Shown piece by piece: positions 1-64,000 of a stretch of DNA of 64,000 bases (positions are counted from its first letter, which is position 1; the number at the start of each line of letters is the position of its first letter). The notes under the pieces are model-generated. The model searched no databases and was not told where the DNA came from. It saw nothing but the letters and a program-made list of their open reading frames with translations. The stretch is from Mameliella sp. MMSF_3455 (GTDB taxonomy: Bacteria; Pseudomonadota; Alphaproteobacteria; Rhodobacterales; Rhodobacteraceae), in NCBI RefSeq assembly GCF_030733205.1, contig NZ_JASHJL010000008.1, positions 1 to 64,000 on the forward strand, written 5' to 3'. The translations under genes and the position numbers were made by a program.

Positions 1-60
1 CGTAAAATGCTGATCACGCAGCGAAACAGCACGCGCGGGGAAGCAAATGACGGCCGAACA

Positions 61-128
61 AGGGGCGCTGCCCCCTCGGCCTGCGGCCTTCACCCCCGGA
101 GTATTTTCCGAGAGAAGAAACAGGGGCG
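61..128 (+). repeat. Dispersed intergenic repeat, copy 1
   Basis: A GC-rich hairpin-forming block (GGGGCGCTGCCCC, 62-74) is followed by CGGAGTATTTTC (97-108), GAGAGAAGAAAC and AGGGGCG. The same order of blocks occurs at about 27.4, 31.7, 40.0 and 57.9 kb. It ends 77 bases before aroA and points the same way as the gene. No coding potential is evident; the long open frame running through it into aroA is an artefact of high GC. Confidence 0.75.
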
Positions 129-205
129 CGGCGTTGCACGAGTGTGATGGACCTTGCGGGTGCCGCTTGCTATCAGGCGGCGACGATTTTGCAGGAGACC
201 GCCCC

Positions 206-1549
206 ATGTCCGCCCACGGCGCCCCGATCCCGATGACTTCGCGTGCCTCCGGCCCCCTGACGGGCGAGGCGCATGTGCCCGGCGACAAGTCTATTTCCCA
301 TCGTTCGCTGATCCTGGGCGCGATGGCGGTGGGCGAGACGAAAGTGACCGGCTTGCTGGAAGGGCAGGACGTTCTGGACACCGCCAAGGCGATGCAGGCC
401 TTTGGGGCGCAGGTCGAGAAGATCGACGACACATGGCATGTGCATGGCGTGGGCGTCGGCGGCTTTGGCGAACCGGGGAACGTGATCGACTGCGGCAACT
501 CGGGGACGGGGGTGCGGCTGATCATGGGGGCGATGGCGACCTCGCCCATCGTGGCGACCTTCACCGGCGACGCCAGCCTGAACAAGCGCCCGATGGCGCG
601 GGTGACCGATCCGCTGGCGTTGTTCGGGACGCGGGCCTATGGCCGGTCCGGCGGGCGGTTGCCGATGACCATCGTCGGCGCCGCCGATCCCTTGCCGGTG
701 CGCTACGAGGTGCCGGTGCCCTCGGCGCAGGTGAAATCGGCGGTGCTGCTGGCCGGGCTCAACGCACCGGGCGAGACCGTGGTGATCGAGCGCGAGGCGA
801 CCCGCGACCATTCGGAACGGATGCTGGCGGGTTTCGGCGCCACGATCTCGACCGAGGTCACGGACGAATGCCGGGTCATCACCCTGCAGGGCCGGCCAGA
901 GTTGAAACCGCAGACCATCGTCGTGCCGCGCGACCCCTCGTCGGCGGCCTTCCCGGTCTGCGCGGCGATCATCACCGAAGGGTCGGACGTGCTGGTGCCC
1001 AATATCGGGCTGAACCCGACCCGGGCGGGGCTGTTCTTTACCTTGCAGGAGATGGGCGCGGATCTGACCTTCGAGAACATGCGTGAAGAAGGTGGCGAAC
1101 CCGTGGCAGACCTGCGGGCGCGTTTCTCGCCCGATCTGAAGGGGATCGAGGTGCCCGCCGAACGCGCCGCCAGCATGATCGATGAGTACCCGGTGCTGTC
1201 GGTGGTGGCGAGCTTTGCCGAGGGGCGCACGCATATGCCGGGTGTCAAGGAACTGCGTGTCAAGGAAAGCGATCGGATCGACGCGATGGCGACCGGGCTG
1301 CGGGCCGCCGGTGTCCACGTCGAGGAAGGCGAGGACTGGTGGACGGTCGAGGGTCGCGGGCATGGCAATGTCGCGGGCGGCGTGACGGTCGAAAGCCACC
1401 TGGACCATCGCATCGCCATGTCCTTTCTCGTCATGGGCTTTGCCTCGACCAGGCCGATGAGCGTGGACGACGGTGGGCCGATCGCCACCAGTTTCCCGAT
1501 CTTCGAGACGCTGATGGGCAGCCTTGGGACCGAGATCACCCGCGACTGA
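206..1549 (+). CDS. aroA: 3-phosphoshikimate 1-carboxyvinyltransferase (EPSP synthase)
   Basis: Transfers the enolpyruvyl group of phosphoenolpyruvate to shikimate 3-phosphate, the sixth step of the cytoplasmic shikimate pathway to aromatic amino acids. The 447-residue protein has the N-terminal [14 protein letters not shown] substrate-binding segment, the [11 protein letters not shown] loop, and the C-terminal [14 protein letters not shown] and DHRIAMSF motifs, in the family order and at the usual length. The frame is open back to position 47, but the ATG at 206 is chosen because AGGAG lies nine bases upstream and homology begins there. It is followed by a GFA-family gene and cmk on the same strand; aroA next to cmk is common in alphaproteobacteria. 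Identification is secure. Confidence 0.97.
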
Positions 1550-1622
1550 GGCGGGGCAGCTGGGGCTTTTCCCCGGGGCGCGCTCTTGCTAGGCCTCGGG
1601 AGGGATCGAGAGGGAGTGTGCG

Positions 1623-2042
1623 ATGCAGGCTGCGGCGGGAGTGACGGGGGGTTGCCTCTGCAAGGCGGTGACCTACCGCGTGAGCGGGGCGCTGCGCCCG
1701 GTGATCGCCTGCCATTGCAGCCAGTGCCGCAAGACCTCGGGGCATCATGTGGCGGCGACCTCTGCGCCGCGTGACAGCGTGGTCATCGAAGGCGAGGTGA
1801 CCTGGTACGGATCCTCCGACATGGCGCGGCGCGGGTTCTGCGGGACCTGCGGCAGCAACCTGTTCTGGGACGGGCCGGGCACGCATCTGTCGATCTTTGC
1901 CGGGACCCTGGACGGGACGACCGGGCTGCGCCTGGCCGGGCATATCTTTTGCGCCGACAAGGGCGATTACTATGACATCGGCGGCGGGCTGCCCTGTGCC
2001 GATGGCGCTGACCCCGACATGACGACACAGGTGATCGCGTGA
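1623..2042 (+). CDS. GFA (CENP-V/GFA) family protein
   Basis: A 139-residue protein of the fold named after glutathione-dependent formaldehyde-activating enzyme. The zinc-binding pattern is clear: [10 protein letters not shown] near residue 10, [11 protein letters not shown] at about 30-40, and [12 protein letters not shown] at about 72-83. Known: members bind zinc through these cysteines, and only a few have shown glutathione adduct activity, so the substrate cannot be given from sequence. The stop codon overlaps the GTG start of cmk by four bases, so the two are probably translated together. Function beyond the fold is not inferred. Confidence 0.85.
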
Positions 2043-2653
2043 GCTTTACCATCGCCATCGACGGCCCCGCCGCCAGCGGCAAGGGCACCATCGCGCGCCG
2101 GCTTGCGGCGCATTTCGGCTTTGCGCATCTGGATACCGGGTTGCTGTACCGGGCGGTCGGACGGCAGATGCTGCTGGGCGTGCCGCCGCTGGAGGCGGCG
2201 CAGGGGCTGGACGTGACCGGGCTGGATGCCGAGGATCTGCGCGGGCCGGAGGTGGCGCAGGCGGCCTCGAAGGTGGCGGCGCTGCCCGAGGTGCGCGCGG
2301 CGCTGGTCGACGTGCAGCGCGCCTTTGCCCGGCGGTCCGGGGGCGCCGTGCTGGACGGTCGCGACATCGGTACGGTGATCTGTCCCGAGGCGGAGGCCAA
2401 GCTGTTCGTGATCGCGGGTGCCGAGGTGCGGGCCGAGCGGCGCTGGCGCGAGCTGGCGGCCTCGGGGCACGAGATCACGCAGGACGAGGTGCTGGCGGAT
2501 GTGCTTGCGCGCGATCAGCGCGACATGAACCGGGCCGACGCGCCGCTGAAACCGGCCGAGGATGCGGTCACGCTGGACACATCGAAAATGGACATCGCGG
2601 ATGCGGTGGCCGAGGCCATTGCCATCGTGGAACGCGCCGGCGCGGCGGGATAG
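2039..2653 (+). CDS. cmk: Cytidylate kinase
   Basis: Phosphorylates CMP and dCMP to the diphosphates with ATP in the cytoplasm. The 204-residue protein starts with [17 protein letters not shown], which contains the P-loop, followed by the [11 protein letters not shown] nucleotide-binding segment and the DGRDIGTVI motif near residue 105. The start is GTG, inside the GTGA overlap with the preceding GFA gene. In many alphaproteobacteria rpsA follows cmk; here a convergent LacI-type regulator follows instead, so that linkage is broken. The length is slightly below the 210-230 residues usual for the family. Confidence 0.96.
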
Positions 2654-2667
2654 GGGGCGACGCCCCC
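2653..2667. terminator. Hairpin between convergent cmk and the LacI-type gene
   Basis: GGGGG-CGACG-CCCCC forms a compact hairpin that begins at the last base of the cmk stop codon. No T-tract follows on either strand, so it may mark the shared 3' end of both genes without being a standard intrinsic terminator. Confidence 0.4.
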
Positions 2668-2684
2668 GCGGGCGTGCCCTGTGA

Positions 2685-3785
2685 TCAGCGCCGTTTCAGC
2701 GTGTCGCCGTAGTCCAGCTTGGGCGCCAGTTCGATGATCGGCTCAAACTCGGCCTCGGGGTTGTCGACACGGCCCGAGATGATCTGCGCCGCCTTGCGAC
2801 CGATTTCCGCCCGGCAGGCATCCATCGTCGCCAGCCTGCGCGGGAGACCGTCCAGCAATTCGACCCCGTTGAACCCGGCAAGCCCGATCTGGCCGGGGAT
2901 GTCGATGCCTGCGTCCAGCAGGTGCAACAGCCCGCCCGCCGCGATCATGTCGTTGGAATAATAGAGGAAATCGAGTTCCGGCTCCCGTTCCAGCATGGCC
3001 TTGGTCATCTCGCGGCCCTTGGCCAGTGCGGATCCGCCGGAATAGAATTCCTGGTCGATGACCTCGACGCCTTCCTTGGCGAGCGCCTCGGTGAAGCCCT
3101 CGAAGCGCTTTCGCGCCCGGTGGTCCAGCGGCATCTTGGTGCCCATGAAGCCGATGTTGTGATAGCCCTGTTTCAGGATCGCGCGGGCCATTTCGCGGCC
3201 CGCCCTGCGGTGGCTGATGCCCACCGCGCAATCGATCGGTTTGCCGTCGGTGTCCATGATCTCGACCACCGGGATGCCGCTGGCCTTGAGCATGGCGCGC
3301 GCGGCCTCGGTGTGTTCGAGGCCCGCCACGATCACACCCGACGGCCGCCACGACAGCATCTCGTAAAGGACGCGCTCTTCCTTTTCGGGCAGGTAGTCGG
3401 TGACACCGACGACGGGCTGCAACTCTGTCTCTTCCAACACGCTGGAGATGCCCGACAGGACCTCGGGGAAGACCATGTTGCGCAAGCTGGGGATGATGAC
3501 CGCGACCAGGTTCACCCGCTGGCTGGCCAGCGCGCCCGCGATCTTGTTGGGCACATAGCCCAGCGTCTTGGCCGCCTCGAGCACCTTCTCACGGGTCGCC
3601 TGGCTGACGTCCCCGCGGTTGCGCAACACGCGGCTGACGGTCATTTCCGAGACGCCGGATGCCTCGGAGACATCGCGAAGGGTAAGCGGGCGGGAGTCGT
3701 CGGCGGCCAAGGGCAAGTCCTTTTCGTGAGATGGGGGTACGTTATCGCAATCAGGGCGCTGCGCAAGAGCGGTATGCTCTGCAAC
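2685..3785 (-). CDS. LacI/GntR-type transcriptional repressor
   Basis: A LacI-family regulator. The helix-turn-helix TLRDVSEASGVSEMTVSRVLRN is followed by the hinge helix ending KIAGALASQR, then a periplasmic-binding-protein-like sensor domain (VNLVAVIIPSLRNMVFPEV to the C terminus). It resembles the branch that includes the gluconate repressor GntR. The start is uncertain: ATG at 3785 is given, but the first 25 or so residues look unlike the family. TTG codons at 3716 and 3710 lie just after AAAAGGA and would give a normal short N terminus. Target genes are not evident: it is convergent with cmk and its 5' end faces a tRNA gene. Confidence 0.88.
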   Translation of the reverse strand, partial: VAEHTALAQRPDCDNVPPSHEKDLPLAADDSRPLTLRDVSEASGVSEMTVSRVLRNRGDVSQATREKVLEAAKTLGYVPNKIAGALASQRVNLVAVIIPSLRNMVFPEVLSGISSVLEETELQPVVGVTDYLPEKEERVLYEMLSWRPSGVIVAGLEHTEAARAMLKASGIPVVEIMDTDGKPIDCAVGISHRRAGREMARAILKQGYHNIGFMGTKMPLDHRARKRFEGFTEALAKEGVEVIDQEFYSGGSALAKGREMTKAMLEREPELDFLYYSNDMIAAGGLLHLLDAGIDIPGQIGLAGFNGVELLDGLPRRLATMDACRAEIGRKAAQIISGRVDNPEAEFEPIIELAPKLDYGDTLKRR

Positions 3786-3831
3786 CATCCGGGATGACAA
3801 GCGCCGCGCGGCAGGGTAAGGAGGCGCAGAC

Positions 3832-3908
3832 GGCCCCGTGGCTCAACTGGATAGAGCAGCCCCCTCCTAAGGGGCAGGTTGCAGGTTCGAATCCTGCCGG
3901 GGTCGCCA
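3832..3908 (+). tRNA. tRNA-Arg (anticodon CCT)
   Basis: The 77-nucleotide cloverleaf has acceptor GGCCCCG paired with CGGGGTC (one G-T pair). The anticodon stem is GCCCC/GGGGC around loop CTCCTAA (anticodon CCT), and the T-loop is TTCGAAT. Discriminator G and CCA are encoded. It reads AGG arginine codons. Confidence 0.96.
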
Positions 3909-3937
3909 TTTTGCGTTCAGTTGTGCCGGTTGGCGGA

Positions 3938-4480
3938 TCAGGCCGCCCCGCGCAGGGCCCTGGCCGTGGCGATGCCTGCCAGCGCGCCGAAGAAATGGGA
4001 TTCCCAGCTGACGCCGGGTTGGCCTGGCAGAACGCCCCAGATCATCGTGCCGTAGACCACGGCCACGCCGACAGCCACCAGCACAGGGACAAGGCGTCTT
4101 TCGACAAGTCCGCGCGCCACCAGGAAACCGAACCAGCCAAAGATCAGCCCCGAGGCGCCGACATGGATCGCGGAACTGCCGAAGACCCAGACGCCGAGGC
4201 CGCCGAGGATCACGATCAGCAGCGAGGCCATGAGCGCCACCGAGCGCGCGGTGATGACCAGCAGCGCGCCCAGCACCGCCAGCGGCGCGGTATTGGCCGC
4301 GGCATGGGCGACGGAACCGTGCAGGACCGGCATGAAGACGATTCCGTCCAGCCCGCCCAGCGACCGTGGTCTGAGGCCCAGCCAGCCGTTCACCGCGTTG
4401 CCCGTCAGGAGGTTGACCGCCTCCACAACCCAGATCGCCGCCAGAAGGGCGGCCACCCACCCGAAACTCTTGAAATTCAA
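3938..4480 (-). CDS. Rhomboid-family intramembrane serine protease
   Basis: A 180-residue inner-membrane protein with about six hydrophobic segments. The rhomboid signature is complete: the HxxxN element in AHAAANT (H59, N63), the nucleophile in GASGLIFG (S110), and the paired histidine in WESHFFG (H162). Known: rhomboids cleave transmembrane segments of other membrane proteins. The start is TTG at 4480 with only a weak upstream GGA, and no ATG is available in frame, so the true start may lie slightly upstream. It lies between a convergent tRNA and the end of a multihaem cytochrome gene on the same strand. Substrate unknown. Confidence 0.88.
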   Translation of the reverse strand: MNFKSFGWVAALLAAIWVVEAVNLLTGNAVNGWLGLRPRSLGGLDGIVFMPVLHGSVAHAAANTAPLAVLGALLVITARSVALMASLLIVILGGLGVWVFGSSAIHVGASGLIFGWFGFLVARGLVERRLVPVLVAVGVAVVYGTMIWGVLPGQPGVSWESHFFGALAGIATARALRGAA

Positions 4481-4506
4481 TCTGCCAATCCATCCATGAC
4501 CGCCGC

Positions 4507-4528
4507 CCCGGCCAGTACCCTGGCCGGG
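4507..4528. terminator. Perfect 9-bp hairpin downstream of the multihaem cytochrome gene
   Basis: CCCGGCCAG-TACC-CTGGCCGGG, 47 bases beyond the stop of the cytochrome gene and 27 bases upstream of the rhomboid start. There is no T-tract, so it may be a transcript end or a processing or stability hairpin. Confidence 0.4.
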
Positions 4529-4574
4529 ACTGTCTTATCATGCCGCAACGCCAGGCGGAGCGGAACAGCGGGTG

Positions 4575-7500
4575 TCATGGCAGTTGCGCGGTGTCGCCCT
4601 GGATCTTCAGCTTCCAGTTCTCGATCAGCGTGCCCTCGGTCTTGAGCCGGCTGGCAAGGTAATACAGACGTTGCGTCGCCGGTCCGTCCGGGGCGGTCTC
4701 GAAACGCTGCTTGAGGTAGTAGGGCGGAATGGCCTGCGAATAGAGCGTGGCGTGCACGGTCACGCTCTGGGGATCGACGCCATCGGGCAGGGTGATCTTG
4801 TAGGTCAGCTCATCCTTGCCCGCCATCACCCCGGCGTCGTGTTCAGCGCGGCCCTCGGGCATCGTGGCCTTCATGAAGGCGGCGGTCACCTCCGACGCAC
4901 CGAATCTTTTCTCAAAGGCCTCGGTCCCCGGTTTCGCGGCGCCCCAGGGCAGCAGCCGGTTGTCCTTGGGGTGGTAGACGCGGTGGACAAAGCTGGTGGT
5001 GAACTGCTTGTTCGCGTTCTGGGTCAGCTCTTCATAGATCTGCACCTGGGTCTGGTCGTCAATCAGGTCGTGATGCGGCTGATACAGGGCCTCCGTCGCG
5101 CCTTCGGGGATGAAGTCGAGGAACTCCGTCTTCAGCGGCTCTCCGTCCGGGCCCATGATGACGCCCGCGCCGTTGGAACAGCCCGAACACCAGATCTGCC
5201 TGCCCGTCGCATCGGTCACGCGGACCTCCAGGAAGGCGCGGCGGAACCCGACGCCCGAGGGCAGGCGGTGGCCGGTCTTGTTGTCGACGGTCACGAGGGC
5301 CGTCAGGGTGCCGTCTGCGCCGGTCAGGCTCTCGATCTTCACATCGGCCGTCTCGTCGCGGGCCTGCAGGGCCATCGTGTCCATCGAAAGCTGGGCGCCG
5401 TTCGTGGCGTAGGTCATCGGGTCCTTGGGGCCCAGACCCATTTCCTCGTCGAACTGCGACAGCATGGCGACCATGAAGGCATTCAGCCCCACGAAATTGT
5501 GCCGCTTGTAATTGTCGCGGAAGGGCACCTCTATCTCGTCCTGGGGCAGGGCATGGGGCACGTCGGGCAGGTTCGTGTCCTGGATCGAGGCGATCTGCGT
5601 GGTCAGGCTGTCGATCTTGATCTTGCCGTCCAGCGTTTCGAAATTCGCCTTCATGTGGCAATCCTGACAGGACCGGGCAGTGCCCGCGTCGGCGTATTGG
5701 CTGTTCTTCCATTCGAGGAAAGTGGCCTGTTCGACCGAGTGCTGGAACTTGACCAGCGGTTCGCGGTAGGTGGCGCCGTATTGATCGGACAGAAAGCTGA
5801 CGGCGTTCTGTGCGGCCTTGTTCAGAACCGCTTGTTCGGCGGCGGTGAACCCGGGCAGGGGGGCATCGGTGGGGGCGTCCACGTTGGGCAGGTTGATGGT
5901 GTGGCAGGCGCCGCACATCTCGCTGTCCTTGATGTAGTCGTCATGCACCGGGGTGATGCCCATCGCGTTTTCCATCGGCTTCTGGCGGACATCGGCAAAG
6001 GGGCCGATCAGCCTGTCCGCCGGGGTCATGCGAAAGACGCCGGTGGTGCCGTTCATCAGGTAGGTGTCCAGTGGGTTGTAGTCCGGCTGCCCTTCGGCCC
6101 GTTCGGGGGGCGCGATGTGGTGGCAGACCGAACAGGAAATGCCTTCGCGCGCGAGGTTGCCGTAGACGTGGTAGTCATAGGTGCCGTCGGCGATCTGCTT
6201 GTCCTTTTGCTCGGTCGTCAGCGGCGTGTGGAGCAGCGCGTAGTCGGGTTTGAAGATATTGCCATCCAGCCCCAGGTCCGGGTTGTCATGGGCGTCGATC
6301 TCCAGCTGCCGTTGCCCCATCGCGCCGTGGCAGGACAGGCAGGTGGTGCCAAGGTTATCCGACAGCTCGCCGGCGCCGGCTTCTTTCAGCAGGGCGAATT
6401 CGGATTCCAGCTGCGCGTAGAAGATCGGATCGCGCCCGGCGAGGCCCATCGGCGACCAACGCCATTCGCCGTATTCCGAGATGTTGTAACCCTTGCCGTA
6501 CTCGGACCCGGTCTTGATGAACATGGTCACGCCCGAAGGCGCGCCGCCAAGGCCGCCGTGGCAGCCGACGCAATTGTCGGAGGTCAGGAAGTGCTGGGTG
6601 TCGTTCGGGCGGGCGGGGACGTGGTCCAGCCATTCGCTGGGCAGGGTTTGCAGCTGTGCCCGCGGGATGTCGATCCCGTCCCTGGGCGGGAACATGGCGG
6701 TGAAGGCCGGGTTGACCTCGACCGGCGAGGCCTTGGCCGCCGCCACATGCGCGGCGCGCATCGCGCCGGGATCATGGGCGTCGCTGAGATACGAGGTGAT
6801 CATTTCGGACAGGTCGGCGCCAAAGGCTGGTTTCTGCGGCTTGGGCAGGTCGCGCCAGCTTTCGTCGACGCGAAAGATCAGCGGGTCGTCGGGATAGCCC
6901 TCGACGTTTTCAAGCGCGGAAAAGATCAGCTCCTCTGCGGCGGAGGCGTGGCAGCGCATGCACATCCCGTCGCCGCCTGCGCCCAGGGGCGGGCTGTAGG
7001 GCGGCTCAAAGCTGTCGATGACCGGTTTGCGCGCGGCCATGTCGTCCTTGTCGGCAAAATAGACCGAGGCGAAGAACCAGCCGCCGTGCGAGAGGGAACT
7101 GTCCTTGACCATGACGGTCCAGTTCAGCCCGCCGGTGTCATAGGCGTAGTCGGTCAGTTCCTCGTCGACCCTGGCGGGATCGTCCGGGTATTGCGCGACC
7201 AGCGCGGCGCGCTGTTCGTTGTAGCGGGCAGCGGGTGGGGTCACCATTTCCTTGATGACGATCGCCCCGTCGGGAATGGCGCCTGTGCGTCCGCCTTCCA
7301 GCCAGGTGATGATTTCCGGCGAGTAGTACATGCGCACGGCGGGATGGATGCCAAAGCTCATGTTGAAGACGAACGGCCCGGTGTCGCGCCAGCGTTTGTC
7401 GCGTTTCCAGTTCAGCCCGGTGTATTCGCGCCGGGCGATCCAGGGAAAGAGGATCTTTTCGTAGTCGATCAGCGGCAGGCTGCCGGGCAGGGGCAGGTCC

Positions 7501-7619
7501 GCGGGTCTGGCACTCGCGCCCGGGTCATATGCCGGATCGGCCGCCTGCTGGGCGGCGGTCAGGGGGGCCAGAACCTGGCACAGGCACAAAACCAAAGCGA
7601 AAATTCCAGGACGCTTCAT
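4575..7619 (-). CDS. Secreted hexahaem cytochrome c-like protein
   Basis: A 1014-residue exported protein. Residues 1-23 form a signal peptide (MKRPGIFALVLCLCQVLAPL, then TAA). Six CXXCH haem c sites are seen: CMRCH about 220, CVGCH 350, CLSCH 427, CSVCH 496, CGACH 569 and CQDCH 651. A CSGCS motif in the C-terminal third lacks the histidine and is probably not a haem site. The C-terminal 300 residues look beta-rich. Inferred: a periplasmic electron carrier or multihaem redox enzyme; no substrate is recognised and no maturation or quinone-oxidising partner lies beside it. ATG 7619 is preferred over the in-frame TTG at 7625, with GGAG seven to eight bases upstream. Confidence 0.8.
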   Translation of the reverse strand: MKRPGIFALVLCLCQVLAPLTAAQQAADPAYDPGASARPADLPLPGSLPLIDYEKILFPWIARREYTGLNWKRDKRWRDTGPFVFNMSFGIHPAVRMYYSPEIITWLEGGRTGAIPDGAIVIKEMVTPPAARYNEQRAALVAQYPDDPARVDEELTDYAYDTGGLNWTVMVKDSSLSHGGWFFASVYFADKDDMAARKPVIDSFEPPYSPPLGAGGDGMCMRCHASAAEELIFSALENVEGYPDDPLIFRVDESWRDLPKPQKPAFGADLSEMITSYLSDAHDPGAMRAAHVAAAKASPVEVNPAFTAMFPPRDGIDIPRAQLQTLPSEWLDHVPARPNDTQHFLTSDNCVGCHGGLGGAPSGVTMFIKTGSEYGKGYNISEYGEWRWSPMGLAGRDPIFYAQLESEFALLKEAGAGELSDNLGTTCLSCHGAMGQRQLEIDAHDNPDLGLDGNIFKPDYALLHTPLTTEQKDKQIADGTYDYHVYGNLAREGISCSVCHHIAPPERAEGQPDYNPLDTYLMNGTTGVFRMTPADRLIGPFADVRQKPMENAMGITPVHDDYIKDSEMCGACHTINLPNVDAPTDAPLPGFTAAEQAVLNKAAQNAVSFLSDQYGATYREPLVKFQHSVEQATFLEWKNSQYADAGTARSCQDCHMKANFETLDGKIKIDSLTTQIASIQDTNLPDVPHALPQDEIEVPFRDNYKRHNFVGLNAFMVAMLSQFDEEMGLGPKDPMTYATNGAQLSMDTMALQARDETADVKIESLTGADGTLTALVTVDNKTGHRLPSGVGFRRAFLEVRVTDATGRQIWCSGCSNGAGVIMGPDGEPLKTEFLDFIPEGATEALYQPHHDLIDDQTQVQIYEELTQNANKQFTTSFVHRVYHPKDNRLLPWGAAKPGTEAFEKRFGASEVTAAFMKATMPEGRAEHDAGVMAGKDELTYKITLPDGVDPQSVTVHATLYSQAIPPYYLKQRFETAPDGPATQRLYYLASRLKTEGTLIENWKLKIQGDTAQLP

Positions 7620-7629
7620 GGCCAACTCC

Positions 7630-7666
7630 GATTGAAAATCAATCCCGAGAGTCGCCTAAAAGGCGA
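7630..7666 (-). promoter_or_regulatory. Two tandem short hairpins in the cytochrome leader
   Basis: Two perfect 6-bp inverted repeats with three-base A/T loops lie side by side: GATTGA-AAA-TCAATC (7630-7644) and TCGCCT-AAA-AGGCGA (7652-7666). The first abuts the Shine-Dalgarno GGAG of the cytochrome gene. They may be operator sites or leader RNA structures. Confidence 0.35.
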
Positions 7667-7687
7667 TTCGGTGAAACCGGCAGAATG

Positions 7688-7719
7688 AAAAAAATGTGAT
7701 TGGCGGGTTTCGGCCCGCC
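7688..7719 (-). terminator. Intrinsic terminator of the minus-strand sugar-acid operon
   Basis: On the minus strand GGCGGG-CCGAAA-CCCGCC (7702-7719) is followed within seven bases by seven T residues (7694-7688). It lies five bases beyond the stop of the glucarate dehydratase-like gene, the last of the operon. Confidence 0.8.
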
Positions 7720-7724
7720 CGGGC

Positions 7725-8969
7725 TCAGAACTTTGGCCGACCGAATTGCCAATCCGGCCAGTGCTTGCGCATCTCGGTGGCGTCGTCGCGATCTGTGATC
7801 CCGGCATCGAGGTAGTTCCGGTGAAGGCGTGCCAAAGCGGTACGATCCAGCGTCACGCCAAGGCCGGGGCCATCGGGGACAGGCAGCCGCCCGTGGCGGA
7901 AGGCCAGCTTGCCGCCCTCGATCACCTCGTCGGTCTGCCAGGGCGAATGAGTGTCGCAATCATAGGTCAGGTTGGGTGTGGCGGCGGCCAGGTGGGTCAT
8001 AGCGGCGAGGCTGATCCCGAGGTGCGAGTTCGAATGCATCGACAGGCCCAGCCCCCAGATCTGACAGATCCTTGCCAGCTCGCGGCTGGCGTGCAGCCCG
8101 CCCCAGTAGTGATGGTCGCTGAGGATCACGCGAAAGGCATCCTGCGCCATGTTGGCGGGCAGGTGGCTGGGGTGGACGACATACATGTTGGTCGCCAAAG
8201 GAATATCCGTCGCCGCCTGTACGCGGGCGTTGCCCTCGAGTCCCACGGTTGGATCCTCCAGGTACTCGATCAGCCCCTCGAGTTGGGGCAAGAGGCGCAG
8301 AGTGGTCTCGACCGTCCAGCCGCCGTTTGGATCTATCCGGAGCGGCGCGTCGGGGAAGGCCGCGCGCAGGGCGCGCAAGCCTTCAATTTCCTCCTCGGGC
8401 GGCAGGATGCCCGCCTTGAGCTTGATGGCGTCGAAACCATGCAACTCCTTGAAGCGCCGCGCCTCGCCCACGAGCTGTTCGGGGGTCAGGACCTCGCCCC
8501 AATCATCGGGGGCGGCACCGGAATGCCCGGCGAACTTGTAGAAGAGATAGGCCGAAAAGGGCACATCGTCCCGCACCTGTCCGCCCAGGAGGTCGCAAAC
8601 CCGGTGCCCGGTGGACTTACCCAGCGCGTCCCACATGGCGACCTCTACCGCGCCGACGACGCGCGGCAAAAGCCGGTCATCGCCGGAATAGCCCTCTTGT
8701 CCGCCCGACACGGCCTGCCGGGCGCGCGCCCAGAGGCCGTTCAGGTCGGTCACGTCCAGCCCGGGCAGCAAGGGAGCCAGGGCCGCCAGCCCGTCCAGCA
8801 CGCCACGGGTGCCATAGCTTTCGCCCAGGCCGATCACGCCGCCCTCGGTCTCGAGCTCGATGATCGAGCGCAGGGCGACGGGCTGGTGACAGCCCGCGTT
8901 GTTCAGCAGCGGCGGGTCGGCAAAGGCGATGGGGGTGACGCGCAAATCGGCGATGCGGGTGTCAGACAT
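7725..8969 (-). CDS. Glucarate dehydratase-like enolase-superfamily enzyme
   Basis: A 414-residue member of the mandelate racemase/muconate lactonizing group, closest in motifs to glucarate dehydratase. Seen: KLKAG (KxK catalytic pair), RIDPNGGW, YLEDP, the HHYWGGL segment, and HSNSHLGIS with the catalytic histidine. Known: this family removes water from D-glucarate or galactarate to give 5-keto-4-deoxyglucarate, the substrate of KdgD, which is encoded in the divergent arm. The start overlaps the preceding enolase-family gene by eight bases. It is the last gene of the minus-strand operon. The exact aldarate stereochemistry accepted cannot be read from sequence. Confidence 0.87.
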   Translation of the reverse strand: MSDTRIADLRVTPIAFADPPLLNNAGCHQPVALRSIIELETEGGVIGLGESYGTRGVLDGLAALAPLLPGLDVTDLNGLWARARQAVSGGQEGYSGDDRLLPRVVGAVEVAMWDALGKSTGHRVCDLLGGQVRDDVPFSAYLFYKFAGHSGAAPDDWGEVLTPEQLVGEARRFKELHGFDAIKLKAGILPPEEEIEGLRALRAAFPDAPLRIDPNGGWTVETTLRLLPQLEGLIEYLEDPTVGLEGNARVQAATDIPLATNMYVVHPSHLPANMAQDAFRVILSDHHYWGGLHASRELARICQIWGLGLSMHSNSHLGISLAAMTHLAAATPNLTYDCDTHSPWQTDEVIEGGKLAFRHGRLPVPDGPGLGVTLDRTALARLHRNYLDAGITDRDDATEMRKHWPDWQFGRPKF

Positions 8970-10116
8970 TCACCAGATTCCCCTCGATGTAATCCATGTT
9001 CAGATCCTGCCCCAGACCCGGATCATCGCGCCCGTGGACATAGCCTTCGGCGTCCATCTCGTCGTCGATGCGGTTCTGATATTCCTTGGGCGCGTCATAG
9101 TCGATGAAGGGGTGCAAAAGGCCGCGTTCGTAGAAGCTCGTATTGTGGATCGCCAGCGCGACCGACAGGTTCCCGGCGCCGGTGCCGTGTATTTCGGTCG
9201 ACATGTGGAAACACTCGGCCATGTTGGCGATCTTCATCGCCGGGCTGATCCCGCCCACGTCCCAGACCCCGGCGCGGACGATGTCGCAGGCGTCGTGCTT
9301 GACCCATTCGGCGCGGGTCCAGTGCTTGCCGGTCATGGTCTCGGGGCCGAGAATGTTCAGGGGCGTGTTCTGCGTCAGCCACTTGTAGGAGGACATGGAG
9401 GCCTCTTCCATCGGCTCTTCCATCCAGCGGAAATCAAGCTCGGCCAGCTTGTTGGCCAGCCAGAGTACCTCTGTCCGGGTGTAGAAATGATGCGGGTCCA
9501 GCATCAGGGGCACGTCCGGACCGACCGCCTCTCGTACGGCGGCGCAGGCCTGGTAGTCCTTTTTCGGGTCCGGCGCGCCGGGCATGGGCGGCATCCAGCC
9601 GTGCAGCTTGACCGCCTTGTAACCGCGTGTGTTCACCATCCAGTCGGCGAAGCGGGCGTAGTCCTCGGGCGTTGCCAGCCCGTTTTCGAGGTCGTCGCCG
9701 CACATGGTCGAGCCATAGGCGAGGATGCTGGGCCGCGCTCCACCCAGCAGTTTCCAGACCGGCTGGCCGGCGGCCTTGCCCTTGAGATCCCACAGAGCGA
9801 GGTCAACCGCCGCCAGCACGCGATCGGTCAACAGCCCGCCGCCAAGCCGCTGCCACTTGTAGACCTTGTACCAGAGCTGTTCAGTGCACAGCGGGTCCTG
9901 CCCGATCAGGTTGGGTCGCACGAAACGGTCCAGAAGCGGTTCGGCCATGTCCTGCGGGCGGGTGACGATCTGGCCCTGGTGACCGTCATCGGTGGTGATC
10001 GTCAGCAGTCCCGAGGTCGTGTCGCTTTCGGGTCCGGGGTGGCCGTGACCGTCACTGTCGCGCACCATGCGTGTCTTGTGGCGGAAGGTCTTGGCGGTGA
10101 TCGTCTCGATTTTCAT
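8962..10116 (-). CDS. Enolase-superfamily sugar-acid dehydratase (mandelate racemase type)
   Basis: A 384-residue enzyme of the enolase superfamily. Seen: AVKLHGWM (Lys-x-His where others have KxK), LMLDPHHF, WMEEPMEE, LGPETMTG and EIHGTGAGN, which supply the metal ligands and general bases in the usual order. The in-frame region upstream is arginine-rich shadow; ATG 10116 is chosen because the esterase gene ends four bases inside it (ATGA overlap). Known: relatives dehydrate aldonic or aldaric acids. Inferred: an additional acid-sugar dehydratase or epimerase of the same operon; substrate unassigned. Confidence 0.85.
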   Translation of the reverse strand: MKIETITAKTFRHKTRMVRDSDGHGHPGPESDTTSGLLTITTDDGHQGQIVTRPQDMAEPLLDRFVRPNLIGQDPLCTEQLWYKVYKWQRLGGGLLTDRVLAAVDLALWDLKGKAAGQPVWKLLGGARPSILAYGSTMCGDDLENGLATPEDYARFADWMVNTRGYKAVKLHGWMPPMPGAPDPKKDYQACAAVREAVGPDVPLMLDPHHFYTRTEVLWLANKLAELDFRWMEEPMEEASMSSYKWLTQNTPLNILGPETMTGKHWTRAEWVKHDACDIVRAGVWDVGGISPAMKIANMAECFHMSTEIHGTGAGNLSVALAIHNTSFYERGLLHPFIDYDAPKEYQNRIDDEMDAEGYVHGRDDPGLGQDLNMDYIEGNLVNV

Positions 10117-10982
10117 GGCTGCTCCGGATCGGCAAGAAAGCGTGCGGCCCGCGTCAGGCAGGCGTCGGCGGCGGGGACAAGGCGCCCGCGGTTGATGAAG
10201 CCATGTGTCACGCCGGGTTCGACGTGCAGGCTGTGGGGGATGTCGAGGCGCCTCAGCCTGTCGGCCAGTGCCGTTGTGTCGTCGCGCAGAACGTCGAGCC
10301 CGGCGGCGATCAGGCATGTGGGCGGCAGGCGACGGAACTGGCCGTCCGTTGCCTTGAGCGGGCACAGGCGCAGGTCGTGGGCATGGTGCCCCTGCGGGTC
10401 GTAGAGCGTGAACAGTTCCTGCATCCGGGCGCGTGTCAGGCCGTATCCCTCGGCATAGTGGCGATAGCTGGACGTTTCGAAATCGTCGCCGAAGACACCG
10501 TAATACAGGAGAAGGCCCTGAACTGGTCTGTCAAAGGCCAAGGCAAGCGCCAGGTTGCCCCCGGCGGAAGCGCCTGACAGGACAAAGGGCCGACCCGCGA
10601 AGCGCGCGCAGAACTGGTCGATCGCCGCGCGGCAATCCTGTAGCCCGGCCGGGAAGGGGTGTTCGGGCGCCAGCCGGTAGGAGATCGAGACCACCGTACA
10701 GCCGCTGTCTCGTGCCATGATCTGGCAGGCACGCTCGTTGAGCGCGATGGAACCGCCGGTCCAGCCGCCGCCGTGAATGTATAGCGCCACCGGACCCTTG
10801 GCCGCGCCGTGGTAGACGCGGGCCGCCTGTGGCTGGCCGGCCGCACCGGTATAGTCCGTGTCTTCGGTCGGCACCCAGTCCGCCCCCTCGGCCCAGAAGG
10901 TCGCGGCCTCGGCGTCGGACAGGCTTTCGTGCGTGCGGATGGCCTCGGCCATGCCGGGGGCCAGCTGGTCCTGCCTTGTCAT
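10113..10982 (-). CDS. Alpha/beta hydrolase (hormone-sensitive-lipase type esterase)
   Basis: The 289-residue cytoplasmic hydrolase has the HGGGW oxyanion-hole motif (70-74), GASAGG with nucleophile S139, and the acid and base of the triad in AAGLDVLRDD and GVTHGF near the C terminus. This pattern marks the HSL/bacterial carboxylesterase branch (resembling kynurenine formamidase and BD-FAE). It overlaps the ABC ATPase gene before it and the enolase gene after it by four bases each, so it belongs to the sugar-acid operon. Inferred: it may remove acyl esters or open lactones of an imported substrate. Confidence 0.82.
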   Translation of the reverse strand: MTRQDQLAPGMAEAIRTHESLSDAEAATFWAEGADWVPTEDTDYTGAAGQPQAARVYHGAAKGPVALYIHGGGWTGGSIALNERACQIMARDSGCTVVSISYRLAPEHPFPAGLQDCRAAIDQFCARFAGRPFVLSGASAGGNLALALAFDRPVQGLLLYYGVFGDDFETSSYRHYAEGYGLTRARMQELFTLYDPQGHHAHDLRLCPLKATDGQFRRLPPTCLIAAGLDVLRDDTTALADRLRRLDIPHSLHVEPGVTHGFINRGRLVPAADACLTRAARFLADPEQP

Positions 10983-12667
10983 GCTTCGGCCAGGTATCTG
11001 TGGCGCTGGCGGGTGCCGCGGAGTTTCGGGTCGGGGATCGGGACGGAGGACAGCAGTGCCTTGGTATAGGGGTGCTGCGGATTGGTGATGATTTCCTCGG
11101 TCTCGCCGATCTCGGCGATCTTGCCGCGGTACATGACGGCCACCCGGTCGCAGAAATAGCGGATCACGGCCATGTCGTGACTGATGAAGATGAAGGACAG
11201 CCCCATCTCGGCCTGGAGTTTCATCAGAAGGTCCAGAACCTGCGTGCGGATCGACACGTCGAGCGCGCTTGTCGGCTCGTCCGCGATCACGAGCCGGGGT
11301 TCCAGCGCGATGGCGCGGGCGACGACGATACGCTGTCGCTGACCGCCGGAAAAGGCATGCGGGTAGCGTTCCATCATGCCCGGGTCCAGCCCGACCTCGG
11401 TCAGCAGTTTTGCCACCCGATCCTCCAGCTCCTGCCCCTTGGCGATGCCGTTCACGACCAGTGGCTCCGCGATGATCTGCTTGACGGTCATGCGCGGGTT
11501 CAGCGAGGCGAAAGGGTCCTGAAAGATCATGCGGACCTGCTTGCGCGTGTCGCGCAGTGCCTCCTTGTTTGCGGTCATCAGGTCCTGACCGTTGTAGTCG
11601 ATCACACCGGCGTTGGGGTCGTAGACGCGAGCGATGCAGCGGCCCACGGTGGTCTTGCCCGACCCGCTTTCGCCCACGATCCCCAGCGCCTCGCCCTGTT
11701 TGAGGTCGAAACTGACGCCGTCCACGGCGCGGGTCACGTCGGTCACACGCTGAAAGAAGCCCTCCTTCTTTTCGAACCGCAGTTGCAGGTTCTCGACCCG
11801 CAGGATGTTGCCCGCGTCCTGCGCTGGCCGCACCTTGGCCGCTGCCGGCTCTTCTAGACGGCGCACCGCGCCCAACAGCTTGCGGGTATAAGGGTGCTGC
11901 GGCGCGTCAAAGATCTGGTGGATGTTGCCCTGTTCGACGACGTGGCCCTTTTCCATGACCAAGACCTCATCGGCGATTTCGGCGACCACGCCCATGTCAT
12001 GAGTGATGAACATGATCGCCATGCCCATTTCGGTCTGGAGGTTCTTCATCAGGTCGAGGATCTCGGCCTGGGTGGTCACGTCCAGCGCGGTGGTCGGTTC
12101 ATCCGCGATCAGCACGTCGGGGCGGCAGGACAGCGCCATGGCGATCATCGCCCGCTGTCGCATCCCGCCCGAGAATTCAAAGGCGTAGCGGTCCACCGCC
12201 TTGTCCGGGTTGGGGATCTCGACCTGTTTCAGAACCTCGATGGCAAGGTTGCGCGCCTCTTTCTTCGACACGTCGCGGTGCAGGCGGATGGCCTCGATGA
12301 TCTGGCTGCCGATGGTATGGACCGGCGAGAGCGATGACATCGGTTCCTGAAAGATCATCGCGATGCGTCCGCCGCGGATCTGGCGGATCGCGGGGCCGCG
12401 CGGGTCCAGCGCGGTCAGGTCGATCTCTGTCCCGTCGGGATTGAACAGGATGCGCCCCCCGTTGATCTTGCCCGGTGGCGGGACCATGTTCAGGATCGTT
12501 CGCGCGGTGACGGACTTGCCCGAACCGGACTCTCCGACGACGCAGGTGGTCTTGCCCCGGTGAAGGTCAAAGCTGATCCCGTGCAGCACGTCAAAGACGC
12601 CCTGCCGCATGGAAAATCCCAGGTTCAGGTTCTGGATCTGCAGGATGGGGTGCATGTCAGTGGCCAT
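10979..12667 (-). CDS. ABC transporter ATPase, two nucleotide-binding domains (DppD-DppF type)
   Basis: A single 562-residue polypeptide with two complete ATPase domains, as in fused oligopeptide-type importers. Each has Walker A (GESGSGKS and GESGSGKT), a signature (FSGGMRQR and FSGGQRQR) and Walker B ending DEPT. Each half ends with the C-terminal segment typical of oligopeptide ATPases (QHPYTRKLLGAV; QHPYTKALLSSV). It energises uptake through the two permeases encoded just before it. The start is either ATG 12667, overlapping the permease stop by 11 bases, or ATG 12655; neither has a clear Shine-Dalgarno. Confidence 0.92.
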   Translation of the reverse strand: MATDMHPILQIQNLNLGFSMRQGVFDVLHGISFDLHRGKTTCVVGESGSGKSVTARTILNMVPPPGKINGGRILFNPDGTEIDLTALDPRGPAIRQIRGGRIAMIFQEPMSSLSPVHTIGSQIIEAIRLHRDVSKKEARNLAIEVLKQVEIPNPDKAVDRYAFEFSGGMRQRAMIAMALSCRPDVLIADEPTTALDVTTQAEILDLMKNLQTEMGMAIMFITHDMGVVAEIADEVLVMEKGHVVEQGNIHQIFDAPQHPYTRKLLGAVRRLEEPAAAKVRPAQDAGNILRVENLQLRFEKKEGFFQRVTDVTRAVDGVSFDLKQGEALGIVGESGSGKTTVGRCIARVYDPNAGVIDYNGQDLMTANKEALRDTRKQVRMIFQDPFASLNPRMTVKQIIAEPLVVNGIAKGQELEDRVAKLLTEVGLDPGMMERYPHAFSGGQRQRIVVARAIALEPRLVIADEPTSALDVSIRTQVLDLLMKLQAEMGLSFIFISHDMAVIRYFCDRVAVMYRGKIAEIGETEEIITNPQHPYTKALLSSVPIPDPKLRGTRQRHRYLAEA

Positions 12668-13856
12668 ATGGATCCGCGGCATCACGCATGCCGTCCCCGA
12701 GAAAGTTGAAGGCAAGGACCGCGACGACGACAAAGCCGCCCGGAATGAAGAGCCAGGGCGCCTGGCTGATCGAGATGATATTCTGCGCCTCTTTCAGCAG
12801 CACGCCCCATGAAATTGCCGGTGGTTGCAGGCCCAGGCCCAGGAAGGACAGCCCGGTTTCCGCCAGGATCATCAGGGGGATCGCGAGCGTCAGCGAGGCG
12901 ATGATATGCGACGACAGCGAAGGCAGCATGTGCCGGAAAATGATCCGCCCCTCCGACGCGCCATCCAGCCGGGCCGCGATGACGAAATCGTCGTTCTTCA
13001 TCGCCAGGAAGCGCCCCCGCACAACCCGGCCCAGTTCCGTCCAGCCGACAAGGCTGACGATGAGGGTGATGACGAAATACTGCTGGTAGATCGGCCAGTC
13101 CGGTGGCAGCGAGGCCGCCAGCGCCAGCCAGATCGGGATCGTCGGCAGGCTGAGCACGAACTCGATCATGCGCTGTATCACCGCGTCGACGCGGCCGCCG
13201 TAATAGCCCGATAGCCCCCCAAGCGTGATGCCCAGCACAAGGCTGATCGCCACACCCACCAGGCCGATCGACATGGAAATCCGGGTTCCGTACAGGATGC
13301 GGCTGAACATGTCGCGGCCCAGCCTGTCAGCCCCGAAGACAAAGAACTTTTCACGCGGATCCTGCGTGGCAAAGAGGTGGCGGTCACTGTCCCAGAGACC
13401 CCAGAACTTGTACTCGGGGCCGCGTCCGAACAGCGTCAGGTAGATCTTTTCATCGGACTTGACGTAGGTGATGGCCAGCGAGGCGGGATCGCGCTGGCGG
13501 TCCATCTTCCAGACGTAGGGGCGCAGGCGGATGCCGTCGTCCGTGCGGTCGATCAGGTGGATCATCTGCGGCGGATGATAGACCGCGCGCCGGTTCTGTT
13601 TCGTCGGATCGTCGGGGGCGACGAACTCGGCAAAGATCGACACAAGGTACAAGAGCCCGATGATCCAGAGCGCGAAGACCGCCAGCCGGTGCCGTTTGAA
13701 GGCCCACCAGGTCAGTTGCCATTGCGAGGCGATGGCAACCTTGTCGGGTGCCTTGTCCGGGTCGATGGCCGGGGCGTCGTGCACATGGCTTTCCGCCGGA
13801 AGCGCCGCGCTGTGCGGATCGTCTTCGGGCGTGGTGTTCGTGGTCGAGTCACTCAT
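12657..13856 (-). CDS. ABC transporter permease (DppC type)
   Basis: A 399-residue inner-membrane permease. A long cytoplasmic N terminus is followed by a membrane span at about 60-80, an extended periplasmic segment of about 110 residues, then the binding-protein-dependent permease domain with the EAA-loop region (VIAARLDGASEGRIIFRHMLPS). The long periplasmic insert is typical of the DppC/OppC family in its larger forms. ATG 13856 is chosen over the upstream in-frame ATG because it overlaps the stop of the partner permease by eight bases. It pairs with the DppB-type permease. Confidence 0.9.
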   Translation of the reverse strand: MSDSTTNTTPEDDPHSAALPAESHVHDAPAIDPDKAPDKVAIASQWQLTWWAFKRHRLAVFALWIIGLLYLVSIFAEFVAPDDPTKQNRRAVYHPPQMIHLIDRTDDGIRLRPYVWKMDRQRDPASLAITYVKSDEKIYLTLFGRGPEYKFWGLWDSDRHLFATQDPREKFFVFGADRLGRDMFSRILYGTRISMSIGLVGVAISLVLGITLGGLSGYYGGRVDAVIQRMIEFVLSLPTIPIWLALAASLPPDWPIYQQYFVITLIVSLVGWTELGRVVRGRFLAMKNDDFVIAARLDGASEGRIIFRHMLPSLSSHIIASLTLAIPLMILAETGLSFLGLGLQPPAISWGVLLKEAQNIISISQAPWLFIPGGFVVVAVLAFNFLGDGMRDAADPYGH

Positions 13857-14835
13857 AGCGCACCCGTGGGTCGAGAAGGACAAGGAGAATGTCCGAGATC
13901 AGCATGCCGATCACGGTCAGCGAAGACAGAAGCAGGACAAAGGCGCCCGCCAGGTACATGTCCTGGGATAGCAGCGCCTGTAGCATCAGCGGCCCGGCGG
14001 TTGGCAGTGACAGGACGATGGCTGTCACCACGGCGCCCGACACCAGGTTGGGCAGCACCCAGCCGATGGTCGAGATGAAGGGGTTCAGCGCGACGCGGAC
14101 CGGGTATTTCATGATGAGGGCAAACTCCGACAAGCCCTTGGCGCGCGCCGTGTCGACATAGGGTTTGTTCAGCTCGTCCAGCAGGTTGGCGCGCATGATG
14201 CGGATCAGGCTGGCGGTGGCCGAGGTGCCAAGCACGATGACCGGCAGCCAGAGGTGTTCGACCAGGTTCCAGACCTTGGCCGCGGACCACGGCGCGTTCT
14301 GGTATTCGGGGCTGAACAATCCACCCACGTCGGTGCCGAAGTGAACCACGCCGATATACATCAGGATCAGCGCCAGCAGAAAGTTCGGGGTCGCCAGGCC
14401 GATGAAGCCGATGGTCGTGGCGATGTAGTCGCCGATGGAATACTTGTGCACGGCGGAATAGACGCCGATGGGAAAGGCCACGGCCCAGGTGAACAGAAGC
14501 GTCGCAAAGCTGAGGCAGAGCGTCAGGCCCATGCGTTCCCACACCAGGTCGGACACCGGCTGTCGCCATTCGAAGGACATGCCGAAATCGCCCTGCAGCA
14601 GGTTCGCCACCCACTTGAAATATTGGACGTAAAGCGGCTGATCGAGCCCGAAGCGCGCGCGCAGGTTGTCGATGGAGGCCTGGTCCAGAAGCTCGTTCGA
14701 CTCGCCCAGCTTGGCGATATAGGTGGTCAGGTAGTCTCCCGGCGGCGCCTGGATCAGCAGGAAGGCCACGACGGAGACCGCGAACATGAACGGGATCATC
14801 CAGATGACCCGTTTGAGGATATAGCGCCAGATCAT
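13849..14835 (-). CDS. ABC transporter permease (DppB type)
   Basis: A 328-residue permease with an N-terminal membrane span, the family's IQAPPGDYLTTY segment, and the integral-membrane domain with the coupling loop TARAKGLSEFALIMKYPVRVA. It is the first of two permeases of an oligopeptide/nickel-type importer. It starts 88 bases after the substrate-binding protein gene, with a strong hairpin in the gap. Confidence 0.91.
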   Translation of the reverse strand: MIWRYILKRVIWMIPFMFAVSVVAFLLIQAPPGDYLTTYIAKLGESNELLDQASIDNLRARFGLDQPLYVQYFKWVANLLQGDFGMSFEWRQPVSDLVWERMGLTLCLSFATLLFTWAVAFPIGVYSAVHKYSIGDYIATTIGFIGLATPNFLLALILMYIGVVHFGTDVGGLFSPEYQNAPWSAAKVWNLVEHLWLPVIVLGTSATASLIRIMRANLLDELNKPYVDTARAKGLSEFALIMKYPVRVALNPFISTIGWVLPNLVSGAVVTAIVLSLPTAGPLMLQALLSQDMYLAGAFVLLLSSLTVIGMLISDILLVLLDPRVRYE

Positions 14836-14889
14836 GGGGAACCTCTTGCGTCAGGCCCGCGACGGTCGCGCGGCCCGCGTCGGGTGGGT

Positions 14890-14914
14890 GGGGTGCGCAG
14901 TGGCTGCGCACCCC
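14890..14914 (-). promoter_or_regulatory. Intra-operon stem-loop between binding protein and permease genes
   Basis: GGGGTGCGCA-GTGGC-TGCGCACCCC forms a perfect 10-bp stem in the 88-base gap. Known: such hairpins often protect the upstream message or cause partial termination, so that the binding protein is made in excess over the permease. No T-tract follows. Confidence 0.55.
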
Positions 14915-14923
14915 GGCGGCGGA

Positions 14924-16846
14924 TCACTCCGCGTAGAAATACGTCTGCGGCAGGGTCGGGCCCGGATCGGGGTACATCCATGACCCTGGCAGGGCGTCGG
15001 GCACATTGCGCAGCTTGGCGTTCACGACGCCGTAGACGCTGGGCCGGGTGGTGATGCCGATAATCTCGAACTCTTCCGCCGCGATGCGGTGGATCTCGCG
15101 GAAGATGTCCAGCGCCTTGTCCTGGTCGGCCTCGGCCTTGAAGTCATCATACAGCTCGAACCGCTTTTTCATGGACTCGCTGGGCTCTTGCCCGTCTGCG
15201 CCGCCCGACAGGTGCCAGCGCGCCCATGGGATTGCAAACCACGAGGCCTGCGGGTGGATCGCCAGCACGTCGCGCGGGCTCAGCGTCGGGTCCAGCCCGC
15301 CGGGCGCGCCCCAGACCATGAAGTCATGTTCGTTGGCTTCGCCGCGGTTGTAGTAGATCGACCGTTCCACGCTGCTGGAGTTCAGGCCGATGCCGATCTG
15401 TGACCACTGGTCCTTGATGATCTCAAGGCTGTCCCCCCAGTGCGGCACCTCGACGCCGGGATAGTTGACGTTGAAAATGATCGGATCTCCGGACGGGAAC
15501 AGGCGGATGCCGTCGTCGTTGCGCTCGGTATAGCCTGCGGCATCCAGCAGTTTGTTGGCCCGGTCCGGGTCATAGTCGGTGTGCTGGCGGCCCAGTTTCT
15601 CGTTGTAGAGGATGTGCTGCGGCAGGGGGCCGATCTGCCAGGGTTCACCGACGCCCTGGTAGACGATGTCGATGATCTCTTCGCGGTCGATGCCCAGCGA
15701 TAGCGCGATCCGCACGTCCTTGTTGGTCAGGAAGGCCCGCATCTCGGGGTCCTTGTGCGTGTGGTTGAAGTGGATTGCCATGTCATTGGAATCCGCTGCG
15801 GTGCGCTGGTACAGCTTGTACCCGCCCTTGTCCTGATTCTGGTACAGCACCGGTTGGTTGGCCAGCGTCGCGATCCGGCGGGCCTGCATGTCGACGTTGC
15901 CGGCGATCGCTTCCAGCAGGATGGCCTGAGCGTCCTGCGACACGCCCCATTGCAGCCGGTCGACGTAGGGCAGCTGATTGCCCTCGGTGTCGACCTGCCA
16001 GAAGTAGGGGTTGCGCTCCATGATGACTTGGGTGGACCCGGCGGTATAGCCGTCGCCGGTGACGACCCAGGGGTCCAGCGTCGGGCGTTCCGCATTGGCC
16101 CAGCGGTTCGGCGCCTCGACCTCACCGCATTTCAGGCGGTAGAGGCTGGGCCAGTCCTCGACGGCCTCGGTCGCATCGACCATCTGCTGGACGTCGGCGT
16201 TGTATTTCGGGTGGAACTGCTGGCAGTAATGCTTGGCCCAGAGCACGGGTTCCTGCGCCAGCGGTGTGGCTAGCTCTGTCAGGAAGGTGCCGTAGGGCGC
16301 GGCGAATTTCAGGGTGACGGTGTAATCGTCGACCTTTTCCGCTGTCATGACCTCTCCGGCGACGACAAAACGGGCCGGGGCGTTGGGATAGAATTCCTTG
16401 TTCTGCAGCAGGTCATCGACGAAGAACATGATGTCGTCGGCGGTAAAGGGTTCACCGTCCGACCATTTCATGCCCTCGCGGAGGTGAAAGGTGAATTCGG
16501 AACTGTCCTCGTTGACCTCCCAGCTTTCGGCGATGTTGGGCACAACGCCGGAGAAGTCGGGCTTCCACCGCGTCAGGCCTTGGGGCATCACGAAGCGCAG
16601 GATCGAGTTGTGGTCGTTCGAGCCGGACAGGAACCGGCGGATTTTGCCACCGTATGTGCCGATCTCGTTCAGCGGCGTGATCACCTCGGGCTGGTCGGGC
16701 AGGCGGGCGTCCACCTCGGGCAGGTCGCCTGCGGCGACCTTGTCGGCCAGCATCGGCGCGTCGGTATATGCAGCGGCGGCCAGCGGCATGAGCAAGGCGC
16801 CGATGGCCGCAGTGGCCAGCGATGCAATTCGCCAGTGTTGGGTCAT
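14924..16846 (-). CDS. ABC transporter substrate-binding protein (family 5, large form)
   Basis: A 640-residue periplasmic binding protein. A signal peptide is clear at residues 1-26 (ATAAIGALLMPLAAAAYTDA), followed by the SBP_bac_5 core with WEVNEDSSEFTFHLREGMKWSDG and FTADDIMFFVDD. Start ATG 16846 has GGAGGAGA five bases upstream; the longer frame is rejected. Known: large family-5 proteins bind peptides, but in several bacteria they bind oligosaccharides. Inferred from its neighbours: the ligand is more likely a uronate-containing saccharide than a peptide. First gene of the minus-strand operon, divergent from the GntR regulator. Confidence 0.9.
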   Translation of the reverse strand: MTQHWRIASLATAAIGALLMPLAAAAYTDAPMLADKVAAGDLPEVDARLPDQPEVITPLNEIGTYGGKIRRFLSGSNDHNSILRFVMPQGLTRWKPDFSGVVPNIAESWEVNEDSSEFTFHLREGMKWSDGEPFTADDIMFFVDDLLQNKEFYPNAPARFVVAGEVMTAEKVDDYTVTLKFAAPYGTFLTELATPLAQEPVLWAKHYCQQFHPKYNADVQQMVDATEAVEDWPSLYRLKCGEVEAPNRWANAERPTLDPWVVTGDGYTAGSTQVIMERNPYFWQVDTEGNQLPYVDRLQWGVSQDAQAILLEAIAGNVDMQARRIATLANQPVLYQNQDKGGYKLYQRTAADSNDMAIHFNHTHKDPEMRAFLTNKDVRIALSLGIDREEIIDIVYQGVGEPWQIGPLPQHILYNEKLGRQHTDYDPDRANKLLDAAGYTERNDDGIRLFPSGDPIIFNVNYPGVEVPHWGDSLEIIKDQWSQIGIGLNSSSVERSIYYNRGEANEHDFMVWGAPGGLDPTLSPRDVLAIHPQASWFAIPWARWHLSGGADGQEPSESMKKRFELYDDFKAEADQDKALDIFREIHRIAAEEFEIIGITTRPSVYGVVNAKLRNVPDALPGSWMYPDPGPTLPQTYFYAE

Positions 16847-16904
16847 GTCTCTCCTCCCTGAGCGCGTGAATCGCGCTTTTTCAGTGCCTCGACTCTGCAT
16901 TGAG

Positions 16905-16939
16905 TTTACAACTTGTCAAACTAATTTTATATGTTGTAA
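16905..16939. promoter_or_regulatory. Divergent promoter/operator of the sugar-acid locus
   Basis: A perfect inverted repeat TTACAAC (16906-16912) and GTTGTAA (16933-16939), 20 bases apart, lies in an AT-rich island of an otherwise GC-rich genome. TTTACA (16905-16910) and TATATG (16928-16933), 17 bases apart, look like a plus-strand promoter for the regulator. On the minus strand TTGACA (16919-16914) is a perfect -35 for the transporter operon, with a poor -10. The repeat overlaps both promoters, as expected for autoregulation by the adjacent GntR-type protein. Confidence 0.6.
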
Positions 16940-16971
16940 GGCTTCTGAGGGCGCTGCTGCTGGAGAAGAGG

Positions 16972-17685
16972 ATGGCTGAGACGCAGGGGGCAAGGTCGAC
17001 GCGTGGCGGGACGCGACTTGAGGAAAGCGTTTATTCCGAACTGCTTGACGCAATCCGGAACGGGACCTTTTCGCTGGGTCAGCGCCTGCCCAGCGAAAAC
17101 GAGCTGGCGGGCGATTATGGTGTGTCGCGCCCGGTCGTGCGCACGGCGCTTGCCCGTTTGCGCGAGGATGGGCTGATTGTGTCAAAGCGGGGGGCCGGAT
17201 CTTTCGTCAGCGTTGGTCCGCCCAAGGAGGGCGCAGGATATGAGCCGCTGGGCAGTATCGACGACATCGCCGCCTATTTCCGGTTTCGTCGCTTTGTCGA
17301 GACCGAGACGGCGGCGCTTGCGGCGGCGCGGGCCGGAGCGGCGGATGTCGCCGAACTGCGTGGCTATATCGCCGAGATGCAGGGATTGGCTGAGGCGGGT
17401 ACGGCAACGGTCGAGCCGGACCTTGCGTTTCACTTCAAAATTGCCAAGTTGTCTGACAACCGATTCCTGCTTGAGACCATTAAGATGCTACGCCCGCATA
17501 TGCTGTTCATCGGCAAGTTCGTCCGCTCCCTGGGGCGGAGCGGATATGCAAAGGGCAAGCGCGACATGAGCAGTGAACACCAGGTCATCGTGGATGCGCT
17601 GGAGGCAGGGGATGCGGCAGCGGCCCGCGCCGCCATGGGCGCGCATATCGACGGCTCGGAAAACCGGGTCTTCAAGGGGGAGTAG
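16972..17685 (+). CDS. GntR-family (FadR subgroup) transcriptional regulator
   Basis: A 237-residue regulator. The N-terminal winged helix (about 17-75) contains LPSENELAGDYGVSRPVVRTAL, and the C-terminal FCD ligand-binding domain includes DLAFHFKIAKLSDN. Known: FadR-type GntR proteins with an FCD domain commonly sense organic or sugar acids and control adjacent catabolic genes. ATG 16972 has GGAGAAGAGG just upstream; the frame upstream crosses the operator and is rejected. It is the first gene of the plus-strand catabolic operon and probably represses both divergent arms. Confidence 0.92.
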   Translation: MAETQGARSTRGGTRLEESVYSELLDAIRNGTFSLGQRLPSENELAGDYGVSRPVVRTALARLREDGLIVSKRGAGSFVSVGPPKEGAGYEPLGSIDDIAAYFRFRRFVETETAALAAARAGAADVAELRGYIAEMQGLAEAGTATVEPDLAFHFKIAKLSDNRFLLETIKMLRPHMLFIGKFVRSLGRSGYAKGKRDMSSEHQVIVDALEAGDAAAARAAMGAHIDGSENRVFKGE

Positions 17686-18567
17686 ATGGGGATTGAGATC
17701 ACATGCGTAGCGCCGGTTGGCGCAGGGGTCGGCGAAGGTGCGGTCTGGGACGACCGGGCGCCGTGCCTCTGGTGGGTCGATATCCCGGGGGGCGTCATCT
17801 ATCGTTATGACCCGGCCACGGGCAAGAACCGTGCCATCGACTGGGGTGAGCCGGTGGGGTGCCTCGCGGTGCGGGAACAGGGCGGGCTGGTGCTGGCGAC
17901 GAAGTCCGGCTTCTGGTTCTTCGACCCGGAGACCGGCGCGCGCGAGGCGATTCACGATCCAGAAGCACATTTGCCAAACAACCGGTTCAATGATGGCGCG
18001 ACCGATGCGCAGGGACGGTTCTGGGCGGGAACAATGAAAGACGGTGGCGACCCCGAGGCGCTGGGCACCTTCTACCGGCTCGATCCGGACGGGACGGTGA
18101 CGGCCTGGCGCGACGGGATCTTTACGACCAACGGGCTGGCCTTTTCGCCCGATGGGCGCCGGATGTATTTCTCGGACAGCAATCCGGGCGTGCGCACCAT
18201 CTGGGCCTGCGACTACGACACCGCGACCGGCATACCAGGCGGCCCGGAGGTGTTCTTCGACACGCGCTCTGTTCCGGGCCGACCGGATGGTGGCACCGTG
18301 GACGCCGAAGGCTGTTACTGGCAGGCCGGTGTCTCCGGCTGGCAACTTTATCGCCTTTCGCCGGAGGGCGACGTGCTGACAACCATCGACATGCCGGTGG
18401 AAAAGCCGACCAAGCCGATGTTCGGCGGCGCGGACCTGGCCACGCTTTTCGTCACTTCGATCGGTGCCGGGCTGGCCGACGACCCCGCGCAGCCCTTGGC
18501 CGGCGGCCTCTTTGCAATCACCGGTGTGGGCGTCACCGGGCTGCCGCAATCTCGTTTCCAGGGATGA
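17686..18567 (+). CDS. SMP-30/gluconolactonase family lactonase
   Basis: The 293-residue beta-propeller protein has the family metal ligands in GVGEGAVWD (Glu near residue 18), NNRFNDGATDAQGRFWAGT, TTNGLAFSPDG and GRPDGGTVDAEGCYW. Known: these divalent-metal enzymes open sugar lactones to free acids. It begins immediately after the GntR stop codon, with no gap, and GGGGGAG serves as ribosome site. Inferred: hydrolyses the aldarolactone made by uronate dehydrogenase, encoded three genes downstream. Confidence 0.9.
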   Translation: MGIEITCVAPVGAGVGEGAVWDDRAPCLWWVDIPGGVIYRYDPATGKNRAIDWGEPVGCLAVREQGGLVLATKSGFWFFDPETGAREAIHDPEAHLPNNRFNDGATDAQGRFWAGTMKDGGDPEALGTFYRLDPDGTVTAWRDGIFTTNGLAFSPDGRRMYFSDSNPGVRTIWACDYDTATGIPGGPEVFFDTRSVPGRPDGGTVDAEGCYWQAGVSGWQLYRLSPEGDVLTTIDMPVEKPTKPMFGGADLATLFVTSIGAGLADDPAQPLAGGLFAITGVGVTGLPQSRFQG

Positions 18568-18571
18568 CCCG

Positions 18572-19750
18572 ATGAAGATCACCGGATTGCGCAGTTTCAT
18601 GTCCCGCGATGGCAACCGCCCGCGCGTGATCGTGGCCATCGACACGGACGAGGGGATTACCGGCTGGGGCGAGTGTTACAACCACGGCCCCGACCGCGCC
18701 CTGCCGCCGCTGCTGGAGTATCTCTATACACAGATCGAGGGCGAAGACCCGCGCCGGATCGAACGCCTGATCCTGAAGTTGTATCAGCACAGCCGCTTTC
18801 CCCCGGGCGCACTGGGCCTGGCGGCGATCTCGGCCATCGACCACGCGGTGTGGGACATTTCGGCCAAGGCCGCCGGCTTGCCCGTCTACATGATGCTGGG
18901 CGGGCATGTGCGTGACCGTGTGCGCGTCTACCTTGGCGTCTATTCTGCGCCCGAGGCTGAGGAAATTCGCGACCATTGTGCGGCCATGCAGGAGGCGTAC
19001 GGATTTACCGCCTTCAAGTTGTCGCCTTACCGTGCGGACATCCATGCAGAGCCTTGGGGCAAGGTGATCCGGGCCACGACGGACTGGGTGGCGGATCTAG
19101 GCACGCTTTGTCCCGATTTCGAGTTCGCCTTTGACGCACATGCGCGCATCTTCGAGCCCTGGCAGGCGGCAGAGCTGGGCAACGCGCTGGCACCTTTCCA
19201 CCCGCTGTTCTACGAGGAGCCCATGCGGCCCGAGAATGTCGAGGCCTGGGGCGCACTGAAATCGCAGCTGCGGGTGCCGTTGGCCACGGGTGAAAGCCTC
19301 TATTCCCGGTTCGAGTTTCTGCGCCTTTTGCAGGCTGGCGGGGCGGATATCATCCAGCCCGACATCTGCGCCGTGGGCGGCCTGTTGGAGATGCGCAAGA
19401 TCGCCGCCATCGCCGAGGCATTCTATGTCCCTGTCGCGCCGCACAACCCGATGGGGCCGCTGGCGACGGCTGTGAACCTGCATTTCGCCGCCGCCTGTCC
19501 GAACTTCAAGATCCTCGAATACCGGCTGCCCGGTACATCGGCCTTTCTGGGGCGCGATCTTGCCCCGGTCGACGAGGCGGCGGGCTATGTTCAGGATCCC
19601 TACATGCCGGTGGACGGCTACCTGGAACTGCGTCCGGACCGGCCGGGCTGGGGTGTCGAGATCGACGAGGACTACCTGAAAACGGACCGCTATGTGCATT
19701 GGGAGCGCAAGCTGCCCATCCGCCCGGACGGGTCGACGGCCTATACCTAG
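18572..19750 (+). CDS. Enolase-superfamily dehydratase, galactonate dehydratase-like
   Basis: A 392-residue mandelate racemase/muconate lactonizing enzyme. Seen: FKLSPYR at the general-base strand, FAFDAHARI, FYEEPMRPEN, ATGESLYSRFEF, IIQPDICAVGGL and VAPHNPMGP. The pattern of EEP, GES and APHxPxGP is that of D-galactonate dehydratase and its relatives. ATG 18572 is four bases after the lactonase stop. It is the third enolase-superfamily enzyme of the locus and could act on an aldonate released along with the uronate, or be a lactone cycloisomerase. Substrate not certain. Confidence 0.84.
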   Translation: MKITGLRSFMSRDGNRPRVIVAIDTDEGITGWGECYNHGPDRALPPLLEYLYTQIEGEDPRRIERLILKLYQHSRFPPGALGLAAISAIDHAVWDISAKAAGLPVYMMLGGHVRDRVRVYLGVYSAPEAEEIRDHCAAMQEAYGFTAFKLSPYRADIHAEPWGKVIRATTDWVADLGTLCPDFEFAFDAHARIFEPWQAAELGNALAPFHPLFYEEPMRPENVEAWGALKSQLRVPLATGESLYSRFEFLRLLQAGGADIIQPDICAVGGLLEMRKIAAIAEAFYVPVAPHNPMGPLATAVNLHFAAACPNFKILEYRLPGTSAFLGRDLAPVDEAAGYVQDPYMPVDGYLELRPDRPGWGVEIDEDYLKTDRYVHWERKLPIRPDGSTAYT

Positions 19751-19751
19751 G

Positions 19752-20663
19752 ATGAACGGCGATCCCGAAACCCTGCGTGCCACGCTGCGCGACCTGCTGG
19801 CCTTGCCCGAGCCGCGCCCCGCCCCCGTGGCCGAGGTGCAAAAGGCCGCGGGGAAGGATGCCGGATCGCGGGTCGAGCTGCGGCTGGACGGGAAACCCGC
19901 GACGCTCTGGCTGCCGGAGGGGGAGGGACCCTTTCCCGCCGTTCTCTATTGCCACGCCCATGGTGGGCAATACGCTCTTGGCCGACGCGAAGTGGCCGAG
20001 GGCGCACGCTGGTTGGCGGCCCCCTACGGCCCCGATCTTCTTGGCGCCGGCTACGTTGTGCTGGCGATGGACATGCCCGGCTTTGGCGACCGCCAGTCCG
20101 AAGGCGGCGAAAGCGCGCTGGCCAAGGCGGGATTCTGGCGGGGGCAACCGCTGTTCGGCCAGATGGTCGGCGACCAGCTGGCGGCCTTCGACTGGCTGGC
20201 CGGCCATGACCGGATCGACGGCAATCGCATCGCCACGCTAGGCATGTCGATGGGGGGCGCGCTGGCCATGTGGGTGGGCGCGCTAGAGTTCCGGGTGGCG
20301 GCGGTGGCGCAATTGTGCATGCTGGCCGGCATCCAGGGGTTGATCGAAACCGGCGTCCACGATCGTCACGGGCTTTACCTGATCGTACCGGGGCTGCTGC
20401 GCCACGCGGACATGGGGCAGGTCGCCAGCCTGATTGCGCCGCGTCCGCAATTCGTGGCTCATGGGGGCGTTGATCCCTTTACCGCGGATCCCGCCGGGGC
20501 GCAGGCGACGCTGGACCTGCGCCTTGCCTATGACGCCACCGGGCAGACCGATCGGCTGGTGACCTGGATCGACCAAGCGACCGGCCACAAGGAAACCCCG
20601 GCCATTCACCAAGCGGTCCTGGATTTCCTGGACCGCGCACTGACCAAGAGGACATCATGCTGA
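19752..20663 (+). CDS. Alpha/beta hydrolase (dienelactone hydrolase/acetyl esterase type)
   Basis: A 303-residue hydrolase with YCHAHGGQYALG near residue 66, a nucleophile in GMSMGGALA, the acidic residue in VAHGGVDPF, and histidine in ATGHKETP close to the C terminus. The start is one base after the preceding stop codon, and the end overlaps udh by seven bases. Known: the family includes acetyl-xylan and glucuronoyl-type esterases as well as dienelactone hydrolases. Inferred: removes acetyl or methyl esters from uronic acid substrates, or opens a lactone. No signal peptide is visible, so it acts in the cytoplasm. Confidence 0.8.
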   Translation: MNGDPETLRATLRDLLALPEPRPAPVAEVQKAAGKDAGSRVELRLDGKPATLWLPEGEGPFPAVLYCHAHGGQYALGRREVAEGARWLAAPYGPDLLGAGYVVLAMDMPGFGDRQSEGGESALAKAGFWRGQPLFGQMVGDQLAAFDWLAGHDRIDGNRIATLGMSMGGALAMWVGALEFRVAAVAQLCMLAGIQGLIETGVHDRHGLYLIVPGLLRHADMGQVASLIAPRPQFVAHGGVDPFTADPAGAQATLDLRLAYDATGQTDRLVTWIDQATGHKETPAIHQAVLDFLDRALTKRTSC

Positions 20664-21463
20664 AGAAACTGCTGATCACCGGCGCCACCGGCAACCTGGG
20701 CGTCGTCTGCCGCGAGCGGCTGAAGCCCATTGCCGAAACCATCCGCCTGTCCGATCGGCCGGGTGCGGACATGGGGCAGGCCGCCCCGCACGAAGAGCTG
20801 GTGCCCTGCGACCTGGGCGACAAGGCCGCGGTCGAGGCGCTGGTCGATGGCTGCGACGGCATCGTCCACATGGGCGGCCAGTCGGTCGAAGCCAACTGGG
20901 ACACCGTGCGCAACGCCAATATCGACGGGGTCTTTCACCTCTACGAAGGTGCGCGCAAATCCTCGGTCAAGCCGCGCATCATCTTTGCCAGTTCGAACCA
21001 CGCCATCGGCTTCTACAAGCAAACGGAGCGGCTGGACGCCAACAGCACGCCCCGGCCCGATGGCCTTTATGGCGTGTCCAAGGTCTTTGGCGAGGCGATG
21101 GCCAGCATGTACCACGACAAGTACGGGATCGAGACCGCAAGCGTGCGGATCGGGTCGTGCTTTCCGGAGCCCAAGAACCACCGAATGTTGTCCACCTGGA
21201 TGAGCTTTGACGATTTCATGCAGTTGATCGAACGCATCTTCATGGTGCCGCGTCTGGGCTGTCCCATCGTCTACGGCGCCTCGGCCAATGGCGCTTCGTG
21301 GTGGGACAACCGCGAGGTGGCCTATCTGGGCTGGCAGCCCAAGGACAACGCGGAACAGTTCCGCGCCAAGCTCGACGCCGAGATGGACCCGCCGCCGGCC
21401 GATGACGCCAACGCGCTGTACCAAGGTGGCGCGTTCTGCGCCGACGGCATCCACGAAGACTGA
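20657..21463 (+). CDS. udh: Uronate dehydrogenase
   Basis: Oxidises D-galacturonate or D-glucuronate with NAD to the aldaro-lactone. The 268-residue short-chain dehydrogenase has the Rossmann motif GATGNLG (9-15), FASSNHAIGFY (serine near 112), YGVSK (Y138, K142), RIGSC, and ASANGASWWDN followed by LGWQPKDNAE. These match the known Agrobacterium uronate dehydrogenase closely, including its length of about 265 residues. It overlaps the hydrolase before it. With the lactonase, dehydratase and KdgD it forms the oxidative hexuronate pathway. Confidence 0.93.
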   Translation: MLKKLLITGATGNLGVVCRERLKPIAETIRLSDRPGADMGQAAPHEELVPCDLGDKAAVEALVDGCDGIVHMGGQSVEANWDTVRNANIDGVFHLYEGARKSSVKPRIIFASSNHAIGFYKQTERLDANSTPRPDGLYGVSKVFGEAMASMYHDKYGIETASVRIGSCFPEPKNHRMLSTWMSFDDFMQLIERIFMVPRLGCPIVYGASANGASWWDNREVAYLGWQPKDNAEQFRAKLDAEMDPPPADDANALYQGGAFCADGIHED

Positions 21464-21483
21464 GTCCACGAGGAACACCCCAA

Positions 21484-22389
21484 ATGATCGACCCAATCGC
21501 TCTGCGCGACATTATCCGTTCCGGCCTGCTGTCCTTTCCGGTGACGCCATTTGATGCCGAGGACAGGTTCAATCCTGGTGCCTTTTCCGCCCATCTCGAA
21601 TGGCTCAGCCCGCACAAGATTGCGGGGCTGATCGTGGCCGGGGGCACTGGCGAACTGTTTTCCCTGACCCCCGCCGAAGTGGTCGAGGTGGTCAAGACCG
21701 CGCGCGCCGCCCAACCCGGGCAGCCGGTGATTGCCGGTTGCGGCTATGGCACGCGCATGGCCTGCGAGATGGCGCAGGGCATCGAGGCGGCGGGCGGTGA
21801 CGGTATCCTGCTGTTGCCGCACTACCTGATCGGCGCCCCGCAGGACGGGATCGAGGCGCATATCCGCAGTGTCTGCAACGCCACCAAGATGGGCGTGATC
21901 GTCTACAACCGCGGTCAGTCTGTTGTCTCTGCCGATACGCTTGCGCGGCTGGCCGAGGAGTGCCCAAACCTGATCGGCTTCAAGGATGGCACCGGCGACA
22001 TCGACACGGTGCGGCGCATCACCATCGGGCTGGGGGATCGCCTGGCCTATGTCGGCGGGATGCCCACGCACGAGCTTTTTGCCCAGGCGTTCCGCGGTGC
22101 GGGAGTGGATACCTATTCCTCCGCCGTTTTCAACTTTGTCCCTGAAACCGCGCTGGAATTCCACGCGGCTTTCCAGGCCGGCGACGATGCCAAGTGCGAG
22201 CAAATGCTGAGCGACTTCTACTATCCCTTTGCCAAGGTCCGCGACCGCAAGACCGGCTACGCAGTGTCCGCCATCAAGGCGGGTGTGGCCCTGCGTGGGT
22301 TCGACACTGGTCCGGTGCGGTCGCCGCTGACCGACCTGACCGGAGAAGAGCGCGAGATGCTGAAAGCCGTGATCGGTGAGCGGCGGTAA
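21484..22389 (+). CDS. kdgD: 5-dehydro-4-deoxyglucarate dehydratase
   Basis: Dehydrates and decarboxylates 5-keto-4-deoxyglucarate to 2-oxoglutarate semialdehyde. The 301-residue protein belongs to the DapA/NAL superfamily: VAGGTGELFSL (near 51-61), VYNRGQ (Y141) and GFKDGTGDID with Schiff-base K167. The GFKDGTGD form is typical of KdgD rather than DapA. Last gene of the plus-strand operon, followed by a strong terminator. The final enzyme, 2-oxoglutarate semialdehyde dehydrogenase, is not in this window. Confidence 0.94.
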   Translation: MIDPIALRDIIRSGLLSFPVTPFDAEDRFNPGAFSAHLEWLSPHKIAGLIVAGGTGELFSLTPAEVVEVVKTARAAQPGQPVIAGCGYGTRMACEMAQGIEAAGGDGILLLPHYLIGAPQDGIEAHIRSVCNATKMGVIVYNRGQSVVSADTLARLAEECPNLIGFKDGTGDIDTVRRITIGLGDRLAYVGGMPTHELFAQAFRGAGVDTYSSAVFNFVPETALEFHAAFQAGDDAKCEQMLSDFYYPFAKVRDRKTGYAVSAIKAGVALRGFDTGPVRSPLTDLTGEEREMLKAVIGERR

Positions 22390-22419
22390 TTCCGGGCGCT
22401 TTTGCGTGAATTTAGATGG

Positions 22420-22447
22420 CGGCGGCAGAGAAATCTGTCGCCGTTTT
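22420..22447 (+). terminator. Intrinsic terminator of the udh-kdgD operon
   Basis: CGGCGGCAGA-GAAA-TCTGTCGCCG, a 10-bp stem with one G-T pair and a GAAA tetraloop, followed by TTTT. It lies 30 bases after the kdgD stop. The remaining 206 bases to the tRNA gene hold no recognisable feature. Confidence 0.9.
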
Positions 22448-22653
22448 CTATTCGTGGTGTTTCTGAATGGTGATGTGAGGTCGCATGATATTCGAGGTCT
22501 CCATTTCGGTATCCGGCTCCTCCGGAAATCGAAAGGATCCACGGGCCAGCCTGTTCGAAACATCAGGCCAGAGTCCGCTTCACCAGTTCACCGGGTTGGG
22601 GCGGTGATTGATGTCGGGTTCTTCGCCTTCCTGAATTTTTGTTTTGAAAATCA

Positions 22654-22730
22654 TGGAGATGCAGGCGGGAGTCGAACCCGCATGTTCCGGATTTGCAATC
22701 CGGCGCCATAACCATTTCAGCCACTGCATC
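22654..22730 (-). tRNA. tRNA-Cys (anticodon GCA)
   Basis: A perfect 7-bp acceptor GATGCAG/CTGCATC, anticodon stem CCGGA/TCCGG around TTGCAAA (GCA), T-stem GCGGG/CCCGC with TTCGACT loop. Discriminator T, a hallmark of cysteine tRNAs, and encoded CCA are present. The length is 77 nucleotides. It lies three bases downstream of the unusual tRNA-Ser, probably in the same transcript. Confidence 0.96.
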
Positions 22731-22733
22731 CAA

Positions 22734-22821
22734 TGGCGGTAGGCATTGGTCTCGAACCAAATTCTTGGGAAAGAACGCAACGATTAGCAGTCGTGCCCCG
22801 CACCTTGCGAGTTTACCTACC
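22734..22821 (-). tRNA. tRNA-Ser-like RNA (anticodon GCT) with apparent 8/4 acceptor branch
   Basis: This 88-nucleotide RNA is three bases upstream of tRNA-Cys. It has a class II variable arm (TTCTT-TCCC-AAGAA), T-loop TTCGAGA, GG in the D-loop, anticodon loop CTGCTAA, discriminator G and encoded CCA, all serine features. Folded as a normal 7/5 tRNA it has A in place of the near-universal T8 and a T-T mismatch at the base of the T-stem. Folded as 8/4 both vanish: acceptor GGTAGGTA pairs with TGCCTACC (8 bp, one T-G) and the T-stem is TTGG/CCAA (4 bp). The anticodon stem has four pairs plus a C-T mismatch. It could be a functional atypical tRNA, a tRNA-like regulator, or a decaying gene. Confidence 0.75.
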
Positions 22822-22922
22822 GAATGGAGGTCAGCAACAACTGCGATATGTCATTTGCGTGGTCATGCGGGATTGAATAAGCGGATATGACACATGGGTC
22901 AAGGCATTTGTTCCGATATGCC

Positions 22923-22940
22923 GGTCCGGAAATCCGGACC
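22923..22940. other. Hairpin upstream of the dioxygenase gene
   Basis: GGTCCGG-AAAT-CCGGACC, a perfect 7-bp stem in the 228-base gap between the tRNA pair and the dioxygenase gene. There is no T-tract on either strand. The rest of the gap shows no gene. Confidence 0.35.
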
Positions 22941-23049
22941 GTGGGCGCCAAAGAAATGTGACGGTTTCGGCCCCTCATGTCGCGAACAGGCTCGCGGCCG
23001 TCGCGCTTTGGAGTCATGCGGCACGGATCCTTCCCACTGGGGCATCTGC

Positions 23050-23601
23050 ATGCTGTCACCCTATTCGCTCGACCGGCTGTTTTCCGACACCGAGTGCGAC
23101 CAGATCATTCGCCTGACACAGGCGCAGGAGTTCAGCAATGCCGGGCTGGTGCGTGGGCGCCAGAACGAGAGTATCCGCGTCGCGCGTATCACCTGGCTGG
23201 ACGAAGAGGGCGAGGGCGCCTGGGTCTTTCGCCGTGTGATGGAGGCCGTGCGCGACGTGAACCGCGCGCATTTCGGCTTTGCCCTGACCGAGTTCGCCGA
23301 GCGGGCTCAGGTGGCGCTATACGCCTCGGACGCGGGCGGGCACTTTGACTGGCATTCGGATATCGGTGCCGGGGCTTTCGCCCGGAAACGCAAGCTGACC
23401 CTTGTCGCGCAGCTGAGCGAAAGTGACGCCTACGAGGGCGGGCGGCTGGAGTTGAACGGCAACGGCCATGTGGAAACGGCAGCTGTGGCACGCGGCAGCG
23501 CCATCCTGTTCCCCAGCTTTACCTTGCACCGGGTGACACCCGTCACGTCGGGCCAGCGGTATTCCCTGACGACCTGGGTCCACGGGCCGGAATTCACCTG
23601 A
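23050..23601 (+). CDS. 2-oxoglutarate/Fe(II)-dependent dioxygenase (PKHD-type)
   Basis: A 183-residue hydroxylase of the prolyl-4-hydroxylase-like fold. The iron ligands are visible as HSD (H102, D104) in HFDWHSD and H160 in FTLHRV; R170 follows in SGQRYSLTTW and binds 2-oxoglutarate. The start is ATG 23050; the frame upstream is cysteine- and arginine-rich shadow. It is followed 63 bases later, on the same strand, by a halogenase-like flavoprotein. Inferred: the two modify the same unknown substrate. Short PKHD-type proteins are also found near iron-uptake genes, but none is here. Confidence 0.85.
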   Translation: MLSPYSLDRLFSDTECDQIIRLTQAQEFSNAGLVRGRQNESIRVARITWLDEEGEGAWVFRRVMEAVRDVNRAHFGFALTEFAERAQVALYASDAGGHFDWHSDIGAGAFARKRKLTLVAQLSESDAYEGGRLELNGNGHVETAAVARGSAILFPSFTLHRVTPVTSGQRYSLTTWVHGPEFT

Positions 23602-23664
23602 CCCTTTGCCATTTGCCCGCCTGCCGTTACGCTTATGCTACGTAAGGCTCGGGGAGGTCAGGGC

Positions 23665-25275
23665 ATGGGGAAACCGGTCACATCCATCACCATCGTGGGG
23701 GGCGGTACGGCGGGCTGGCTGGCCGCCTGTTTCCTGTGGTCGAAATGCGCCGCCAAGATCAAGATCACCCTGATCGAGTCGCCTAACGTGCCTACCGTGG
23801 GCGTGGGGGAGGCGACGGTCCCGCACATGCCCGTCACGCTGCGCGAGATGGGCATCGACGACCAGGAGTTCATGCGCCGCTGCAACGCCTCGTTCAAGAT
23901 GGGCGTGATGTTCAACAACTGGAATGTCGACCGAAAGGGCAGGTTCATCCGCTACATGAACCCCTTTGCCAGCCCGCCCCGGATCGAGGGCGTCGAGGCC
24001 GGTCACTATTTTCAGGCCTACGGCGCCGGGAACCGGGACTACATCCGGTCCTTTTCGCCGCTCATGGATCTCTTTGATACCTGGAAATGCCCGTTTTCCC
24101 TGAACAAGCAGGGTGAAGATCCGATGCCCCGGGCGGGCTATGCCTATCACCTTGACGCGGTGAAATTCGCGGGGCTATTGGCCGAACGGGGCCGTGATCA
24201 CGGCGTCCAGCACATCCTGGACGATGTCGACGATGTGGAACTGGACGAACGCGGGTTTGTCGCCGCCCTGGTCTTGCGGGAAACCGGCAGGCACCCGGTG
24301 CAACTGGTTCTCGATTGCACCGGCTTTCGCGGGCTGGTCATCCAGAAGGCGCTGGGCGAACCCTTTGTCAGCTACGCCGAGTATCTTGGAAACGATCGCG
24401 CGATGGCGCTGCAGGTGCCGCATCCTGATCCCGAAAGGATCCGCGCCGCCACGCAATCCACCGCGCTGGGGGCTGGGTGGAGCTGGGCCGTGCCGCTCTT
24501 CAACCGGATCGGTACGGGCTATGTCTTTTCCTCGGCCCATCGCAAGGACGACGAGGCGGCAGAGGAATTCCTGGCCCATCTGGGCGACATGGCGCCGCCG
24601 GGAGCGGAGCCGCGCGTGATCCCGATGCGGGTGGGCCGATCGCGCCGGGCCTGGGTCAAGAACTGCATCGCTCTGGGCCTTTCCGGCGGCTTCATCGAGC
24701 CGCTGGAATCCACCGCGATCCACATGATCGACATGGGGCTGCGCTGGTTGTTGCAGTATTTTCCCAGCCAAGATTACGAGAAGCCCACCCGCGACGCCTA
24801 CAACCGGGTGTCCGACGGGATGTTCAACGAGGTGCGGGATTTCATCTGCCTGCACTACCGCCTGAACAACCGCACCGACGATCCCTATTGGATGGATTCG
24901 CGCGCCCAGCTCAAGATCTCCGACCGGCTGGAACACTTGCTGGACCTGTGGAAGCACCAGCTGCCCACGCCGCTGGACGTGCCATCGGCGCATCTGTTCA
25001 CCTACAACGTCTTTACCGCCGTGCTGCTGGGCAAACAGGTCTACGACAATGGCTATGGCGACGGTCAGCTGAACCGGTCTTTTGCACTGCCCGTAAAGCC
25101 GTGGAAGGCATTTCTGCGGCAGTCCGCGGCGCGCAACCGGGCGGTTCTGGAACACAAGGCTGACCACCGCCGGATTCTCCTGGCGCTGCGGGGCGAGTTG
25201 CGCGCGGGTCTGCGGACCAGCACGCGCCTTGGCGAGGTCGGTGAGGCCGGGGCGGCGGAATCGGCGCTGTTCTGA
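23665..25275 (+). CDS. Flavin-dependent tryptophan halogenase family protein
   Basis: A 536-residue flavoprotein. GGGTAGW (12-18) binds FAD, ASFKMG carries the halogenase-type lysine (K78), the WxWxxP motif is WSWAVP (W272, W274, P277), and FIEPLEST (E348, S349) matches the substrate-positioning region of tryptophan 7-halogenase. Known: the WxWxIP motif separates halogenases from monooxygenases. ATG 23665 is chosen because GGGGAGG lies just upstream; the in-frame ATG at 23635 lacks this. No flavin reductase or biosynthetic cluster is adjacent, so the substrate is unknown. Many marine alphaproteobacteria carry such genes outside obvious secondary-metabolite clusters. Confidence 0.86.
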   Translation: MGKPVTSITIVGGGTAGWLAACFLWSKCAAKIKITLIESPNVPTVGVGEATVPHMPVTLREMGIDDQEFMRRCNASFKMGVMFNNWNVDRKGRFIRYMNPFASPPRIEGVEAGHYFQAYGAGNRDYIRSFSPLMDLFDTWKCPFSLNKQGEDPMPRAGYAYHLDAVKFAGLLAERGRDHGVQHILDDVDDVELDERGFVAALVLRETGRHPVQLVLDCTGFRGLVIQKALGEPFVSYAEYLGNDRAMALQVPHPDPERIRAATQSTALGAGWSWAVPLFNRIGTGYVFSSAHRKDDEAAEEFLAHLGDMAPPGAEPRVIPMRVGRSRRAWVKNCIALGLSGGFIEPLESTAIHMIDMGLRWLLQYFPSQDYEKPTRDAYNRVSDGMFNEVRDFICLHYRLNNRTDDPYWMDSRAQLKISDRLEHLLDLWKHQLPTPLDVPSAHLFTYNVFTAVLLGKQVYDNGYGDGQLNRSFALPVKPWKAFLRQSAARNRAVLEHKADHRRILLALRGELRAGLRTSTRLGEVGEAGAAESALF

Positions 25276-25293
25276 GCCGGAGCAGGAGAAGGG

Positions 25294-25998
25294 TCAGACC
25301 ACCTCGATCACGCCCTTGTCGATGGCCAGCATATAGCCCCGGCGGGCAATGTTCTTGACAAGCAACTCGCTGACCATCTGGTTGCCCAGCCCGTCGCGCA
25401 GCCGCTTGATCCGTGTTGCGCCTGCGGCCTCGTCGCAATCCGCCTCGGCCTTGCCCGAAATCACCGCCTCGATCTGGCTGCCGGTCAGCATCTCGTCGTC
25501 CAGCCGCGCCTCGGCCAGGACGGCCAGGGTTTCCATCATGGCATCGGTCAGCTTGAACCCCATCGTGTTCAGGTAGACGGTGTTTTCCTCGCGCGAGATG
25601 ATCAGGCTGGATACCTCGATGCCCGAGCGTTCGATCTGGGCCATGCGCCGATTGAGCGAAACCAGCATGACCAGAAAGACCAGCGCGGCGACCAGCAGTG
25701 CGGCGGAAAAGACCAGCAGCACGAAGATCACCACGCGGTAGCTTGCCAGCGTGTCGGAAAAGGCGGTGCCGGACTGGGCCAGGATCTCTAGCAGTTTGAC
25801 CTCGGCCTGGCTGGCGAGGTTGTCGTTCTCCAGGAAGATGCGTTCGACACGCGCGTTGAAGGCATTGCCGTCCGGCAGGGTCAGCAGCAGGACCGCCCCG
25901 GCCAGACCGAGGATGGTCACGATGGCGACAATGCCCAGCGTGACGATGCGGCTGCCCGAGCGGCGGCTTTCGCTAGCGGTAATAGTGTTGCTTTGCAA
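25294..25998 (-). CDS. Membrane-anchored winged-helix regulator-like protein
   Basis: About 234 residues from a TTG start at 25998, overlapping the upstream small gene by 26 bases; the start is uncertain because no ATG fits. Two membrane spans (about 18-41 and 89-114) enclose a 47-residue probable periplasmic loop. The cytoplasmic C-terminal part (115-234) ends in TRIKRLRDGLG and NIARRGYML, which resembles the recognition helix and wing of OmpR-type winged helices. Inferred: a one-component transmembrane regulator with the DNA-binding domain at the C terminus, the reverse of the ToxR arrangement. Target and signal unknown. Confidence 0.65.
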   Translation of the reverse strand: MQSNTITASESRRSGSRIVTLGIVAIVTILGLAGAVLLLTLPDGNAFNARVERIFLENDNLASQAEVKLLEILAQSGTAFSDTLASYRVVIFVLLVFSAALLVAALVFLVMLVSLNRRMAQIERSGIEVSSLIISREENTVYLNTMGFKLTDAMMETLAVLAEARLDDEMLTGSQIEAVISGKAEADCDEAAGATRIKRLRDGLGNQMVSELLVKNIARRGYMLAIDKGVIEVV

Positions 25999-26293
25999 AT
26001 TCGAGTTCCGATGCGGTGGGGGGCGAATTGGTGACCTTGACGATGCCCAGAACGACCCATCCGCCAGATGAAATGCGTGACCGGACGGCGCGCTCCGGCG
26101 ACGACGGGCAAGAGCCCGAGCTGCGCACGATGCCGTAGTGCAGGCCGTATTGGGGCGTGTCGCGCTTGGCCTTGTAATGGATGAAGCAATCCGCCGCCGC
26201 GGCGCCGGGCAAGGCCAGAGCGACAACGACGAGAACAGCGGAAATCAGGCGGGCAAGGGTCGGGGACATGAGGATACGCCGGGTTCGGGACAT
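25973..26293 (-). CDS. Small secreted protein of unknown function
   Basis: A 106-residue protein with a clear signal peptide (LISAVLVVVALALPGAAAAD, cleavage near residue 34) and a mature part of about 70 residues. The mature part has two cysteines (DCF and SSGSCPS), which could form a disulfide. ATG 26293 has GGGGA three bases upstream; an in-frame ATG at 26269 would shorten the signal peptide. The end overlaps the start of the membrane winged-helix gene, so they form a two-gene operon; the secreted product may feed the sensor loop of that protein. No family is recognised. Confidence 0.65.
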   Translation of the reverse strand: MSRTRRILMSPTLARLISAVLVVVALALPGAAAADCFIHYKAKRDTPQYGLHYGIVRSSGSCPSSPERAVRSRISSGGWVVLGIVKVTNSPPTASELEFAKQHYYR

Positions 26294-26468
26294 ATCCCCA
26301 AGTTGCGCTTGCCCGTCGAGAAATTCAATAACGCGAAGGGCCTGGCCTGGCTGTTATCCGATATCAAACGCCGGATATTGAGCCGCCGGACGGTGGGGGA
26401 GGACGCTGAGGTCGGGAGTCGCTGACTTGACGTGGCTCCGCCCCTTACCCGTGAGAGGAGAACACCTC

Positions 26469-26801
26469 ATGTCTGCACGTCTCGTCACATCCATCGTCGC
26501 TGCCGGTGCGCTGGCCTTGTCCCTGGCCGCTGCCTCGCCGGCACAGGCGCGCAACAACGACGACCTCAAGAAATTTCTCGGCGCTGCCATAGGTCTCTAC
26601 ATTCTTGGCCAGGCGATCGATAACCACCATCGTGGTCGGGTCGTGATCCAGCGTCAGCACAACGGACACTGGAAGCACCGCAATCACCACGGCGGCAAGT
26701 GGAAGAAACGGCACCACAATGGCGGCAACTGGAAACGCAAAGGGGGCCATCACAACGGTTGCCGCAACGGTTGGACCCGCCACGGCCAACGCTGCTGGTA
26801 A
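26469..26801 (+). CDS. Small secreted His/Lys/Gly-rich protein
   Basis: A 110-residue protein. The signal peptide spans residues 1-27 (SIVAAGALALSLAAASPAQA, then RNN). A helical segment follows (KKFLGAAIGLYILGQAI), then a basic tail with repeated HxNG and HHGG units such as GHWKHRNHHGG and KWKKRHHNGGNW. It ends in a Cys pair (GCRNGWTRHGQRCW). ATG 26469 has AGAGGAGA at good spacing. Proteins of this kind are common and mostly uncharacterised. Inferred: the histidine-rich tail may bind metal ions or polyanions in the periplasm. A terminator follows. Confidence 0.75.
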   Translation: MSARLVTSIVAAGALALSLAAASPAQARNNDDLKKFLGAAIGLYILGQAIDNHHRGRVVIQRQHNGHWKHRNHHGGKWKKRHHNGGNWKRKGGHHNGCRNGWTRHGQRCW

Positions 26802-26846
26802 CGCCTGCGGCACCCAAGGATCGAGCAGTCCCCTGAACGGGGTAGG

Positions 26847-26873
26847 GAGGGGTCTCTGCGGAGGCCCCTCTTT
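26847..26873 (+). terminator. Probable intrinsic terminator
   Basis: GAGGGG and CCCCTC arms, 12 bases apart with further weak pairing inside, followed by TTT. It lies 46 bases after the His-rich secreted protein gene and just before convergent allA. Confidence 0.55.
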
Positions 26874-26883
26874 CATGGGGTGA

Positions 26884-27369
26884 TCAGGGCAGGACGATTT
26901 CGACCGGCGGGTCCAGCCTGACCTCTTCAAGATTGGCAGTCTCCCCGATCCGGTCGACCACGGCAAAGAGGCCGGGTGCGGACAGGGGCGTCAGCACACC
27001 GTGCCAGGTGCCGCGATGGAAGTTCACCCCCTGCCCGGGGCTCGCGAGGAATGCGTGGATCGCGCCGGGGCTGTCGCCCGGTTCGGCCACGATGACCAGC
27101 CAGGGGTTGCGGTGCATCGGCAGAAAGGCCTGGCTGCCCTCCGGGTGGCGTTCAACAAGGTCCAGCAGGTAGGGCAGGGCGCGCGGTTCGGCATCGAACA
27201 GGCTGATGCCGGCGCGCCCGCCGGGGCCGAAATCCAGTTGCGCGAGGTCATGGTGGCGCCCGCACTTGCCGGCATTGATCAGTTTGTCCGGTGGTCCCAT
27301 GATCTCCAGCACTTCGCCGAAGGGGGCAAAGGCGCTCTGGGTCAGCGGTTTGGCGACGATCTGCGGCAT
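26884..27369 (-). CDS. allA: Ureidoglycolate lyase
   Basis: Splits ureidoglycolate into glyoxylate and urea, the last step of ureide breakdown. The 161-residue protein shows the family landmarks: an N-terminal LTQSAFAPFGEVLE, FLPMHRNPWLVIVA near residue 80, and NFHRGTWHGVL in the metal-binding cupin core. ATG 27369 is chosen because AAGGAC and homology begin there; the 12-residue extension is rejected. It follows the puuE-uraD fusion on the same strand with 82 bases between, a gap filled by a dispersed repeat. Confidence 0.9.
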   Translation of the reverse strand: MPQIVAKPLTQSAFAPFGEVLEIMGPPDKLINAGKCGRHHDLAQLDFGPGGRAGISLFDAEPRALPYLLDLVERHPEGSQAFLPMHRNPWLVIVAEPGDSPGAIHAFLASPGQGVNFHRGTWHGVLTPLSAPGLFAVVDRIGETANLEEVRLDPPVEIVLP

Positions 27370-27388
27370 GTCCTTGCCTTTCGGTGGA

Positions 27389-27451
27389 GGGGGCGCCGCC
27401 CCCACCCTGCGGGCCCCCCGGGAGTATTTTCAGAAAGAAGAAGCAGGGGCG
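27389..27451 (+). repeat. Dispersed intergenic repeat, copy 2
   Basis: The block order is the same as in copy 1: GGGGGCGCCGCCCCC (27389-27403), a GC-rich spacer, GGGAGTATTTTC, AGAAAGAAGAAGC, AGGGGCG. It fills the gap between the puuE-uraD stop and the allA start, opposite in direction to both genes, and ends one base before the puuE-uraD stop codon. Confidence 0.75.
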
Positions 27452-28864
27452 TCAGAGCAGGGCGTCGAGGCGCAGGCGCGCGATCCGTTCGACCTGCCGG
27501 TAGGCCTCGGCGAGCTCGGTCTTGCCGTCATTGCCAAGACGCCGTTCGAAGGCGTCGAGGATGCTCTGCTTGTCGTGGTCGCGCACGGCAATGATGAAGG
27601 GAAACCCGTGTTTTTCGGTGTAGGCGGCGTTGAGTTCGACAAAGCGGGCGCGTTCTTTGTCTGTCAGGGCGTCAAGGCCCGCGCTGGCCTGTTCGGCGGT
27701 GCTCTCGGTCGTCAGGCGGCGCGCGGCGGCGAGTTTCCCCGCCAGGTCGGGGTGGGCGCGCAACACCTCCAGCCGTTCCGTTTCGGTGGCGCGGCGAAAG
27801 GCTCGGGCCAGGGCATTGGCCAGCCCGGCGGGGCGGTCGTGGGCGGGACCCAGTTCCAGCTCCCAGGCGCGTTCCGCCACCCAGGGGCTGTGTTCGTAGA
27901 TGCCGCCGAAACGGGTCACGAAGGTGTCTCTGTCCATTTGCGAGGGGCGCTCGACCGTGATCGGCGGGTGCGTTGCGGCCCAGTGTTCGGCGATCTGCAG
28001 GCGGGTCGGGGTCCAGACGCCCTCATGTGCGGCGATATGGTCGAGAAAGCGTTTCAGCCCGGCGATCTTGCCCGGGCGCCCGATGAGGCGGCAGTGCAGG
28101 CCGACGCTCATCATCGCGGGTTTCCCGGCCTCTCCCTCGGCGTAAAGCGTGTCGAAGGCATCGCAGAGATATTGGCCGAAATCCTGCCCCGTCACCCAGC
28201 CCGGCGCGCCGGCAAAGCGCATGTCATTGGCTTCGAGCGTGTAGGGGATGACCAGCTGAGCGCGCCCGTCTATGTCTTTCCAATAGGGCAGATCGTCGTC
28301 GTATGTGTCCGAGATATAGGCGAATTGCCCGGTCTCGGCGGTCAGCGCGACCGTGTTCATGGAACAGCGCCCGGTGTACCAGCCGCGCGGTGGTTCGCCC
28401 ACGACCTCGGTGTGCAGGGCGATGGCCTCGGCGATCTGGGCGCGCTCCTCGTCTTCGGGCATGTCGCGATGTTCGATCCACTTCAACCCGTGGCTGGCGA
28501 TCTCCCAGCCCGCCTCCTTCATCGCCTCGACCTGTTCGGGCGAGCGGGCCAGCGCCGTGGCGACGCCGTAGATCGTCAGCGGGATGCCTGCGCCGGTGAA
28601 CAGGTCGTGCAGGCGCCAGAACCCGGCGCGGGCGCCGTATTCATAGATCGATTCCATGTTCCAGTGGCGCATCCCCGGCCAGGGCGCCGCGCCCGGGATG
28701 TCCGACAGGAACCCTTCGGAGCCGGTGTCGCCGTGCAGCAGGCAGTTTTCACCGCCTTCCTCGTAGTTCAGGACGAATTGTACCGCGATCCGCGCGCCGC
28801 CGGGCCATTGCGGGTCCGGGCGGTGGGGGCCGTGGCCGATCATGTCGCGGGGGTAGCGGTTCAT
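27452..28864 (-). CDS. Fused allantoinase (PuuE) and OHCU decarboxylase (UraD)
   Basis: A 470-residue fusion. Residues 1 to about 305 form a polysaccharide-deacetylase-fold allantoinase (PuuE): QFVLNYEEGGE near 30, EIASHGLKW near 123 and MSVGLHCRLIGRPGK near 253. Residues about 312-470 form an OHCU decarboxylase: FGGIYEHSPWVAERAW, LRAHPDLAGK with the catalytic histidine, and FPFIIAVR. Together they make S-allantoin from the urate-derived OHCU intermediate and open it to allantoate. Start ATG 28864 has AGAGG upstream. The fusion fits the ureide operon with allA downstream. Confidence 0.91.
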   Translation of the reverse strand: MNRYPRDMIGHGPHRPDPQWPGGARIAVQFVLNYEEGGENCLLHGDTGSEGFLSDIPGAAPWPGMRHWNMESIYEYGARAGFWRLHDLFTGAGIPLTIYGVATALARSPEQVEAMKEAGWEIASHGLKWIEHRDMPEDEERAQIAEAIALHTEVVGEPPRGWYTGRCSMNTVALTAETGQFAYISDTYDDDLPYWKDIDGRAQLVIPYTLEANDMRFAGAPGWVTGQDFGQYLCDAFDTLYAEGEAGKPAMMSVGLHCRLIGRPGKIAGLKRFLDHIAAHEGVWTPTRLQIAEHWAATHPPITVERPSQMDRDTFVTRFGGIYEHSPWVAERAWELELGPAHDRPAGLANALARAFRRATETERLEVLRAHPDLAGKLAAARRLTTESTAEQASAGLDALTDKERARFVELNAAYTEKHGFPFIIAVRDHDKQSILDAFERRLGNDGKTELAEAYRQVERIARLRLDALL

Positions 28865-28980
28865 CTCTGCCTCTTGGTCTGTATCTGTCGTTCAGGCACT
28901 GCGGGCGGCGTCGATTGTCAAGTCCGGGAGCCGCCACGGGTGGTGGACAGGCCCCGCGCCAGTGACTATCTAGGCGCATC

Positions 28981-29457
28981 ATGGCCAAGAAACCCGACAG
29001 CAACCCGAACTACAAGGTGATCGCCGAAAACCGGCGCGCCCGTTTTGACTACGCGATCGAGGATGACCTCGAATGCGGCATCGTGCTGGGCGGGTCAGAG
29101 GTCAAGTCCCTGCGCGAGAACACTTCCAACATCGCCGAAAGCTATGCGGCGGTGGAGGATGGCGAGCTTTGGCTGGTGAACAGCTACATCGCCCCCTACG
29201 AGCGTGCCATGTTCGGGCACGAGGAGCGGCGGCGGCGCAAGTTGCTGTGCTCCAAGCGCGAGCTGGCCCGGCTGTGGAACGAGACCCAGCGCAAGGGCAT
29301 GACGCTGGTCCCCTTGGTGCTGTATTTCAACCACAAGGGTATCGCCAAGATCAAGATCGGCGTCGCCAAGGGCAAGAAGAACGTCGACAAGCGCGAGACC
29401 GAGGCCAAGCGCGACTGGAACCGCCAGAAACAGCGCCTGTTGAAGGAACGCGGCTGA
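28981..29457 (+). CDS. smpB: SsrA-binding protein SmpB
   Basis: The 158-residue protein binds tmRNA and delivers it to stalled ribosomes for trans-translation. Seen: [16 protein letters not shown] at the start, [36 protein letters not shown], and the basic C-terminal tail [16 protein letters not shown], which is essential in the family. It is divergent from the ureide operon and separated from the sulfurtransferase gene by 112 bases that hold no clear feature. The tmRNA gene itself is not seen here. Confidence 0.97.
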
Positions 29458-29569
29458 ACCTGCGTCTCGGGGCGGCAATTCAGTCCCGGACGGCAGATCG
29501 CGGCGCGACGCGCTTGCAAGCCGTGGCCCTCTTGCCTAAGCACACGGTAATGACCGCTGTGGGGGACCC

Positions 29570-30430
29570 ATGTTCGCCGACGATCCCAAAACGCTCGTTT
29601 CGACCGAGTGGCTGGCCAAACACCTGAACGATCCCGACCTGCGGATCCTGGATGCCAGCTGGTACTTGCCCGACATGGGCCGCGATGCCCGTGCCGAATA
29701 CGAGGCCGGGCACATTCCCGGTGCACGCTTTTTCGATATCGACGAGATCTCGGACGCGCGCTCGGACCTGCCGCACATGGCGCCGCCGCCGGAAAAGTTC
29801 ATGTCGCGGATGCGCGCAATGGGCGTGGGCGACGGCCACCAGGTCGTGGTCTACGATGGCGCCGGGATCTTTTCGGCCGCCCGGGTCTGGTGGCTGTTCA
29901 AACTGATGGGCAAGGATGACATTGCCGTGCTGGACGGTGGTTTTGCCAAGTGGCAGGCCGAGGGCCGCGAGGTTGAGGACATGGACCCGATCGTGCGTGA
30001 CCGGCACATGACCGTGCGCCGCCAGAACCACTTGGTGCGCGACGTGACCCAGGTGTCCGCCGCCGCCAAGTTGAAGAATACCGAGGTGATCGACGCCCGG
30101 TCGCCGTCGCGCTTTGCGGGCGAAGAGCCCGAACCGCGCGAGGGGCTGCGCGCGGGCCATATCCCGGGCTCGAAGAACGTTCCTTACCGCAGCCTCCTGA
30201 CCGAAGACGGCACGATGAAGGACGGCGACGCCCTGCGCGAGGTATTCGTGGCGGCGGGCGTGGACCTGGCCAAGCCGGCGATCACCACCTGCGGGTCGGG
30301 CGTGACCGCCGCGATCCTGAGCCTTGCGATGGAACGCATCGGCAAGAGTGACCATTCGCTATACGACGGGTCCTGGGCGGAATGGGGCGCCTTCCCGACG
30401 CTGCCCGTCGCCACGGGCCCCGCGGAATAA
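29570..30430 (+). CDS. sseA: 3-mercaptopyruvate sulfurtransferase
   Basis: A 286-residue two-domain rhodanese protein. The inactive N-terminal rhodanese domain (about 8-130, with DYxGAGIFSAARVWW-like segment) precedes the catalytic domain (about 160-280), whose active loop is CGSGVTA with C241. Known: the CGSGVT loop marks mercaptopyruvate sulfurtransferases, while thiosulfate rhodaneses have CRKGVT. It transfers sulfur from 3-mercaptopyruvate to cyanide or thiols. It lies 12 bases before the aminotransferase gene, and an aminotransferase could supply mercaptopyruvate from cysteine. Confidence 0.91.
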   Translation: MFADDPKTLVSTEWLAKHLNDPDLRILDASWYLPDMGRDARAEYEAGHIPGARFFDIDEISDARSDLPHMAPPPEKFMSRMRAMGVGDGHQVVVYDGAGIFSAARVWWLFKLMGKDDIAVLDGGFAKWQAEGREVEDMDPIVRDRHMTVRRQNHLVRDVTQVSAAAKLKNTEVIDARSPSRFAGEEPEPREGLRAGHIPGSKNVPYRSLLTEDGTMKDGDALREVFVAAGVDLAKPAITTCGSGVTAAILSLAMERIGKSDHSLYDGSWAEWGAFPTLPVATGPAE

Positions 30431-30442
30431 CCGGAGACAGAG

Positions 30443-31627
30443 ATGTTCGAGACGATCAAGGAACAACCCGCCGACAAGATCCTGATGCTGATGCAGGCCT
30501 TCCGCGAGGACCCGCGGGAGGACAAGATCGACCTTGGCGTCGGCGTCTACAAGGACGCCGCCGGCACCACGCCGATCATGCGCGCGATCAAGGCGGCGGA
30601 AAAGCAGCTTTGGGAAGACGAACAGACCAAGGCCTATACCGGCCTTGCGGGAGATCCGGGGTTTGCCGACGTCATGGTGGCGCTGGTATTGGGCGACGCG
30701 GTGGCGCGCGAGAACGTGGCCGCGGCGGCGACGCCCGGCGGCACGGGCGCTGTGCGCCAGGCCTTTGACATGGCGCGCATGGCCAATCCGAACGTCCGCG
30801 TCTTTGTCAGCGATCCGACCTGGCCCAACCACCTGTCGATCCTCAAGCACATGGGAATCGAGACGATTTCCTACCGCTATTTCGACAATGAGACCGGCGG
30901 CGTGAATTTCGACGGCATGATGGCCGACCTGGCGCAGGCGGGCAAAGGCGACATTGTGCTGGTGCACGGCTGCTGCCACAATCCCACCGGTGCCAACCTG
31001 AACCCGACCCAGTGGCAGGCGCTGATCGACCTTCTGAACAAGACCGGCGCCACGCCGATGGTCGACCTAGCCTACCAGGGCTTTGGTGACGGGTTGGACG
31101 CCGATGCGCAAGCGGTGCGCATGGTGGCCTCGTCGGTGCCGGAATGCCTGATCGCGGCCTCGTGCTCCAAGAACTTCGGTATCTACCGCGAGCGGACCGG
31201 CCTGTTGATGGCCGTGGCGCAGGACGGCGGGGCGAAGAAGCTGAACCAGGGTACGCTGAACTATCTCAACCGGCAGAACTTTTCCTTTCCGCCGGATCAT
31301 GGCGCGCGGCTGGTGACCTATGTGCTGAGCGACGATGCGCTGAAGGCCGAGTGGCAGGCGGAACTGGAAGAGATGCGCACCGGCATGCTTTCCTTGCGCG
31401 AACAGCTAGCGGGCGAATTGCAGCGCCTGTCGGGATCCGACCGCTTCGGCTTTCTGGCCCAGCACCGCGGCATGTTCTCACGCCTGGGCGCGACGCCCGA
31501 GCAGGTCGAGACCCTGCGCCGCGATCACGGCGTCTACATGGTGGGCGATTCGCGCATGAACATCGCCGGTCTGAACGCGAAGACCGTGCCGCTGTTGGCC
31601 GAGGCCATCGTGAAATCCGGCGTCTGA
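30443..31627 (+). CDS. Aromatic amino acid aminotransferase (class I, Iα type)
   Basis: A 394-residue PLP enzyme of the aspartate/aromatic aminotransferase family. Seen: IDLGVGVYKD near 29-38, TPGGTGAVRQ, SDPTWPNH, HGCCHNPTG near 175-183, the PLP lysine K243 in SCSKNFGIYRERTG, and DSRMNIAGL with the C-terminal arginine. The motifs fit TyrB-type tyrosine/aspartate aminotransferases; aspartate aminotransferase activity is also possible. It shares an operon with the sulfurtransferase gene, 12 bases upstream. Confidence 0.9.
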   Translation: MFETIKEQPADKILMLMQAFREDPREDKIDLGVGVYKDAAGTTPIMRAIKAAEKQLWEDEQTKAYTGLAGDPGFADVMVALVLGDAVARENVAAAATPGGTGAVRQAFDMARMANPNVRVFVSDPTWPNHLSILKHMGIETISYRYFDNETGGVNFDGMMADLAQAGKGDIVLVHGCCHNPTGANLNPTQWQALIDLLNKTGATPMVDLAYQGFGDGLDADAQAVRMVASSVPECLIAASCSKNFGIYRERTGLLMAVAQDGGAKKLNQGTLNYLNRQNFSFPPDHGARLVTYVLSDDALKAEWQAELEEMRTGMLSLREQLAGELQRLSGSDRFGFLAQHRGMFSRLGATPEQVETLRRDHGVYMVGDSRMNIAGLNAKTVPLLAEAIVKSGV

Positions 31628-31636
31628 TCCAAAGGG

Positions 31637-31660
31637 GCGGGCCCTGCGGGGCCCGCGCTT
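31637..31660 (+). terminator. Hairpin terminator after the aminotransferase gene
   Basis: GCGGGCCC-TGCG-GGGCCCGC, a perfect 8-bp stem nine bases after the stop codon, followed by GCTTCAT. The T-run is short, so termination efficiency is uncertain. Confidence 0.6.
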
Positions 31661-31680
31661 CATGTCTCGTCGTCCGCCTC

Positions 31681-31748
31681 CGGCGCCCTCCTCGGGGTGC
31701 CTCCGGCGGGAGTATTTTTGCAGAGAAGAAACTTTGCAGAGAAGAAAC
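31681..31748 (+). repeat. Dispersed intergenic repeat, copy 3, with internal tandem duplication
   Basis: GC-rich block, then GGGAGTATTTTT (31708-31719) and GAGAAGAAAC. The segment TTTGCAGAGAAGAAAC occurs twice in perfect tandem (31717-31732 and 31733-31748), which is unique among the five copies. It lies 54 bases before dnaE2 and points the same way. Confidence 0.75.
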
Positions 31749-31784
31749 AATGGGTCCGGGCATTGCCTTGCGGACTCGAAATGA

Positions 31785-31799
31785 GAACAAAGGGGGAAT
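31785..31799. promoter_or_regulatory. Possible LexA (SOS) box upstream of dnaE2
   Basis: GAAC-N7-GAAT, a one-mismatch match to the GAAC-N7-GAAC (GTTC-N7-GTTC) SOS box described for Rhodobacter-type LexA. It overlaps the ribosome site of dnaE2, a gene normally under SOS control. A short degenerate motif, so chance is possible. Confidence 0.3.
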
Positions 31800-31802
31800 A
31801 TA

Positions 31803-34800
31803 TTGCCCCGCATGTTCGCCGAGCTCTGCATCACCTCGAATTTCTCCTTTCTCACCGGGGCCTCGCACCCGGAGGAGTACATGGAGCGTGCGGCGCTTGC
31901 GGGCGTTTCCGCCATTGCCGTGGCGGATGTGAATTCGGTTGCGGGGATCGTGCGGGCGCATAGTGCGGGACGCGAGATCGCGCGGCAGGTGGCGGATCTG
32001 GAGCGGCTGGAGGCAGAGGGCGGGATGATCGGCCCGCCGGCGCCGCCCGGTCTGCCTGTGCCGCCGCGCGCGCCGGTGCGCAACGTGCCCCGGCTGATCC
32101 CGGCGGCGCGGCTGGTCTTTGCCGAAGGCGTGGAAATGGTGGCGCTGGCGGGGTCCCGCGCGGGCTGGGGGCTGTTGTGCCGGATGTTGAGCGCCGGGCG
32201 GCTGCGGGCGGAGAAAGGCGCCTGTCACCTGCATCTGTCGGATCTGCCGGAGGTGTCCGAAGGGCTGGAGTTCATCCTGTTTGCGCCAGATCGGGCGGAT
32301 GTGGACTGGCGCCGCCATGTGGGGGCGCTGGTGCGGGGGCATGGTGCGCGGATGCACCTGGCGCTGGCACCGCGATACGATGGCGAGGATGCGCGGCGGT
32401 TCGACCGGCTGTCGGCGCTGGCAGAGGAGTTGGGGCTGCCCACCGTGGCCACGGCGGCCCCCGTCATGCACCACGGGCGACGGCGGCGCTTGGCCGACGT
32501 GCTGACGGCGATCCGCTGCGGGGTCCGCGTGGACCAGCTGGGCCGGGCCGCGCTGGCCAACGGCGAACAGCGGCTGCGCTCGGAAGGCGAGATGCGCCGC
32601 CTGCTGGGCGGGCACGCGCAGTCGGTGGACCGGGCCGCCGCGCTGGCCGCGCGCTGTACGTTCGACATCGCGTCCCTGCGCTACGAGTACCCCTCGGAGA
32701 TCGCGCAGGGCGAGACCGCGCAGGCGCGGCTGTCGCGGCTGGCGCATGAGGGGTTGGCCTGGCGCTATCCGCAAGGGGCGCCGAAGAAGGTGCAGAAGAT
32801 GCTGGCGCATGAACTGGACCTGATCTCGCGGCTGGGGTACGAGCCCTATTTCCTGACGGTCCGCGATATCGTGGCCTTTGCCCGGTCGCGCGGGATCCTC
32901 TGCCAGGGGCGCGGCTCGGCGGCCAATTCCATCACCTGCTATTGCCTGGGCGTGACCTCTGTCAGTCCCGAGGTCGGCACGATGGTCTTTGAGCGCTTCG
33001 TCAGCGAGGCGCGGGATGAACCACCGGATATCGATGTCGATTTCGAACACGAACGCCGCGAGGAGGTGATCCAGCACATCTACGAGACCTACGGACGCCA
33101 CCGTGCAGGTCTTTGTGCCACGGTGATCCATTACCGGGGCAAGCGTGCGATCCGCGAGGTGGGCGCCGCGATGGGGCTGAGCCAGGACACCATCGGCGCG
33201 CTCAGCTCGCAGCTGTGGGGGTTCTTTTCCGCCAACGGGCTGGAGCGTCAGCGCATGGCGGAGATCGGGCTGGACCCGGACGACCGCCGCCTGATGCTGA
33301 CGATGGAGCTGATCCACGAGATCATCGGCTTTCCCCGCCACCTGAGCCAGCATGTCGGCGGGTTTGTCATCACCGAGGGGCGGCTGGACGAACTGGTGCC
33401 GGTGGAAAACGCCGCGATGGAGGGGCGGACGGTCATCTGCTGGGACAAGGATGACATCGATGCCCTGGGCATCCTCAAGGTCGATGTGCTCAGCCTCGGG
33501 ATGCTGACCTGCATCCGCAAGGCCTTTGACCTCGTGGCGCGCCATCACGGGGCCCGTCACACGCTGGCCACCCTGCCGCCCGAGGATGGCGCGGTCTATG
33601 ACATGCTGTGCAGGGCCGACAGCGTGGGTGTCTTCCAGGTGGAATCCCGGGCACAGATGAACTTTCTGCCGCGTATGAGGCCGCGTACCTTTTATGATCT
33701 GGTGATCGAGGTGGCGATCATCCGCCCCGGCCCGATCCAGGGGGACATGGTGCATCCCTACATCCGTCGCCGCAACGGCGAGGAAAAGGTGCAATTCCCC
33801 TCGGACGAACTGGGCGAGGTGCTGGGCAAGACCCTGGGTGTGCCGCTGTTCCAGGAACAGGCGATGCAGATCGCCATCACCGGGGCGGGGTTTACCCCCG
33901 AACAGGCGGACCGTCTGCGCCGTTCGTTGGCGACCTTCAAGAAGCACGGCAATGTCAGCGAATTTCGCAGCCTGTTCCTGCGCGGCATGGCGGCCAAGGG
34001 CTATGACCGCGAGTTTGCCGAACGCTGTTTTTCCCAGATCGAGGGGTTCGGCTCTTACGGGTTTCCCGAAAGCCACGCCGCCAGCTTTGCGCTGCTGGTC
34101 TATGCCTCGGCCTGGCTGAAATGCCATCACCCGGGGATCTTTGCCTGCGCGCTGCTGAACTCCCAGCCGATGGGGTTCTATGCCCCCGCCCAGATCGTGC
34201 GCGACGCACGGGAACACGGGGTCGTCGTGCGGCCGGTCTGCGTCAATGCCAGCTACTGGGACAACGTGATGGAGCCGGATGGCAAGGGCGGACTGGCGCT
34301 GCGGCTGGGCTTTCGCCAGATCAAGGGGCTGGCGGAGGAAGAGGCCACCTGGCTGACCCATGCGCGGGGCAACGGCTACATGCAGGTGGCGGATGTCTGG
34401 CGCCGGGCCGGGCTGGCGCCGGCGGTGCTGGAGCGGCTGGCCGAGGCGGATGCCTTTGCCGCGCTTGGCCTTTCCCGGCGCGAGGCGCTGTGGCAGGCCA
34501 AGGCGCTGAAGACGGGCGGGGAACTGCCGCTCTTCTCGAGGGATCTGGACGGCGAGGCCATCGCCGAGGCGGCGGCCAGCCTGCCGCAGATGACGGAGGG
34601 CGAGCAGGTGGTCGAGGATTACGTCGCCATGCGCCTGTCGTTGCGGGCGCATCCGGTGGCGCTGTTGCGGCATATCCTGACCCCCGGGGCGGGGCAGGGG
34701 GTGACGCCCGCGGCAGAGCGCGGACCCGCAGAGTTGCGGGCGGACCTGGCGCGCGCCAGGCCGCGCCACCCAAGGGACCTGCCCAGCCCGGTGAAGCGGG

Positions 34801-34805
34801 GATGA
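31803..34805 (+). CDS. dnaE2: Error-prone DNA polymerase DnaE2 (ImuC)
   Basis: A 1000-residue C-family polymerase for translesion synthesis in SOS mutagenesis. Seen: PHP domain at the start (CITSNFSFLTGASHPEEY), GRGSAANSITCYCLG, catalytic acids in PDIDVDFEHE (D409, D411, D413), HVGGFVIT, IRPGPIQGDMVHPY and YGFPESHAASFALL. The start is TTG 31803, with AGGGGG six bases upstream; ATG 31812 is the alternative. After HPVALLRHIL only about 40 residues remain, without the OB-fold expected at the C terminus. The usual partners imuA and imuB are absent from the window. A dispersed repeat and a possible SOS box precede it. Confidence 0.9.
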   Translation: MPRMFAELCITSNFSFLTGASHPEEYMERAALAGVSAIAVADVNSVAGIVRAHSAGREIARQVADLERLEAEGGMIGPPAPPGLPVPPRAPVRNVPRLIPAARLVFAEGVEMVALAGSRAGWGLLCRMLSAGRLRAEKGACHLHLSDLPEVSEGLEFILFAPDRADVDWRRHVGALVRGHGARMHLALAPRYDGEDARRFDRLSALAEELGLPTVATAAPVMHHGRRRRLADVLTAIRCGVRVDQLGRAALANGEQRLRSEGEMRRLLGGHAQSVDRAAALAARCTFDIASLRYEYPSEIAQGETAQARLSRLAHEGLAWRYPQGAPKKVQKMLAHELDLISRLGYEPYFLTVRDIVAFARSRGILCQGRGSAANSITCYCLGVTSVSPEVGTMVFERFVSEARDEPPDIDVDFEHERREEVIQHIYETYGRHRAGLCATVIHYRGKRAIREVGAAMGLSQDTIGALSSQLWGFFSANGLERQRMAEIGLDPDDRRLMLTMELIHEIIGFPRHLSQHVGGFVITEGRLDELVPVENAAMEGRTVICWDKDDIDALGILKVDVLSLGMLTCIRKAFDLVARHHGARHTLATLPPEDGAVYDMLCRADSVGVFQVESRAQMNFLPRMRPRTFYDLVIEVAIIRPGPIQGDMVHPYIRRRNGEEKVQFPSDELGEVLGKTLGVPLFQEQAMQIAITGAGFTPEQADRLRRSLATFKKHGNVSEFRSLFLRGMAAKGYDREFAERCFSQIEGFGSYGFPESHAASFALLVYASAWLKCHHPGIFACALLNSQPMGFYAPAQIVRDAREHGVVVRPVCVNASYWDNVMEPDGKGGLALRLGFRQIKGLAEEEATWLTHARGNGYMQVADVWRRAGLAPAVLERLAEADAFAALGLSRREALWQAKALKTGGELPLFSRDLDGEAIAEAAASLPQMTEGEQVVEDYVAMRLSLRAHPVALLRHILTPGAGQGVTPAAERGPAELRADLARARPRHPRDLPSPVKRG

Positions 34806-34818
34806 GGGCCCCCCAGGC

Positions 34819-36303
34819 TCAGCCGCCGACGCCCTGGATCACCAGGAACAGGCCCGCGGACAGCGCCGCGGCGGCGGGCACGGTGATGACCCAGGCCGCG
34901 ACAATGGTCATGAAATGCGACCGGCGTACCAGCTTGCGGCGGCGACGTTCCTCTGGCGCGAGGGCCGGCAGGCCGGTGATCGCGCGCTTGGATTTCCGCA
35001 TCCGCCGTTCGGTGTCCCATTCGCGGAAGAACCCGACGCCAAAGACCCCGCCCACGGCGATATGGGTCGAGCTGACCGGCAGGCCCAGCCAGCTGGCCAC
35101 GATCACCGTGATCGCCGCCGACAGCGCCACGCAATAGGCCCGCATCGGGTTCAGCTTGGTGATCTGGTTGCCCACCATGCGGATCAGTTTCGGGCCGAAC
35201 AGGAACAGGCCAAAGGAAATCCCCAGCGCGCCGATCACCATGACCCACAGCGGGATTTCCACCGCGTGGGTGTAATCCCCGGTCGATGAGGCCTGCACGA
35301 TGGCCGCCAGCGGACCGACCGCGTTGGCCACGTCATTCGCCCCATGCGCAAAGCTGAGCAGCGCCGCCGACACGATCAGCGGAATGCCGAACAGCACCTT
35401 GAGCGACTTGTTCCGGTTTTCAAGGTTGGCCGATTGCCTGCGGATCACCGGGATCATGATCAACCAGGCGATCACGGCGACACCGACGCCGATCATCAGG
35501 GCGCTGCCCAGCTCGATCCTGACGATTTTCTTGAGCCCCTTCACCGCCAGGTAAGAGGCAAAGGCCCCGGCCATGATGCCGACGAGAACCGGCACCCATT
35601 TGCGGGCGGCGGCGATCTTGTCGTCGCGGTAGATGATGTTGGCCTTGATGAACCACAGGAACCCGGCGGCAATCAGCCCGCCCAGCAAGGGCGAAATCAC
35701 CCAGCTTGCGGCAATGGCGCTCATCTGGCCCCAGCTGACGGCGGCAAAGCCCGCCGCAGCGATCCCGGCCCCCATGACGCCGCCCACCACCGAATGCGTG
35801 GTCGAGACCGGCGCACCGATCCATGTCGCAAGGTTCACCCAGAGCGCCGAGGCCAGCAGCGCCGCCATCATCGCCGAGATGAAGGCCCCGGAGGTGCCCA
35901 GGCTTTCCGGCGCGATGATGCCCTTGGCGATGGTCGACACCACGTCGCCCCCGGCCAGAAGGGCGCCGGCGCTTTCAAAGATCGCGGCGATCACGATGGC
36001 CGCGCCCATCGACATGGCATTGGCGCCCACGGCGGGGCCCATGTTGTTGGCCACGTCGTTGGCGCCGATGTTCAGGGCCATGTAGGCGCCGAAAGCGGCG
36101 GCCACGACGACGATGAACGTGTTGTTGGTCTGCCCGAAGACAAGCGCCGCAACCAGCCCGGCGAACACCACGAAGAGCAGCGCGATCCCGAAGCCCATCA
36201 TCGGGCGGCTGACATAGGCCGTTGCCTGTTCCAGCGTCGAAAGCCGGCCCAGGTCGCGGTCAAGCGTCTCCAGATGGCTTGGATCCAGGTGTTCGTCGGA
36301 CAT
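34819..36303 (-). CDS. Inorganic phosphate transporter, PiT family
   Basis: A 494-residue inner-membrane permease with about 11 spans. The two inverted PiT signatures are present: GANDVANNMGPAVGANAM in the first half and HGANDVANAVGPLAAIV in the second. An 80-residue cytoplasmic region after the first span and an N-terminal hydrophilic stretch are typical of the larger proteobacterial forms. Known: these carriers take up phosphate coupled to protons, sometimes as a metal-phosphate complex. No phoU-like (DUF47) partner is adjacent. The start ATG 36303 lies five bases from a GGGGGG ribosome site that is buried in a hairpin. Confidence 0.94.
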   Translation of the reverse strand: MSDEHLDPSHLETLDRDLGRLSTLEQATAYVSRPMMGFGIALLFVVFAGLVAALVFGQTNNTFIVVVAAAFGAYMALNIGANDVANNMGPAVGANAMSMGAAIVIAAIFESAGALLAGGDVVSTIAKGIIAPESLGTSGAFISAMMAALLASALWVNLATWIGAPVSTTHSVVGGVMGAGIAAAGFAAVSWGQMSAIAASWVISPLLGGLIAAGFLWFIKANIIYRDDKIAAARKWVPVLVGIMAGAFASYLAVKGLKKIVRIELGSALMIGVGVAVIAWLIMIPVIRRQSANLENRNKSLKVLFGIPLIVSAALLSFAHGANDVANAVGPLAAIVQASSTGDYTHAVEIPLWVMVIGALGISFGLFLFGPKLIRMVGNQITKLNPMRAYCVALSAAITVIVASWLGLPVSSTHIAVGGVFGVGFFREWDTERRMRKSKRAITGLPALAPEERRRRKLVRRSHFMTIVAAWVITVPAAAALSAGLFLVIQGVGG

Positions 36304-36308
36304 GCATT

Positions 36309-36328
36309 CCCCCCGTTTGGCCGGGGGG
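36309..36328 (-). promoter_or_regulatory. Hairpin covering the ribosome site of the phosphate transporter gene
   Basis: On the minus strand CCCCCC-GGCCAAAC-GGGGGG, six G-C pairs. The 3' arm GGGGGG is the only Shine-Dalgarno candidate, five bases before the ATG, so the hairpin would block translation initiation when folded. Confidence 0.5.
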
Positions 36329-36374
36329 CCTATGGCAAACAGTGCCCGAGGACAAGAACAACACGTTTACAGGG

Positions 36375-36797
36375 TCAATCGCGCCCGAATTCGAGGAGAA
36401 TTTGCCGCAGTCCCGGCTCGTCGACCATCTCTGCGGCCTCGGCCGGCGTGACCCAGCGCCGTTCCCTTTCGTGGGCTTCCGGGAATCGGTCCTCAAGCGA
36501 CCGGACCTCTACCGGAAAGACAAGCATCTCTACGGCGACCGGCAGGCCCGAATTCTTGATCTTGTCGTAGACATAAGTGCCGATGGGACGCTGTGCCGTC
36601 CGACCCGGGCGCACCCCGGCCTCTTCCCAGGCTTCCACGACAGCAGCCTCGCAGGCATTCTTGCCGCGCATCAGCCAGCCCTTGGGGATGACCCAGCGTC
36701 CGGTGCCGCGGCTGGTGATCAGAAGGACGTGTTTGCGGCCGTCCTCGACGCGATAGCAAAGGGCGGCGGTTTGCAACTGCCGGGGCCGTTGCAGCAT
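36375..36797 (-). CDS. NUDIX hydrolase
   Basis: A pyrophosphohydrolase of the MutT/NUDIX fold. The 140-residue core from ATG 36797 holds the box GWLMRGKNACEAAVVEAWEEAG (G-x5-E-x7-REUxEExGU pattern with A in place of R), preceded by VLLITSRGTGRWVIPKG. The overall look is of the diphosphoinositol-polyphosphate/Ap-n-A hydrolase-like group. The start is unsure: the frame stays open to 36980, and a TTG at 36833 after GGGAAG would add GLFSLIRK-type sequence seen in relatives. It is not in an evident operon; the 262-base gap upstream holds an inverted repeat and no gene. Confidence 0.82.
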   Translation of the reverse strand: MLQRPRQLQTAALCYRVEDGRKHVLLITSRGTGRWVIPKGWLMRGKNACEAAVVEAWEEAGVRPGRTAQRPIGTYVYDKIKNSGLPVAVEMLVFPVEVRSLEDRFPEAHERERRWVTPAEAAEMVDEPGLRQILLEFGRD

Positions 36798-36971
36798 GGG
36801 CCGCGCGAATTCCGCGCCCGTTTTCCTGATCAAGGAAAAGAGCTTCCCTATGATCCCGCCTCGAATGGTCGACCCTGGTGTCACCTGGTCTTGCCTCGTC
36901 CCGTTGACCTGTTGTGTGAAGATTGCGCACAATAGGCAACGGTTGGCCCTTGCGCAAATACTCCTGATGTT

Positions 36972-36993
36972 CGGGAACACTTCTGTATTCCCG
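36972..36993. repeat. Inverted repeat between NUDIX and methyltransferase genes
   Basis: CGGGAA-N10-TTCCCG, a perfect 6-bp inverted repeat in the gap between the two minus-strand genes. It could be an operator for the NUDIX gene or the 3' hairpin of the methyltransferase transcript. No T-tract follows. Confidence 0.3.
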
Positions 36994-37059
36994 GAGCAAC
37001 AGACTATCTGGGGCCCCAGCGGGACAAGTCAAACCCCATTCGGAATTGGGAACCAGGGT

Positions 37060-37671
37060 TCAGATCGCGCGCGCCACGACCAGCCAGTTGGGCAGCTTCT
37101 TCGGATAGCCGCCGCTTTCCACCACCTCGAAGCCCGCCGCGCGCAGTTCGTCCTCGATCTGGCCGGGTCGCAGCGAATGCACGGGTCCCGGGGCCTTGCC
37201 CACCTTCTGGAGCGTCCAGATCAGGGGCCTGAACCAGGGTTTGCCGCCCAGGCAGGGCGTCTTGGAAATGAACAGCCCGCCCGCGGGCAACAGGCCGCGT
37301 ACATGGGCCAGAACCGCCGCCCGATCCGCAACCAGGTGCAAAAGGTTGAAAGCAAGGACCGCGTCGAAATGGCGCCCGGCCCCGGCGCGTTCGGCAGGGG
37401 CGATGTCAAAGGTCACATTGGCCACCTGCGCGGCCTTTTCCTTCGCGATGCGCACCATCTCTCCGGACATGTCGGTGCCCAGGATCTCTCCCGCATTTCC
37501 GGCCAGCTTCAGCGCCGTCGTGCCGGTGCCACAGCCGATCTCCATGACCGTCATGTCGGGGCGCAACCAGTGTCGCACACGGTCCAGCGTGGCCTCGTAG
37601 GCCTCGGTGTTGCCAATGGGCTGCTTGGCGTATTTCTCTGCAATCCCGTCCCAGAATGCCACCGGTGTCAT
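37060..37671 (-). CDS. SAM-dependent methyltransferase (class I)
   Basis: A 203-residue methyltransferase: WDGIAEKYAKQPIGN at the start, the SAM-binding motif I MEIGCGTGTTALKLAG near residue 48-63, motif II region DMSGEMVRIA, and FDAVLAFNLLHLV (motif IV/post I). ATG 37671 is chosen because homology starts there. The product is cytoplasmic; the acceptor is unknown, and the generic core is shared by UbiE-like and small-molecule methyltransferases. It precedes msrA by 109 bases in the opposite sense of transcription order, that is, downstream of it on the minus strand. Confidence 0.85.
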   Translation of the reverse strand: MTPVAFWDGIAEKYAKQPIGNTEAYEATLDRVRHWLRPDMTVMEIGCGTGTTALKLAGNAGEILGTDMSGEMVRIAKEKAAQVANVTFDIAPAERAGAGRHFDAVLAFNLLHLVADRAAVLAHVRGLLPAGGLFISKTPCLGGKPWFRPLIWTLQKVGKAPGPVHSLRPGQIEDELRAAGFEVVESGGYPKKLPNWLVVARAI

Positions 37672-37780
37672 ATCCGTTCTCCAATCTCCTGACCTTCGTC
37701 GGATATAGAAGGCGGCCCGGAGAAAAGGGATTGCCCAATGCGGCAAGGAAGCCATGCGCATTCGCATGGCTTCCCCGGGA

Positions 37781-38287
37781 TCATTCCGCGGCGTCGCGCT
37801 TGGGCAGAACCCAGTCGGCGCGCGGGAAATGGCAGGTATAGCCGCCTGGGTAGCGCTGCAGGTAATCCTGGTGCTCGGGCTCCGCCTCCCAGAAATCGCC
37901 CACCGGTTCGACCTCGGTCACGACCTTGCCGGGCCAGAGGCCGCTGGCCTCGACATCGGCGATGGTGTCCAGCGCGCACTGCCGCTGATCCTCGTCGACA
38001 TAGTAGATGGCCGAACGATAGCTCATGCCGATGTCGTTGCCCTGCCGGTTCAGCGTGGTTGGGTCGTGGATCTGGAAAAAGAACTCCAGCAGTTGACGAT
38101 AAGAGATTTTCGCCGGGTCAAAGAGGATCTCGATCCCTTCGGCATGGGTGCCGTGGTTGCGGTAGGTGGCGTTGGGGACGTCACCGCCGGTATAGCCCAC
38201 GCGGGTCTTCTCGACCCCGGGCAGCTTGCGGATCAGCTCTTCCATGCCCCAGAAGCAGCCTCCGGCCAGAACAGCACGGTCAGTCAT
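37781..38287 (-). CDS. msrA: Peptide-methionine (S)-S-oxide reductase MsrA
   Basis: The 168-residue enzyme reduces S-form methionine sulfoxide in proteins and as free amino acid. Seen: [19 protein letters not shown] with catalytic C11, [20 protein letters not shown], and [15 protein letters not shown]. The cysteine of YTC near residue 148 may act in recycling. It overlaps the end of msrB by four bases, so the two are translated together as a repair pair covering both sulfoxide stereoisomers. No signal peptide. Confidence 0.96.
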
Positions 38288-38733
38288 TCGATCTCCTCCA
38301 CCTGGTCGATGTAGTCAGCATACCCCTCGGCCGCCATGTCGTCACGGTGGATGAACCGCAGCGAGGCCGAGTTGATGCAATAGCGCAGGCCGCCCCGGTC
38401 CATCGGCCCGTCCGGAAAGACATGGCCAAGATGACTGTCCCCGTGGCGCGAGCGCACCTCGGTCCGGATCATGCCATGCGTCGTGTCGCGCAGCTCGACG
38501 ATATTGTCCGGTTCGATGGGTTTGACAAAGCTCGGCCAGCCGCAGCCCGATTCGTATTTCGCCGCGCTGGCGAACAGCGGCTCGCCCGAAACCACGTCCA
38601 CGTAGATGCCGGGCTCCTTCGTGTGCAAGTATTCGCCGGTCCCCGGACGCTCCGTCCCGCTCTCTTGGGTAACGTGGTACTGCTCGGGCGTCAGGCTGTG
38701 GATAACCTCCGGTCTTCGCTCATATTTTGCCAA
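38284..38733 (-). CDS. msrB: Peptide-methionine (R)-S-oxide reductase MsrB, zinc-less form
   Basis: The 149-residue enzyme reduces R-form methionine sulfoxide. Catalytic C119 sits in [11 protein letters not shown], and SGCGWPSF gives the resolving candidate C64. The two CxxC pairs that bind structural zinc in E. coli MsrB are replaced by VVSG (47-50) and RHGD (96-99), so this protein should not bind zinc. The start is TTG 38733, supported by a near-perfect AAAGGAGG a few bases upstream. It is the first gene of the msrB-msrA operon. Confidence 0.95.
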
Positions 38734-38935
38734 TTTGTCCTCCTTTCGGATCGCGCCATGTCCTGTCCCTGCATAACATGGGTGTCATCAGCGCAAATCA
38801 AAGCCCGCTGTCACGGACCTCACGTTGCCTTGCGCGCCTCTTGCGCGAACGGGGTGTGGCTGCCATGTAACGCCTGAGTGACAAGCTCTTTCTCCCAAGG
38901 AAGCGAGGTGTCGCTCCGGGCGCTGGGATGGCAGC

Positions 38936-39985
38936 TCAGCGCCCGTCCCCCTGTTCTTTGACCAGGCGCAGCACGGCCCAGCGGGCCGCGTCTTGCACAG
39001 CCGGGTCCGCATCCTCGCAAAGCGATTGCACAACTGGCAGCAGGGCGGGCTGGCCAGAGTTGCCAATGGCATAACAGACATTCCGCACCAGGCGGTCGCG
39101 CCCGATCCGCTTGATCGGTGAACCGGAGAACCGCGCCCGGAACGCCGCGTCGTCCAGCCCGGCCAGGTCCGACAGGGGCGGGGCCAGCAGGTCGTCGCGG
39201 GCGTGGTACTTCGCCTCTTCGGCTCGACGGGCGAACTTGTTCCACGGACAGACCGCCAGGCAATCGTCGCAGCCGTAGATCCGGTTTCCCAGCGCGGGCC
39301 GCAGCGCCGCGTCCACCGGTCCCCTGTGTTCGATCGTCAGGTAGGAAATGCAGCGTCGCGCGTCCAGCTGGTAAGGCGCGGGAAAGGCATCGGTCGGGCA
39401 GACGTCCAGGCAGGCCCGGCACGAGCCGCAATGATCGCGCTCTGCCGTGTCCACCTCCAGTTCCAGCGTGGTAAAGACACAGCCCAGGAACAGCCAGGAC
39501 CCCAGTTCACGACTGACCAGGTTGGTGTGCTTGCCCTGCCAGCCCAGCCCCGCCGCCTGCGCCAGCGGCTTTTCCGGCACCGGCGCGGTATCGACAAAGA
39601 CCTTCACCTCGCCGCCCGCCTCCGCGATCAGCCAGCGCGCCAGCCGTTTCAGCCGCTTCTTGACCACGTCGTGATAGTCGCGGTGCTGGGCATAGACGCT
39701 GATGGCGGCGCGCTCGCGCCGCTCCAGCACCTCCAGCGGGTCGTGATCGGGGCCATAATTCTCGGCCAGCATGATGACAGACCGCGCCTCGGGCCAAAGG
39801 ACGTCCGGCGCCCCGCGCCAGTGCACCCGGTCGGCCAGCCAGCCCATCTGCCCGTGATACCCCCGGTCCAAAAAGGTGCGCAGGCGCTCCATCACCTCGG
39901 GCACGTCGCCGGGCCGACAGATGCGTGCGCGGGCAAAGCCGATTTCGCGCGCCTCGTCCTTCAGGCGTTCGGCCAGTCCTCTCAC
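38936..39985 (-). CDS. queG: Epoxyqueuosine reductase QueG
   Basis: Catalyses the last step of queuosine synthesis in tRNA with cobalamin and two 4Fe-4S clusters. The 349-residue protein has VDTAPVPEK with the catalytic aspartate (D132), the ferredoxin-type cysteines C186, C189, C192, C196 ([12 protein letters not shown]) and C212, C239, C242, C246 ([11 protein letters not shown]), then a HEAT-like C-terminal region ([17 protein letters not shown]) for tRNA binding. A dispersed repeat ends six bases before the start. The 202 bases downstream, between queG and msrB, show no clear feature. Confidence 0.96.
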
Positions 39986-39990
39986 GACGC

Positions 39991-40054
39991 TCCCCGCTTC
40001 TTCTCTCTCGAAATACTCCGGGGGAGTCCCGTAGGGACGGGGGCAGCGCCCCCA
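39991..40054 (-). repeat. Dispersed intergenic repeat, copy 4
   Basis: On the minus strand: GGGGGCGCTGCCCCC, spacer, CCCGGAGTATTTCG, GAGAGAAGAAGC, GGGG. It lies directly upstream of queG in the same orientation, ending six bases from the ATG, so it is part of the queG leader. Confidence 0.75.
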
Positions 40055-40056
40055 TC

Positions 40057-40075
40057 GATCTTTCGCAGAAAGATC
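40057..40075. terminator. Hairpin after the glutathione transferase gene
   Basis: GATCTTTC-GCA-GAAAGATC, a perfect 8-bp stem nine bases beyond the stop codon and abutting the GC-rich end of repeat copy 4. It may be a transcript end or an extension of the repeat; no T-tract follows. Confidence 0.45.
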
Positions 40076-40084
40076 ACTTCCGGT

Positions 40085-40750
40085 TCAGAAATCCAGGTCG
40101 GCATAATGGGCCGGCGGCGGGAACCCCGGCACCTGGTCGGCCAGGATGGCGCGGAAGGCCGGGCGCGACTTGATCTTGGCATACCAGTCCTTGACCACGC
40201 TCGACCGGTTCCAGTCCACGTCCGAGATATAGTCCAGCGCCGACAGATGCGCGGCGGCGGCGAAATCGGCCAGGGTCATGTTGTCCCCTGCCAGCCAGCG
40301 GCGATGGTCCAGCAGCCAGGCCATGTAATCGAGGTGATACTTGATCGCCTTGGCGCCGGCCTTGACGTTGCCGCTGTCGGGGAAACCGGCCTTCATCACC
40401 TTCTTGTTCACCCGCTCGTACAGCAGTTTCGAGGTGACCTCGTTGTGGAACTTGTCGTCGAACCAGCCGACCAGCCGGCGCACCTCATAGCGGGCATCCG
40501 AGGACCGCGGCATCAGCGCCGGCTCGGGGTATTTCTCCTCGATCCATTCGCAAATCGCCGTCGACTCGGCCATGATCTTGCCGTCGATGCGCAGCACCGG
40601 CACCTTGGCCGCCGGGTTGCGACGCATGAAATCCGGGTCTTTCTCCCAGTATCGCTCTTCGATCAGCTCGCATTCGATCTTCTTCTCGGCGAGGCTGAGA
40701 CGGACCTTGCGGCAAAAGGGCGAGAGGGGGACGTGGTAGAGCTTGGCCAT
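40085..40750 (-). CDS. Glutathione S-transferase family protein
   Basis: A 221-residue protein with an N-terminal thioredoxin-fold domain (LYHVPLSPFCRKVRLSLAEK, 3-22, with SPFC at the active-site position; KVPVLRIDG and ESTAICEWIEE for glutathione binding) and an all-helical C-terminal domain with LAGDNMTLADFAAAAHLSALDY. Known: the family conjugates glutathione or reduces disulfides. Start ATG 40750 marks the homologous N terminus; the longer frame is not used. Substrate not predictable. Confidence 0.91.
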   Translation of the reverse strand: MAKLYHVPLSPFCRKVRLSLAEKKIECELIEERYWEKDPDFMRRNPAAKVPVLRIDGKIMAESTAICEWIEEKYPEPALMPRSSDARYEVRRLVGWFDDKFHNEVTSKLLYERVNKKVMKAGFPDSGNVKAGAKAIKYHLDYMAWLLDHRRWLAGDNMTLADFAAAAHLSALDYISDVDWNRSSVVKDWYAKIKSRPAFRAILADQVPGFPPPAHYADLDF

Positions 40751-40895
40751 GACCTTCCGATGCCTGAGGGGAACCCCCTCTACTTGCCGTGAAAGCGGGC
40801 CGGGTTCAACGGGGTTGATGCCGACCGGGGCGGATGCACTCGGGAATCCGCCCATGCATGGCGCCGGACCCTTGTTCCGGCCGTCGCGGGGCGGC

Positions 40896-43800
40896 CTAAT
40901 TGGCGGCGGAGCGGCGGATACGGTACCGAGTTTCGGGCGCGAAATCGCCTTCGATCACCGTTTCTCCGCCATCGGCCCAGCGGACCGCGATGCGCGTGGC
41001 CTTGTCCGCGTCGCCCAGGCCGAAATGTGCCACCGGCGCATCGAAGGACATGAAGCCGCCGCCCAGCTGGATCTCCTGCATCCGGGTCACGCCGAGCGAA
41101 TCCGTCACCGTGACCTCTGCGCCGATGCCATCGCGGTTGCCCTGCAGGTCGTCGAAGCTGACCGTCAGTGCCTTGTTGTCCTGCGCGTTGTTGCGGAAGA
41201 CCGCCAGCGGACCGTTCACCGTGTAGGTCACGATGTCCAGGTCCCCGTCCCCATCCATGTCGAACCGTGTCGCGGCGGCGGTCATCAGGTAATCCTCCAG
41301 TCCGAAGGGGCCGGAGGCCTCGACGAACCCCCTGCCGGTATTGCGGAAGAACAGGTTCGAGGGGCTGACCTCGTTCGGGACCCAGGTGCCGTTGACGATG
41401 TAGACGTCCTTCCAGCCGTCCTCGTCGAAATCGGCGATCTTGGTGTCCCAGCTCCAGCCGCCGATATGCAGGCCCCAATCCTTTGCCACATCCGTGTAGC
41501 CACCCGAACCGTCCGGCGTCAGCAGCACGTTGTAGTTCTTGATCTGCGGCAGGGCGGCGTCGGCCTCCTGCGGCTCGATAGGGCGCGGCGGCTTGAAATG
41601 CACCACGCAGTAGGAATGCGCCTTGACCTGGTCCTTGGGGATCATGTCGCAGATCGCCGCGTCCTTGCGCTGGATCGCCAGGTCCTTGATCAGCATGGCC
41701 TTGCATTCCACCTGGTCGCGACCGGTCAGGTCCTGACACCGGCTGGCGTAGGTCGGGTCGAAACTGTTGCCCGACTTGTACCAGGTCTTGATCGCCATGT
41801 TCTTTTCACAGGTCGCCCGCAGGTCGTCTCGCTTTATGATCTCGCAGTAGTGTTCCAGCGGCTGCATCTTGAGGATGTTGGACACGCCCGAGGACCGCCC
41901 GGCGATCTGCGCCAGGTAGAGGTCCGGCGCGCCGTCGTTCATCAGGTCCGCCGTCTTGATCGCCATGGTCGTGGTGGTCGTGTGCGGCATCGTCCCGTCC
42001 TGGTAGGTGATGGCGCGGAACCCGCCCTTGCCGTCACCCATGTAGAAATAGTCCGGAATTTCGAAGTCATTGCCCAACAGCAGGTCGGCGTTGCCGTCGC
42101 GGTCGAGGTCGGTGAACAGCATCGACAGCGTCTCTCCCGGGATGCCGGGCAAGACGGTGTAGGAGTCCCCCGTCAGGGTGCCGTCCTCGTTCCAGACCAC
42201 GCGGTTGCGCGATTCCTCGCCCGGGATCCGGCGATACCAGCCCGCCGACCAGTTCCCCAGGCCCAGGTCCAGGTCGCCATCGCGGTCGGGGTCGCCGAAA
42301 CTCAGCGCCATCGAGAGGAAAGTGCCTTCGGTGTTTTTCACCTTCTGCGGCGCGCCGAACCCGTCGGGACCGTTCATGATGACGAAGTTGCCGCCCCGAT
42401 AGGTGGCCAGGAACAGGTCACGGAACCCGTCGTTGTCGATGTCGACAATGGCCGCGTTAAAAACCGGCGCATTGGCCAGTTCGCCAAGGTCGATCTCCAT
42501 CGCCGTGAATTGCCCGCTGCCGTCATTGGCGAACAGCCGCAGGCCCACCTCTGTCGAGGCCACCGCCAGATCGATGTCACCGTCGTTGTCGATGTCGCCC
42601 GAGGCGAGGCTGCGCCCCTCCCAGAAGGGCGGCCACATGTCCGCCATCGTGAACTCGATCGGCTGATCCAGCCCGATTTCCCAGCCTTCCAGACGGGTAA
42701 AGCCCCGGTCAGCGGCGGGCGAGGGATCTGCAAAGGGGCGCGGTTCGACGATGATGCGGGGCGCGTCCTCGGTGGTCACGGTCCAGGGATCGCCCTCGGC
42801 GGCCTCGGCGGCCCAAAGCGGACGTGGCGGTTCCTGCACCTCGCTTGTCAGCAGGCGCAACGCGCGTTCGGTCTGCCAGTCGTGGTAGTAATGCGCCCCG
42901 GCGCCCGCGAGAATCCCCAGCACGGCCACGCTGGCCCCCAGCAACACGGCGGCGCGCATACCCACGGATTGCGCGACGATGAAGAAGGAATAGATGCTGA
43001 AACTGCCCAGCGTGAACAGCAATGCCATGACATAGCCATGGCTGAGCCCCACCCCCAGCAGCGCCCCCGTCACCACCACGTCAAAGGCGATGGGCACCGG
43101 CAGGAAAACCCCGACAAGGCCGATCAGCACCAGGGCAACAAGGCTGAACGCCAGTCCGGTAATCAGGTCCTGTGGCAGAAGCGTGGCGACCACGGCGCCC
43201 ATCATCCCCGCCAGCAGCATCAGCGGCACGGTCATCTTGACGATGTACCAGAGGTTCTTCAGGTAGCTGATCACCACGTCCTTGAGCGCGTGATGCATTC
43301 CCGGCAGCGGCGCCGGCGGCACGGTGGCGATACGTTGTGCCGGGGGGAGCTCGGTCTGTGGCAGGTTCCGGCAGATCAGCGGCACGACCACAAGGATGAC
43401 CAATAGGCTGAGCGCGATCTTGGTCACCGCTATGTAGACCGGCAACAGGCTGAACAGCATCGTCAGCACGACCACGTTCAGCGTTGGCGAGGCGATCATG
43501 GCCGAAAGGGTCGTTTCCGCCCGCAGGCCGCCGGAATACATGCCCCGCGCGATCGGTGCGGCACAGTTGACGCAGACCCCCAGCGGTGTGCCGATGGCCA
43601 GCCCCAGGGCGCTGTTGGCGAAACCGCCTTTGAAACTTTTTCGCCGCACATAAGGGGCGGCGGTCAGGAAGGCGGCGGCGAAGAGCACGCCGAAGGTCAT
43701 GCCCTTCTTGTTGGTGTTGATCCAGTTCAGGGTCGACCAGAACATCCGCTCCAGCACGGTCATGTCCTCGGTCAGGGCGAATTTCGCCTCGAAGCCAAGC

Positions 43801-43958
43801 GGGTCCTCCAACTGGATGGCGCCCGACATGATGGCCTTTTCCCCAAGCGCAGGATAGCGCGATCCGGTCCAGAAGAGATAGGCAAGCACGGCGACGATGG
43901 CCAAGGCGAACCCCAGGCGCAGCCAGTCGGTGCGGGGAGGGCGGGAGTCAGAGATCAT
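40896..43958 (-). CDS. ArsP-like permease fused to FG-GAP repeats and an ASPIC/UnbV domain
   Basis: A 1020-residue fusion. Residues about 12-360 are a polytopic membrane part like the ArsP_1/UPF0718 permeases, with GTPLGVCVNCAAP (C129, C132) and IASPTLNVVVL (156-166). Residues about 450-910 hold seven calcium-binding FG-GAP/VCBS blades of the DxDxDGxxD type: DIDNDGDIDL 455, DIDNDGFRDL 505, DPDRDGDLDL 556, DLDRDGNADL 617, DLMNDGAPDL 671, DFDEDGWKDV 843, DMDGDGDLDI 900. A Cys-rich insert (705-784) sits between blades 5 and 6. Residues 930-1016 match ASPIC/UnbV (NRDGIGAEVTV, HFGLGDA). The propeller probably faces the periplasm. Transported substrate unknown. Confidence 0.88.
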   Translation of the reverse strand: MISDSRPPRTDWLRLGFALAIVAVLAYLFWTGSRYPALGEKAIMSGAIQLEDPLGFEAKFALTEDMTVLERMFWSTLNWINTNKKGMTFGVLFAAAFLTAAPYVRRKSFKGGFANSALGLAIGTPLGVCVNCAAPIARGMYSGGLRAETTLSAMIASPTLNVVVLTMLFSLLPVYIAVTKIALSLLVILVVVPLICRNLPQTELPPAQRIATVPPAPLPGMHHALKDVVISYLKNLWYIVKMTVPLMLLAGMMGAVVATLLPQDLITGLAFSLVALVLIGLVGVFLPVPIAFDVVVTGALLGVGLSHGYVMALLFTLGSFSIYSFFIVAQSVGMRAAVLLGASVAVLGILAGAGAHYYHDWQTERALRLLTSEVQEPPRPLWAAEAAEGDPWTVTTEDAPRIIVEPRPFADPSPAADRGFTRLEGWEIGLDQPIEFTMADMWPPFWEGRSLASGDIDNDGDIDLAVASTEVGLRLFANDGSGQFTAMEIDLGELANAPVFNAAIVDIDNDGFRDLFLATYRGGNFVIMNGPDGFGAPQKVKNTEGTFLSMALSFGDPDRDGDLDLGLGNWSAGWYRRIPGEESRNRVVWNEDGTLTGDSYTVLPGIPGETLSMLFTDLDRDGNADLLLGNDFEIPDYFYMGDGKGGFRAITYQDGTMPHTTTTTMAIKTADLMNDGAPDLYLAQIAGRSSGVSNILKMQPLEHYCEIIKRDDLRATCEKNMAIKTWYKSGNSFDPTYASRCQDLTGRDQVECKAMLIKDLAIQRKDAAICDMIPKDQVKAHSYCVVHFKPPRPIEPQEADAALPQIKNYNVLLTPDGSGGYTDVAKDWGLHIGGWSWDTKIADFDEDGWKDVYIVNGTWVPNEVSPSNLFFRNTGRGFVEASGPFGLEDYLMTAAATRFDMDGDGDLDIVTYTVNGPLAVFRNNAQDNKALTVSFDDLQGNRDGIGAEVTVTDSLGVTRMQEIQLGGGFMSFDAPVAHFGLGDADKATRIAVRWADGGETVIEGDFAPETRYRIRRSAAN

Positions 43959-43977
43959 GTGTCCCTCTAGAGTCCTG

Positions 43978-43993
43978 CCGGCCGTCTGGCCGG
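43978..43993. other. Hairpin in the leader of the permease-FG-GAP gene
   Basis: CCGGCC-GTCT-GGCCGG, a perfect 6-bp stem 20 bases upstream of the fusion gene. On the plus strand it is followed by TCTTT. Function unclear. Confidence 0.3.
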
Positions 43994-44048
43994 TCTTTCA
44001 CCTGTTGGTGCCATGCCCCGGCCAAGGGGCGGCGGGGCAGGCGGCGTG

Positions 44049-44080
44049 AAAACGCCCCGCCTGCGGGCGCAGACGGGGCG
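44049..44080 (-). terminator. Strong intrinsic terminator
   Basis: On the minus strand CGCCCCGTCTGC-GCCC-GCAGGCGGGGCG, 12 pairs with one T-G, followed by TTTT. It lies 40 bases beyond the stop of the tail-fibre-like gene and separates it from the permease-FG-GAP gene. Confidence 0.9.
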
Positions 44081-44120
44081 CATGTCACACCCGTATCATG
44101 GCGGAGGCACGGCCCCCGGT

Positions 44121-45281
44121 TCAATCGGCCTGGGTGGCCAGCGCCTCTTCCAGCACTTCGATCCGCTGGTTCAGCTGAGAAATGTAGATATGCGCATGCT
44201 CCAGCTCGTTCAGCATGCCCAGGACCTTCTTGGTCAGGTCGTACTGGCCGGCCTCGGCGGTGGGGCCGACATTGGGCAGGTAGCCCAGATCGTACATCAT
44301 CGCGGCCCGGTCCGAGATCGGAAGGATGTCGTAATCGGGGCCAAAGACCGCGTCACAGCCGACCGAGCAGCTTCCCGATGTGATCAGCGTGCCGGCGATC
44401 GTCAGGTCGCCATTTGCAGCCAGCGTGAACTCGGATGGCCCGCCGTTGCCATTGACGATGAAATTTCCACCCGCGGTGGCCAGTGCCCACTTGTCCGAGG
44501 TCGCGGTGTTCTGCATCCGCAGGCCGACCTCGCCGTTGTTGTCCAGTTTGATCAGGTTGCGCAGCGCCGCCGTCGCGTTGACCTCCTGGACATAAAGCGT
44601 TGCGGTGCCGTCCGTCCGACGGACGTGCAGCGATTCAGTGGGCGCATCGGTGCCGATCCCGATCTCGCCGGTGGAATCGATGTAGAGGCTGTCCTCGGGC
44701 GCGCCCGGTTTGGCCCGGAAGAAAAGGCGTGAGCCGTTGGTGACGTCGCGGATGAAGAAGTTGGCCTCGTTCGCGGCGATATCATAGACCTGCGGGGCAA
44801 AGCCGTCCGACCCGTCCTGTTCCAGGCGCAGGGTGGGGGTGTTGCCCTCGACCACATGGATGTCGACCGCCGGCTGAGAGGTCTTGATCCCAAGGTCGCC
44901 GTCGCTCTCGACATAGAGCGAATTGGCCGGGGCGCTGGCCTCTACCCGAAAGGGAATGCGGCCGGTGCTGTCGTCCTGGAAGGCCAGATAGTTGAGACCG
45001 CCGTTGGAACTGTCGTTGGCGACGATCTGCCAATCGACGGTCGGAAAGCTGGCAGAGGACGACGTGTCCAGGAACTTGATCCGCAGGTTGTTTTCCTTCA
45101 GGCGAATGGTATCGAAGCCGAAGCTTTCGCCGTTCACGCAGTCGACACCAACGCAGAGGCTGCCCTGGATGATAACGTCATCGACAAAGACCTGGTCCGC
45201 CGCAGCCTCCTGGCCGATCATCATGCAGGCGCCGAGGCCCACGGCTGCAAGACCGCGGATCGGGTAGCTGGCTTTACTCAT
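44121..45281 (-). CDS. Secreted tail-fibre-like protein with C-terminal coiled coil
   Basis: A 386-residue exported protein. A signal peptide covers residues 1-28 (GLAAVGLGACMMIGQEAAA). The middle contains repeated GxxGIGTxxPxxxLHV-type units, as in IGIGTDAPTESLHVRR and LGIKTSQPAVDIHVVEG, known from the region before intramolecular chaperones in phage tail spikes and bacterial fibres. The C terminus (about 345-383) is a predicted coiled coil (KKVLGMLNELEHAHIYISQL). The clear catalytic Ser-Lys dyad of a Peptidase_S74 chaperone is not seen. Inferred: a trimeric surface or extracellular fibre. Upstream is a small secreted protein gene. A strong terminator follows. Confidence 0.72.
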   Translation of the reverse strand: MSKASYPIRGLAAVGLGACMMIGQEAAADQVFVDDVIIQGSLCVGVDCVNGESFGFDTIRLKENNLRIKFLDTSSSASFPTVDWQIVANDSSNGGLNYLAFQDDSTGRIPFRVEASAPANSLYVESDGDLGIKTSQPAVDIHVVEGNTPTLRLEQDGSDGFAPQVYDIAANEANFFIRDVTNGSRLFFRAKPGAPEDSLYIDSTGEIGIGTDAPTESLHVRRTDGTATLYVQEVNATAALRNLIKLDNNGEVGLRMQNTATSDKWALATAGGNFIVNGNGGPSEFTLAANGDLTIAGTLITSGSCSVGCDAVFGPDYDILPISDRAAMMYDLGYLPNVGPTAEAGQYDLTKKVLGMLNELEHAHIYISQLNQRIEVLEEALATQAD

Positions 45282-45318
45282 GTTCTTGATTCCTCGTACG
45301 CCTTTGATGTCTTTGAAT

Positions 45319-45741
45319 TCAGTTGCCGTCTTCGGTCATTTCTTCCGGGGTCGTGATGACGCCCCGCGAGACGACGAATTGGCCCGTCAGGTAGTAGGAT
45401 TCCGCCGCCGTGTCGGACGCCAGATCACCGCGGCCGTTGTTCATCGGGTTCACGACCTTCACCTGCTTGTCTGTCGCCGCCGTCAATTCGTAGCGATAGA
45501 CCCCGTCCATCGCCTTTGCCCGGTCCAGCTCGAAGACGGGCGTGCCGGAGGCGGCAAAGACCGTTGTCATCTCACCCTGCGGGGAAACCACGTCCAGCGT
45601 GGCGTTGGTCAGCCCCAACCAGTTGACGAACCAGAAAGCCGTGGAGTTGTGCTGGGCCACGGGGTCGGCGGCCTGTGCCATGCCGGCCAGGCTGGTTGTC
45701 AGCGCGGTCGCGATGATGGGTATGTATCGGAAAATCCGCAT
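45319..45741 (-). CDS. Small secreted protein of unknown function
   Basis: A 140-residue protein. The signal peptide is RIFRYIPIIATALTTSLAGM followed by AQAAD (cleavage near residue 24); the mature part has NSTAFWFVNWLGLTNATLDVVSP, alternating hydrophobic residues suggesting a beta-sandwich, and no cysteines. Start M13 of the open frame (ATG 45741) gives a normal signal peptide. It is 37 bases upstream of the tail-fibre-like gene, so the two are probably co-transcribed and may form one surface structure. No family recognised. Confidence 0.68.
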   Translation of the reverse strand: MRIFRYIPIIATALTTSLAGMAQAADPVAQHNSTAFWFVNWLGLTNATLDVVSPQGEMTTVFAASGTPVFELDRAKAMDGVYRYELTAATDKQVKVVNPMNNGRGDLASDTAAESYYLTGQFVVSRGVITTPEEMTEDGN

Positions 45742-45856
45742 ATCTATCCGTCTGCAAAGGTCACAAGGCCACGGCAAAGCCGCGTCCCGAATTCGGGCAA
45801 ACTATGCATTGCCATGTTACGCCCGGTCAAGAAGATCACGCGCATGGCGTGTATTT

Positions 45857-47059
45857 CTAATTTCCCGCATCGCGCCATTCAGACCATTTGGCCTCGGCCC
45901 TTTTTTGTGCCTCGTTGACCTGGTCGGCGGTCATGCGGGCGCTCCATTGCGCACTCAGCCCCGTGGCCCCGTCAAAGCCGCTGGACCCCGCCAGGACAAG
46001 CCACATCTGACCCATCACATAGTCCTGCGGCACGCCGGAGCCCCGGAAATACAGCATGGCAAGGTTGGCCATCGAGGGCGCGTGCCCGGCTTCTGCGGCC
46101 CGGCGCAGCAGCCCGGCGGCCCGGACCGCGCCGCGCGGAGAGGTGGTGCCTTGTTGCAACATCAGGAAAGCCAACTGGAATTCCGCCACCGGATCGCCGC
46201 TGCGTGCGGCCCGTTCCAGCGCCTTCAGCCCTGCCTCGTCCGTGGGCGGCGGGGCAAGCCGGGGGTCGTAGATCACCCGGGGCGATTGCGCCCCCTTGGT
46301 GCCGCCGCCCTCGCCGCCGCGCCGATAGTACTGCATGGCCAACGCGTCGCTCTGCGGAACGCCAAACCCGTTCTCGTAGAGAACGCCGAGATTTGTCATC
46401 GCCTGCGGCAGCCCCTGGTCCGCCGCGGCCCGGAACAACGCGGCGGCCCGTTCATAGTCCTGCGCGACACCATTGCCGCGAACGTAAAGCAGCCCAAGGT
46501 TGTTGAGCGCGCGCAGGTGTCCCTGGTCCGCGGCCTGTCGATAGAGCCGCGCGGCCTCCTCGAAATCCTGCGGGACACCGCTGCCGTTCTGCAGCATCAC
46601 GGCCAGGCTGACCGCGGCCTCGACGTGACCCGTCTCGGCGGCCCGGCGGTACAGGTCGGCAGCACGCGCCAGGCTGGCGTCATCGGTCTGCGTGGCCTCA
46701 AGGACCAGGCCCAGGTCATGCAGGTGCTCGGCCGCGCCGCCCTTGGCCGCGCGTTCCAGCAATTCGATGGCCCTGGGGATGTCGCGCGGCACGCCAAGGC
46801 CCGCGTGGTGCAGGCGGCCCAGCCGATTGGCGGCCTGCAGGTTGCCCGCCTCGGCCGCCTGGCCGTACCAACGGGCGGCGCGGGCAAAGTTCTGCACCAC
46901 GCCGTCGCCACTCTCGAACCGCTCGGCCAGCGCCAGCTGTGCGGCCATGTCGCCGGCCTCTGCCGCCGCTCGCATCGCGGCCAGCGGATCAGTCTGCGCC
47001 TGCGCCGAAAGCGTGGTCAGCGCCAGCGCGATCGCCAGGACGGAAGCAGCGGCGCGCAC
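45857..47059 (-). CDS. Secreted Sel1-like repeat protein
   Basis: A 400-residue protein with a GTG start at 47059, two bases after the stop of the upstream Sel1 gene and preceded by GGGGGA. A signal peptide (ASVLAIALALTTLSAQAQ) is followed by about seven Sel1-like repeats of 36 residues, such as AAQLALAERFESGDGVVQNF and RALNNLGLLYVRGNGVAQDY. Known: Sel1 repeats form helical solenoids that bind other proteins. Inferred: a periplasmic adaptor, perhaps for envelope or secretion functions given the neighbouring prepilin peptidase. The long upstream open frame is shadow. Confidence 0.85.
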   Translation of the reverse strand: MRAAASVLAIALALTTLSAQAQTDPLAAMRAAAEAGDMAAQLALAERFESGDGVVQNFARAARWYGQAAEAGNLQAANRLGRLHHAGLGVPRDIPRAIELLERAAKGGAAEHLHDLGLVLEATQTDDASLARAADLYRRAAETGHVEAAVSLAVMLQNGSGVPQDFEEAARLYRQAADQGHLRALNNLGLLYVRGNGVAQDYERAAALFRAAADQGLPQAMTNLGVLYENGFGVPQSDALAMQYYRRGGEGGGTKGAQSPRVIYDPRLAPPPTDEAGLKALERAARSGDPVAEFQLAFLMLQQGTTSPRGAVRAAGLLRRAAEAGHAPSMANLAMLYFRGSGVPQDYVMGQMWLVLAGSSGFDGATGLSAQWSARMTADQVNEAQKRAEAKWSEWRDAGN

Positions 47060-47061
47060 GC

Positions 47062-48639
47062 TCAGTTCCCCCCGAGCACCGGTCCGCGCTCGGCGTCTGC
47101 CTCGAACCAGGCGCGGGCGGCGGCCTGGGCCTGGGCCAGCTGTTCGGGCGTCATCAGGTTGCCCAGGATCTCGCGCTGCTCGGGCGCCTCCGAATGGCCG
47201 AAGGTGGCGGCGATGTTGTACCACTTGTGCGCCTCGACATAGTCCGGCGTGCCGCCGTGATCGCCACGCGCCAGCAGGCCTGCCAGCGCGAACTGCGCCG
47301 GTCCGTTGCCCATGTCGGCGGCCGCTGTCAGCAGCGAAACGGCCTCGTCCCGGCGCGTCTCGTCCGCGGTCAGCAGGTGGCGTGCCAATGCGGATTGCGC
47401 ACCGGGGTCTCCCGCCCCGGCCCGGGTTTCCAGCCAGGTCAGCGCATCGTCGTTCCCGGCCTTCAGCGCGGCCAGCACCCAGGGCACGGCGCGCTGTGGC
47501 GCGACGCGCCCGTCCAGCTGTCCGGCAGCGGCCATCCGTCCCAGCTCGACCCGCGCCAGCCCATCGTCATCGGTGTCCAGCGCGCGGGTGTACAGTGCCA
47601 GTGCCTTGTCCAGATCCGCTGTCACTCCCGTGCCGGTCTCGTACATGCGGGCCAGGGCCACCATGGCCCGGCCCAGCCCGTGTTCCGCGGCCATTCCATA
47701 CCAGCGGGCCGCCTGTGACAGGTCCTGCGGCAGGGTCTGCCCGGAGGCAAAGGCGTAGCCCAGGTTGGTCATCGCGCCCGCATCCCCGGCCTGCGCCGCC
47801 ATGTGCAACCAGCGCAGAGCCTCTTGCGGGTCGGCGGCGACGCCGTCGCCCGTCAGGTAGCGCGTGCCCAGCATCCGCTGGGCCAGCACTTGCCCCGACT
47901 CGGCGGCGCGGCGGTACCAGTCCAGCGCCTCGGCCCGGTTGGTCACGGCCGTGTCGGGCCTATCCAGCAGCGAGGCCAGCTGGATCTGCGCATCGGCGAT
48001 CCCCTGTCCGGCAGCGGCGCGCAGCCAGCGCATCCCCTCGTCGGCATCGCCGTCGGCGCTGTTGAGATGGATCGCGGCCAAGGCGAACTGTGCCTGGGCA
48101 TGGCGCTGTTCGGCGGCGGCGAGCAGCCAGTTGTATGTCGCATCCGTGTCGCGTTCGACCCCGTCGCCGTTCTGGTACAGCAGGGCCAGCAGGTATTGCG
48201 CGGAGGCGTCGCCACGCGTCGCGGCCCGGGTCAGCAGCTCTGCCGCACGTTTCGCGTCCCGCTCCGGCCCGCCGGGGACGTTGCTGAGGTACAGCCGCGC
48301 CAACAGGGTCGCCGCCTCGGCGTGGTTCTGGTCCACCGCCCGTTCCAGCCACAGCGCTGCGTTCTTCGGATCGCGCGGGCCGCCTCGCCCCTCGATCAGG
48401 ATGCGGCCATAGCGATACTGCGCCAATGCGGTGCCGGTCTCTTCGGCCAGCACCTTCAGCCCCTGTCGCACGGTCACGAAATCGCCCGCGTTCCAGGCCT
48501 GTTCGATCCTGGCCATCTCGGGGAGGTCCTGCGCTTCGGCGAGCGGATCGGCGGCGTCCTGTGCTGCCAGCGGCAGCGGCGACAGCGTCAGCGCACAGGC
48601 CAGGGCGGCAGAGAGGAAGGGGCGGCAAGCGGTGGTCAT
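47062..48639 (-). CDS. Secreted Sel1-like repeat protein (longer paralogue)
   Basis: A 525-residue protein with a signal peptide (LSAALACALTLSPLPLAAQ) and about ten Sel1-like repeats, for example ALAQYRYGRILIEGRGGPRD, SAQYLLALLYQNGDGVERD and AMTNLGYAFASGQTLPQD. It is first in a two-gene operon with the shorter paralogue, which starts two bases after its stop, suggesting tandem duplication and divergence. Periplasmic; partners unknown. The prepilin peptidase gene lies 76 bases upstream on the same strand. Confidence 0.86.
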   Translation of the reverse strand: MTTACRPFLSAALACALTLSPLPLAAQDAADPLAEAQDLPEMARIEQAWNAGDFVTVRQGLKVLAEETGTALAQYRYGRILIEGRGGPRDPKNAALWLERAVDQNHAEAATLLARLYLSNVPGGPERDAKRAAELLTRAATRGDASAQYLLALLYQNGDGVERDTDATYNWLLAAAEQRHAQAQFALAAIHLNSADGDADEGMRWLRAAAGQGIADAQIQLASLLDRPDTAVTNRAEALDWYRRAAESGQVLAQRMLGTRYLTGDGVAADPQEALRWLHMAAQAGDAGAMTNLGYAFASGQTLPQDLSQAARWYGMAAEHGLGRAMVALARMYETGTGVTADLDKALALYTRALDTDDDGLARVELGRMAAAGQLDGRVAPQRAVPWVLAALKAGNDDALTWLETRAGAGDPGAQSALARHLLTADETRRDEAVSLLTAAADMGNGPAQFALAGLLARGDHGGTPDYVEAHKWYNIAATFGHSEAPEQREILGNLMTPEQLAQAQAAARAWFEADAERGPVLGGN

Positions 48640-48715
48640 GGCGGCTCCGTTTCACGGGCAGGTCGTGGCGCCCGACCCTAACGATCCTGACGCGATGTGC
48701 GAGGGGTTTATGCGT

Positions 48716-49450
48716 CTACAGGATGGTTTCGCGCAACAGCCACAGCACAGCGGCAGAGGCACACAGCGCCGTGCCGAAGGGCAGAGGCAGGTCGCCTTTC
48801 GGCGCGCGGTGCCGCAGCAGGGCCGCCGCCAGTGCCATCAGTGCCGCCACCAGAACCAGTAGGGGCAGTTGGGCGGGACCGGTCAGTGCACCAAGGCCCG
48901 CCATCAGCTTGACGTCACCAAGGCCTAGCCCCTCGCGCCCGCGCAGGGTGGCATAGGCGATGCGCAGCAGCATGAAGCTGCCGGCCCCGATCAACCCGCC
49001 CGCCAGCGCCCAGACGAACAGCCCTTTCGCCAGCGCCACGCCAAGGCAAAGCGCGGCCAGCACGGCGGTCAGGGCGTCGGGCAGGCGGAAGCTGCGCAGA
49101 TCGCTGACTGCCAGCGACAGCAACAGCCACAGCAGGAGGGCCGAGCACCAGACCTCCCAGGGCGTTCCGCCGCGCATTAGGGCCAACCCGGCGAGCCCCA
49201 GCGCCGCCAGTTCCATCAGCCAGAGCCACCCCGGCACCGGCGCGCCGCAATGACGACAGCGCCCGCGCAGCAGGGGATAGGACAGAAGCGGCACAAGATC
49301 TCGCAGGCCCAGCCGCGTCTTGCAGGCGCGGCAGCGCGACGGCGCCGTGACCACGTCCTCGTTGCGCGGCAGGCGATCCGCCAGCACCGCCGCAAAGGAT
49401 CCGGCAGCGGGGGCGATCAGCAGCAGAAACAGGGTCGAAAAGACGTCCAA
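48716..49450 (-). CDS. gspO: Prepilin peptidase (type II secretion GspO/PilD family)
   Basis: An inner-membrane aspartic protease that cleaves and N-methylates type II pseudopilins. The 244-residue protein has a cytoplasmic zinc loop with C40, C43, C65 and C68 (CRAC, CRHC), and the catalytic aspartates D117 in LAVSDLRSFRLPD and D179 in GLGLGDVKLMAGLGA. The start is TTG 49450 with GGGGAGG upstream. It is divergent from gspG by 112 bases, so one control region probably serves both sides. Confidence 0.92.
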   Translation of the reverse strand: MDVFSTLFLLLIAPAAGSFAAVLADRLPRNEDVVTAPSRCRACKTRLGLRDLVPLLSYPLLRGRCRHCGAPVPGWLWLMELAALGLAGLALMRGGTPWEVWCSALLLWLLLSLAVSDLRSFRLPDALTAVLAALCLGVALAKGLFVWALAGGLIGAGSFMLLRIAYATLRGREGLGLGDVKLMAGLGALTGPAQLPLLVLVAALMALAAALLRHRAPKGDLPLPFGTALCASAAVLWLLRETIL

Positions 49451-49562
49451 TCCGGCCCTCCCCGCCGTGTATCCCGCCTGCGTGGCGGCAATTGTCTGCC
49501 CCGGGGTTCTTGGCTAGGATCGCCGCAAAACGTCAAGAGGCGCTTCGGGCGTAGGGGAGCAT

Positions 49563-50018
49563 ATGAGCGATACAACACAGGCCGTGCCGCGCCGTCCAGC
49601 CGACGCGGGCTTTTCCCTGCTTGAACTCATGGTGGTCGTTGTCATCCTGTCGATCCTTGCACTGGTCATCGTGCCGCGCGTGATCGACCGTCCCGACCAG
49701 GCTCGCGCCGCCCGCGCGCAATCCGACATCGCGGCGATCCAGGCGGCGGTGAACCTCTACCGGTTGGACAACTTCCGCTATCCGACGACCGATCAGGGAC
49801 TGGCGGCGCTGGTCAGCCGCCCCTCGGCCGAACCGGTGCCGGCCAATTGGGCCTCGGGCGGCTACATGGACCGGGTGCCACAGGACCCCTGGGGCCGGCC
49901 CTACCAGTACCTGCAACCGGGTGTGCACGGCGATTTCGACGTCTTCACCTATGGCGCCGACGGCGTGCCGGGGGGGACGGGCGCGGATGCGGATATCGGC
50001 TCATGGACGGGGGGCTGA
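49563..50018 (+). CDS. gspG: Type II secretion major pseudopilin GspG
   Basis: A 151-residue pseudopilin. The 16-residue leader ends in G16, and cleavage before F17 gives the mature FSLLELMVVVVILSILALV helix with Glu at position 5. The C-terminal part carries the family's WGRPYQYLQPG and DFDVFTYGADG calcium-site region. It forms the pseudopilus shaft of the type II secretion system. GGGGAG precedes ATG 49563. First gene of gspG-H-I-J-K-L-M, all overlapping. Confidence 0.94.
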   Translation: MSDTTQAVPRRPADAGFSLLELMVVVVILSILALVIVPRVIDRPDQARAARAQSDIAAIQAAVNLYRLDNFRYPTTDQGLAALVSRPSAEPVPANWASGGYMDRVPQDPWGRPYQYLQPGVHGDFDVFTYGADGVPGGTGADADIGSWTGG

Positions 50019-50458
50019 GATCCGGCGACGCAGGGTTCAGCCTGCTGGAACTCATGGTTTCGGTCGCTGTGCTGGCTGTGCTAGCGGTGGGGGTCGGCCT
50101 GTCGACGGGCGCGGCGGTGCCCGGTGCGGAACGTGACGCGCAGCGCTTCCAGCGGACATTCGAACAAATCTGGGCTCTGGCCATCTTGGCCCGTCAGGAA
50201 CAGGGGCTGGAGATCACGCCGCGCGGCCTCAGCCTGTCGCGCCGGACCGCCGAAGGCTGGGAAGAGGCGCGCAGGCTTTATGACTGGCGCGGGCAGGCGC
50301 GGCTGGTTTCGTCCAGCCCGGTGCCGGTGGGCACGCCGCGCATCAGGCTGCGATCCGACGGCGGGACCAGCGCCTTTGCAGTGAGCTTTTCGGGCGGGGG
50401 GGAGACCTTTCGCTGTGCCAGCGACGGATGGAGCGGGCTGACATGCGCCCCCGAGTAG
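50003..50458 (+). CDS. gspH: Type II secretion pseudopilin GspH
   Basis: A 151-residue minor pseudopilin. The leader is MDGGLRSGDAG, with cleavage before FSLLELMVSVAVLAVLAVG and mature Glu5 present. The globular part is shorter than in GspG. It overlaps gspG by 16 bases and gspI by 16 bases. Position after gspG and length support GspH. Confidence 0.88.
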   Translation: MDGGLRSGDAGFSLLELMVSVAVLAVLAVGVGLSTGAAVPGAERDAQRFQRTFEQIWALAILARQEQGLEITPRGLSLSRRTAEGWEEARRLYDWRGQARLVSSSPVPVGTPRIRLRSDGGTSAFAVSFSGGGETFRCASDGWSGLTCAPE

Positions 50459-50808
50459 GCCGCGGCACAAGGGGCCTGACCCTACTGGAACTGGTGATAG
50501 CCATTGCCATCCTGTCGCTGGGCACGATGGCAACGCTGCAGGCCACGGGGCAGGCGCGGCATATCCTGGGCGGGGCTGCGCCGCGCGTTCTGGCGCAACT
50601 GGCGGCGGAAAACCGGGCCGAGGCACTGCACCTGCCCGGCGCGGTGGACCTGCCGGAGAGCGTGACCCTTGGGCCCTACCAGTTTCGCGTCGAAACCCGC
50701 CGTCGCGCCACCGCCGCCGGTCTGATCCGCGCCGAAATCACCGTCACCTCTTCCGAGGGGCCGGGGGCGAGGCTTGTCACTTTCCTGCCGGTACGAGCGC
50801 CGAGATGA
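50443..50808 (+). CDS. gspI: Type II secretion pseudopilin GspI
   Basis: A 121-residue minor pseudopilin with leader MRPRVGRGTRG cleaved before LTLLELVIAIAILSLGTMA. The globular part ends in ARLVTFLPVRAPR. Start ATG 50443 gives the family-like leader and overlaps gspH. With GspJ and GspK it forms the tip of the pseudopilus. Confidence 0.9.
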   Translation: MRPRVGRGTRGLTLLELVIAIAILSLGTMATLQATGQARHILGGAAPRVLAQLAAENRAEALHLPGAVDLPESVTLGPYQFRVETRRRATAAGLIRAEITVTSSEGPGARLVTFLPVRAPR

Positions 50809-51455
50809 GGGGCTCTCGCGGGTTGACCCTGATCGAACTGGTCGTCGCGATGGCCCTGTTCTCGCTGGTGGCGGTGATGGGGATGCAGACCCTGAACGGC
50901 ACCATCCGCACGCGCGACGCGCTGGGCGGGCGGGATGACCGCGACCGGGCGCTGGCGGTGACCTTGGCCCTGCTGCGCAGCGATCTGGACCGTGCCGCGC
51001 CGCTGATCTTCGATGCGCCGGTCGGTCCGCCGCAATCGGCGCTCACCTACGACGGCCGGGGCCCTGTGCTGGGCCTGACGGTTTCGGCGATCGACGCGAC
51101 GAACGCGCCTTTCCAGCGGGTCGAATGGCGTTTCGACCGTGCCTCGGGCGCACTGTCGCGCGCGGCCTGGCCGGTGACGGCCCCCGCCAGCGTGGCGCAG
51201 CGCAGCCCGGACCGGGTGCTGTTGACGGGGGTCGATGGCGTTCGCCTGCGCAGCTACTGGGAGGGGCAAGGATGGGTTGACGGGGCGGCTGGCCTGCTGG
51301 CCGGTCCAGTGCCGGTGGGGCCGGATGCCCTGGACGAGGACCGGGCCTTTGCCCGTGTCGCCAACCTGTATTCCGCAGCGCTGCCTAGCGCCGTCGAACT
51401 GATCTTCACCCTCGACGGATTGGGAGAGATCCGGCTGCTGGAGGCCCTGCCATGA
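50805..51455 (+). CDS. gspJ: Type II secretion pseudopilin GspJ
   Basis: A 216-residue minor pseudopilin. The leader MRGSRG is cleaved before LTLIELVVAMALFSLVAVM, and the globular domain has DRALAVTLALLRSDLDRAAP, typical of GspJ. ATGA overlaps with gspI and with gspK. Confidence 0.92.
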   Translation: MRGSRGLTLIELVVAMALFSLVAVMGMQTLNGTIRTRDALGGRDDRDRALAVTLALLRSDLDRAAPLIFDAPVGPPQSALTYDGRGPVLGLTVSAIDATNAPFQRVEWRFDRASGALSRAAWPVTAPASVAQRSPDRVLLTGVDGVRLRSYWEGQGWVDGAAGLLAGPVPVGPDALDEDRAFARVANLYSAALPSAVELIFTLDGLGEIRLLEALP

Positions 51456-52333
51456 GCGCCACGCGCGGATCGGTCCTGGTCAATGCGCTGGTGCTGGTCG
51501 GGGCGCTGGCGGCGGCGGCGACCGTGCTGCTGGTGCGCGCCGGGCACAGCGTGGAACGCCAGCGCGCCTGGCAGGGCGCCGCACAGATGGAGGCCTACCT
51601 CGACGGGTTTGACGCGCTGGCGGTTGCGCTGCTCGAAGGGGACCACAGCCCGGCCGATCACGCGGGCGAAACCTGGGCCCGGCCGATCCGGGATGCCGAA
51701 CTGGACCGGGGCCGTGTCAGCGGCGGGATCGAGGATCTGCAGGGGCGGTTTAACGTCAACTGGCTGTCTGTGCCAGAGGACCTCCAGGCGCGTGAGGGTT
51801 TTGCTCGGCTGCTGGCCGGCGCCGGTCTGCCGCAGGAGACGGCCAGCGCGATCCGGGACTTCCTGTCGCCGGGCGGCCCGAGCAATGCGGCGGCCTACAC
51901 GGGGGTGCGGCCAAGGGGCGGGCCGGTAAAGGACATTGCCCAGTTGCGCGCCGTTCCCGGCCTGACCGATCGCCAGTATGCCCGCCTTTCGCCGCTGATC
52001 GCGGCGTTGCCCAGCGACACGCGGCTGAACGTGAACACCGCCCCGCCCGAGGTGCTGGCCGCCTGGCTGCCTCAGTTGAACGGCGCCCAGGCGCGGGCGC
52101 TGGCGGCGTCGCGTCAGCGCGCGCCCTTTGCCTCGGTCGCGGACCTGTTGCTGGCCTTGCCGACCGCAGCGGCGGCCGAGGTCGACGACACGCGGTTGAC
52201 GGTGGGCAGCGACTGGTTCCTGGCCCGCGCCACGGTCGAGCTTGACGGGCGGCGCCTGTCGCGGCGCACGGTCTTGTACCGACAGCCGCTTCCCGTCGGG
52301 GTGCGGGTAGACTATCGTCTGCCCGATGGCTGA
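51452..52333 (+). CDS. gspK: Type II secretion pseudopilin GspK
   Basis: The 293-residue tip pseudopilin. The short leader MSATRG precedes SVLVNALVLVGALAAAATV; position 5 is not Glu, as is usual for GspK. The large helical insertion domain includes GGIEDLQGRFNVNWL (the calcium-binding DLQGRFN hallmark) and a helix-hairpin-helix-like RLNVNTAPPEVLAAWLP. Its overlap with gspJ and gspL is a few bases. Confidence 0.93.
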   Translation: MSATRGSVLVNALVLVGALAAAATVLLVRAGHSVERQRAWQGAAQMEAYLDGFDALAVALLEGDHSPADHAGETWARPIRDAELDRGRVSGGIEDLQGRFNVNWLSVPEDLQAREGFARLLAGAGLPQETASAIRDFLSPGGPSNAAAYTGVRPRGGPVKDIAQLRAVPGLTDRQYARLSPLIAALPSDTRLNVNTAPPEVLAAWLPQLNGAQARALAASRQRAPFASVADLLLALPTAAAAEVDDTRLTVGSDWFLARATVELDGRRLSRRTVLYRQPLPVGVRVDYRLPDG

Positions 52334-53498
52334 TTTGGCAGAGTTTTCCCCCGTCCCGACCGACCCCGGCCTGGCGACCGCGCCGGTCGGTGGCCCCGTG
52401 CCGCGCGGGCGGTACGTGGCGCTTGTACCGGGTGAGGCGGTGCCGCTGGTGGCGCTGGACCTGCCGGGCCGGTTGCGCGGCGTCGCGCGCGAACAGGTGG
52501 CACAGCGGCAACTGTCCGATCTGCTGGGCCCGGAGGCCGGTGCGCTGCAGATGCGCCCCTTTGCGCTGGACGGCAACGCCGAGGGCTGGACCCGTGTTCT
52601 GGTGGTCGAGCGCGCGGCCTTGGCGCGCTGGCGCGAACACGTTGGCAAAGGCTGTGTCGCTGTCCTGCCCGACTACCTGGCCTTGCCCGTCGACGAGAGC
52701 AGCTGGACTGTGGCGGGAACGCCCGAACGTGTGCGCGCCCGGTTCGGACCTGCGGACGGCGTGACCACCACCGAATCCGCGTTGTGCCTGCAGGCAGAGG
52801 CGATCATGGCACGCGACGGCGCGCCCGACCGTGTCTGTCGCCATGGACCGCCGCTGCCGGAGTTCGAAGCCTGGCTGACGGCGCGGGACATTCCCCTGGT
52901 CGAGGGGATGCCGGACCAGACGACGGACCTGCGGGCCTTTTCGCGTGGGGAAACCGGGCTGGACCTGCGCGCCGATCCGCAGGCCGCGCGCAGGCGGCTG
53001 CGCCGCCAGCTGTCGGCCTGGCGCTGGCCGGTGCTGACCGGGGCCGTGGCGGCGGGTCTCTGGGCCGCGGCGCAGATCGCCGTGATCCGTGCCACGGAGG
53101 CGGAAACCGCCGCGCTGACCGCCCGTGCCACAGAGCTCACGCGGGCAGAGTTCATTCCGTCGGGCCCGATCCTCGATATACGGGTGCAGATCGCCCGCGC
53201 ACTGGCCGAGCGGCGCAGCGCGCTGCGCGGCCGCAGCGGCAGGGTTTCCCCGCTGGACCTGTTCGCCGGGGCGGCGCCGGTCCTGTCCGGGGCAGGGGCG
53301 CGGCTGGAGACCGTGGCCTGGACGCCGGAAGAAGGGCTGCAACTGGTGCTGGACATTGGGGATTTCGCGGCGGTCGATGCGCTGGTCGATAGCCTTGCGG
53401 CTGAGGGTCTGCGGATCACCGTGCGCGACGCGCGACTGGGCGAAGAGGGCAACGTCACTGCCGACCTGACGATCCGGGAACCGGAGCAGGGTGGATGA
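52326..53498 (+). CDS. gspL: Type II secretion assembly protein GspL
   Basis: A 390-residue bitopic protein: an actin-like cytoplasmic domain (about 25-225, with ALVPGEAVPLVALDLPGRLRG), one membrane span near 235-255, and a periplasmic ferredoxin-like domain ending GLRITVRDARLGEEGNVTADL. Known: GspL links the secretion ATPase GspE to the inner-membrane platform. It overlaps gspK by eight and gspM by four bases. Confidence 0.88.
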   Translation: MADLAEFSPVPTDPGLATAPVGGPVPRGRYVALVPGEAVPLVALDLPGRLRGVAREQVAQRQLSDLLGPEAGALQMRPFALDGNAEGWTRVLVVERAALARWREHVGKGCVAVLPDYLALPVDESSWTVAGTPERVRARFGPADGVTTTESALCLQAEAIMARDGAPDRVCRHGPPLPEFEAWLTARDIPLVEGMPDQTTDLRAFSRGETGLDLRADPQAARRRLRRQLSAWRWPVLTGAVAAGLWAAAQIAVIRATEAETAALTARATELTRAEFIPSGPILDIRVQIARALAERRSALRGRSGRVSPLDLFAGAAPVLSGAGARLETVAWTPEEGLQLVLDIGDFAAVDALVDSLAAEGLRITVRDARLGEEGNVTADLTIREPEQGG

Positions 53499-53977
53499 CC
53501 GGGCGCGCGGTGGAACATCTCTTGCGCCTGACCGGGCGCGAACGGCTCTTGCTGGGGGTCATGGCGCTGGTGCTGTTGCTGGGCGCGGGGGTTGGTCTGC
53601 TCTGGCCGCTGGCCGAGCGGCGCGCGGCCTCTGTTGCTGCGCTGGAGGAGGCGCGCGCGTTGACCGCCTGGGTCGATGCGCGGGCCGAGGATGCCCGCGT
53701 CCTGCGGTCCGCCGCCGGGCCGGGACCGGCAGAGCCGATCGGGCTGGCGGCGGTGCAGCGCAGCCTGGAGAGCGCGGGGCTGTCCGGCAACGTGGCCACG
53801 CTCTCCGCGCGGCAGGGCGGTGGGATCGAGATGCGGTTCGAGGCGGTCAGTTTCGACGCGCTGATCGGCTGGCTGACCCAGGTCGAGCCGGTCTGGGGCT
53901 ATCGTTTCGCAGGTTTCCGGCTGGATCGGGGCGCGGAGCCCGGGCTGGTCGACGCGCGGATCGAGGTCCTGCCCTGA
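53495..53977 (+). CDS. gspM: Type II secretion protein GspM
   Basis: A 160-residue bitopic platform protein: a short cytoplasmic N terminus, a single span (LLLGVMALVLLLGAGVGLLW), a helical linker, and a periplasmic ferredoxin-like domain. It partners GspL. It ends four bases before the convergent plsY stop. It is the last gsp gene here; gspC, D, E, F are not in the window. Confidence 0.86.
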   Translation: MTGRAVEHLLRLTGRERLLLGVMALVLLLGAGVGLLWPLAERRAASVAALEEARALTAWVDARAEDARVLRSAAGPGPAEPIGLAAVQRSLESAGLSGNVATLSARQGGGIEMRFEAVSFDALIGWLTQVEPVWGYRFAGFRLDRGAEPGLVDARIEVLP

Positions 53978-53981
53978 GCCA

Positions 53982-54572
53982 CTATTTCTGGCCGATCTTT
54001 GGTTCTGTCCCGCTGCGCAGTCGGGCGATATTGGCCGAATGACGCCACCAGACCAGCGCCGCCAGCAGCACCCCGCTGACCAGCAGATCCGTCCGTCCCG
54101 CGATCAGCATCCAGATCGGCGCGCCCGCCGAGGCGGCCAGCGCCCCCACCGAGGACACGCGGGACAGGTAGGCTGCCGCTGCCCATGTGGCACAGCACAA
54201 CAGGCCGATGGGCCAGGCAAGCGCCAGCATCAGGCCGAGGAAGGTCGCCACGCCCTTGCCGCCCTTGAAGCCAAGCCAGACCGGGTAACAATGGCCGAAA
54301 AAGGCCGCGACGCCCGCCGCCTGCACGGCGATCCCGTCCGCCTCGAAGGCGCGGGCGATCAGCACTGCCGCCGCGCCCTTGCCGCCGTCCAGCAGAAGGG
54401 TCGCCAGTGCCGCGCCCTTGTTGCCGGTGCGCAGCACGTTGGTTGCGCCGATGTTGCCGGAACCGATCTGGCGCAGGTCGCCCAGGTTCATCGTCCGGGT
54501 GATCAGCACGCCGAAGGGGATGGAGCCCAGCAGGTAGCCAAGCGCGGCCCAGAGGATCACCATGCCGCTCAT
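53982..54572 (-). CDS. plsY: Glycerol-3-phosphate acyltransferase PlsY
   Basis: A 196-residue inner-membrane enzyme that acylates glycerol 3-phosphate with acyl-phosphate, the first step of phospholipid synthesis. The three family motifs are visible: LLGSIPFGVLI, RQIGSGNIGATNVLR, and GHCYPVWLGFKGGKGVAT. ATG 54572 overlaps the pyrC' stop in ATGA, so it is the last gene of the pyrB-pyrC'-plsY operon; the ten-residue longer frame is not used. Confidence 0.96.
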   Translation of the reverse strand: MSGMVILWAALGYLLGSIPFGVLITRTMNLGDLRQIGSGNIGATNVLRTGNKGAALATLLLDGGKGAAAVLIARAFEADGIAVQAAGVAAFFGHCYPVWLGFKGGKGVATFLGLMLALAWPIGLLCCATWAAAAYLSRVSSVGALAASAGAPIWMLIAGRTDLLVSGVLLAALVWWRHSANIARLRSGTEPKIGQK

Positions 54573-55870
54573 GCCTCGAACACCCGCGCGCCGCCAACCC
54601 ATGTGCCCAGCACCCGGCCCTGCAGGCGGGCGCCGTCAAAGGGCGTGTTCTTGGATTTCGAGCGCAGCTTGAACCGGTCCAGCACGATGGGCTTGTCGGC
54701 GTCGAAGAGTACCAGGTCGGCGGGCGCCCCCTTGGCGATCCGCCCGCAATCCAGTCCCAGCCGTTTCGCGGGGTTCAGCGAAAGGGCGCGGAACAGCGTC
54801 GGCAGGTCCAGCTCGCCGCCGTGGTAGAGCCGCAGGAGAACCGGCAACATGGTTTCGAGGCCGACGGCACCGCTGGCGGCCTCCTCGAAGGGCAGGCGCT
54901 TGCTCTCTTCGTCCTGCGGGCTGTGATAGCTGCCGATGATGTCGATCAGCCCGGTGCGCACCGCTTCGACCACCGCCTGCCTGTCCTCTTCGGAGCGCAG
55001 CGGCGGCGTCACCTTGAAGAAGGTGCGATAGTCCGCCACGTCCATCTCGTTCAGGGTCAGGTGATGGATGGACACCCCTGCGGTGACGTCGAACCCGTTG
55101 GCCTTGGCGCGTTCCAGCGCGGGCAGGGCGCGCGCCGTGGTGATCTTGTCCGCGTGGTAGCGCACGCCCGTCATCTCGACCAGGGCGATGTCGCGGTCCA
55201 GCCCCATGCGTTCCGCCATCGGAGAGACCGAGGGCAAGCCGCGCAGAGAGGCGAATTTCCCCGAGGTCGCGGCGGCGCCCTGCGACAGGCCCGGATCCTG
55301 CGGGTGGCCGACGACCACCGCGTTCAGCGAGCGCGCGTAGGTCATCGCCCGGCTGAGCACCTTGGTGTCGCGGACCACGTTGTTGCAATCGCTGAAGGCC
55401 ACGGCCCCGGCGTCCAGCAGGAACCCGAACTCCGTCATCTCGCGGCCCTGCCGGCCCTTCGTCAGCGCCGCCATCGGCAGCACGTTGACCGGCGTTTCCT
55501 CGATCGCGCGCCGGCGGATGAATTCCAGCGCCTCGGGCGTGTCGATGCAGGGGCTGGTGTCGGGGCGCGTGACCATCGTGGTCACCCCGCCCGCCGCCGC
55601 CGCCTGTCCGGCGCTGCCATAGCTTTCCTTGTGCCGCTCACCGGGTTCGCAGACCTTTACCCCGATGTCGACGATGCCCGGCGCGAGAAAGGCATTGCCC
55701 GCGTCGATCCGGTCTGGCCGGATGTTTCGCGCGCGAAACATTTCTTCGAAATCAGTATCTTGCGTTAAGATTTCGGTAATCTTCCCGCTCTCGATCAGGA
55801 GCGCGCCGTGGGTGATCTGCCCGGCCTCTGGGTCGATCAGTCGGGCATTGTGGATCAGGGTCTGGGTCAT
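54569..55870 (-). CDS. Dihydroorotase homologue lacking metal ligands (PyrC' / PyrX type)
   Basis: A 433-residue amidohydrolase-fold protein of the dihydroorotase family. The catalytic sites are lost: the HxH ligand pair of DxHxHxREPG appears as DIGVKVCEPGERHKE (no histidines before EPG), the usual DHAPH segment is SYHSPQ, and HCED is HPQD. Known: in several proteobacteria a non-catalytic PyrC' forms a structural complex with aspartate transcarbamoylase, while an active dihydroorotase is encoded elsewhere. Here it is in an operon with pyrB, with two small membrane-protein genes between. It overlaps plsY by four bases. Confidence 0.88.
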   Translation of the reverse strand: MTQTLIHNARLIDPEAGQITHGALLIESGKITEILTQDTDFEEMFRARNIRPDRIDAGNAFLAPGIVDIGVKVCEPGERHKESYGSAGQAAAAGGVTTMVTRPDTSPCIDTPEALEFIRRRAIEETPVNVLPMAALTKGRQGREMTEFGFLLDAGAVAFSDCNNVVRDTKVLSRAMTYARSLNAVVVGHPQDPGLSQGAAATSGKFASLRGLPSVSPMAERMGLDRDIALVEMTGVRYHADKITTARALPALERAKANGFDVTAGVSIHHLTLNEMDVADYRTFFKVTPPLRSEEDRQAVVEAVRTGLIDIIGSYHSPQDEESKRLPFEEAASGAVGLETMLPVLLRLYHGGELDLPTLFRALSLNPAKRLGLDCGRIAKGAPADLVLFDADKPIVLDRFKLRSKSKNTPFDGARLQGRVLGTWVGGARVFEA

Positions 55871-56277
55871 TCTTGGCCTCTCGGGCGGGCGGCCTCGATC
55901 CGGGCGATGGTTGCCCGCGGATCGGCCTGGAACTTGATCAGATGCTTGTCGCCGGATTTCGTGACGATCTGGACGGCGGCGCCGATGGCGCGGATCTTCT
56001 CGACTTGGTCGAGCGGCACGCGGCGGTCGCCGGGACCTGCCAGCACGCCGTCCTCCAGCCGCCAGGCATGGCCCAGCTCCTCGTCCATGAGATACCAGCC
56101 GCGCAGGGCGACGGCGGCCAGCCCGCCGATGGCGCCGGTCCAGACATGCGGGTTGCCGAGCGCCCAGAGGATCGCCATGCCAAGCGCCATCGCCACGGCG
56201 GCCATGACCCAGTGGGTGCGGATATAGGTCGCGCGGTCCGGAGAAAAGACCGCCCGGGGGTCAGCCGTCATCGTCAT
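55867..56277 (-). CDS. Membrane protein of unknown function with PH-like C terminus
   Basis: A 136-residue protein: two membrane spans (VMAAVAMALGMAILWAL and VWTGAIGGLAAVALRGW) followed by a cytoplasmic segment (LEDGVLAGPGDRRVPLDQV, AVQIVTKSGDKHLIKFQAD) with the beta-strand pattern of a bacterial PH-like domain. ATGA overlap with the preceding gene and a four-base overlap with pyrC' place it firmly inside the pyr operon. No assigned function; co-translation suggests a link to membrane association of the pyrimidine enzymes, but that is inference. Confidence 0.75.
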   Translation of the reverse strand: MTMTADPRAVFSPDRATYIRTHWVMAAVAMALGMAILWALGNPHVWTGAIGGLAAVALRGWYLMDEELGHAWRLEDGVLAGPGDRRVPLDQVEKIRAIGAAVQIVTKSGDKHLIKFQADPRATIARIEAARPRGQE

Positions 56278-56816
56278 ACCAGCGCCAGCCAGAGCACCAG
56301 CGCGAGGATCAGCGCGACCGCAGCGAGGATGAGTTTCAAAGCGGGCGAGTTGCCGCTGCCCCGGCGCGCCGGGGGGCGTCCGCCACCCTGACCCCGGGCC
56401 GACCTGGACATCGGGTTGGCGCCGCGCGCGGTGGGGCGGGCCTCGCCGTAGCGGCCGACCAGTGCCAGGGGCGGGTTGATGGTCAGTTCCTGCGAGGTGC
56501 CGTCGAAGGCCTGCGGCGGCAGCACCACGGCATGTCCCTTGAGCGCGTCGATACGGTTCCGGTCCTGGGCAAGGCTGCGGGCGGGCACGTCGTAAGCGGC
56601 CGAGAGGTACTGCGAGAGCGTCATCTCGCCCAGGTCGCGGATCGCGACCACGTCGACAAAGCTTTCGCGCAGGCGGGTTGCGCCAAGCGCGTATTTCAGC
56701 GGCCACTCTCCGGTGCCGGCCATCTGGGTGAAACGTTCGACGGCCTCCGGCGGCAGGTCGAGATGGGTCAGGTAGAGCGCGGTCCGGTCCGAGCCGTTGA
56801 CCTGAACCTTTGTCAT
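56274..56816 (-). CDS. Tail-anchored protein of unknown function in the pyr operon
   Basis: A 180-residue protein with a folded N-terminal part (1 to about 120, with [19 protein letters not shown] and [13 protein letters not shown]), a basic, disordered Gly/Arg/Pro linker ([16 protein letters not shown]) and a C-terminal membrane span ([21 protein letters not shown]). It overlaps pyrB by four bases and the following membrane protein by four. No family recognised. The single C-terminal span would tether its N-terminal domain to the inner membrane. Confidence 0.75.
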
Positions 56817-57763
56817 GCCACCACCTCTGTCGGTCGGGCGCGGAGGTTTCGCGCCAGCAGGTCCATCGCCGCCATGCGCACGGCGACACCCATTTCGACC
56901 TGGTCCTGGATCACGCTGCGGTTGATGTCGTCGGCCAAGGTGCCGTCGATCTCGACCCCGCGGTTCATCGGGCCGGGATGCATGACGATGGCGTCGTCCT
57001 TGGCATGGCCGAGTTTCTCGGCGTCCAGCCCGTAGCGGTGGTAGTACTCGCGCTCGGAGGGGATGAAGCCGCCGTCCATGCGTTCCTTTTGAAGGCGCAG
57101 CATCATGACCACGTCGACGTCCTGCAGCCCCTCGCGCATGTCGTCGAAGACTTCGACGCCGAAGGCGTCGATGCCCGAGGGCATCAGCGTCGGGGGGCCG
57201 ATCAGGCGGATGCGGTTTTCCATCTTGTGCAGCAGCAGCAGGTTGGACCGGGCCACGCGGGAATGGGCGATGTCGCCGCAGATGGCGATGGACAGCCGGT
57301 GCAGCCGTCCCTTGGCGCGTCGGATCGTCAGCGCGTCGAGCAGCGCCTGGGTGGGGTGTTCGTGCCGCCCGTCACCGGCGTTCAGGACGGCGCAGTTGAC
57401 CTTTTGTGCCAGCAGGTCCACCGCGCCGGAATGCGGGTGGCGCACCACCAAGAGGTCGGGGTGCATGGCATTCAGCGTCATGGCGGTGTCGATCAGGGTT
57501 TCGCCTTTCTTGATCGACGAAGCCTGCATCGCCATGTTCATCACGTCCGCGCCCAACCGTTTGCCCGCGAGTTCGAAGCTCGCCTGCGTGCGGGTTGAAT
57601 TCTCGAAGAACATGTTGATCTGGGTCAGCCCGGCCAGCGCATTGGCGTGCTTGTCGCGGCGGCGGTTGAAATCGACATATTGATCGGAAAGGTCGAGGAT
57701 CGTGGTGATCTCGTCCGGGCGCAGGGGTTCGATCCCCAGCAGATGGCGGTGGTCGAAGCGCAT
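56813..57763 (-). CDS. pyrB: Aspartate carbamoyltransferase catalytic chain
   Basis: Joins carbamoyl phosphate and aspartate in pyrimidine synthesis. The 316-residue protein has [20 protein letters not shown] (carbamoyl-phosphate loop), [29 protein letters not shown], and [16 protein letters not shown] 57763 has GAGGA upstream; the 604-residue open frame is an artefact. No pyrI is present; with PyrC' adjacent it probably forms the PyrB-PyrC' dodecamer-type complex. First gene of pyrB-(unknown)-(unknown)-pyrC'-plsY. Confidence 0.96.
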
Positions 57764-57858
57764 TCGGTGTCCTCGGTGGCGTTCTGGACCTTTTAGGTAG
57801 GGTGCCGTTGCGGGGCAAGGCCCCCGGCACGCCCGAGGTCGCGCCGCGTGGCGATGTC

Positions 57859-57894
57859 GCGGGAGAGTATTTTTGGAGAGAAGAAGCGGGGGCG
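57859..57894 (+). repeat. Dispersed intergenic repeat, copy 5
   Basis: GGGAGAGTATTTTTGGAGAG, then AAGAAGC and GGGGGCG. Its GC-rich 5' block is degenerate (GGGGCAAGGCCCCC at about 57812-57825). It lies 37 bases before the uracil-DNA glycosylase gene in the same orientation and 96 bases from pyrB. Confidence 0.72.
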
Positions 57895-57931
57895 ATTTTC
57901 TTTGTCCCGGCGGAGGGCTAGGGTGGCGGAC

Positions 57932-58717
57932 ATGGAGAACATGGACTGGTACGCCGCGAAGGCGCTTCTGGAATGGCAACTGGAGATGGGGGTGGACGAG
58001 GCGATGCTCGACGCGCCCGTCGACCGTTTTGCCGCCCATGAGGCCGAGCAGGAGGCGCTGAAGGCGCAGCATGCGGCGCGGGCCGCAGGTGGGCGCGGGG
58101 CGGCGCCGGTCAAGGCGCCCGAGGTCGATCCCGTGGCCGAGGCGCGCACGCTGGCCGCCGGCGCGGGCGACCTGGAGGCGCTGCAGGCGGCATTGTCGGG
58201 CTTTGATCACTGCCCCTTGAAACGCGGCGCGCGCAACCTTGTGTTTGCGGATGGCGTGGCGGGGGCGCGGGTCATGCTGGTGGGCGAGGCCCCGGGGCGG
58301 GACGAGGACTTGCAGGGCAAGCCCTTTGTCGGCCGGGCCGGGCAGTTGCTGGATCGGATGCTGGCGGCGGTGGGGCTGAGCCGCGCCGAGTCGGTCTATA
58401 TCACCAACGTGCTGCCCTGGCGGCCGCCGCAGAACCGCGATCCGAAGCCGGACGAGATCGCCATGCTGCTGCCGTTCCTGCACCGGCATATCGCCCTGGC
58501 GGATCCCGACCTGCTGGTGATCATGGGCAATACCTCGTGCCAGGCGCTGCTGGGCAAGCGGGGGATCACGCGGCTGCGCGGGACGTGGACCGAGGCGGCG
58601 GAGCGGCCGACGCTGCCGATGCTGCATCCCGCCTACCTGCTGCGTAATCCGCAGGCAAAGCGCGAAGCCTGGGCGGACTTGTTGTCTCTGAAAGCGAAGC
58701 TGAGGGCGCTGGGATGA
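57932..58717 (+). CDS. Uracil-DNA glycosylase (family 4/5-like)
   Basis: A 261-residue glycosylase. A variable alanine-rich N terminus (to about 75) is followed by the catalytic core: [36 protein letters not shown] with the GEAPG motif, [12 protein letters not shown], and the C-terminal [11 protein letters not shown]. Only one cysteine (CPLK) of the four that hold the 4Fe-4S cluster in classic family 4 enzymes is found in this core, so the cluster may be missing. ATG 57932 is favoured; ATG 57941 is possible. It overlaps the LysE gene by four bases. Confidence 0.87.
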
Positions 58718-59322
58718 TTGTCGATCCGATTCTGATGCTGGCCTTCATCCCTGCCGGGTTGGCGCTGAACGTCACGCCGGGGCCGGACATGATGTTCTGC
58801 CTGGCGCAGGGGTTGCGCGGCGGTGCGCGCTGCGGCTGGGCGGCTTCCAGCGGCGTGGCGCTGGGCGGCATGCTGCATGTGCTGCTGGCGGGGCTGGGGC
58901 TGGGGGCGCTGGTGGCCGCCTTGCCCGGGGCCTTTGACGTGATCCGCTGGGCGGGTGCGGCCTACCTTGCCTGGATCGCCTGGAAGACGCTGCGCACCCC
59001 CATCGCGGGCAGCGATGCGCCGCCGCTGGCGCCCGGGCAGGCCTTTCGGCAGGGGTTCGTCGTCAATATCACCAATCCCAAGTATATCCTTTTTGTGCTG
59101 GCCTTCGTGCCGCAGTTCATCGATCCGGCAATGGCGGTCCTGCCGCAGTTCCTGGTCTATGGCCTGCTGATGTCGATTGGGGGTGTCACGGTGAACGGGC
59201 TGGTCGGCCAGTTCGCGGGACGCCTGCGGCGGCGGCTGGAGGGCGGCACGCGCACCGAGCGCGTCCTGCGCTACACCTGTGCCACGCTCTTTGGCGGGCT
59301 GGCCGTGCGGCTGGCGGTCTGA
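58714..59322 (+). CDS. LysE/RhtB family amino acid exporter
   Basis: A 202-residue inner-membrane protein with six hydrophobic segments. The N-terminal [27 protein letters not shown] is the family signature, as is [20 protein letters not shown] in the middle. Known: these export amino acids such as lysine, homoserine or threonine. Translationally coupled to the uracil-DNA glycosylase gene and six bases before the phosphoesterase gene. Confidence 0.92.
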
Positions 59323-59328
59323 GGGGCC

Positions 59329-59922
59329 ATGCGTATCCTTGCCTTTTCCGACCTGCACCTGTCGCGGCGCCACGCGCGTGCGCTGGTCGAGGCAAGCGGC
59401 GAGGCCGACCTGGTGATCGGCGCCGGTGACTTCTGCCATGTGCGCGAGGGGCTGGAGCACGCTATGGCGCTGCTGGAAGGGCTGCGCGCGCCAATGGTGG
59501 CGGTGCCGGGCAATTGCGAAACGGCGGAGGAATTGCGCGCCGCCGCCCTGCCGGGCACGACCGTGCTGCACGGTGAGGGGGGCGAGGTGGAGGGCCTGCG
59601 GCTCTTCGGTCTTGGCGGGGGAGTTCCCGTGACGCCCTTTGGCGACTGGTCCTTCGACCTGACGGAGTTAGAGGCCGTGGACATGCTGGGCCGCTGTTCC
59701 GAGGCGGACTTGCTGATCACCCATTCGCCGCCCAAGGGGATTGCGGATGTCACCTCGCGCGGGGTGTCCGTGGGGTCCACCGCGATCCGCGACGCCATCG
59801 ACCGGCTGCAACCTGCGCTTGCGGTTTGTGGCCACGTGCACGATTGCTGGGGCCAGGAAGGCCGGATCGGGAACAGCCGCGTCGTGAACCTCGGGCCTTC
59901 GCCAGTCTGGTTCAACCTGTGA
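59329..59922 (+). CDS. Calcineurin-like metallophosphoesterase
   Basis: A 197-residue phosphoesterase. The metal motifs run in order: FSDLHLS (D-x-H), GAGDFCH (GD), VPGNCE (GNxE in place of the usual GNHD/E), THSPPKG, and CGHVHDCW (GHxH). Known: the family hydrolyses phosphomonoesters or diesters; the substrate cannot be told here. Seven bases separate it from moaB. Confidence 0.88.
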   Translation: MRILAFSDLHLSRRHARALVEASGEADLVIGAGDFCHVREGLEHAMALLEGLRAPMVAVPGNCETAEELRAAALPGTTVLHGEGGEVEGLRLFGLGGGVPVTPFGDWSFDLTELEAVDMLGRCSEADLLITHSPPKGIADVTSRGVSVGSTAIRDAIDRLQPALAVCGHVHDCWGQEGRIGNSRVVNLGPSPVWFNL

Positions 59923-59929
59923 GGACACC

Positions 59930-60472
59930 ATGAGCCGTATCGACGAATCCAAGGACTTCATCCCGGTCCGAATCGCCATCCTGACCGTGTCGGACACGCG
60001 CGGGCCGCAGGATGACCGGTCCGGGGACACGCTGGTGCAGCGGCTGACGGATGCGGGCCATGTCCTGGCCGATCGCGCGATCGTGAAAGACGAGCGCGCG
60101 CTGATCGCGGACAAGCTGCGCGGCTGGATCGCCGATCCGGAGGTCGACGTGGTGATCTCGACCGGGGGGACCGGGTTGACGGGGCGTGACGTGACGGTCG
60201 AGGCGCACAGGGATGTCTACGAAAAGGAAATCGATGCGTTCGGAACGGTCTTCACGATGGTTTCCTTCAAGAAAATAGGGACTTCCGCGGTGCAGAGCCG
60301 TGCAACGGGCGGGGTTGCCGGGGGCACTTATCTGTTTGCGCTGCCGGGCAGCACGGGCGCCTGCAAGGACGCCTGGGACGAGATCCTGAGCCTGCAACTG
60401 GATTATCGCCACCGTCCCTGCAACTTTGTCGAGATTTTTCCGCGACTGGACGAACATCAGCGACGGAAGTGA
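59930..60472 (+). CDS. moaB: Molybdenum cofactor biosynthesis protein MoaB/Mog family
   Basis: A 180-residue molybdopterin-binding protein: ILTVSDTRGPQDDRSGDTL at the start, VVISTGGTGLTGRDVTVEA (nucleotide/molybdopterin loop), and LFALPGSTGACKDAWDEI. Known: MoaB/MogA proteins adenylylate molybdopterin or bind it. It follows the phosphoesterase gene by seven bases. No other moa genes are in the window. Confidence 0.93.
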   Translation: MSRIDESKDFIPVRIAILTVSDTRGPQDDRSGDTLVQRLTDAGHVLADRAIVKDERALIADKLRGWIADPEVDVVISTGGTGLTGRDVTVEAHRDVYEKEIDAFGTVFTMVSFKKIGTSAVQSRATGGVAGGTYLFALPGSTGACKDAWDEILSLQLDYRHRPCNFVEIFPRLDEHQRRK

Positions 60473-60554
60473 TCGCGACTTGCGTATAACTCCCCGGGGT
60501 TTGAATGCATCCCCGCGCTTCTATTTCAGAAGGGTGCACCGCGGAGTTTGAAAG

Positions 60555-62006
60555 ATGCGCTTTTTGCGAAAGAGCCTGACGGGGCTGTTCCTGTTGTCGC
60601 TGACCCTGGGGCTGTTGGGGTTTGCCGGGATCATGGTGCGCGATGCCGTACAGGCGCGCATGGCCGAAGAGGCCCGTGTGCCACAGGCGCGCGAGCGGGT
60701 CTTTGCGGTCAACGTGGTGCCGGTGGACTTTGAAACGGTGACGCCGGTGTTGACCTCATTTGGCGAGGTGCAAAGCCGCCGGACACTCGAGTTGCGCGCG
60801 GCGGCCTCTGGCGCGGTGGTGGAACTGGACCCGGAATTCGTCGAGGGCGGGCAGGTCGAGGCCGGGCAGTTGTTGGCGCGGATCGACCCGGCGGATGCCG
60901 AGGCTGCGCTGGACCGGGCCGAGAACGACCTGCTGGACGCGCAGGCCGAGGTGCGCGAGGCCGAACGGGCCCTGGTCATCGCAAAGGATGAACTGGTCGC
61001 CGCCGAGGAACAGGTCGTGCTGCGCGAAACCGCGTTGCGACGCCAGCGGGATCTGCTGGACCGCAACGTCGGCACGGCGGCGGCGGTGGAAACGGCGGAA
61101 CTGGCGCTGGCCAGCGAGCGGCAGTCGGTGCTGACCCGGCGCCAGGCGGTCGCGACCGCAGAGGCCCGGATCGACCAGGCCGCGACGCAGTTGCGCCGGG
61201 CGGAAATCGCGCGGGACGAGGCCCAGCGACGTCTGGACGACACCCAGATCCGGGCCGAGTTCGCGGGCACGCTGTCAGAGGTCACGGTGGTGTCCGGGCG
61301 GCTGGTCTCTGCCAATGAACAGCTGGCCCAGCTGGTGGATCTGCAGGCGCTGGAGGTGTCGTTCCGTGTCTCGACCCAGCAATATGCGCGGCTGCTGGAC
61401 GGGGACGGGCGGCTGCGGCAGGCGCCGGTGAGCGTGGCGCTGGATGTCTTCGGCACCAATATCACCGCCGCGGGGCGGATCACCCGGGACAGCGCTGCCG
61501 TGGGCGAAGGCCAGACCGGTCGGCGGCTGTTTGCGGTGCTGGACGCGCCGCGCGGTTTCAAACCCGGGGATTTCGTCACCGTCCGGATCGAGGAACCGCC
61601 GCTGGAACGGGTGGCCCGCCTGCCCGCCACGGCGCTGAACGCCGCTGGCGAGGTGCTGGTTGTCGGGGCCGAAGAGCGGCTTGAGACGGTGGTGGTCGAG
61701 GTCATGCGGCGGCAGGGCGATGATGTCCTGATCCGTGCGCGCGGACTTCAGGGGCGCGAGGTCGTGGCCGAACGCACGCCGCTCTTGGGGGACGGTATCA
61801 AGGTCAAGCCGCTGCGCACCAACGCCGAGCCGGAACCGGAGGCCATGCTGGAACTCAGCGAGGAACGGCGCGCGAAACTGGTCGCCTTCATCGAGGCCAA
61901 CAAGGGGATGCCCGAGGCAGCGAGGAGCCGCATCCTGGCGCAACTGGCGCAGAAAGAAGTGCCGGCCGAGATGGTCGAGCGCATCGAATCGCGGATGGGG
62001 GGCTGA
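60555..62006 (+). CDS. RND efflux periplasmic adaptor subunit
   Basis: A 483-residue membrane-fusion protein: an N-terminal membrane anchor (LTGLFLLSLTLGLLGFAGIMV), a biotinyl-lipoyl half (FGEVQSRRTLELRAAASGAVV), a long coiled-coil hairpin of about 85 residues (AEAALDRAENDLLDAQAEVREAE to RAEIARDEAQRRLDD, about 110-225), the second lipoyl half (IRAEFAGTLSEVTVVSGRLV), a beta-barrel and a C-terminal membrane-proximal domain. It forms the periplasmic link between the inner-membrane pump and an outer-membrane channel. The stop is three bases before the RND permease start. The substrate is unknown, and no regulator is adjacent. Confidence 0.92.
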   Translation: MRFLRKSLTGLFLLSLTLGLLGFAGIMVRDAVQARMAEEARVPQARERVFAVNVVPVDFETVTPVLTSFGEVQSRRTLELRAAASGAVVELDPEFVEGGQVEAGQLLARIDPADAEAALDRAENDLLDAQAEVREAERALVIAKDELVAAEEQVVLRETALRRQRDLLDRNVGTAAAVETAELALASERQSVLTRRQAVATAEARIDQAATQLRRAEIARDEAQRRLDDTQIRAEFAGTLSEVTVVSGRLVSANEQLAQLVDLQALEVSFRVSTQQYARLLDGDGRLRQAPVSVALDVFGTNITAAGRITRDSAAVGEGQTGRRLFAVLDAPRGFKPGDFVTVRIEEPPLERVARLPATALNAAGEVLVVGAEERLETVVVEVMRRQGDDVLIRARGLQGREVVAERTPLLGDGIKVKPLRTNAEPEPEAMLELSEERRAKLVAFIEANKGMPEAARSRILAQLAQKEVPAEMVERIESRMGG

Positions 62007-62009
62007 GAC

Positions 62010-64000
62010 ATGGCACGCGCGCTTCCCTCTGCTGCTGGCGGGATCTTCGGATATTTCGTGCGCCATCCCACGGTGGCCAACCTGTTACTGGTGATCATGC
62101 TGGTGGCGGGGATGACGGCCGTGCCCAACATGCGGGCGCAGTTCTTTCCGGATATCATCATCGACGAGATCGACGTCTCGGTCAGCTGGGATGGTGCCGG
62201 CGCCGAGGACGTGGACGCGGCCATCGTGCAGGTGCTGGAGCCCGCGCTGCTGGCCGTCGACGGGGTGATCGCCTCCAGCGCCGTGTCCCGAGAAGGACGG
62301 GCCGCCATCGAGCTGGAGTTCGAGCCGGGCTGGGACATCGCGCGGGCCGCCGATGACGTGCAGCAGGCGGTGGACGGGATCACGACGCTGCCCGAGGACG
62401 CGGACGAGCCCAGCGTGCGGCGTGGCGGCTGGCGCGACCGGGTGACGGACCTGGTGATCACGGGGCCGGTGGGCGTCGACCAGTTGGCACGCTTTGCCGA
62501 CGAACTGGTTGTCAGGCTCTTTGCAGAGGGCGTGACCCAGACCACCATCCGGGGCCTTGCGGCGCCGCAGACGGTGATCGAGGTGCCTGTGCAGAACCTG
62601 ATCGCCCATGACATTACCATGCGCGAGATCGCGGATGCGATCGCCGCCGAGGTGCAGGCCGATCCGGCAGGCGACGTGGCCGGCGCAGGGGCGCGGGTGC
62701 GCACCGGGATCGAGAAACGCTCTGCCGATGCGATCTCGGATATCGTGCTGCGGTCGAACCCGGACGGCTCCAGCCTGACGGTGGGCGACGTGGCGCTGAT
62801 CCGGGTCGAGGGGATCGACCGCGAGCGCAGCTACTTCGTGGGCGAGAACCGGGCGATCTCGATCCGGGTGGACCGATCCGCCGAGGGCGACGCCATCGGC
62901 ATCCAGTCCACGGTCGAGGAGGTCGCCGCCGAGCTGACCGCCGCGCTGCCCGAGGGCGTCAAGATCGACCTGATCCGCACCCGCTCGGAATACATCACCG
63001 GGCGACTGAACATCCTGATCGACAACGCGGTGACGGGGCTGGCGCTGGTGGTCATGCTGCTGTTCCTGTTCCTGAACACGCGCACGGCCTTCTGGGTTGC
63101 GGCGGGCATTCCCACCGCTCTGCTGTCGGCCATCGCATTGATGTATGTCGCCGGGCTGACGATCAACATGATCTCGCTGTTCGCGCTGATCATCACGCTG
63201 GGGATCGTGGTGGATGACGCCATCGTCGTGGGCGAACATGCCGATCACCTGGCGCGCCGGGGGCAGGGGCCTTTCGATGCCGCCGAAGGCGCGGCGCGGC
63301 GCATGGCGCTGCCGGTGTTTTCGGCCACCATCACCACCGTCATCGCCTTCTTCGGCCTGACCGCCATCGGCGGGCGGTTCGGCGACATGATTTCCGACAT
63401 TCCCTTCACCGTGATCGTGGTGCTGATCGCCTCGCTGGTCGAGTGTTTCCTGATCCTGCCCAACCACATGGCCCATGCGCTGAAACCGCGCCCGCAGAAC
63501 GGCACGCGGTGGTGGCGGGTCGCGCTTGGGATCGTCGGCGTGACCCTGGTGGCTGTCCTGGCGGTGGCATTGCTGACGCTGGCGGTGCTCGCCCTGCCGA
63601 CTGTCCTTGCGGGTATTCTTGGCTTGTTCGCCGGGGTGCCGGGGGGGATCACGGCGGCACAAACCGCGGCGGCGGAGCTGCGTGGCACGCTCTGGGGCCA
63701 GTTGCCCTATCTGGCCGGGGGGCTGGCCCTCCTGGTGGCGGCGGCCATCGCGCTGCGCCTTTTGGTGATGCCCGGGGATCAACGCGCACCCGTTTTGCGG
63801 ACCTTTTCGGACGGGGGCATCGACATGGCGTCGATCCTGGTCAACCGGGGGTTCCGCTGGATCCGCGAGAGCCTGTTCCGTCCCTTCATGCGCGGGATCG
63901 TGGCGGGGCGCTATGTCGTCTTTGCGCTGCTGGTGGTGGCGCTGGCGACGCAGGTGACCTCCTTTATCCGGGGCGATGTGACCTGGCGGTTCTTCAATTC
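62010..64000 (+). CDS. RND efflux permease subunit (AcrB/HAE1-like), 3' end missing
   Basis: Starts at ATG 62010, three bases after the adaptor stop, and is still open at the window edge: 663 residues are seen. The N-terminal span (FVRHPTVANLLLVIMLVAGM), porter-domain motifs, and the central membrane bundle with TLGIVVDDAIVVGEH (proton-relay aspartates) are clear. After the usual sixth span there is an insert of about 90 residues with two to three extra hydrophobic segments (VGVTLVAVLAVALLTLAVLA; LAGGLALLVAAAIALRLLVM) before the second porter domain. Known: drives export by proton exchange. Truncated by the window, not by mutation. Confidence 0.9.
   Translation, partial: MARALPSAAGGIFGYFVRHPTVANLLLVIMLVAGMTAVPNMRAQFFPDIIIDEIDVSVSWDGAGAEDVDAAIVQVLEPALLAVDGVIASSAVSREGRAAIELEFEPGWDIARAADDVQQAVDGITTLPEDADEPSVRRGGWRDRVTDLVITGPVGVDQLARFADELVVRLFAEGVTQTTIRGLAAPQTVIEVPVQNLIAHDITMREIADAIAAEVQADPAGDVAGAGARVRTGIEKRSADAISDIVLRSNPDGSSLTVGDVALIRVEGIDRERSYFVGENRAISIRVDRSAEGDAIGIQSTVEEVAAELTAALPEGVKIDLIRTRSEYITGRLNILIDNAVTGLALVVMLLFLFLNTRTAFWVAAGIPTALLSAIALMYVAGLTINMISLFALIITLGIVVDDAIVVGEHADHLARRGQGPFDAAEGAARRMALPVFSATITTVIAFFGLTAIGGRFGDMISDIPFTVIVVLIASLVECFLILPNHMAHALKPRPQNGTRWWRVALGIVGVTLVAVLAVALLTLAVLALPTVLAGILGLFAGVPGGITAAQTAAAELRGTLWGQLPYLAGGLALLVAAAIALRLLVMPGDQRAPVLRTFSDGGIDMASILVNRGFRWIRESLFRPFMRGIVAGRYVVFALLVVALATQVTSFIRGDVTWRFFN

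Follow-up and report, generated by a model that had tools for sequence, protein, structure and literature searches.

The chromosome of Mameliella sp. MMSF_3455 (contig NZ_JASHJL010000008.1) carries a class II tRNA-Ser(GCU) gene with an 8/4 acceptor branch, followed by a tRNA-Cys(GCA) gene. We consider it probable (roughly 0.8) that these two genes form a unit captured from a phage tRNA array and kept by the bacterium as accessory tRNAs that decode AGY and UGY codons. The earlier note on this DNA, a stretch of 64,000 nucleotides referred to as the window, had presented the serine gene as an oddity in its lineage; on the best reading it was instead captured from a widespread family of phage-type 8/4 serine tRNAs with a lengthened D-stem.

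Structure and covariation of the 8/4 serine tRNA

The span and the class that the earlier note assigned to the gene, a tRNA-Ser(GCT), proved right; the gene lies on the minus strand, reads from 22821 to 22734 and is 88 nt long including the CCA (Table 1). Folded in the 7/5 register it has an A at position 8 and a T-T mismatch at 49-65, as had been described from the sequence, whereas in the 8/4 register A8 pairs with T65 to give an 8-bp acceptor (GGTAGGTA/TGCCTACC, with one G-U) and a 4-bp T-stem. Of the two marks of an ordinary 7/5 tRNA-Ser, U8 and a 49-65 pair, the gene has neither. It does have the 8-bp acceptor and 4-bp T-stem, serine anticodon, long variable arm, G73 and phage relatives that mark 8/4 serine tRNAs, and the T-loop and encoded CCA listed earlier among its serine features are also present. 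An ARAGORN run, suggested earlier as a check, bore out the call in part: at default settings the gene was missed, and at relaxed thresholds it was reported as tRNA-Ser(gct) and drawn as 8/4. The Rfam models gave zero matches on this stretch even at an E-value of 10. RNA folding recovered the 8/4 acceptor and T-stem. The fold reaches -31.0 kcal/mol, whereas shuffled sequences average -23.3 (z = -2.46); 5 of 200 shuffles fold as well or better. Three features had been overlooked: the D-stem is 6 bp long; the anticodon stem is imperfect, with C opposite U at its top or, alternatively, with U42 bulged and more pairs formed; and the tRNA-Cys next to it is a second copy.

Table 1. Positions of the Ser-Cys pair, its parts and its upstream block in the window
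Feature	Positions	Strand	Basis or remark
tRNA-Ser(GCU), class II, 8/4 acceptor branch, G73, encoded CCA	22734..22821	-	ARAGORN relaxed, fold, covariation in relatives
Acceptor stem, 5' strand, 8 bp	22814..22821	-	partner 22738-22745; sequence; pair 8-65 kept in 14/14 related loci
Acceptor stem, 3' strand, 8 bp	22738..22745	-	discriminator G at 22737, CCA at 22734-22736; sequence
D-arm, 6-bp stem CTCGCA/TGCGGG, 3-nt loop AGG	22797..22811	-	fold; two-sided changes in relatives
Anticodon GCU, reads AGC/AGU	22786..22788	-	ARAGORN
Variable arm, 5-bp stem TTCTT/AAGAA	22762..22775	-	fold
T-arm, 4-bp stem TTGG/CCAA, loop TTCGAGA	22746..22760	-	fold
tRNA-Cys(GCA), genome's second copy, phage-like sequence	22654..22730	-	3 nt downstream of the window tRNA-Ser
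Upstream block, 40 bp, presumed promoter and 5' leader of the pair	22822..22861	-	2/40 sites variable

Relatives were collected with a pattern on the anticodon arm that left the acceptor unconditioned. It matched 16 genome stretches and one viral contig, and 8/4-type serine tRNAs were present in the viral contig and in 11 of the 16 stretches, from Mameliella (2), Ruegeria, Shimia, Sulfitobacter, Pseudohalocynthiibacter, Rhodobacter, two uncultured Rhodobacteraceae, an alphaproteobacterial MAG and the family genome G009; the other five (Pedobacter twice, Coleofasciculus, Paenibacillus and Clostridium) held no tRNA and were dropped. Pair 8-65 forms in all 14 loci bearing this pattern, which include three near-identical genus copies (13 distinct: 8 G-C, 5 A-T), and the alternative 7/5 pair 49-65 forms in none of them. 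A narrower model built from the three genus genes and run on 394 family genomes found matches in at least four, the window's own genome counted, which is a lower bound because the filters were strict and the model narrow; the other three matched genomes each have two or more tandem serine tRNAs. The strict 8/4 scanner accepts genes for all four serine anticodons in locus L073 and for three in each of L060 and G413, where the TGA gene was recovered by ARAGORN only. This scanner misses real members of the family, for example both serine tRNAs of Sulfitobacter phage phiCB2047-B.

A wider set of 130 model matches over 68 sources has the structure paired in 96.3% of cells and a covariation score of 0.791, as compared to 0.170 when shuffled and 0.081-0.115 when slid. 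As this alignment was fitted to the structure, the count of pair 8-65 over the 14 loci is the cleaner test. Over 123 distinct rows the six-pair D-stem helix is 94.1% paired, and each of its six pairs shows two-sided changes. Further counts were made on the best 107 of the 130 matches (41 bits or more; 101 distinct), the 23 weakest (below 41 bits, tyrosine and other non-8/4 genes among them) being excluded. Pair 8-65 forms in 99 of the 101 distinct rows and uses all four Watson-Crick types (GC 45, AT 31, TA 13, CG 10), so that the covariation proposed for the eighth acceptor pair is found, while pair 49-65 forms in 24. The discriminator is G in 99 of the 101, and every anticodon is a serine one (GCU 40, GGA 28, CGA 22, UGA 11), in a model itself built on serine tRNAs. 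These data confirm the window gene as an 8/4 class II tRNA-Ser(GCU) with a 6-bp D-stem.

Its unusual fold and conserved upstream block could also suit a regulatory or tRNA-like RNA that takes no part in translation, a role floated earlier together with decoding in a special context. No positive evidence was found for either role, and the first is highly improbable given that the CCA, G73, long variable arm, T-loop and serine anticodon are all kept and that the relatives found by the model hold serine anticodons only.

In the Sulfitobacter algicola array (L065), downstream of its Ser(GCT) gene at 681-770 on the minus strand, a single gene with mismatched acceptor strands appears to have arisen by fusion of the TGA and GGA serine tRNAs, a recombination loss inside the array. 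A neighbour gene common to the arrays, such as a toxin, integrase or synthetase, was sought by comparing ORFs all against all over 12 loci and was rejected; the comparison returned mainly tRNA translations and weak enzyme matches of 24-26%, together with one 44% match between L054 and L065 some 6-9 kb from the arrays and a small protein common to L060 and L064 at 39%.

The Ser-Cys pair in Mameliella genomes

The tRNA-Cys that follows the serine gene is an ordinary 7/5 tRNA. The genome has 41 matches to RF00005, and its ordinary serine tRNAs fall by ARAGORN into the GCT, TGA, GGA and CGA classes, so that a normal tRNA-Ser(GCT), whose presence had been raised as a question, does exist; there is also another ordinary tRNA-Cys(GCA). 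Both window tRNAs are therefore extra copies. The pair is flanked by a DHDPS-family gene and a 2OG-Fe(II) oxygenase gene, beyond which lies a Trp-halogenase-family gene, and none of six neighbours tested in Pfam belongs to a phage family. A plasmid origin was rejected, as the plasmid collection held no match to the 301-base query.

The pair occurs in three of six Mameliella genomes and is therefore dispensable in the other three. In one of these, G002, 187 bp separate the aligned flanks as compared to 712 bp in the window, and the pair is absent from the same site; this absence could be a loss instead of a site that was never entered. The site was inspected in G002 only, the alignments of G001 and G003 not extending beyond the DHDPS gene.

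Variable sites were counted per segment in an alignment of the three genus genomes that carry the pair. Over the three species, the serine gene varies at 1 of 88 sites, the cysteine gene at 4 of 77 and the segment directly upstream at 2 of 40, whereas the adjacent spacers vary at 62 of 187 sites further upstream (33%) and 174 of 258 downstream (67%), and the third codon positions of the oxygenase gene at 58 of 184. The sole difference in the serine gene turns a D-stem G-U into a G-C and keeps the pairing. The window tRNA-Ser is under purifying selection. Decay, another fate suggested earlier, is thus unsupported, and a pseudogene that loses its pairing at a neutral rate was rejected. The view that the gene is a phage-array relic, neutral or decaying, would fit the likeness to phage genes, the absence of the pair from half of the genus genomes and the fused gene with its broken acceptor in the related array of S. 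algicola; it is nonetheless very improbable in view of the contrast between the serine gene and its flanking spacers, the preservation of pairing by the single change and the conservation of the upstream 40 bp.

In our preferred reading, capture from a phage array followed by retention, the pair would be transcribed jointly from the conserved upstream region and then processed, although no sigma-70-like promoter or consensus match was found in the region upstream of the pair. Each of the six genus genomes has exactly one full-length SerRS, which would charge the window tRNA-Ser through its long variable arm and G73; a dedicated second SerRS was rejected, as the other matches in each genome are weak and below the cut-off. 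The two tRNAs would then serve beside the ordinary copies as accessory readers of AGC/AGU and UGC/UGU, presumably to the benefit of the cell.

Two further elements were noted around the pair. A 10-codon ORF beginning MSFA(W/C)SC lies at 22848-22880 on the plus strand, divergent from the tRNAs, with start and stop kept in the three species; it begins inside the conserved upstream block and could be a leader peptide or chance. A hairpin with a T-run follows the DHDPS-family gene at 22406-22449 on the plus strand and is likely a terminator; a weak Rfam match to CsrC at the same positions, far under the cut-off, is probably this hairpin.

Serine tRNAs of phages and the origin of the pair

8/4-type serine tRNA genes occur both in cultured phages and in viral contigs, in agreement with the earlier statement that phages carry them. 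They stand unannotated in Phaeobacter phage MD18, Sulfitobacter phage phiCB2047-B, Pseudomonas phage PAK_P1 and Mycobacterium prophage prophi86-1, and are labelled tRNA-Ser in Xanthomonas phage RiverRider and Vibrio phage VF16. One stretch of MD18 (L076 1188-1279, 1287-1373, 1899-1985 and 2997-3083) has one gene for each serine anticodon (CGA, TGA, GCT and GGA), the CGA gene being compatible with both registers, and the record gives no tRNA-Ser label within it. In phiCB2047-B, Ser(GCT), Ser(TGA) and Cys(GCA) genes are consecutive, and both serine genes are unannotated and fit 8/4 only. Phage genes were also found at other loci: the viral contig L059 codes for terminase, head and portal proteins and L060 for a tail fibre protein, and the array of G362 sits in a region with two phage lysozyme genes.

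A pattern on the T-arm matched 43 viral-contig stretches, 42 of them new, and the strict scanner, which sets no condition on the anticodon, found 54 tRNAs in these 42, 53 with serine anticodons. In phage loci mostly chosen for 8/4 serine tRNAs, the 59 distinct serine tRNAs divide into 36 that fit 8/4 only, 19 that fit both registers, 2 that fit 7/5 only, 1 that fits neither and 1 unclassified, as compared to 57 of 63 distinct leucine tRNAs that fit 7/5 only and none that fits 8/4 only. With the serine tRNAs of the bait pattern excluded, the 42 contigs still gave 11 serine tRNAs that fit 8/4 only, 10 both, 2 7/5 only and 1 neither; among all other isotypes 4 of 384 fit 8/4 only. A universal 8/4 form of phage tRNA-Ser was rejected in phages picked by the author or by tRNA-Cys similarity: the tRNA-Ser of T4 fits 7/5 only and those of T5 fit 7/5 only or both, both serine tRNAs of Vibrio phage D482 fit both registers, and of the two genes in Acinetobacter phage ZZ1 one is 7/5 only and the other 8/4 only.

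Outside the genus, the sequence nearest to the window tRNA-Ser among those compared is the G362 gene (83% identity), from the lysozyme-bearing region taken to be a prophage, as compared to 55% for the genome's own Ser(GCT). For the window tRNA-Cys it is the tRNA-Cys of Caulobacter phage CcrBL9 (82%), as compared to 70% for the genome's other tRNA-Cys, in a search that covered the phage collection. Among the sequences compared no donor phage was identified, and the highest identities outside the genus are about 83%. The phiCB2047-B array (HQ317387) resembles the window pair in having an 8/4 Ser(GCT) gene with a Cys(GCA) gene after it, its Ser(TGA) and Cys genes lying a few bases apart; it differs in that the phage carries many more tRNAs and that the window tRNA-Cys is 71% identical to the phage one. 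We infer capture of the Ser-Cys pair from a phage tRNA array.

The near confinement of the 8/4 form to serine in these phage loci, seen against leucine and with the same bias of choice towards 8/4 serine loci, could have another cause. The 8/4 serine tRNAs may have remodelled bodies that the tRNA-cutting or -modifying enzymes of the host do not recognise, so that phage translation continues and the bacterium keeps a protected spare. The coverage of four serine anticodons by MD18 and by some Rhodobacteraceae arrays would suit this proposal. Loop mutation has been proposed as the route by which tRNAs escape cutting, in the part of PMC10264068 that we draw on; serine tRNAs cut within the anticodon could not easily escape in this way, and a changed body would be an alternative. 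We nevertheless regard the proposal as unlikely: no toxin or nuclease gene common to the neighbourhoods was seen, the serine tRNAs of T4 and T5 lack an exclusive 8/4 fit, the cysteine partner has an ordinary 7/5 form, and common descent of a single phage serine tRNA lineage suffices without resistance.

Other RNAs were observed in the same material. Two of 12 distinct phage tyrosine tRNAs, at L123 10125-10207 and in L093, have the anticodon GTA and fit the 8/4 register only, and the 8/4 form may thus extend to some phage tyrosine tRNAs. Matches to tmRNA families were obtained in two viral contigs that hold 8/4 serine tRNAs as well, to alpha and permuted forms at L105 388-797 and to the permuted form at L098 4941-5170.

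Known systems and the annotation of 8/4 serine tRNAs

In certain bacteria and their phages, serine and histidine tRNAs reportedly have the 8/4 structure (the work of Mukai and colleagues, 2017, NAR 45:2776). The window gene has the same 8-bp acceptor, 4-bp T-stem, serine identity and occurrence in both bacteria and phages, and differs in that it sits in a chromosome together with an extra tRNA-Cys and that selection acts on it in three species. Mukai et al. 2017 aside, no other reports of 8/4 serine tRNAs in phages were found in the literature searched. In that literature, and with Mukai et al. 2017 standing outside the comparison, the selected chromosomal Ser-Cys pair, the arrays with four serine anticodons and the extent of missed annotation appear unreported.

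Two other classes with extended acceptor branches were compared through the parts of PMC7609411 and PMC7590224 that describe them. Allo-tRNAs are given there a 12-bp acceptor branch (8/4 or 9/3), a long variable arm and serine identity elements, with a long D-stem stated for the 9/3 forms. The window gene likewise has a 12-bp branch, a long variable arm and serine identity elements, but allo-tRNA anticodons are mostly non-serine, in contrast to GCU in the window and serine in 101 of 101 relatives. For tRNA-Sec, the corresponding part of PMC7609411 describes a 6-bp D-stem with a 4-nt loop, a long variable arm and G73, to which the 6-bp D-stem with its small loop, the long variable arm and G73 of the window gene correspond. 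Most tRNA-Sec have a 13-bp branch and a UCA anticodon, as compared to 12 bp and GCU here, and SelA was detected in none of the six genus genomes by a search whose control gave a signal in E. coli. A selenocysteine-type or allo-tRNA that carries a non-serine cargo would account for the D-stem with its tiny loop, and two related phage-type Ser(TGA) tRNAs do attain the Rfam tRNA-Sec cut-off. The branch length, the anticodon and the lack of SelA led us to reject tRNA-Sec identity, and the wider proposal of a non-serine cargo is extremely improbable.

The family as a whole is poorly recovered by annotation tools. ARAGORN recovers 22 of the 107 best matches at default settings and 52 at relaxed thresholds, 50 of them as serine. 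Over 12 tested loci, the Rfam tRNA model reaches its gathering score for none of 34 best matches and the tRNA-Sec model for one, plus one further Ser(TGA) gene in L073. The phage-type Ser(TGA) tRNAs at L076 1288-1368 and L073 6278-6360 lie just above the tRNA-Sec gathering score and may therefore be misread as selenocysteine tRNAs.

An 8/4 Ser(CGA) gene is carried by mycobacteriophages with genomes near 155 kb, which belong to the genus Bixzunavirus in the two records consulted and which we take to be cluster C1. It occurs in 102 phage records at an identity of at least 99%, several phages being present twice through GenBank and RefSeq, and a tRNA-Ser label covers it in 16 of the 48 matches listed at this identity. 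The identical gene is annotated in only one of phages LinStu (L144 7002-7087) and Khaleesi (L145 7002-7087). According to the part of PMC10264068 concerned with these phages, C1 mycobacteriophages rarely encode Ser(gga), Ser(tga) and Ser(cga), and avoidance was concluded; annotation there is described as based on ARAGORN and tRNAscan-SE. The CGA part of this rarity statement does not hold for the records examined here, our comparison with that part of the paper covering CGA only.

A broader proposal is that phages carry a parallel set of serine tRNAs, covering all four anticodons, with a tRNA-Sec-like body that evades the inactivating enzymes of the host, and that some bacteria have retaken such genes as protected spares. 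We hold this to be unlikely; if true, reports of serine-tRNA avoidance in phages would need re-reading, because annotation tools often miss these genes. The 8/4 serine class is largely invisible to two annotation tools, and this bears on the serine-avoidance inference published in PMC10264068, as far as the part discussed above goes. Taken as a captured member of this class, the odd tRNA of the window is accounted for as a gene of phage type on which selection acts in the chromosome of a bacterium.
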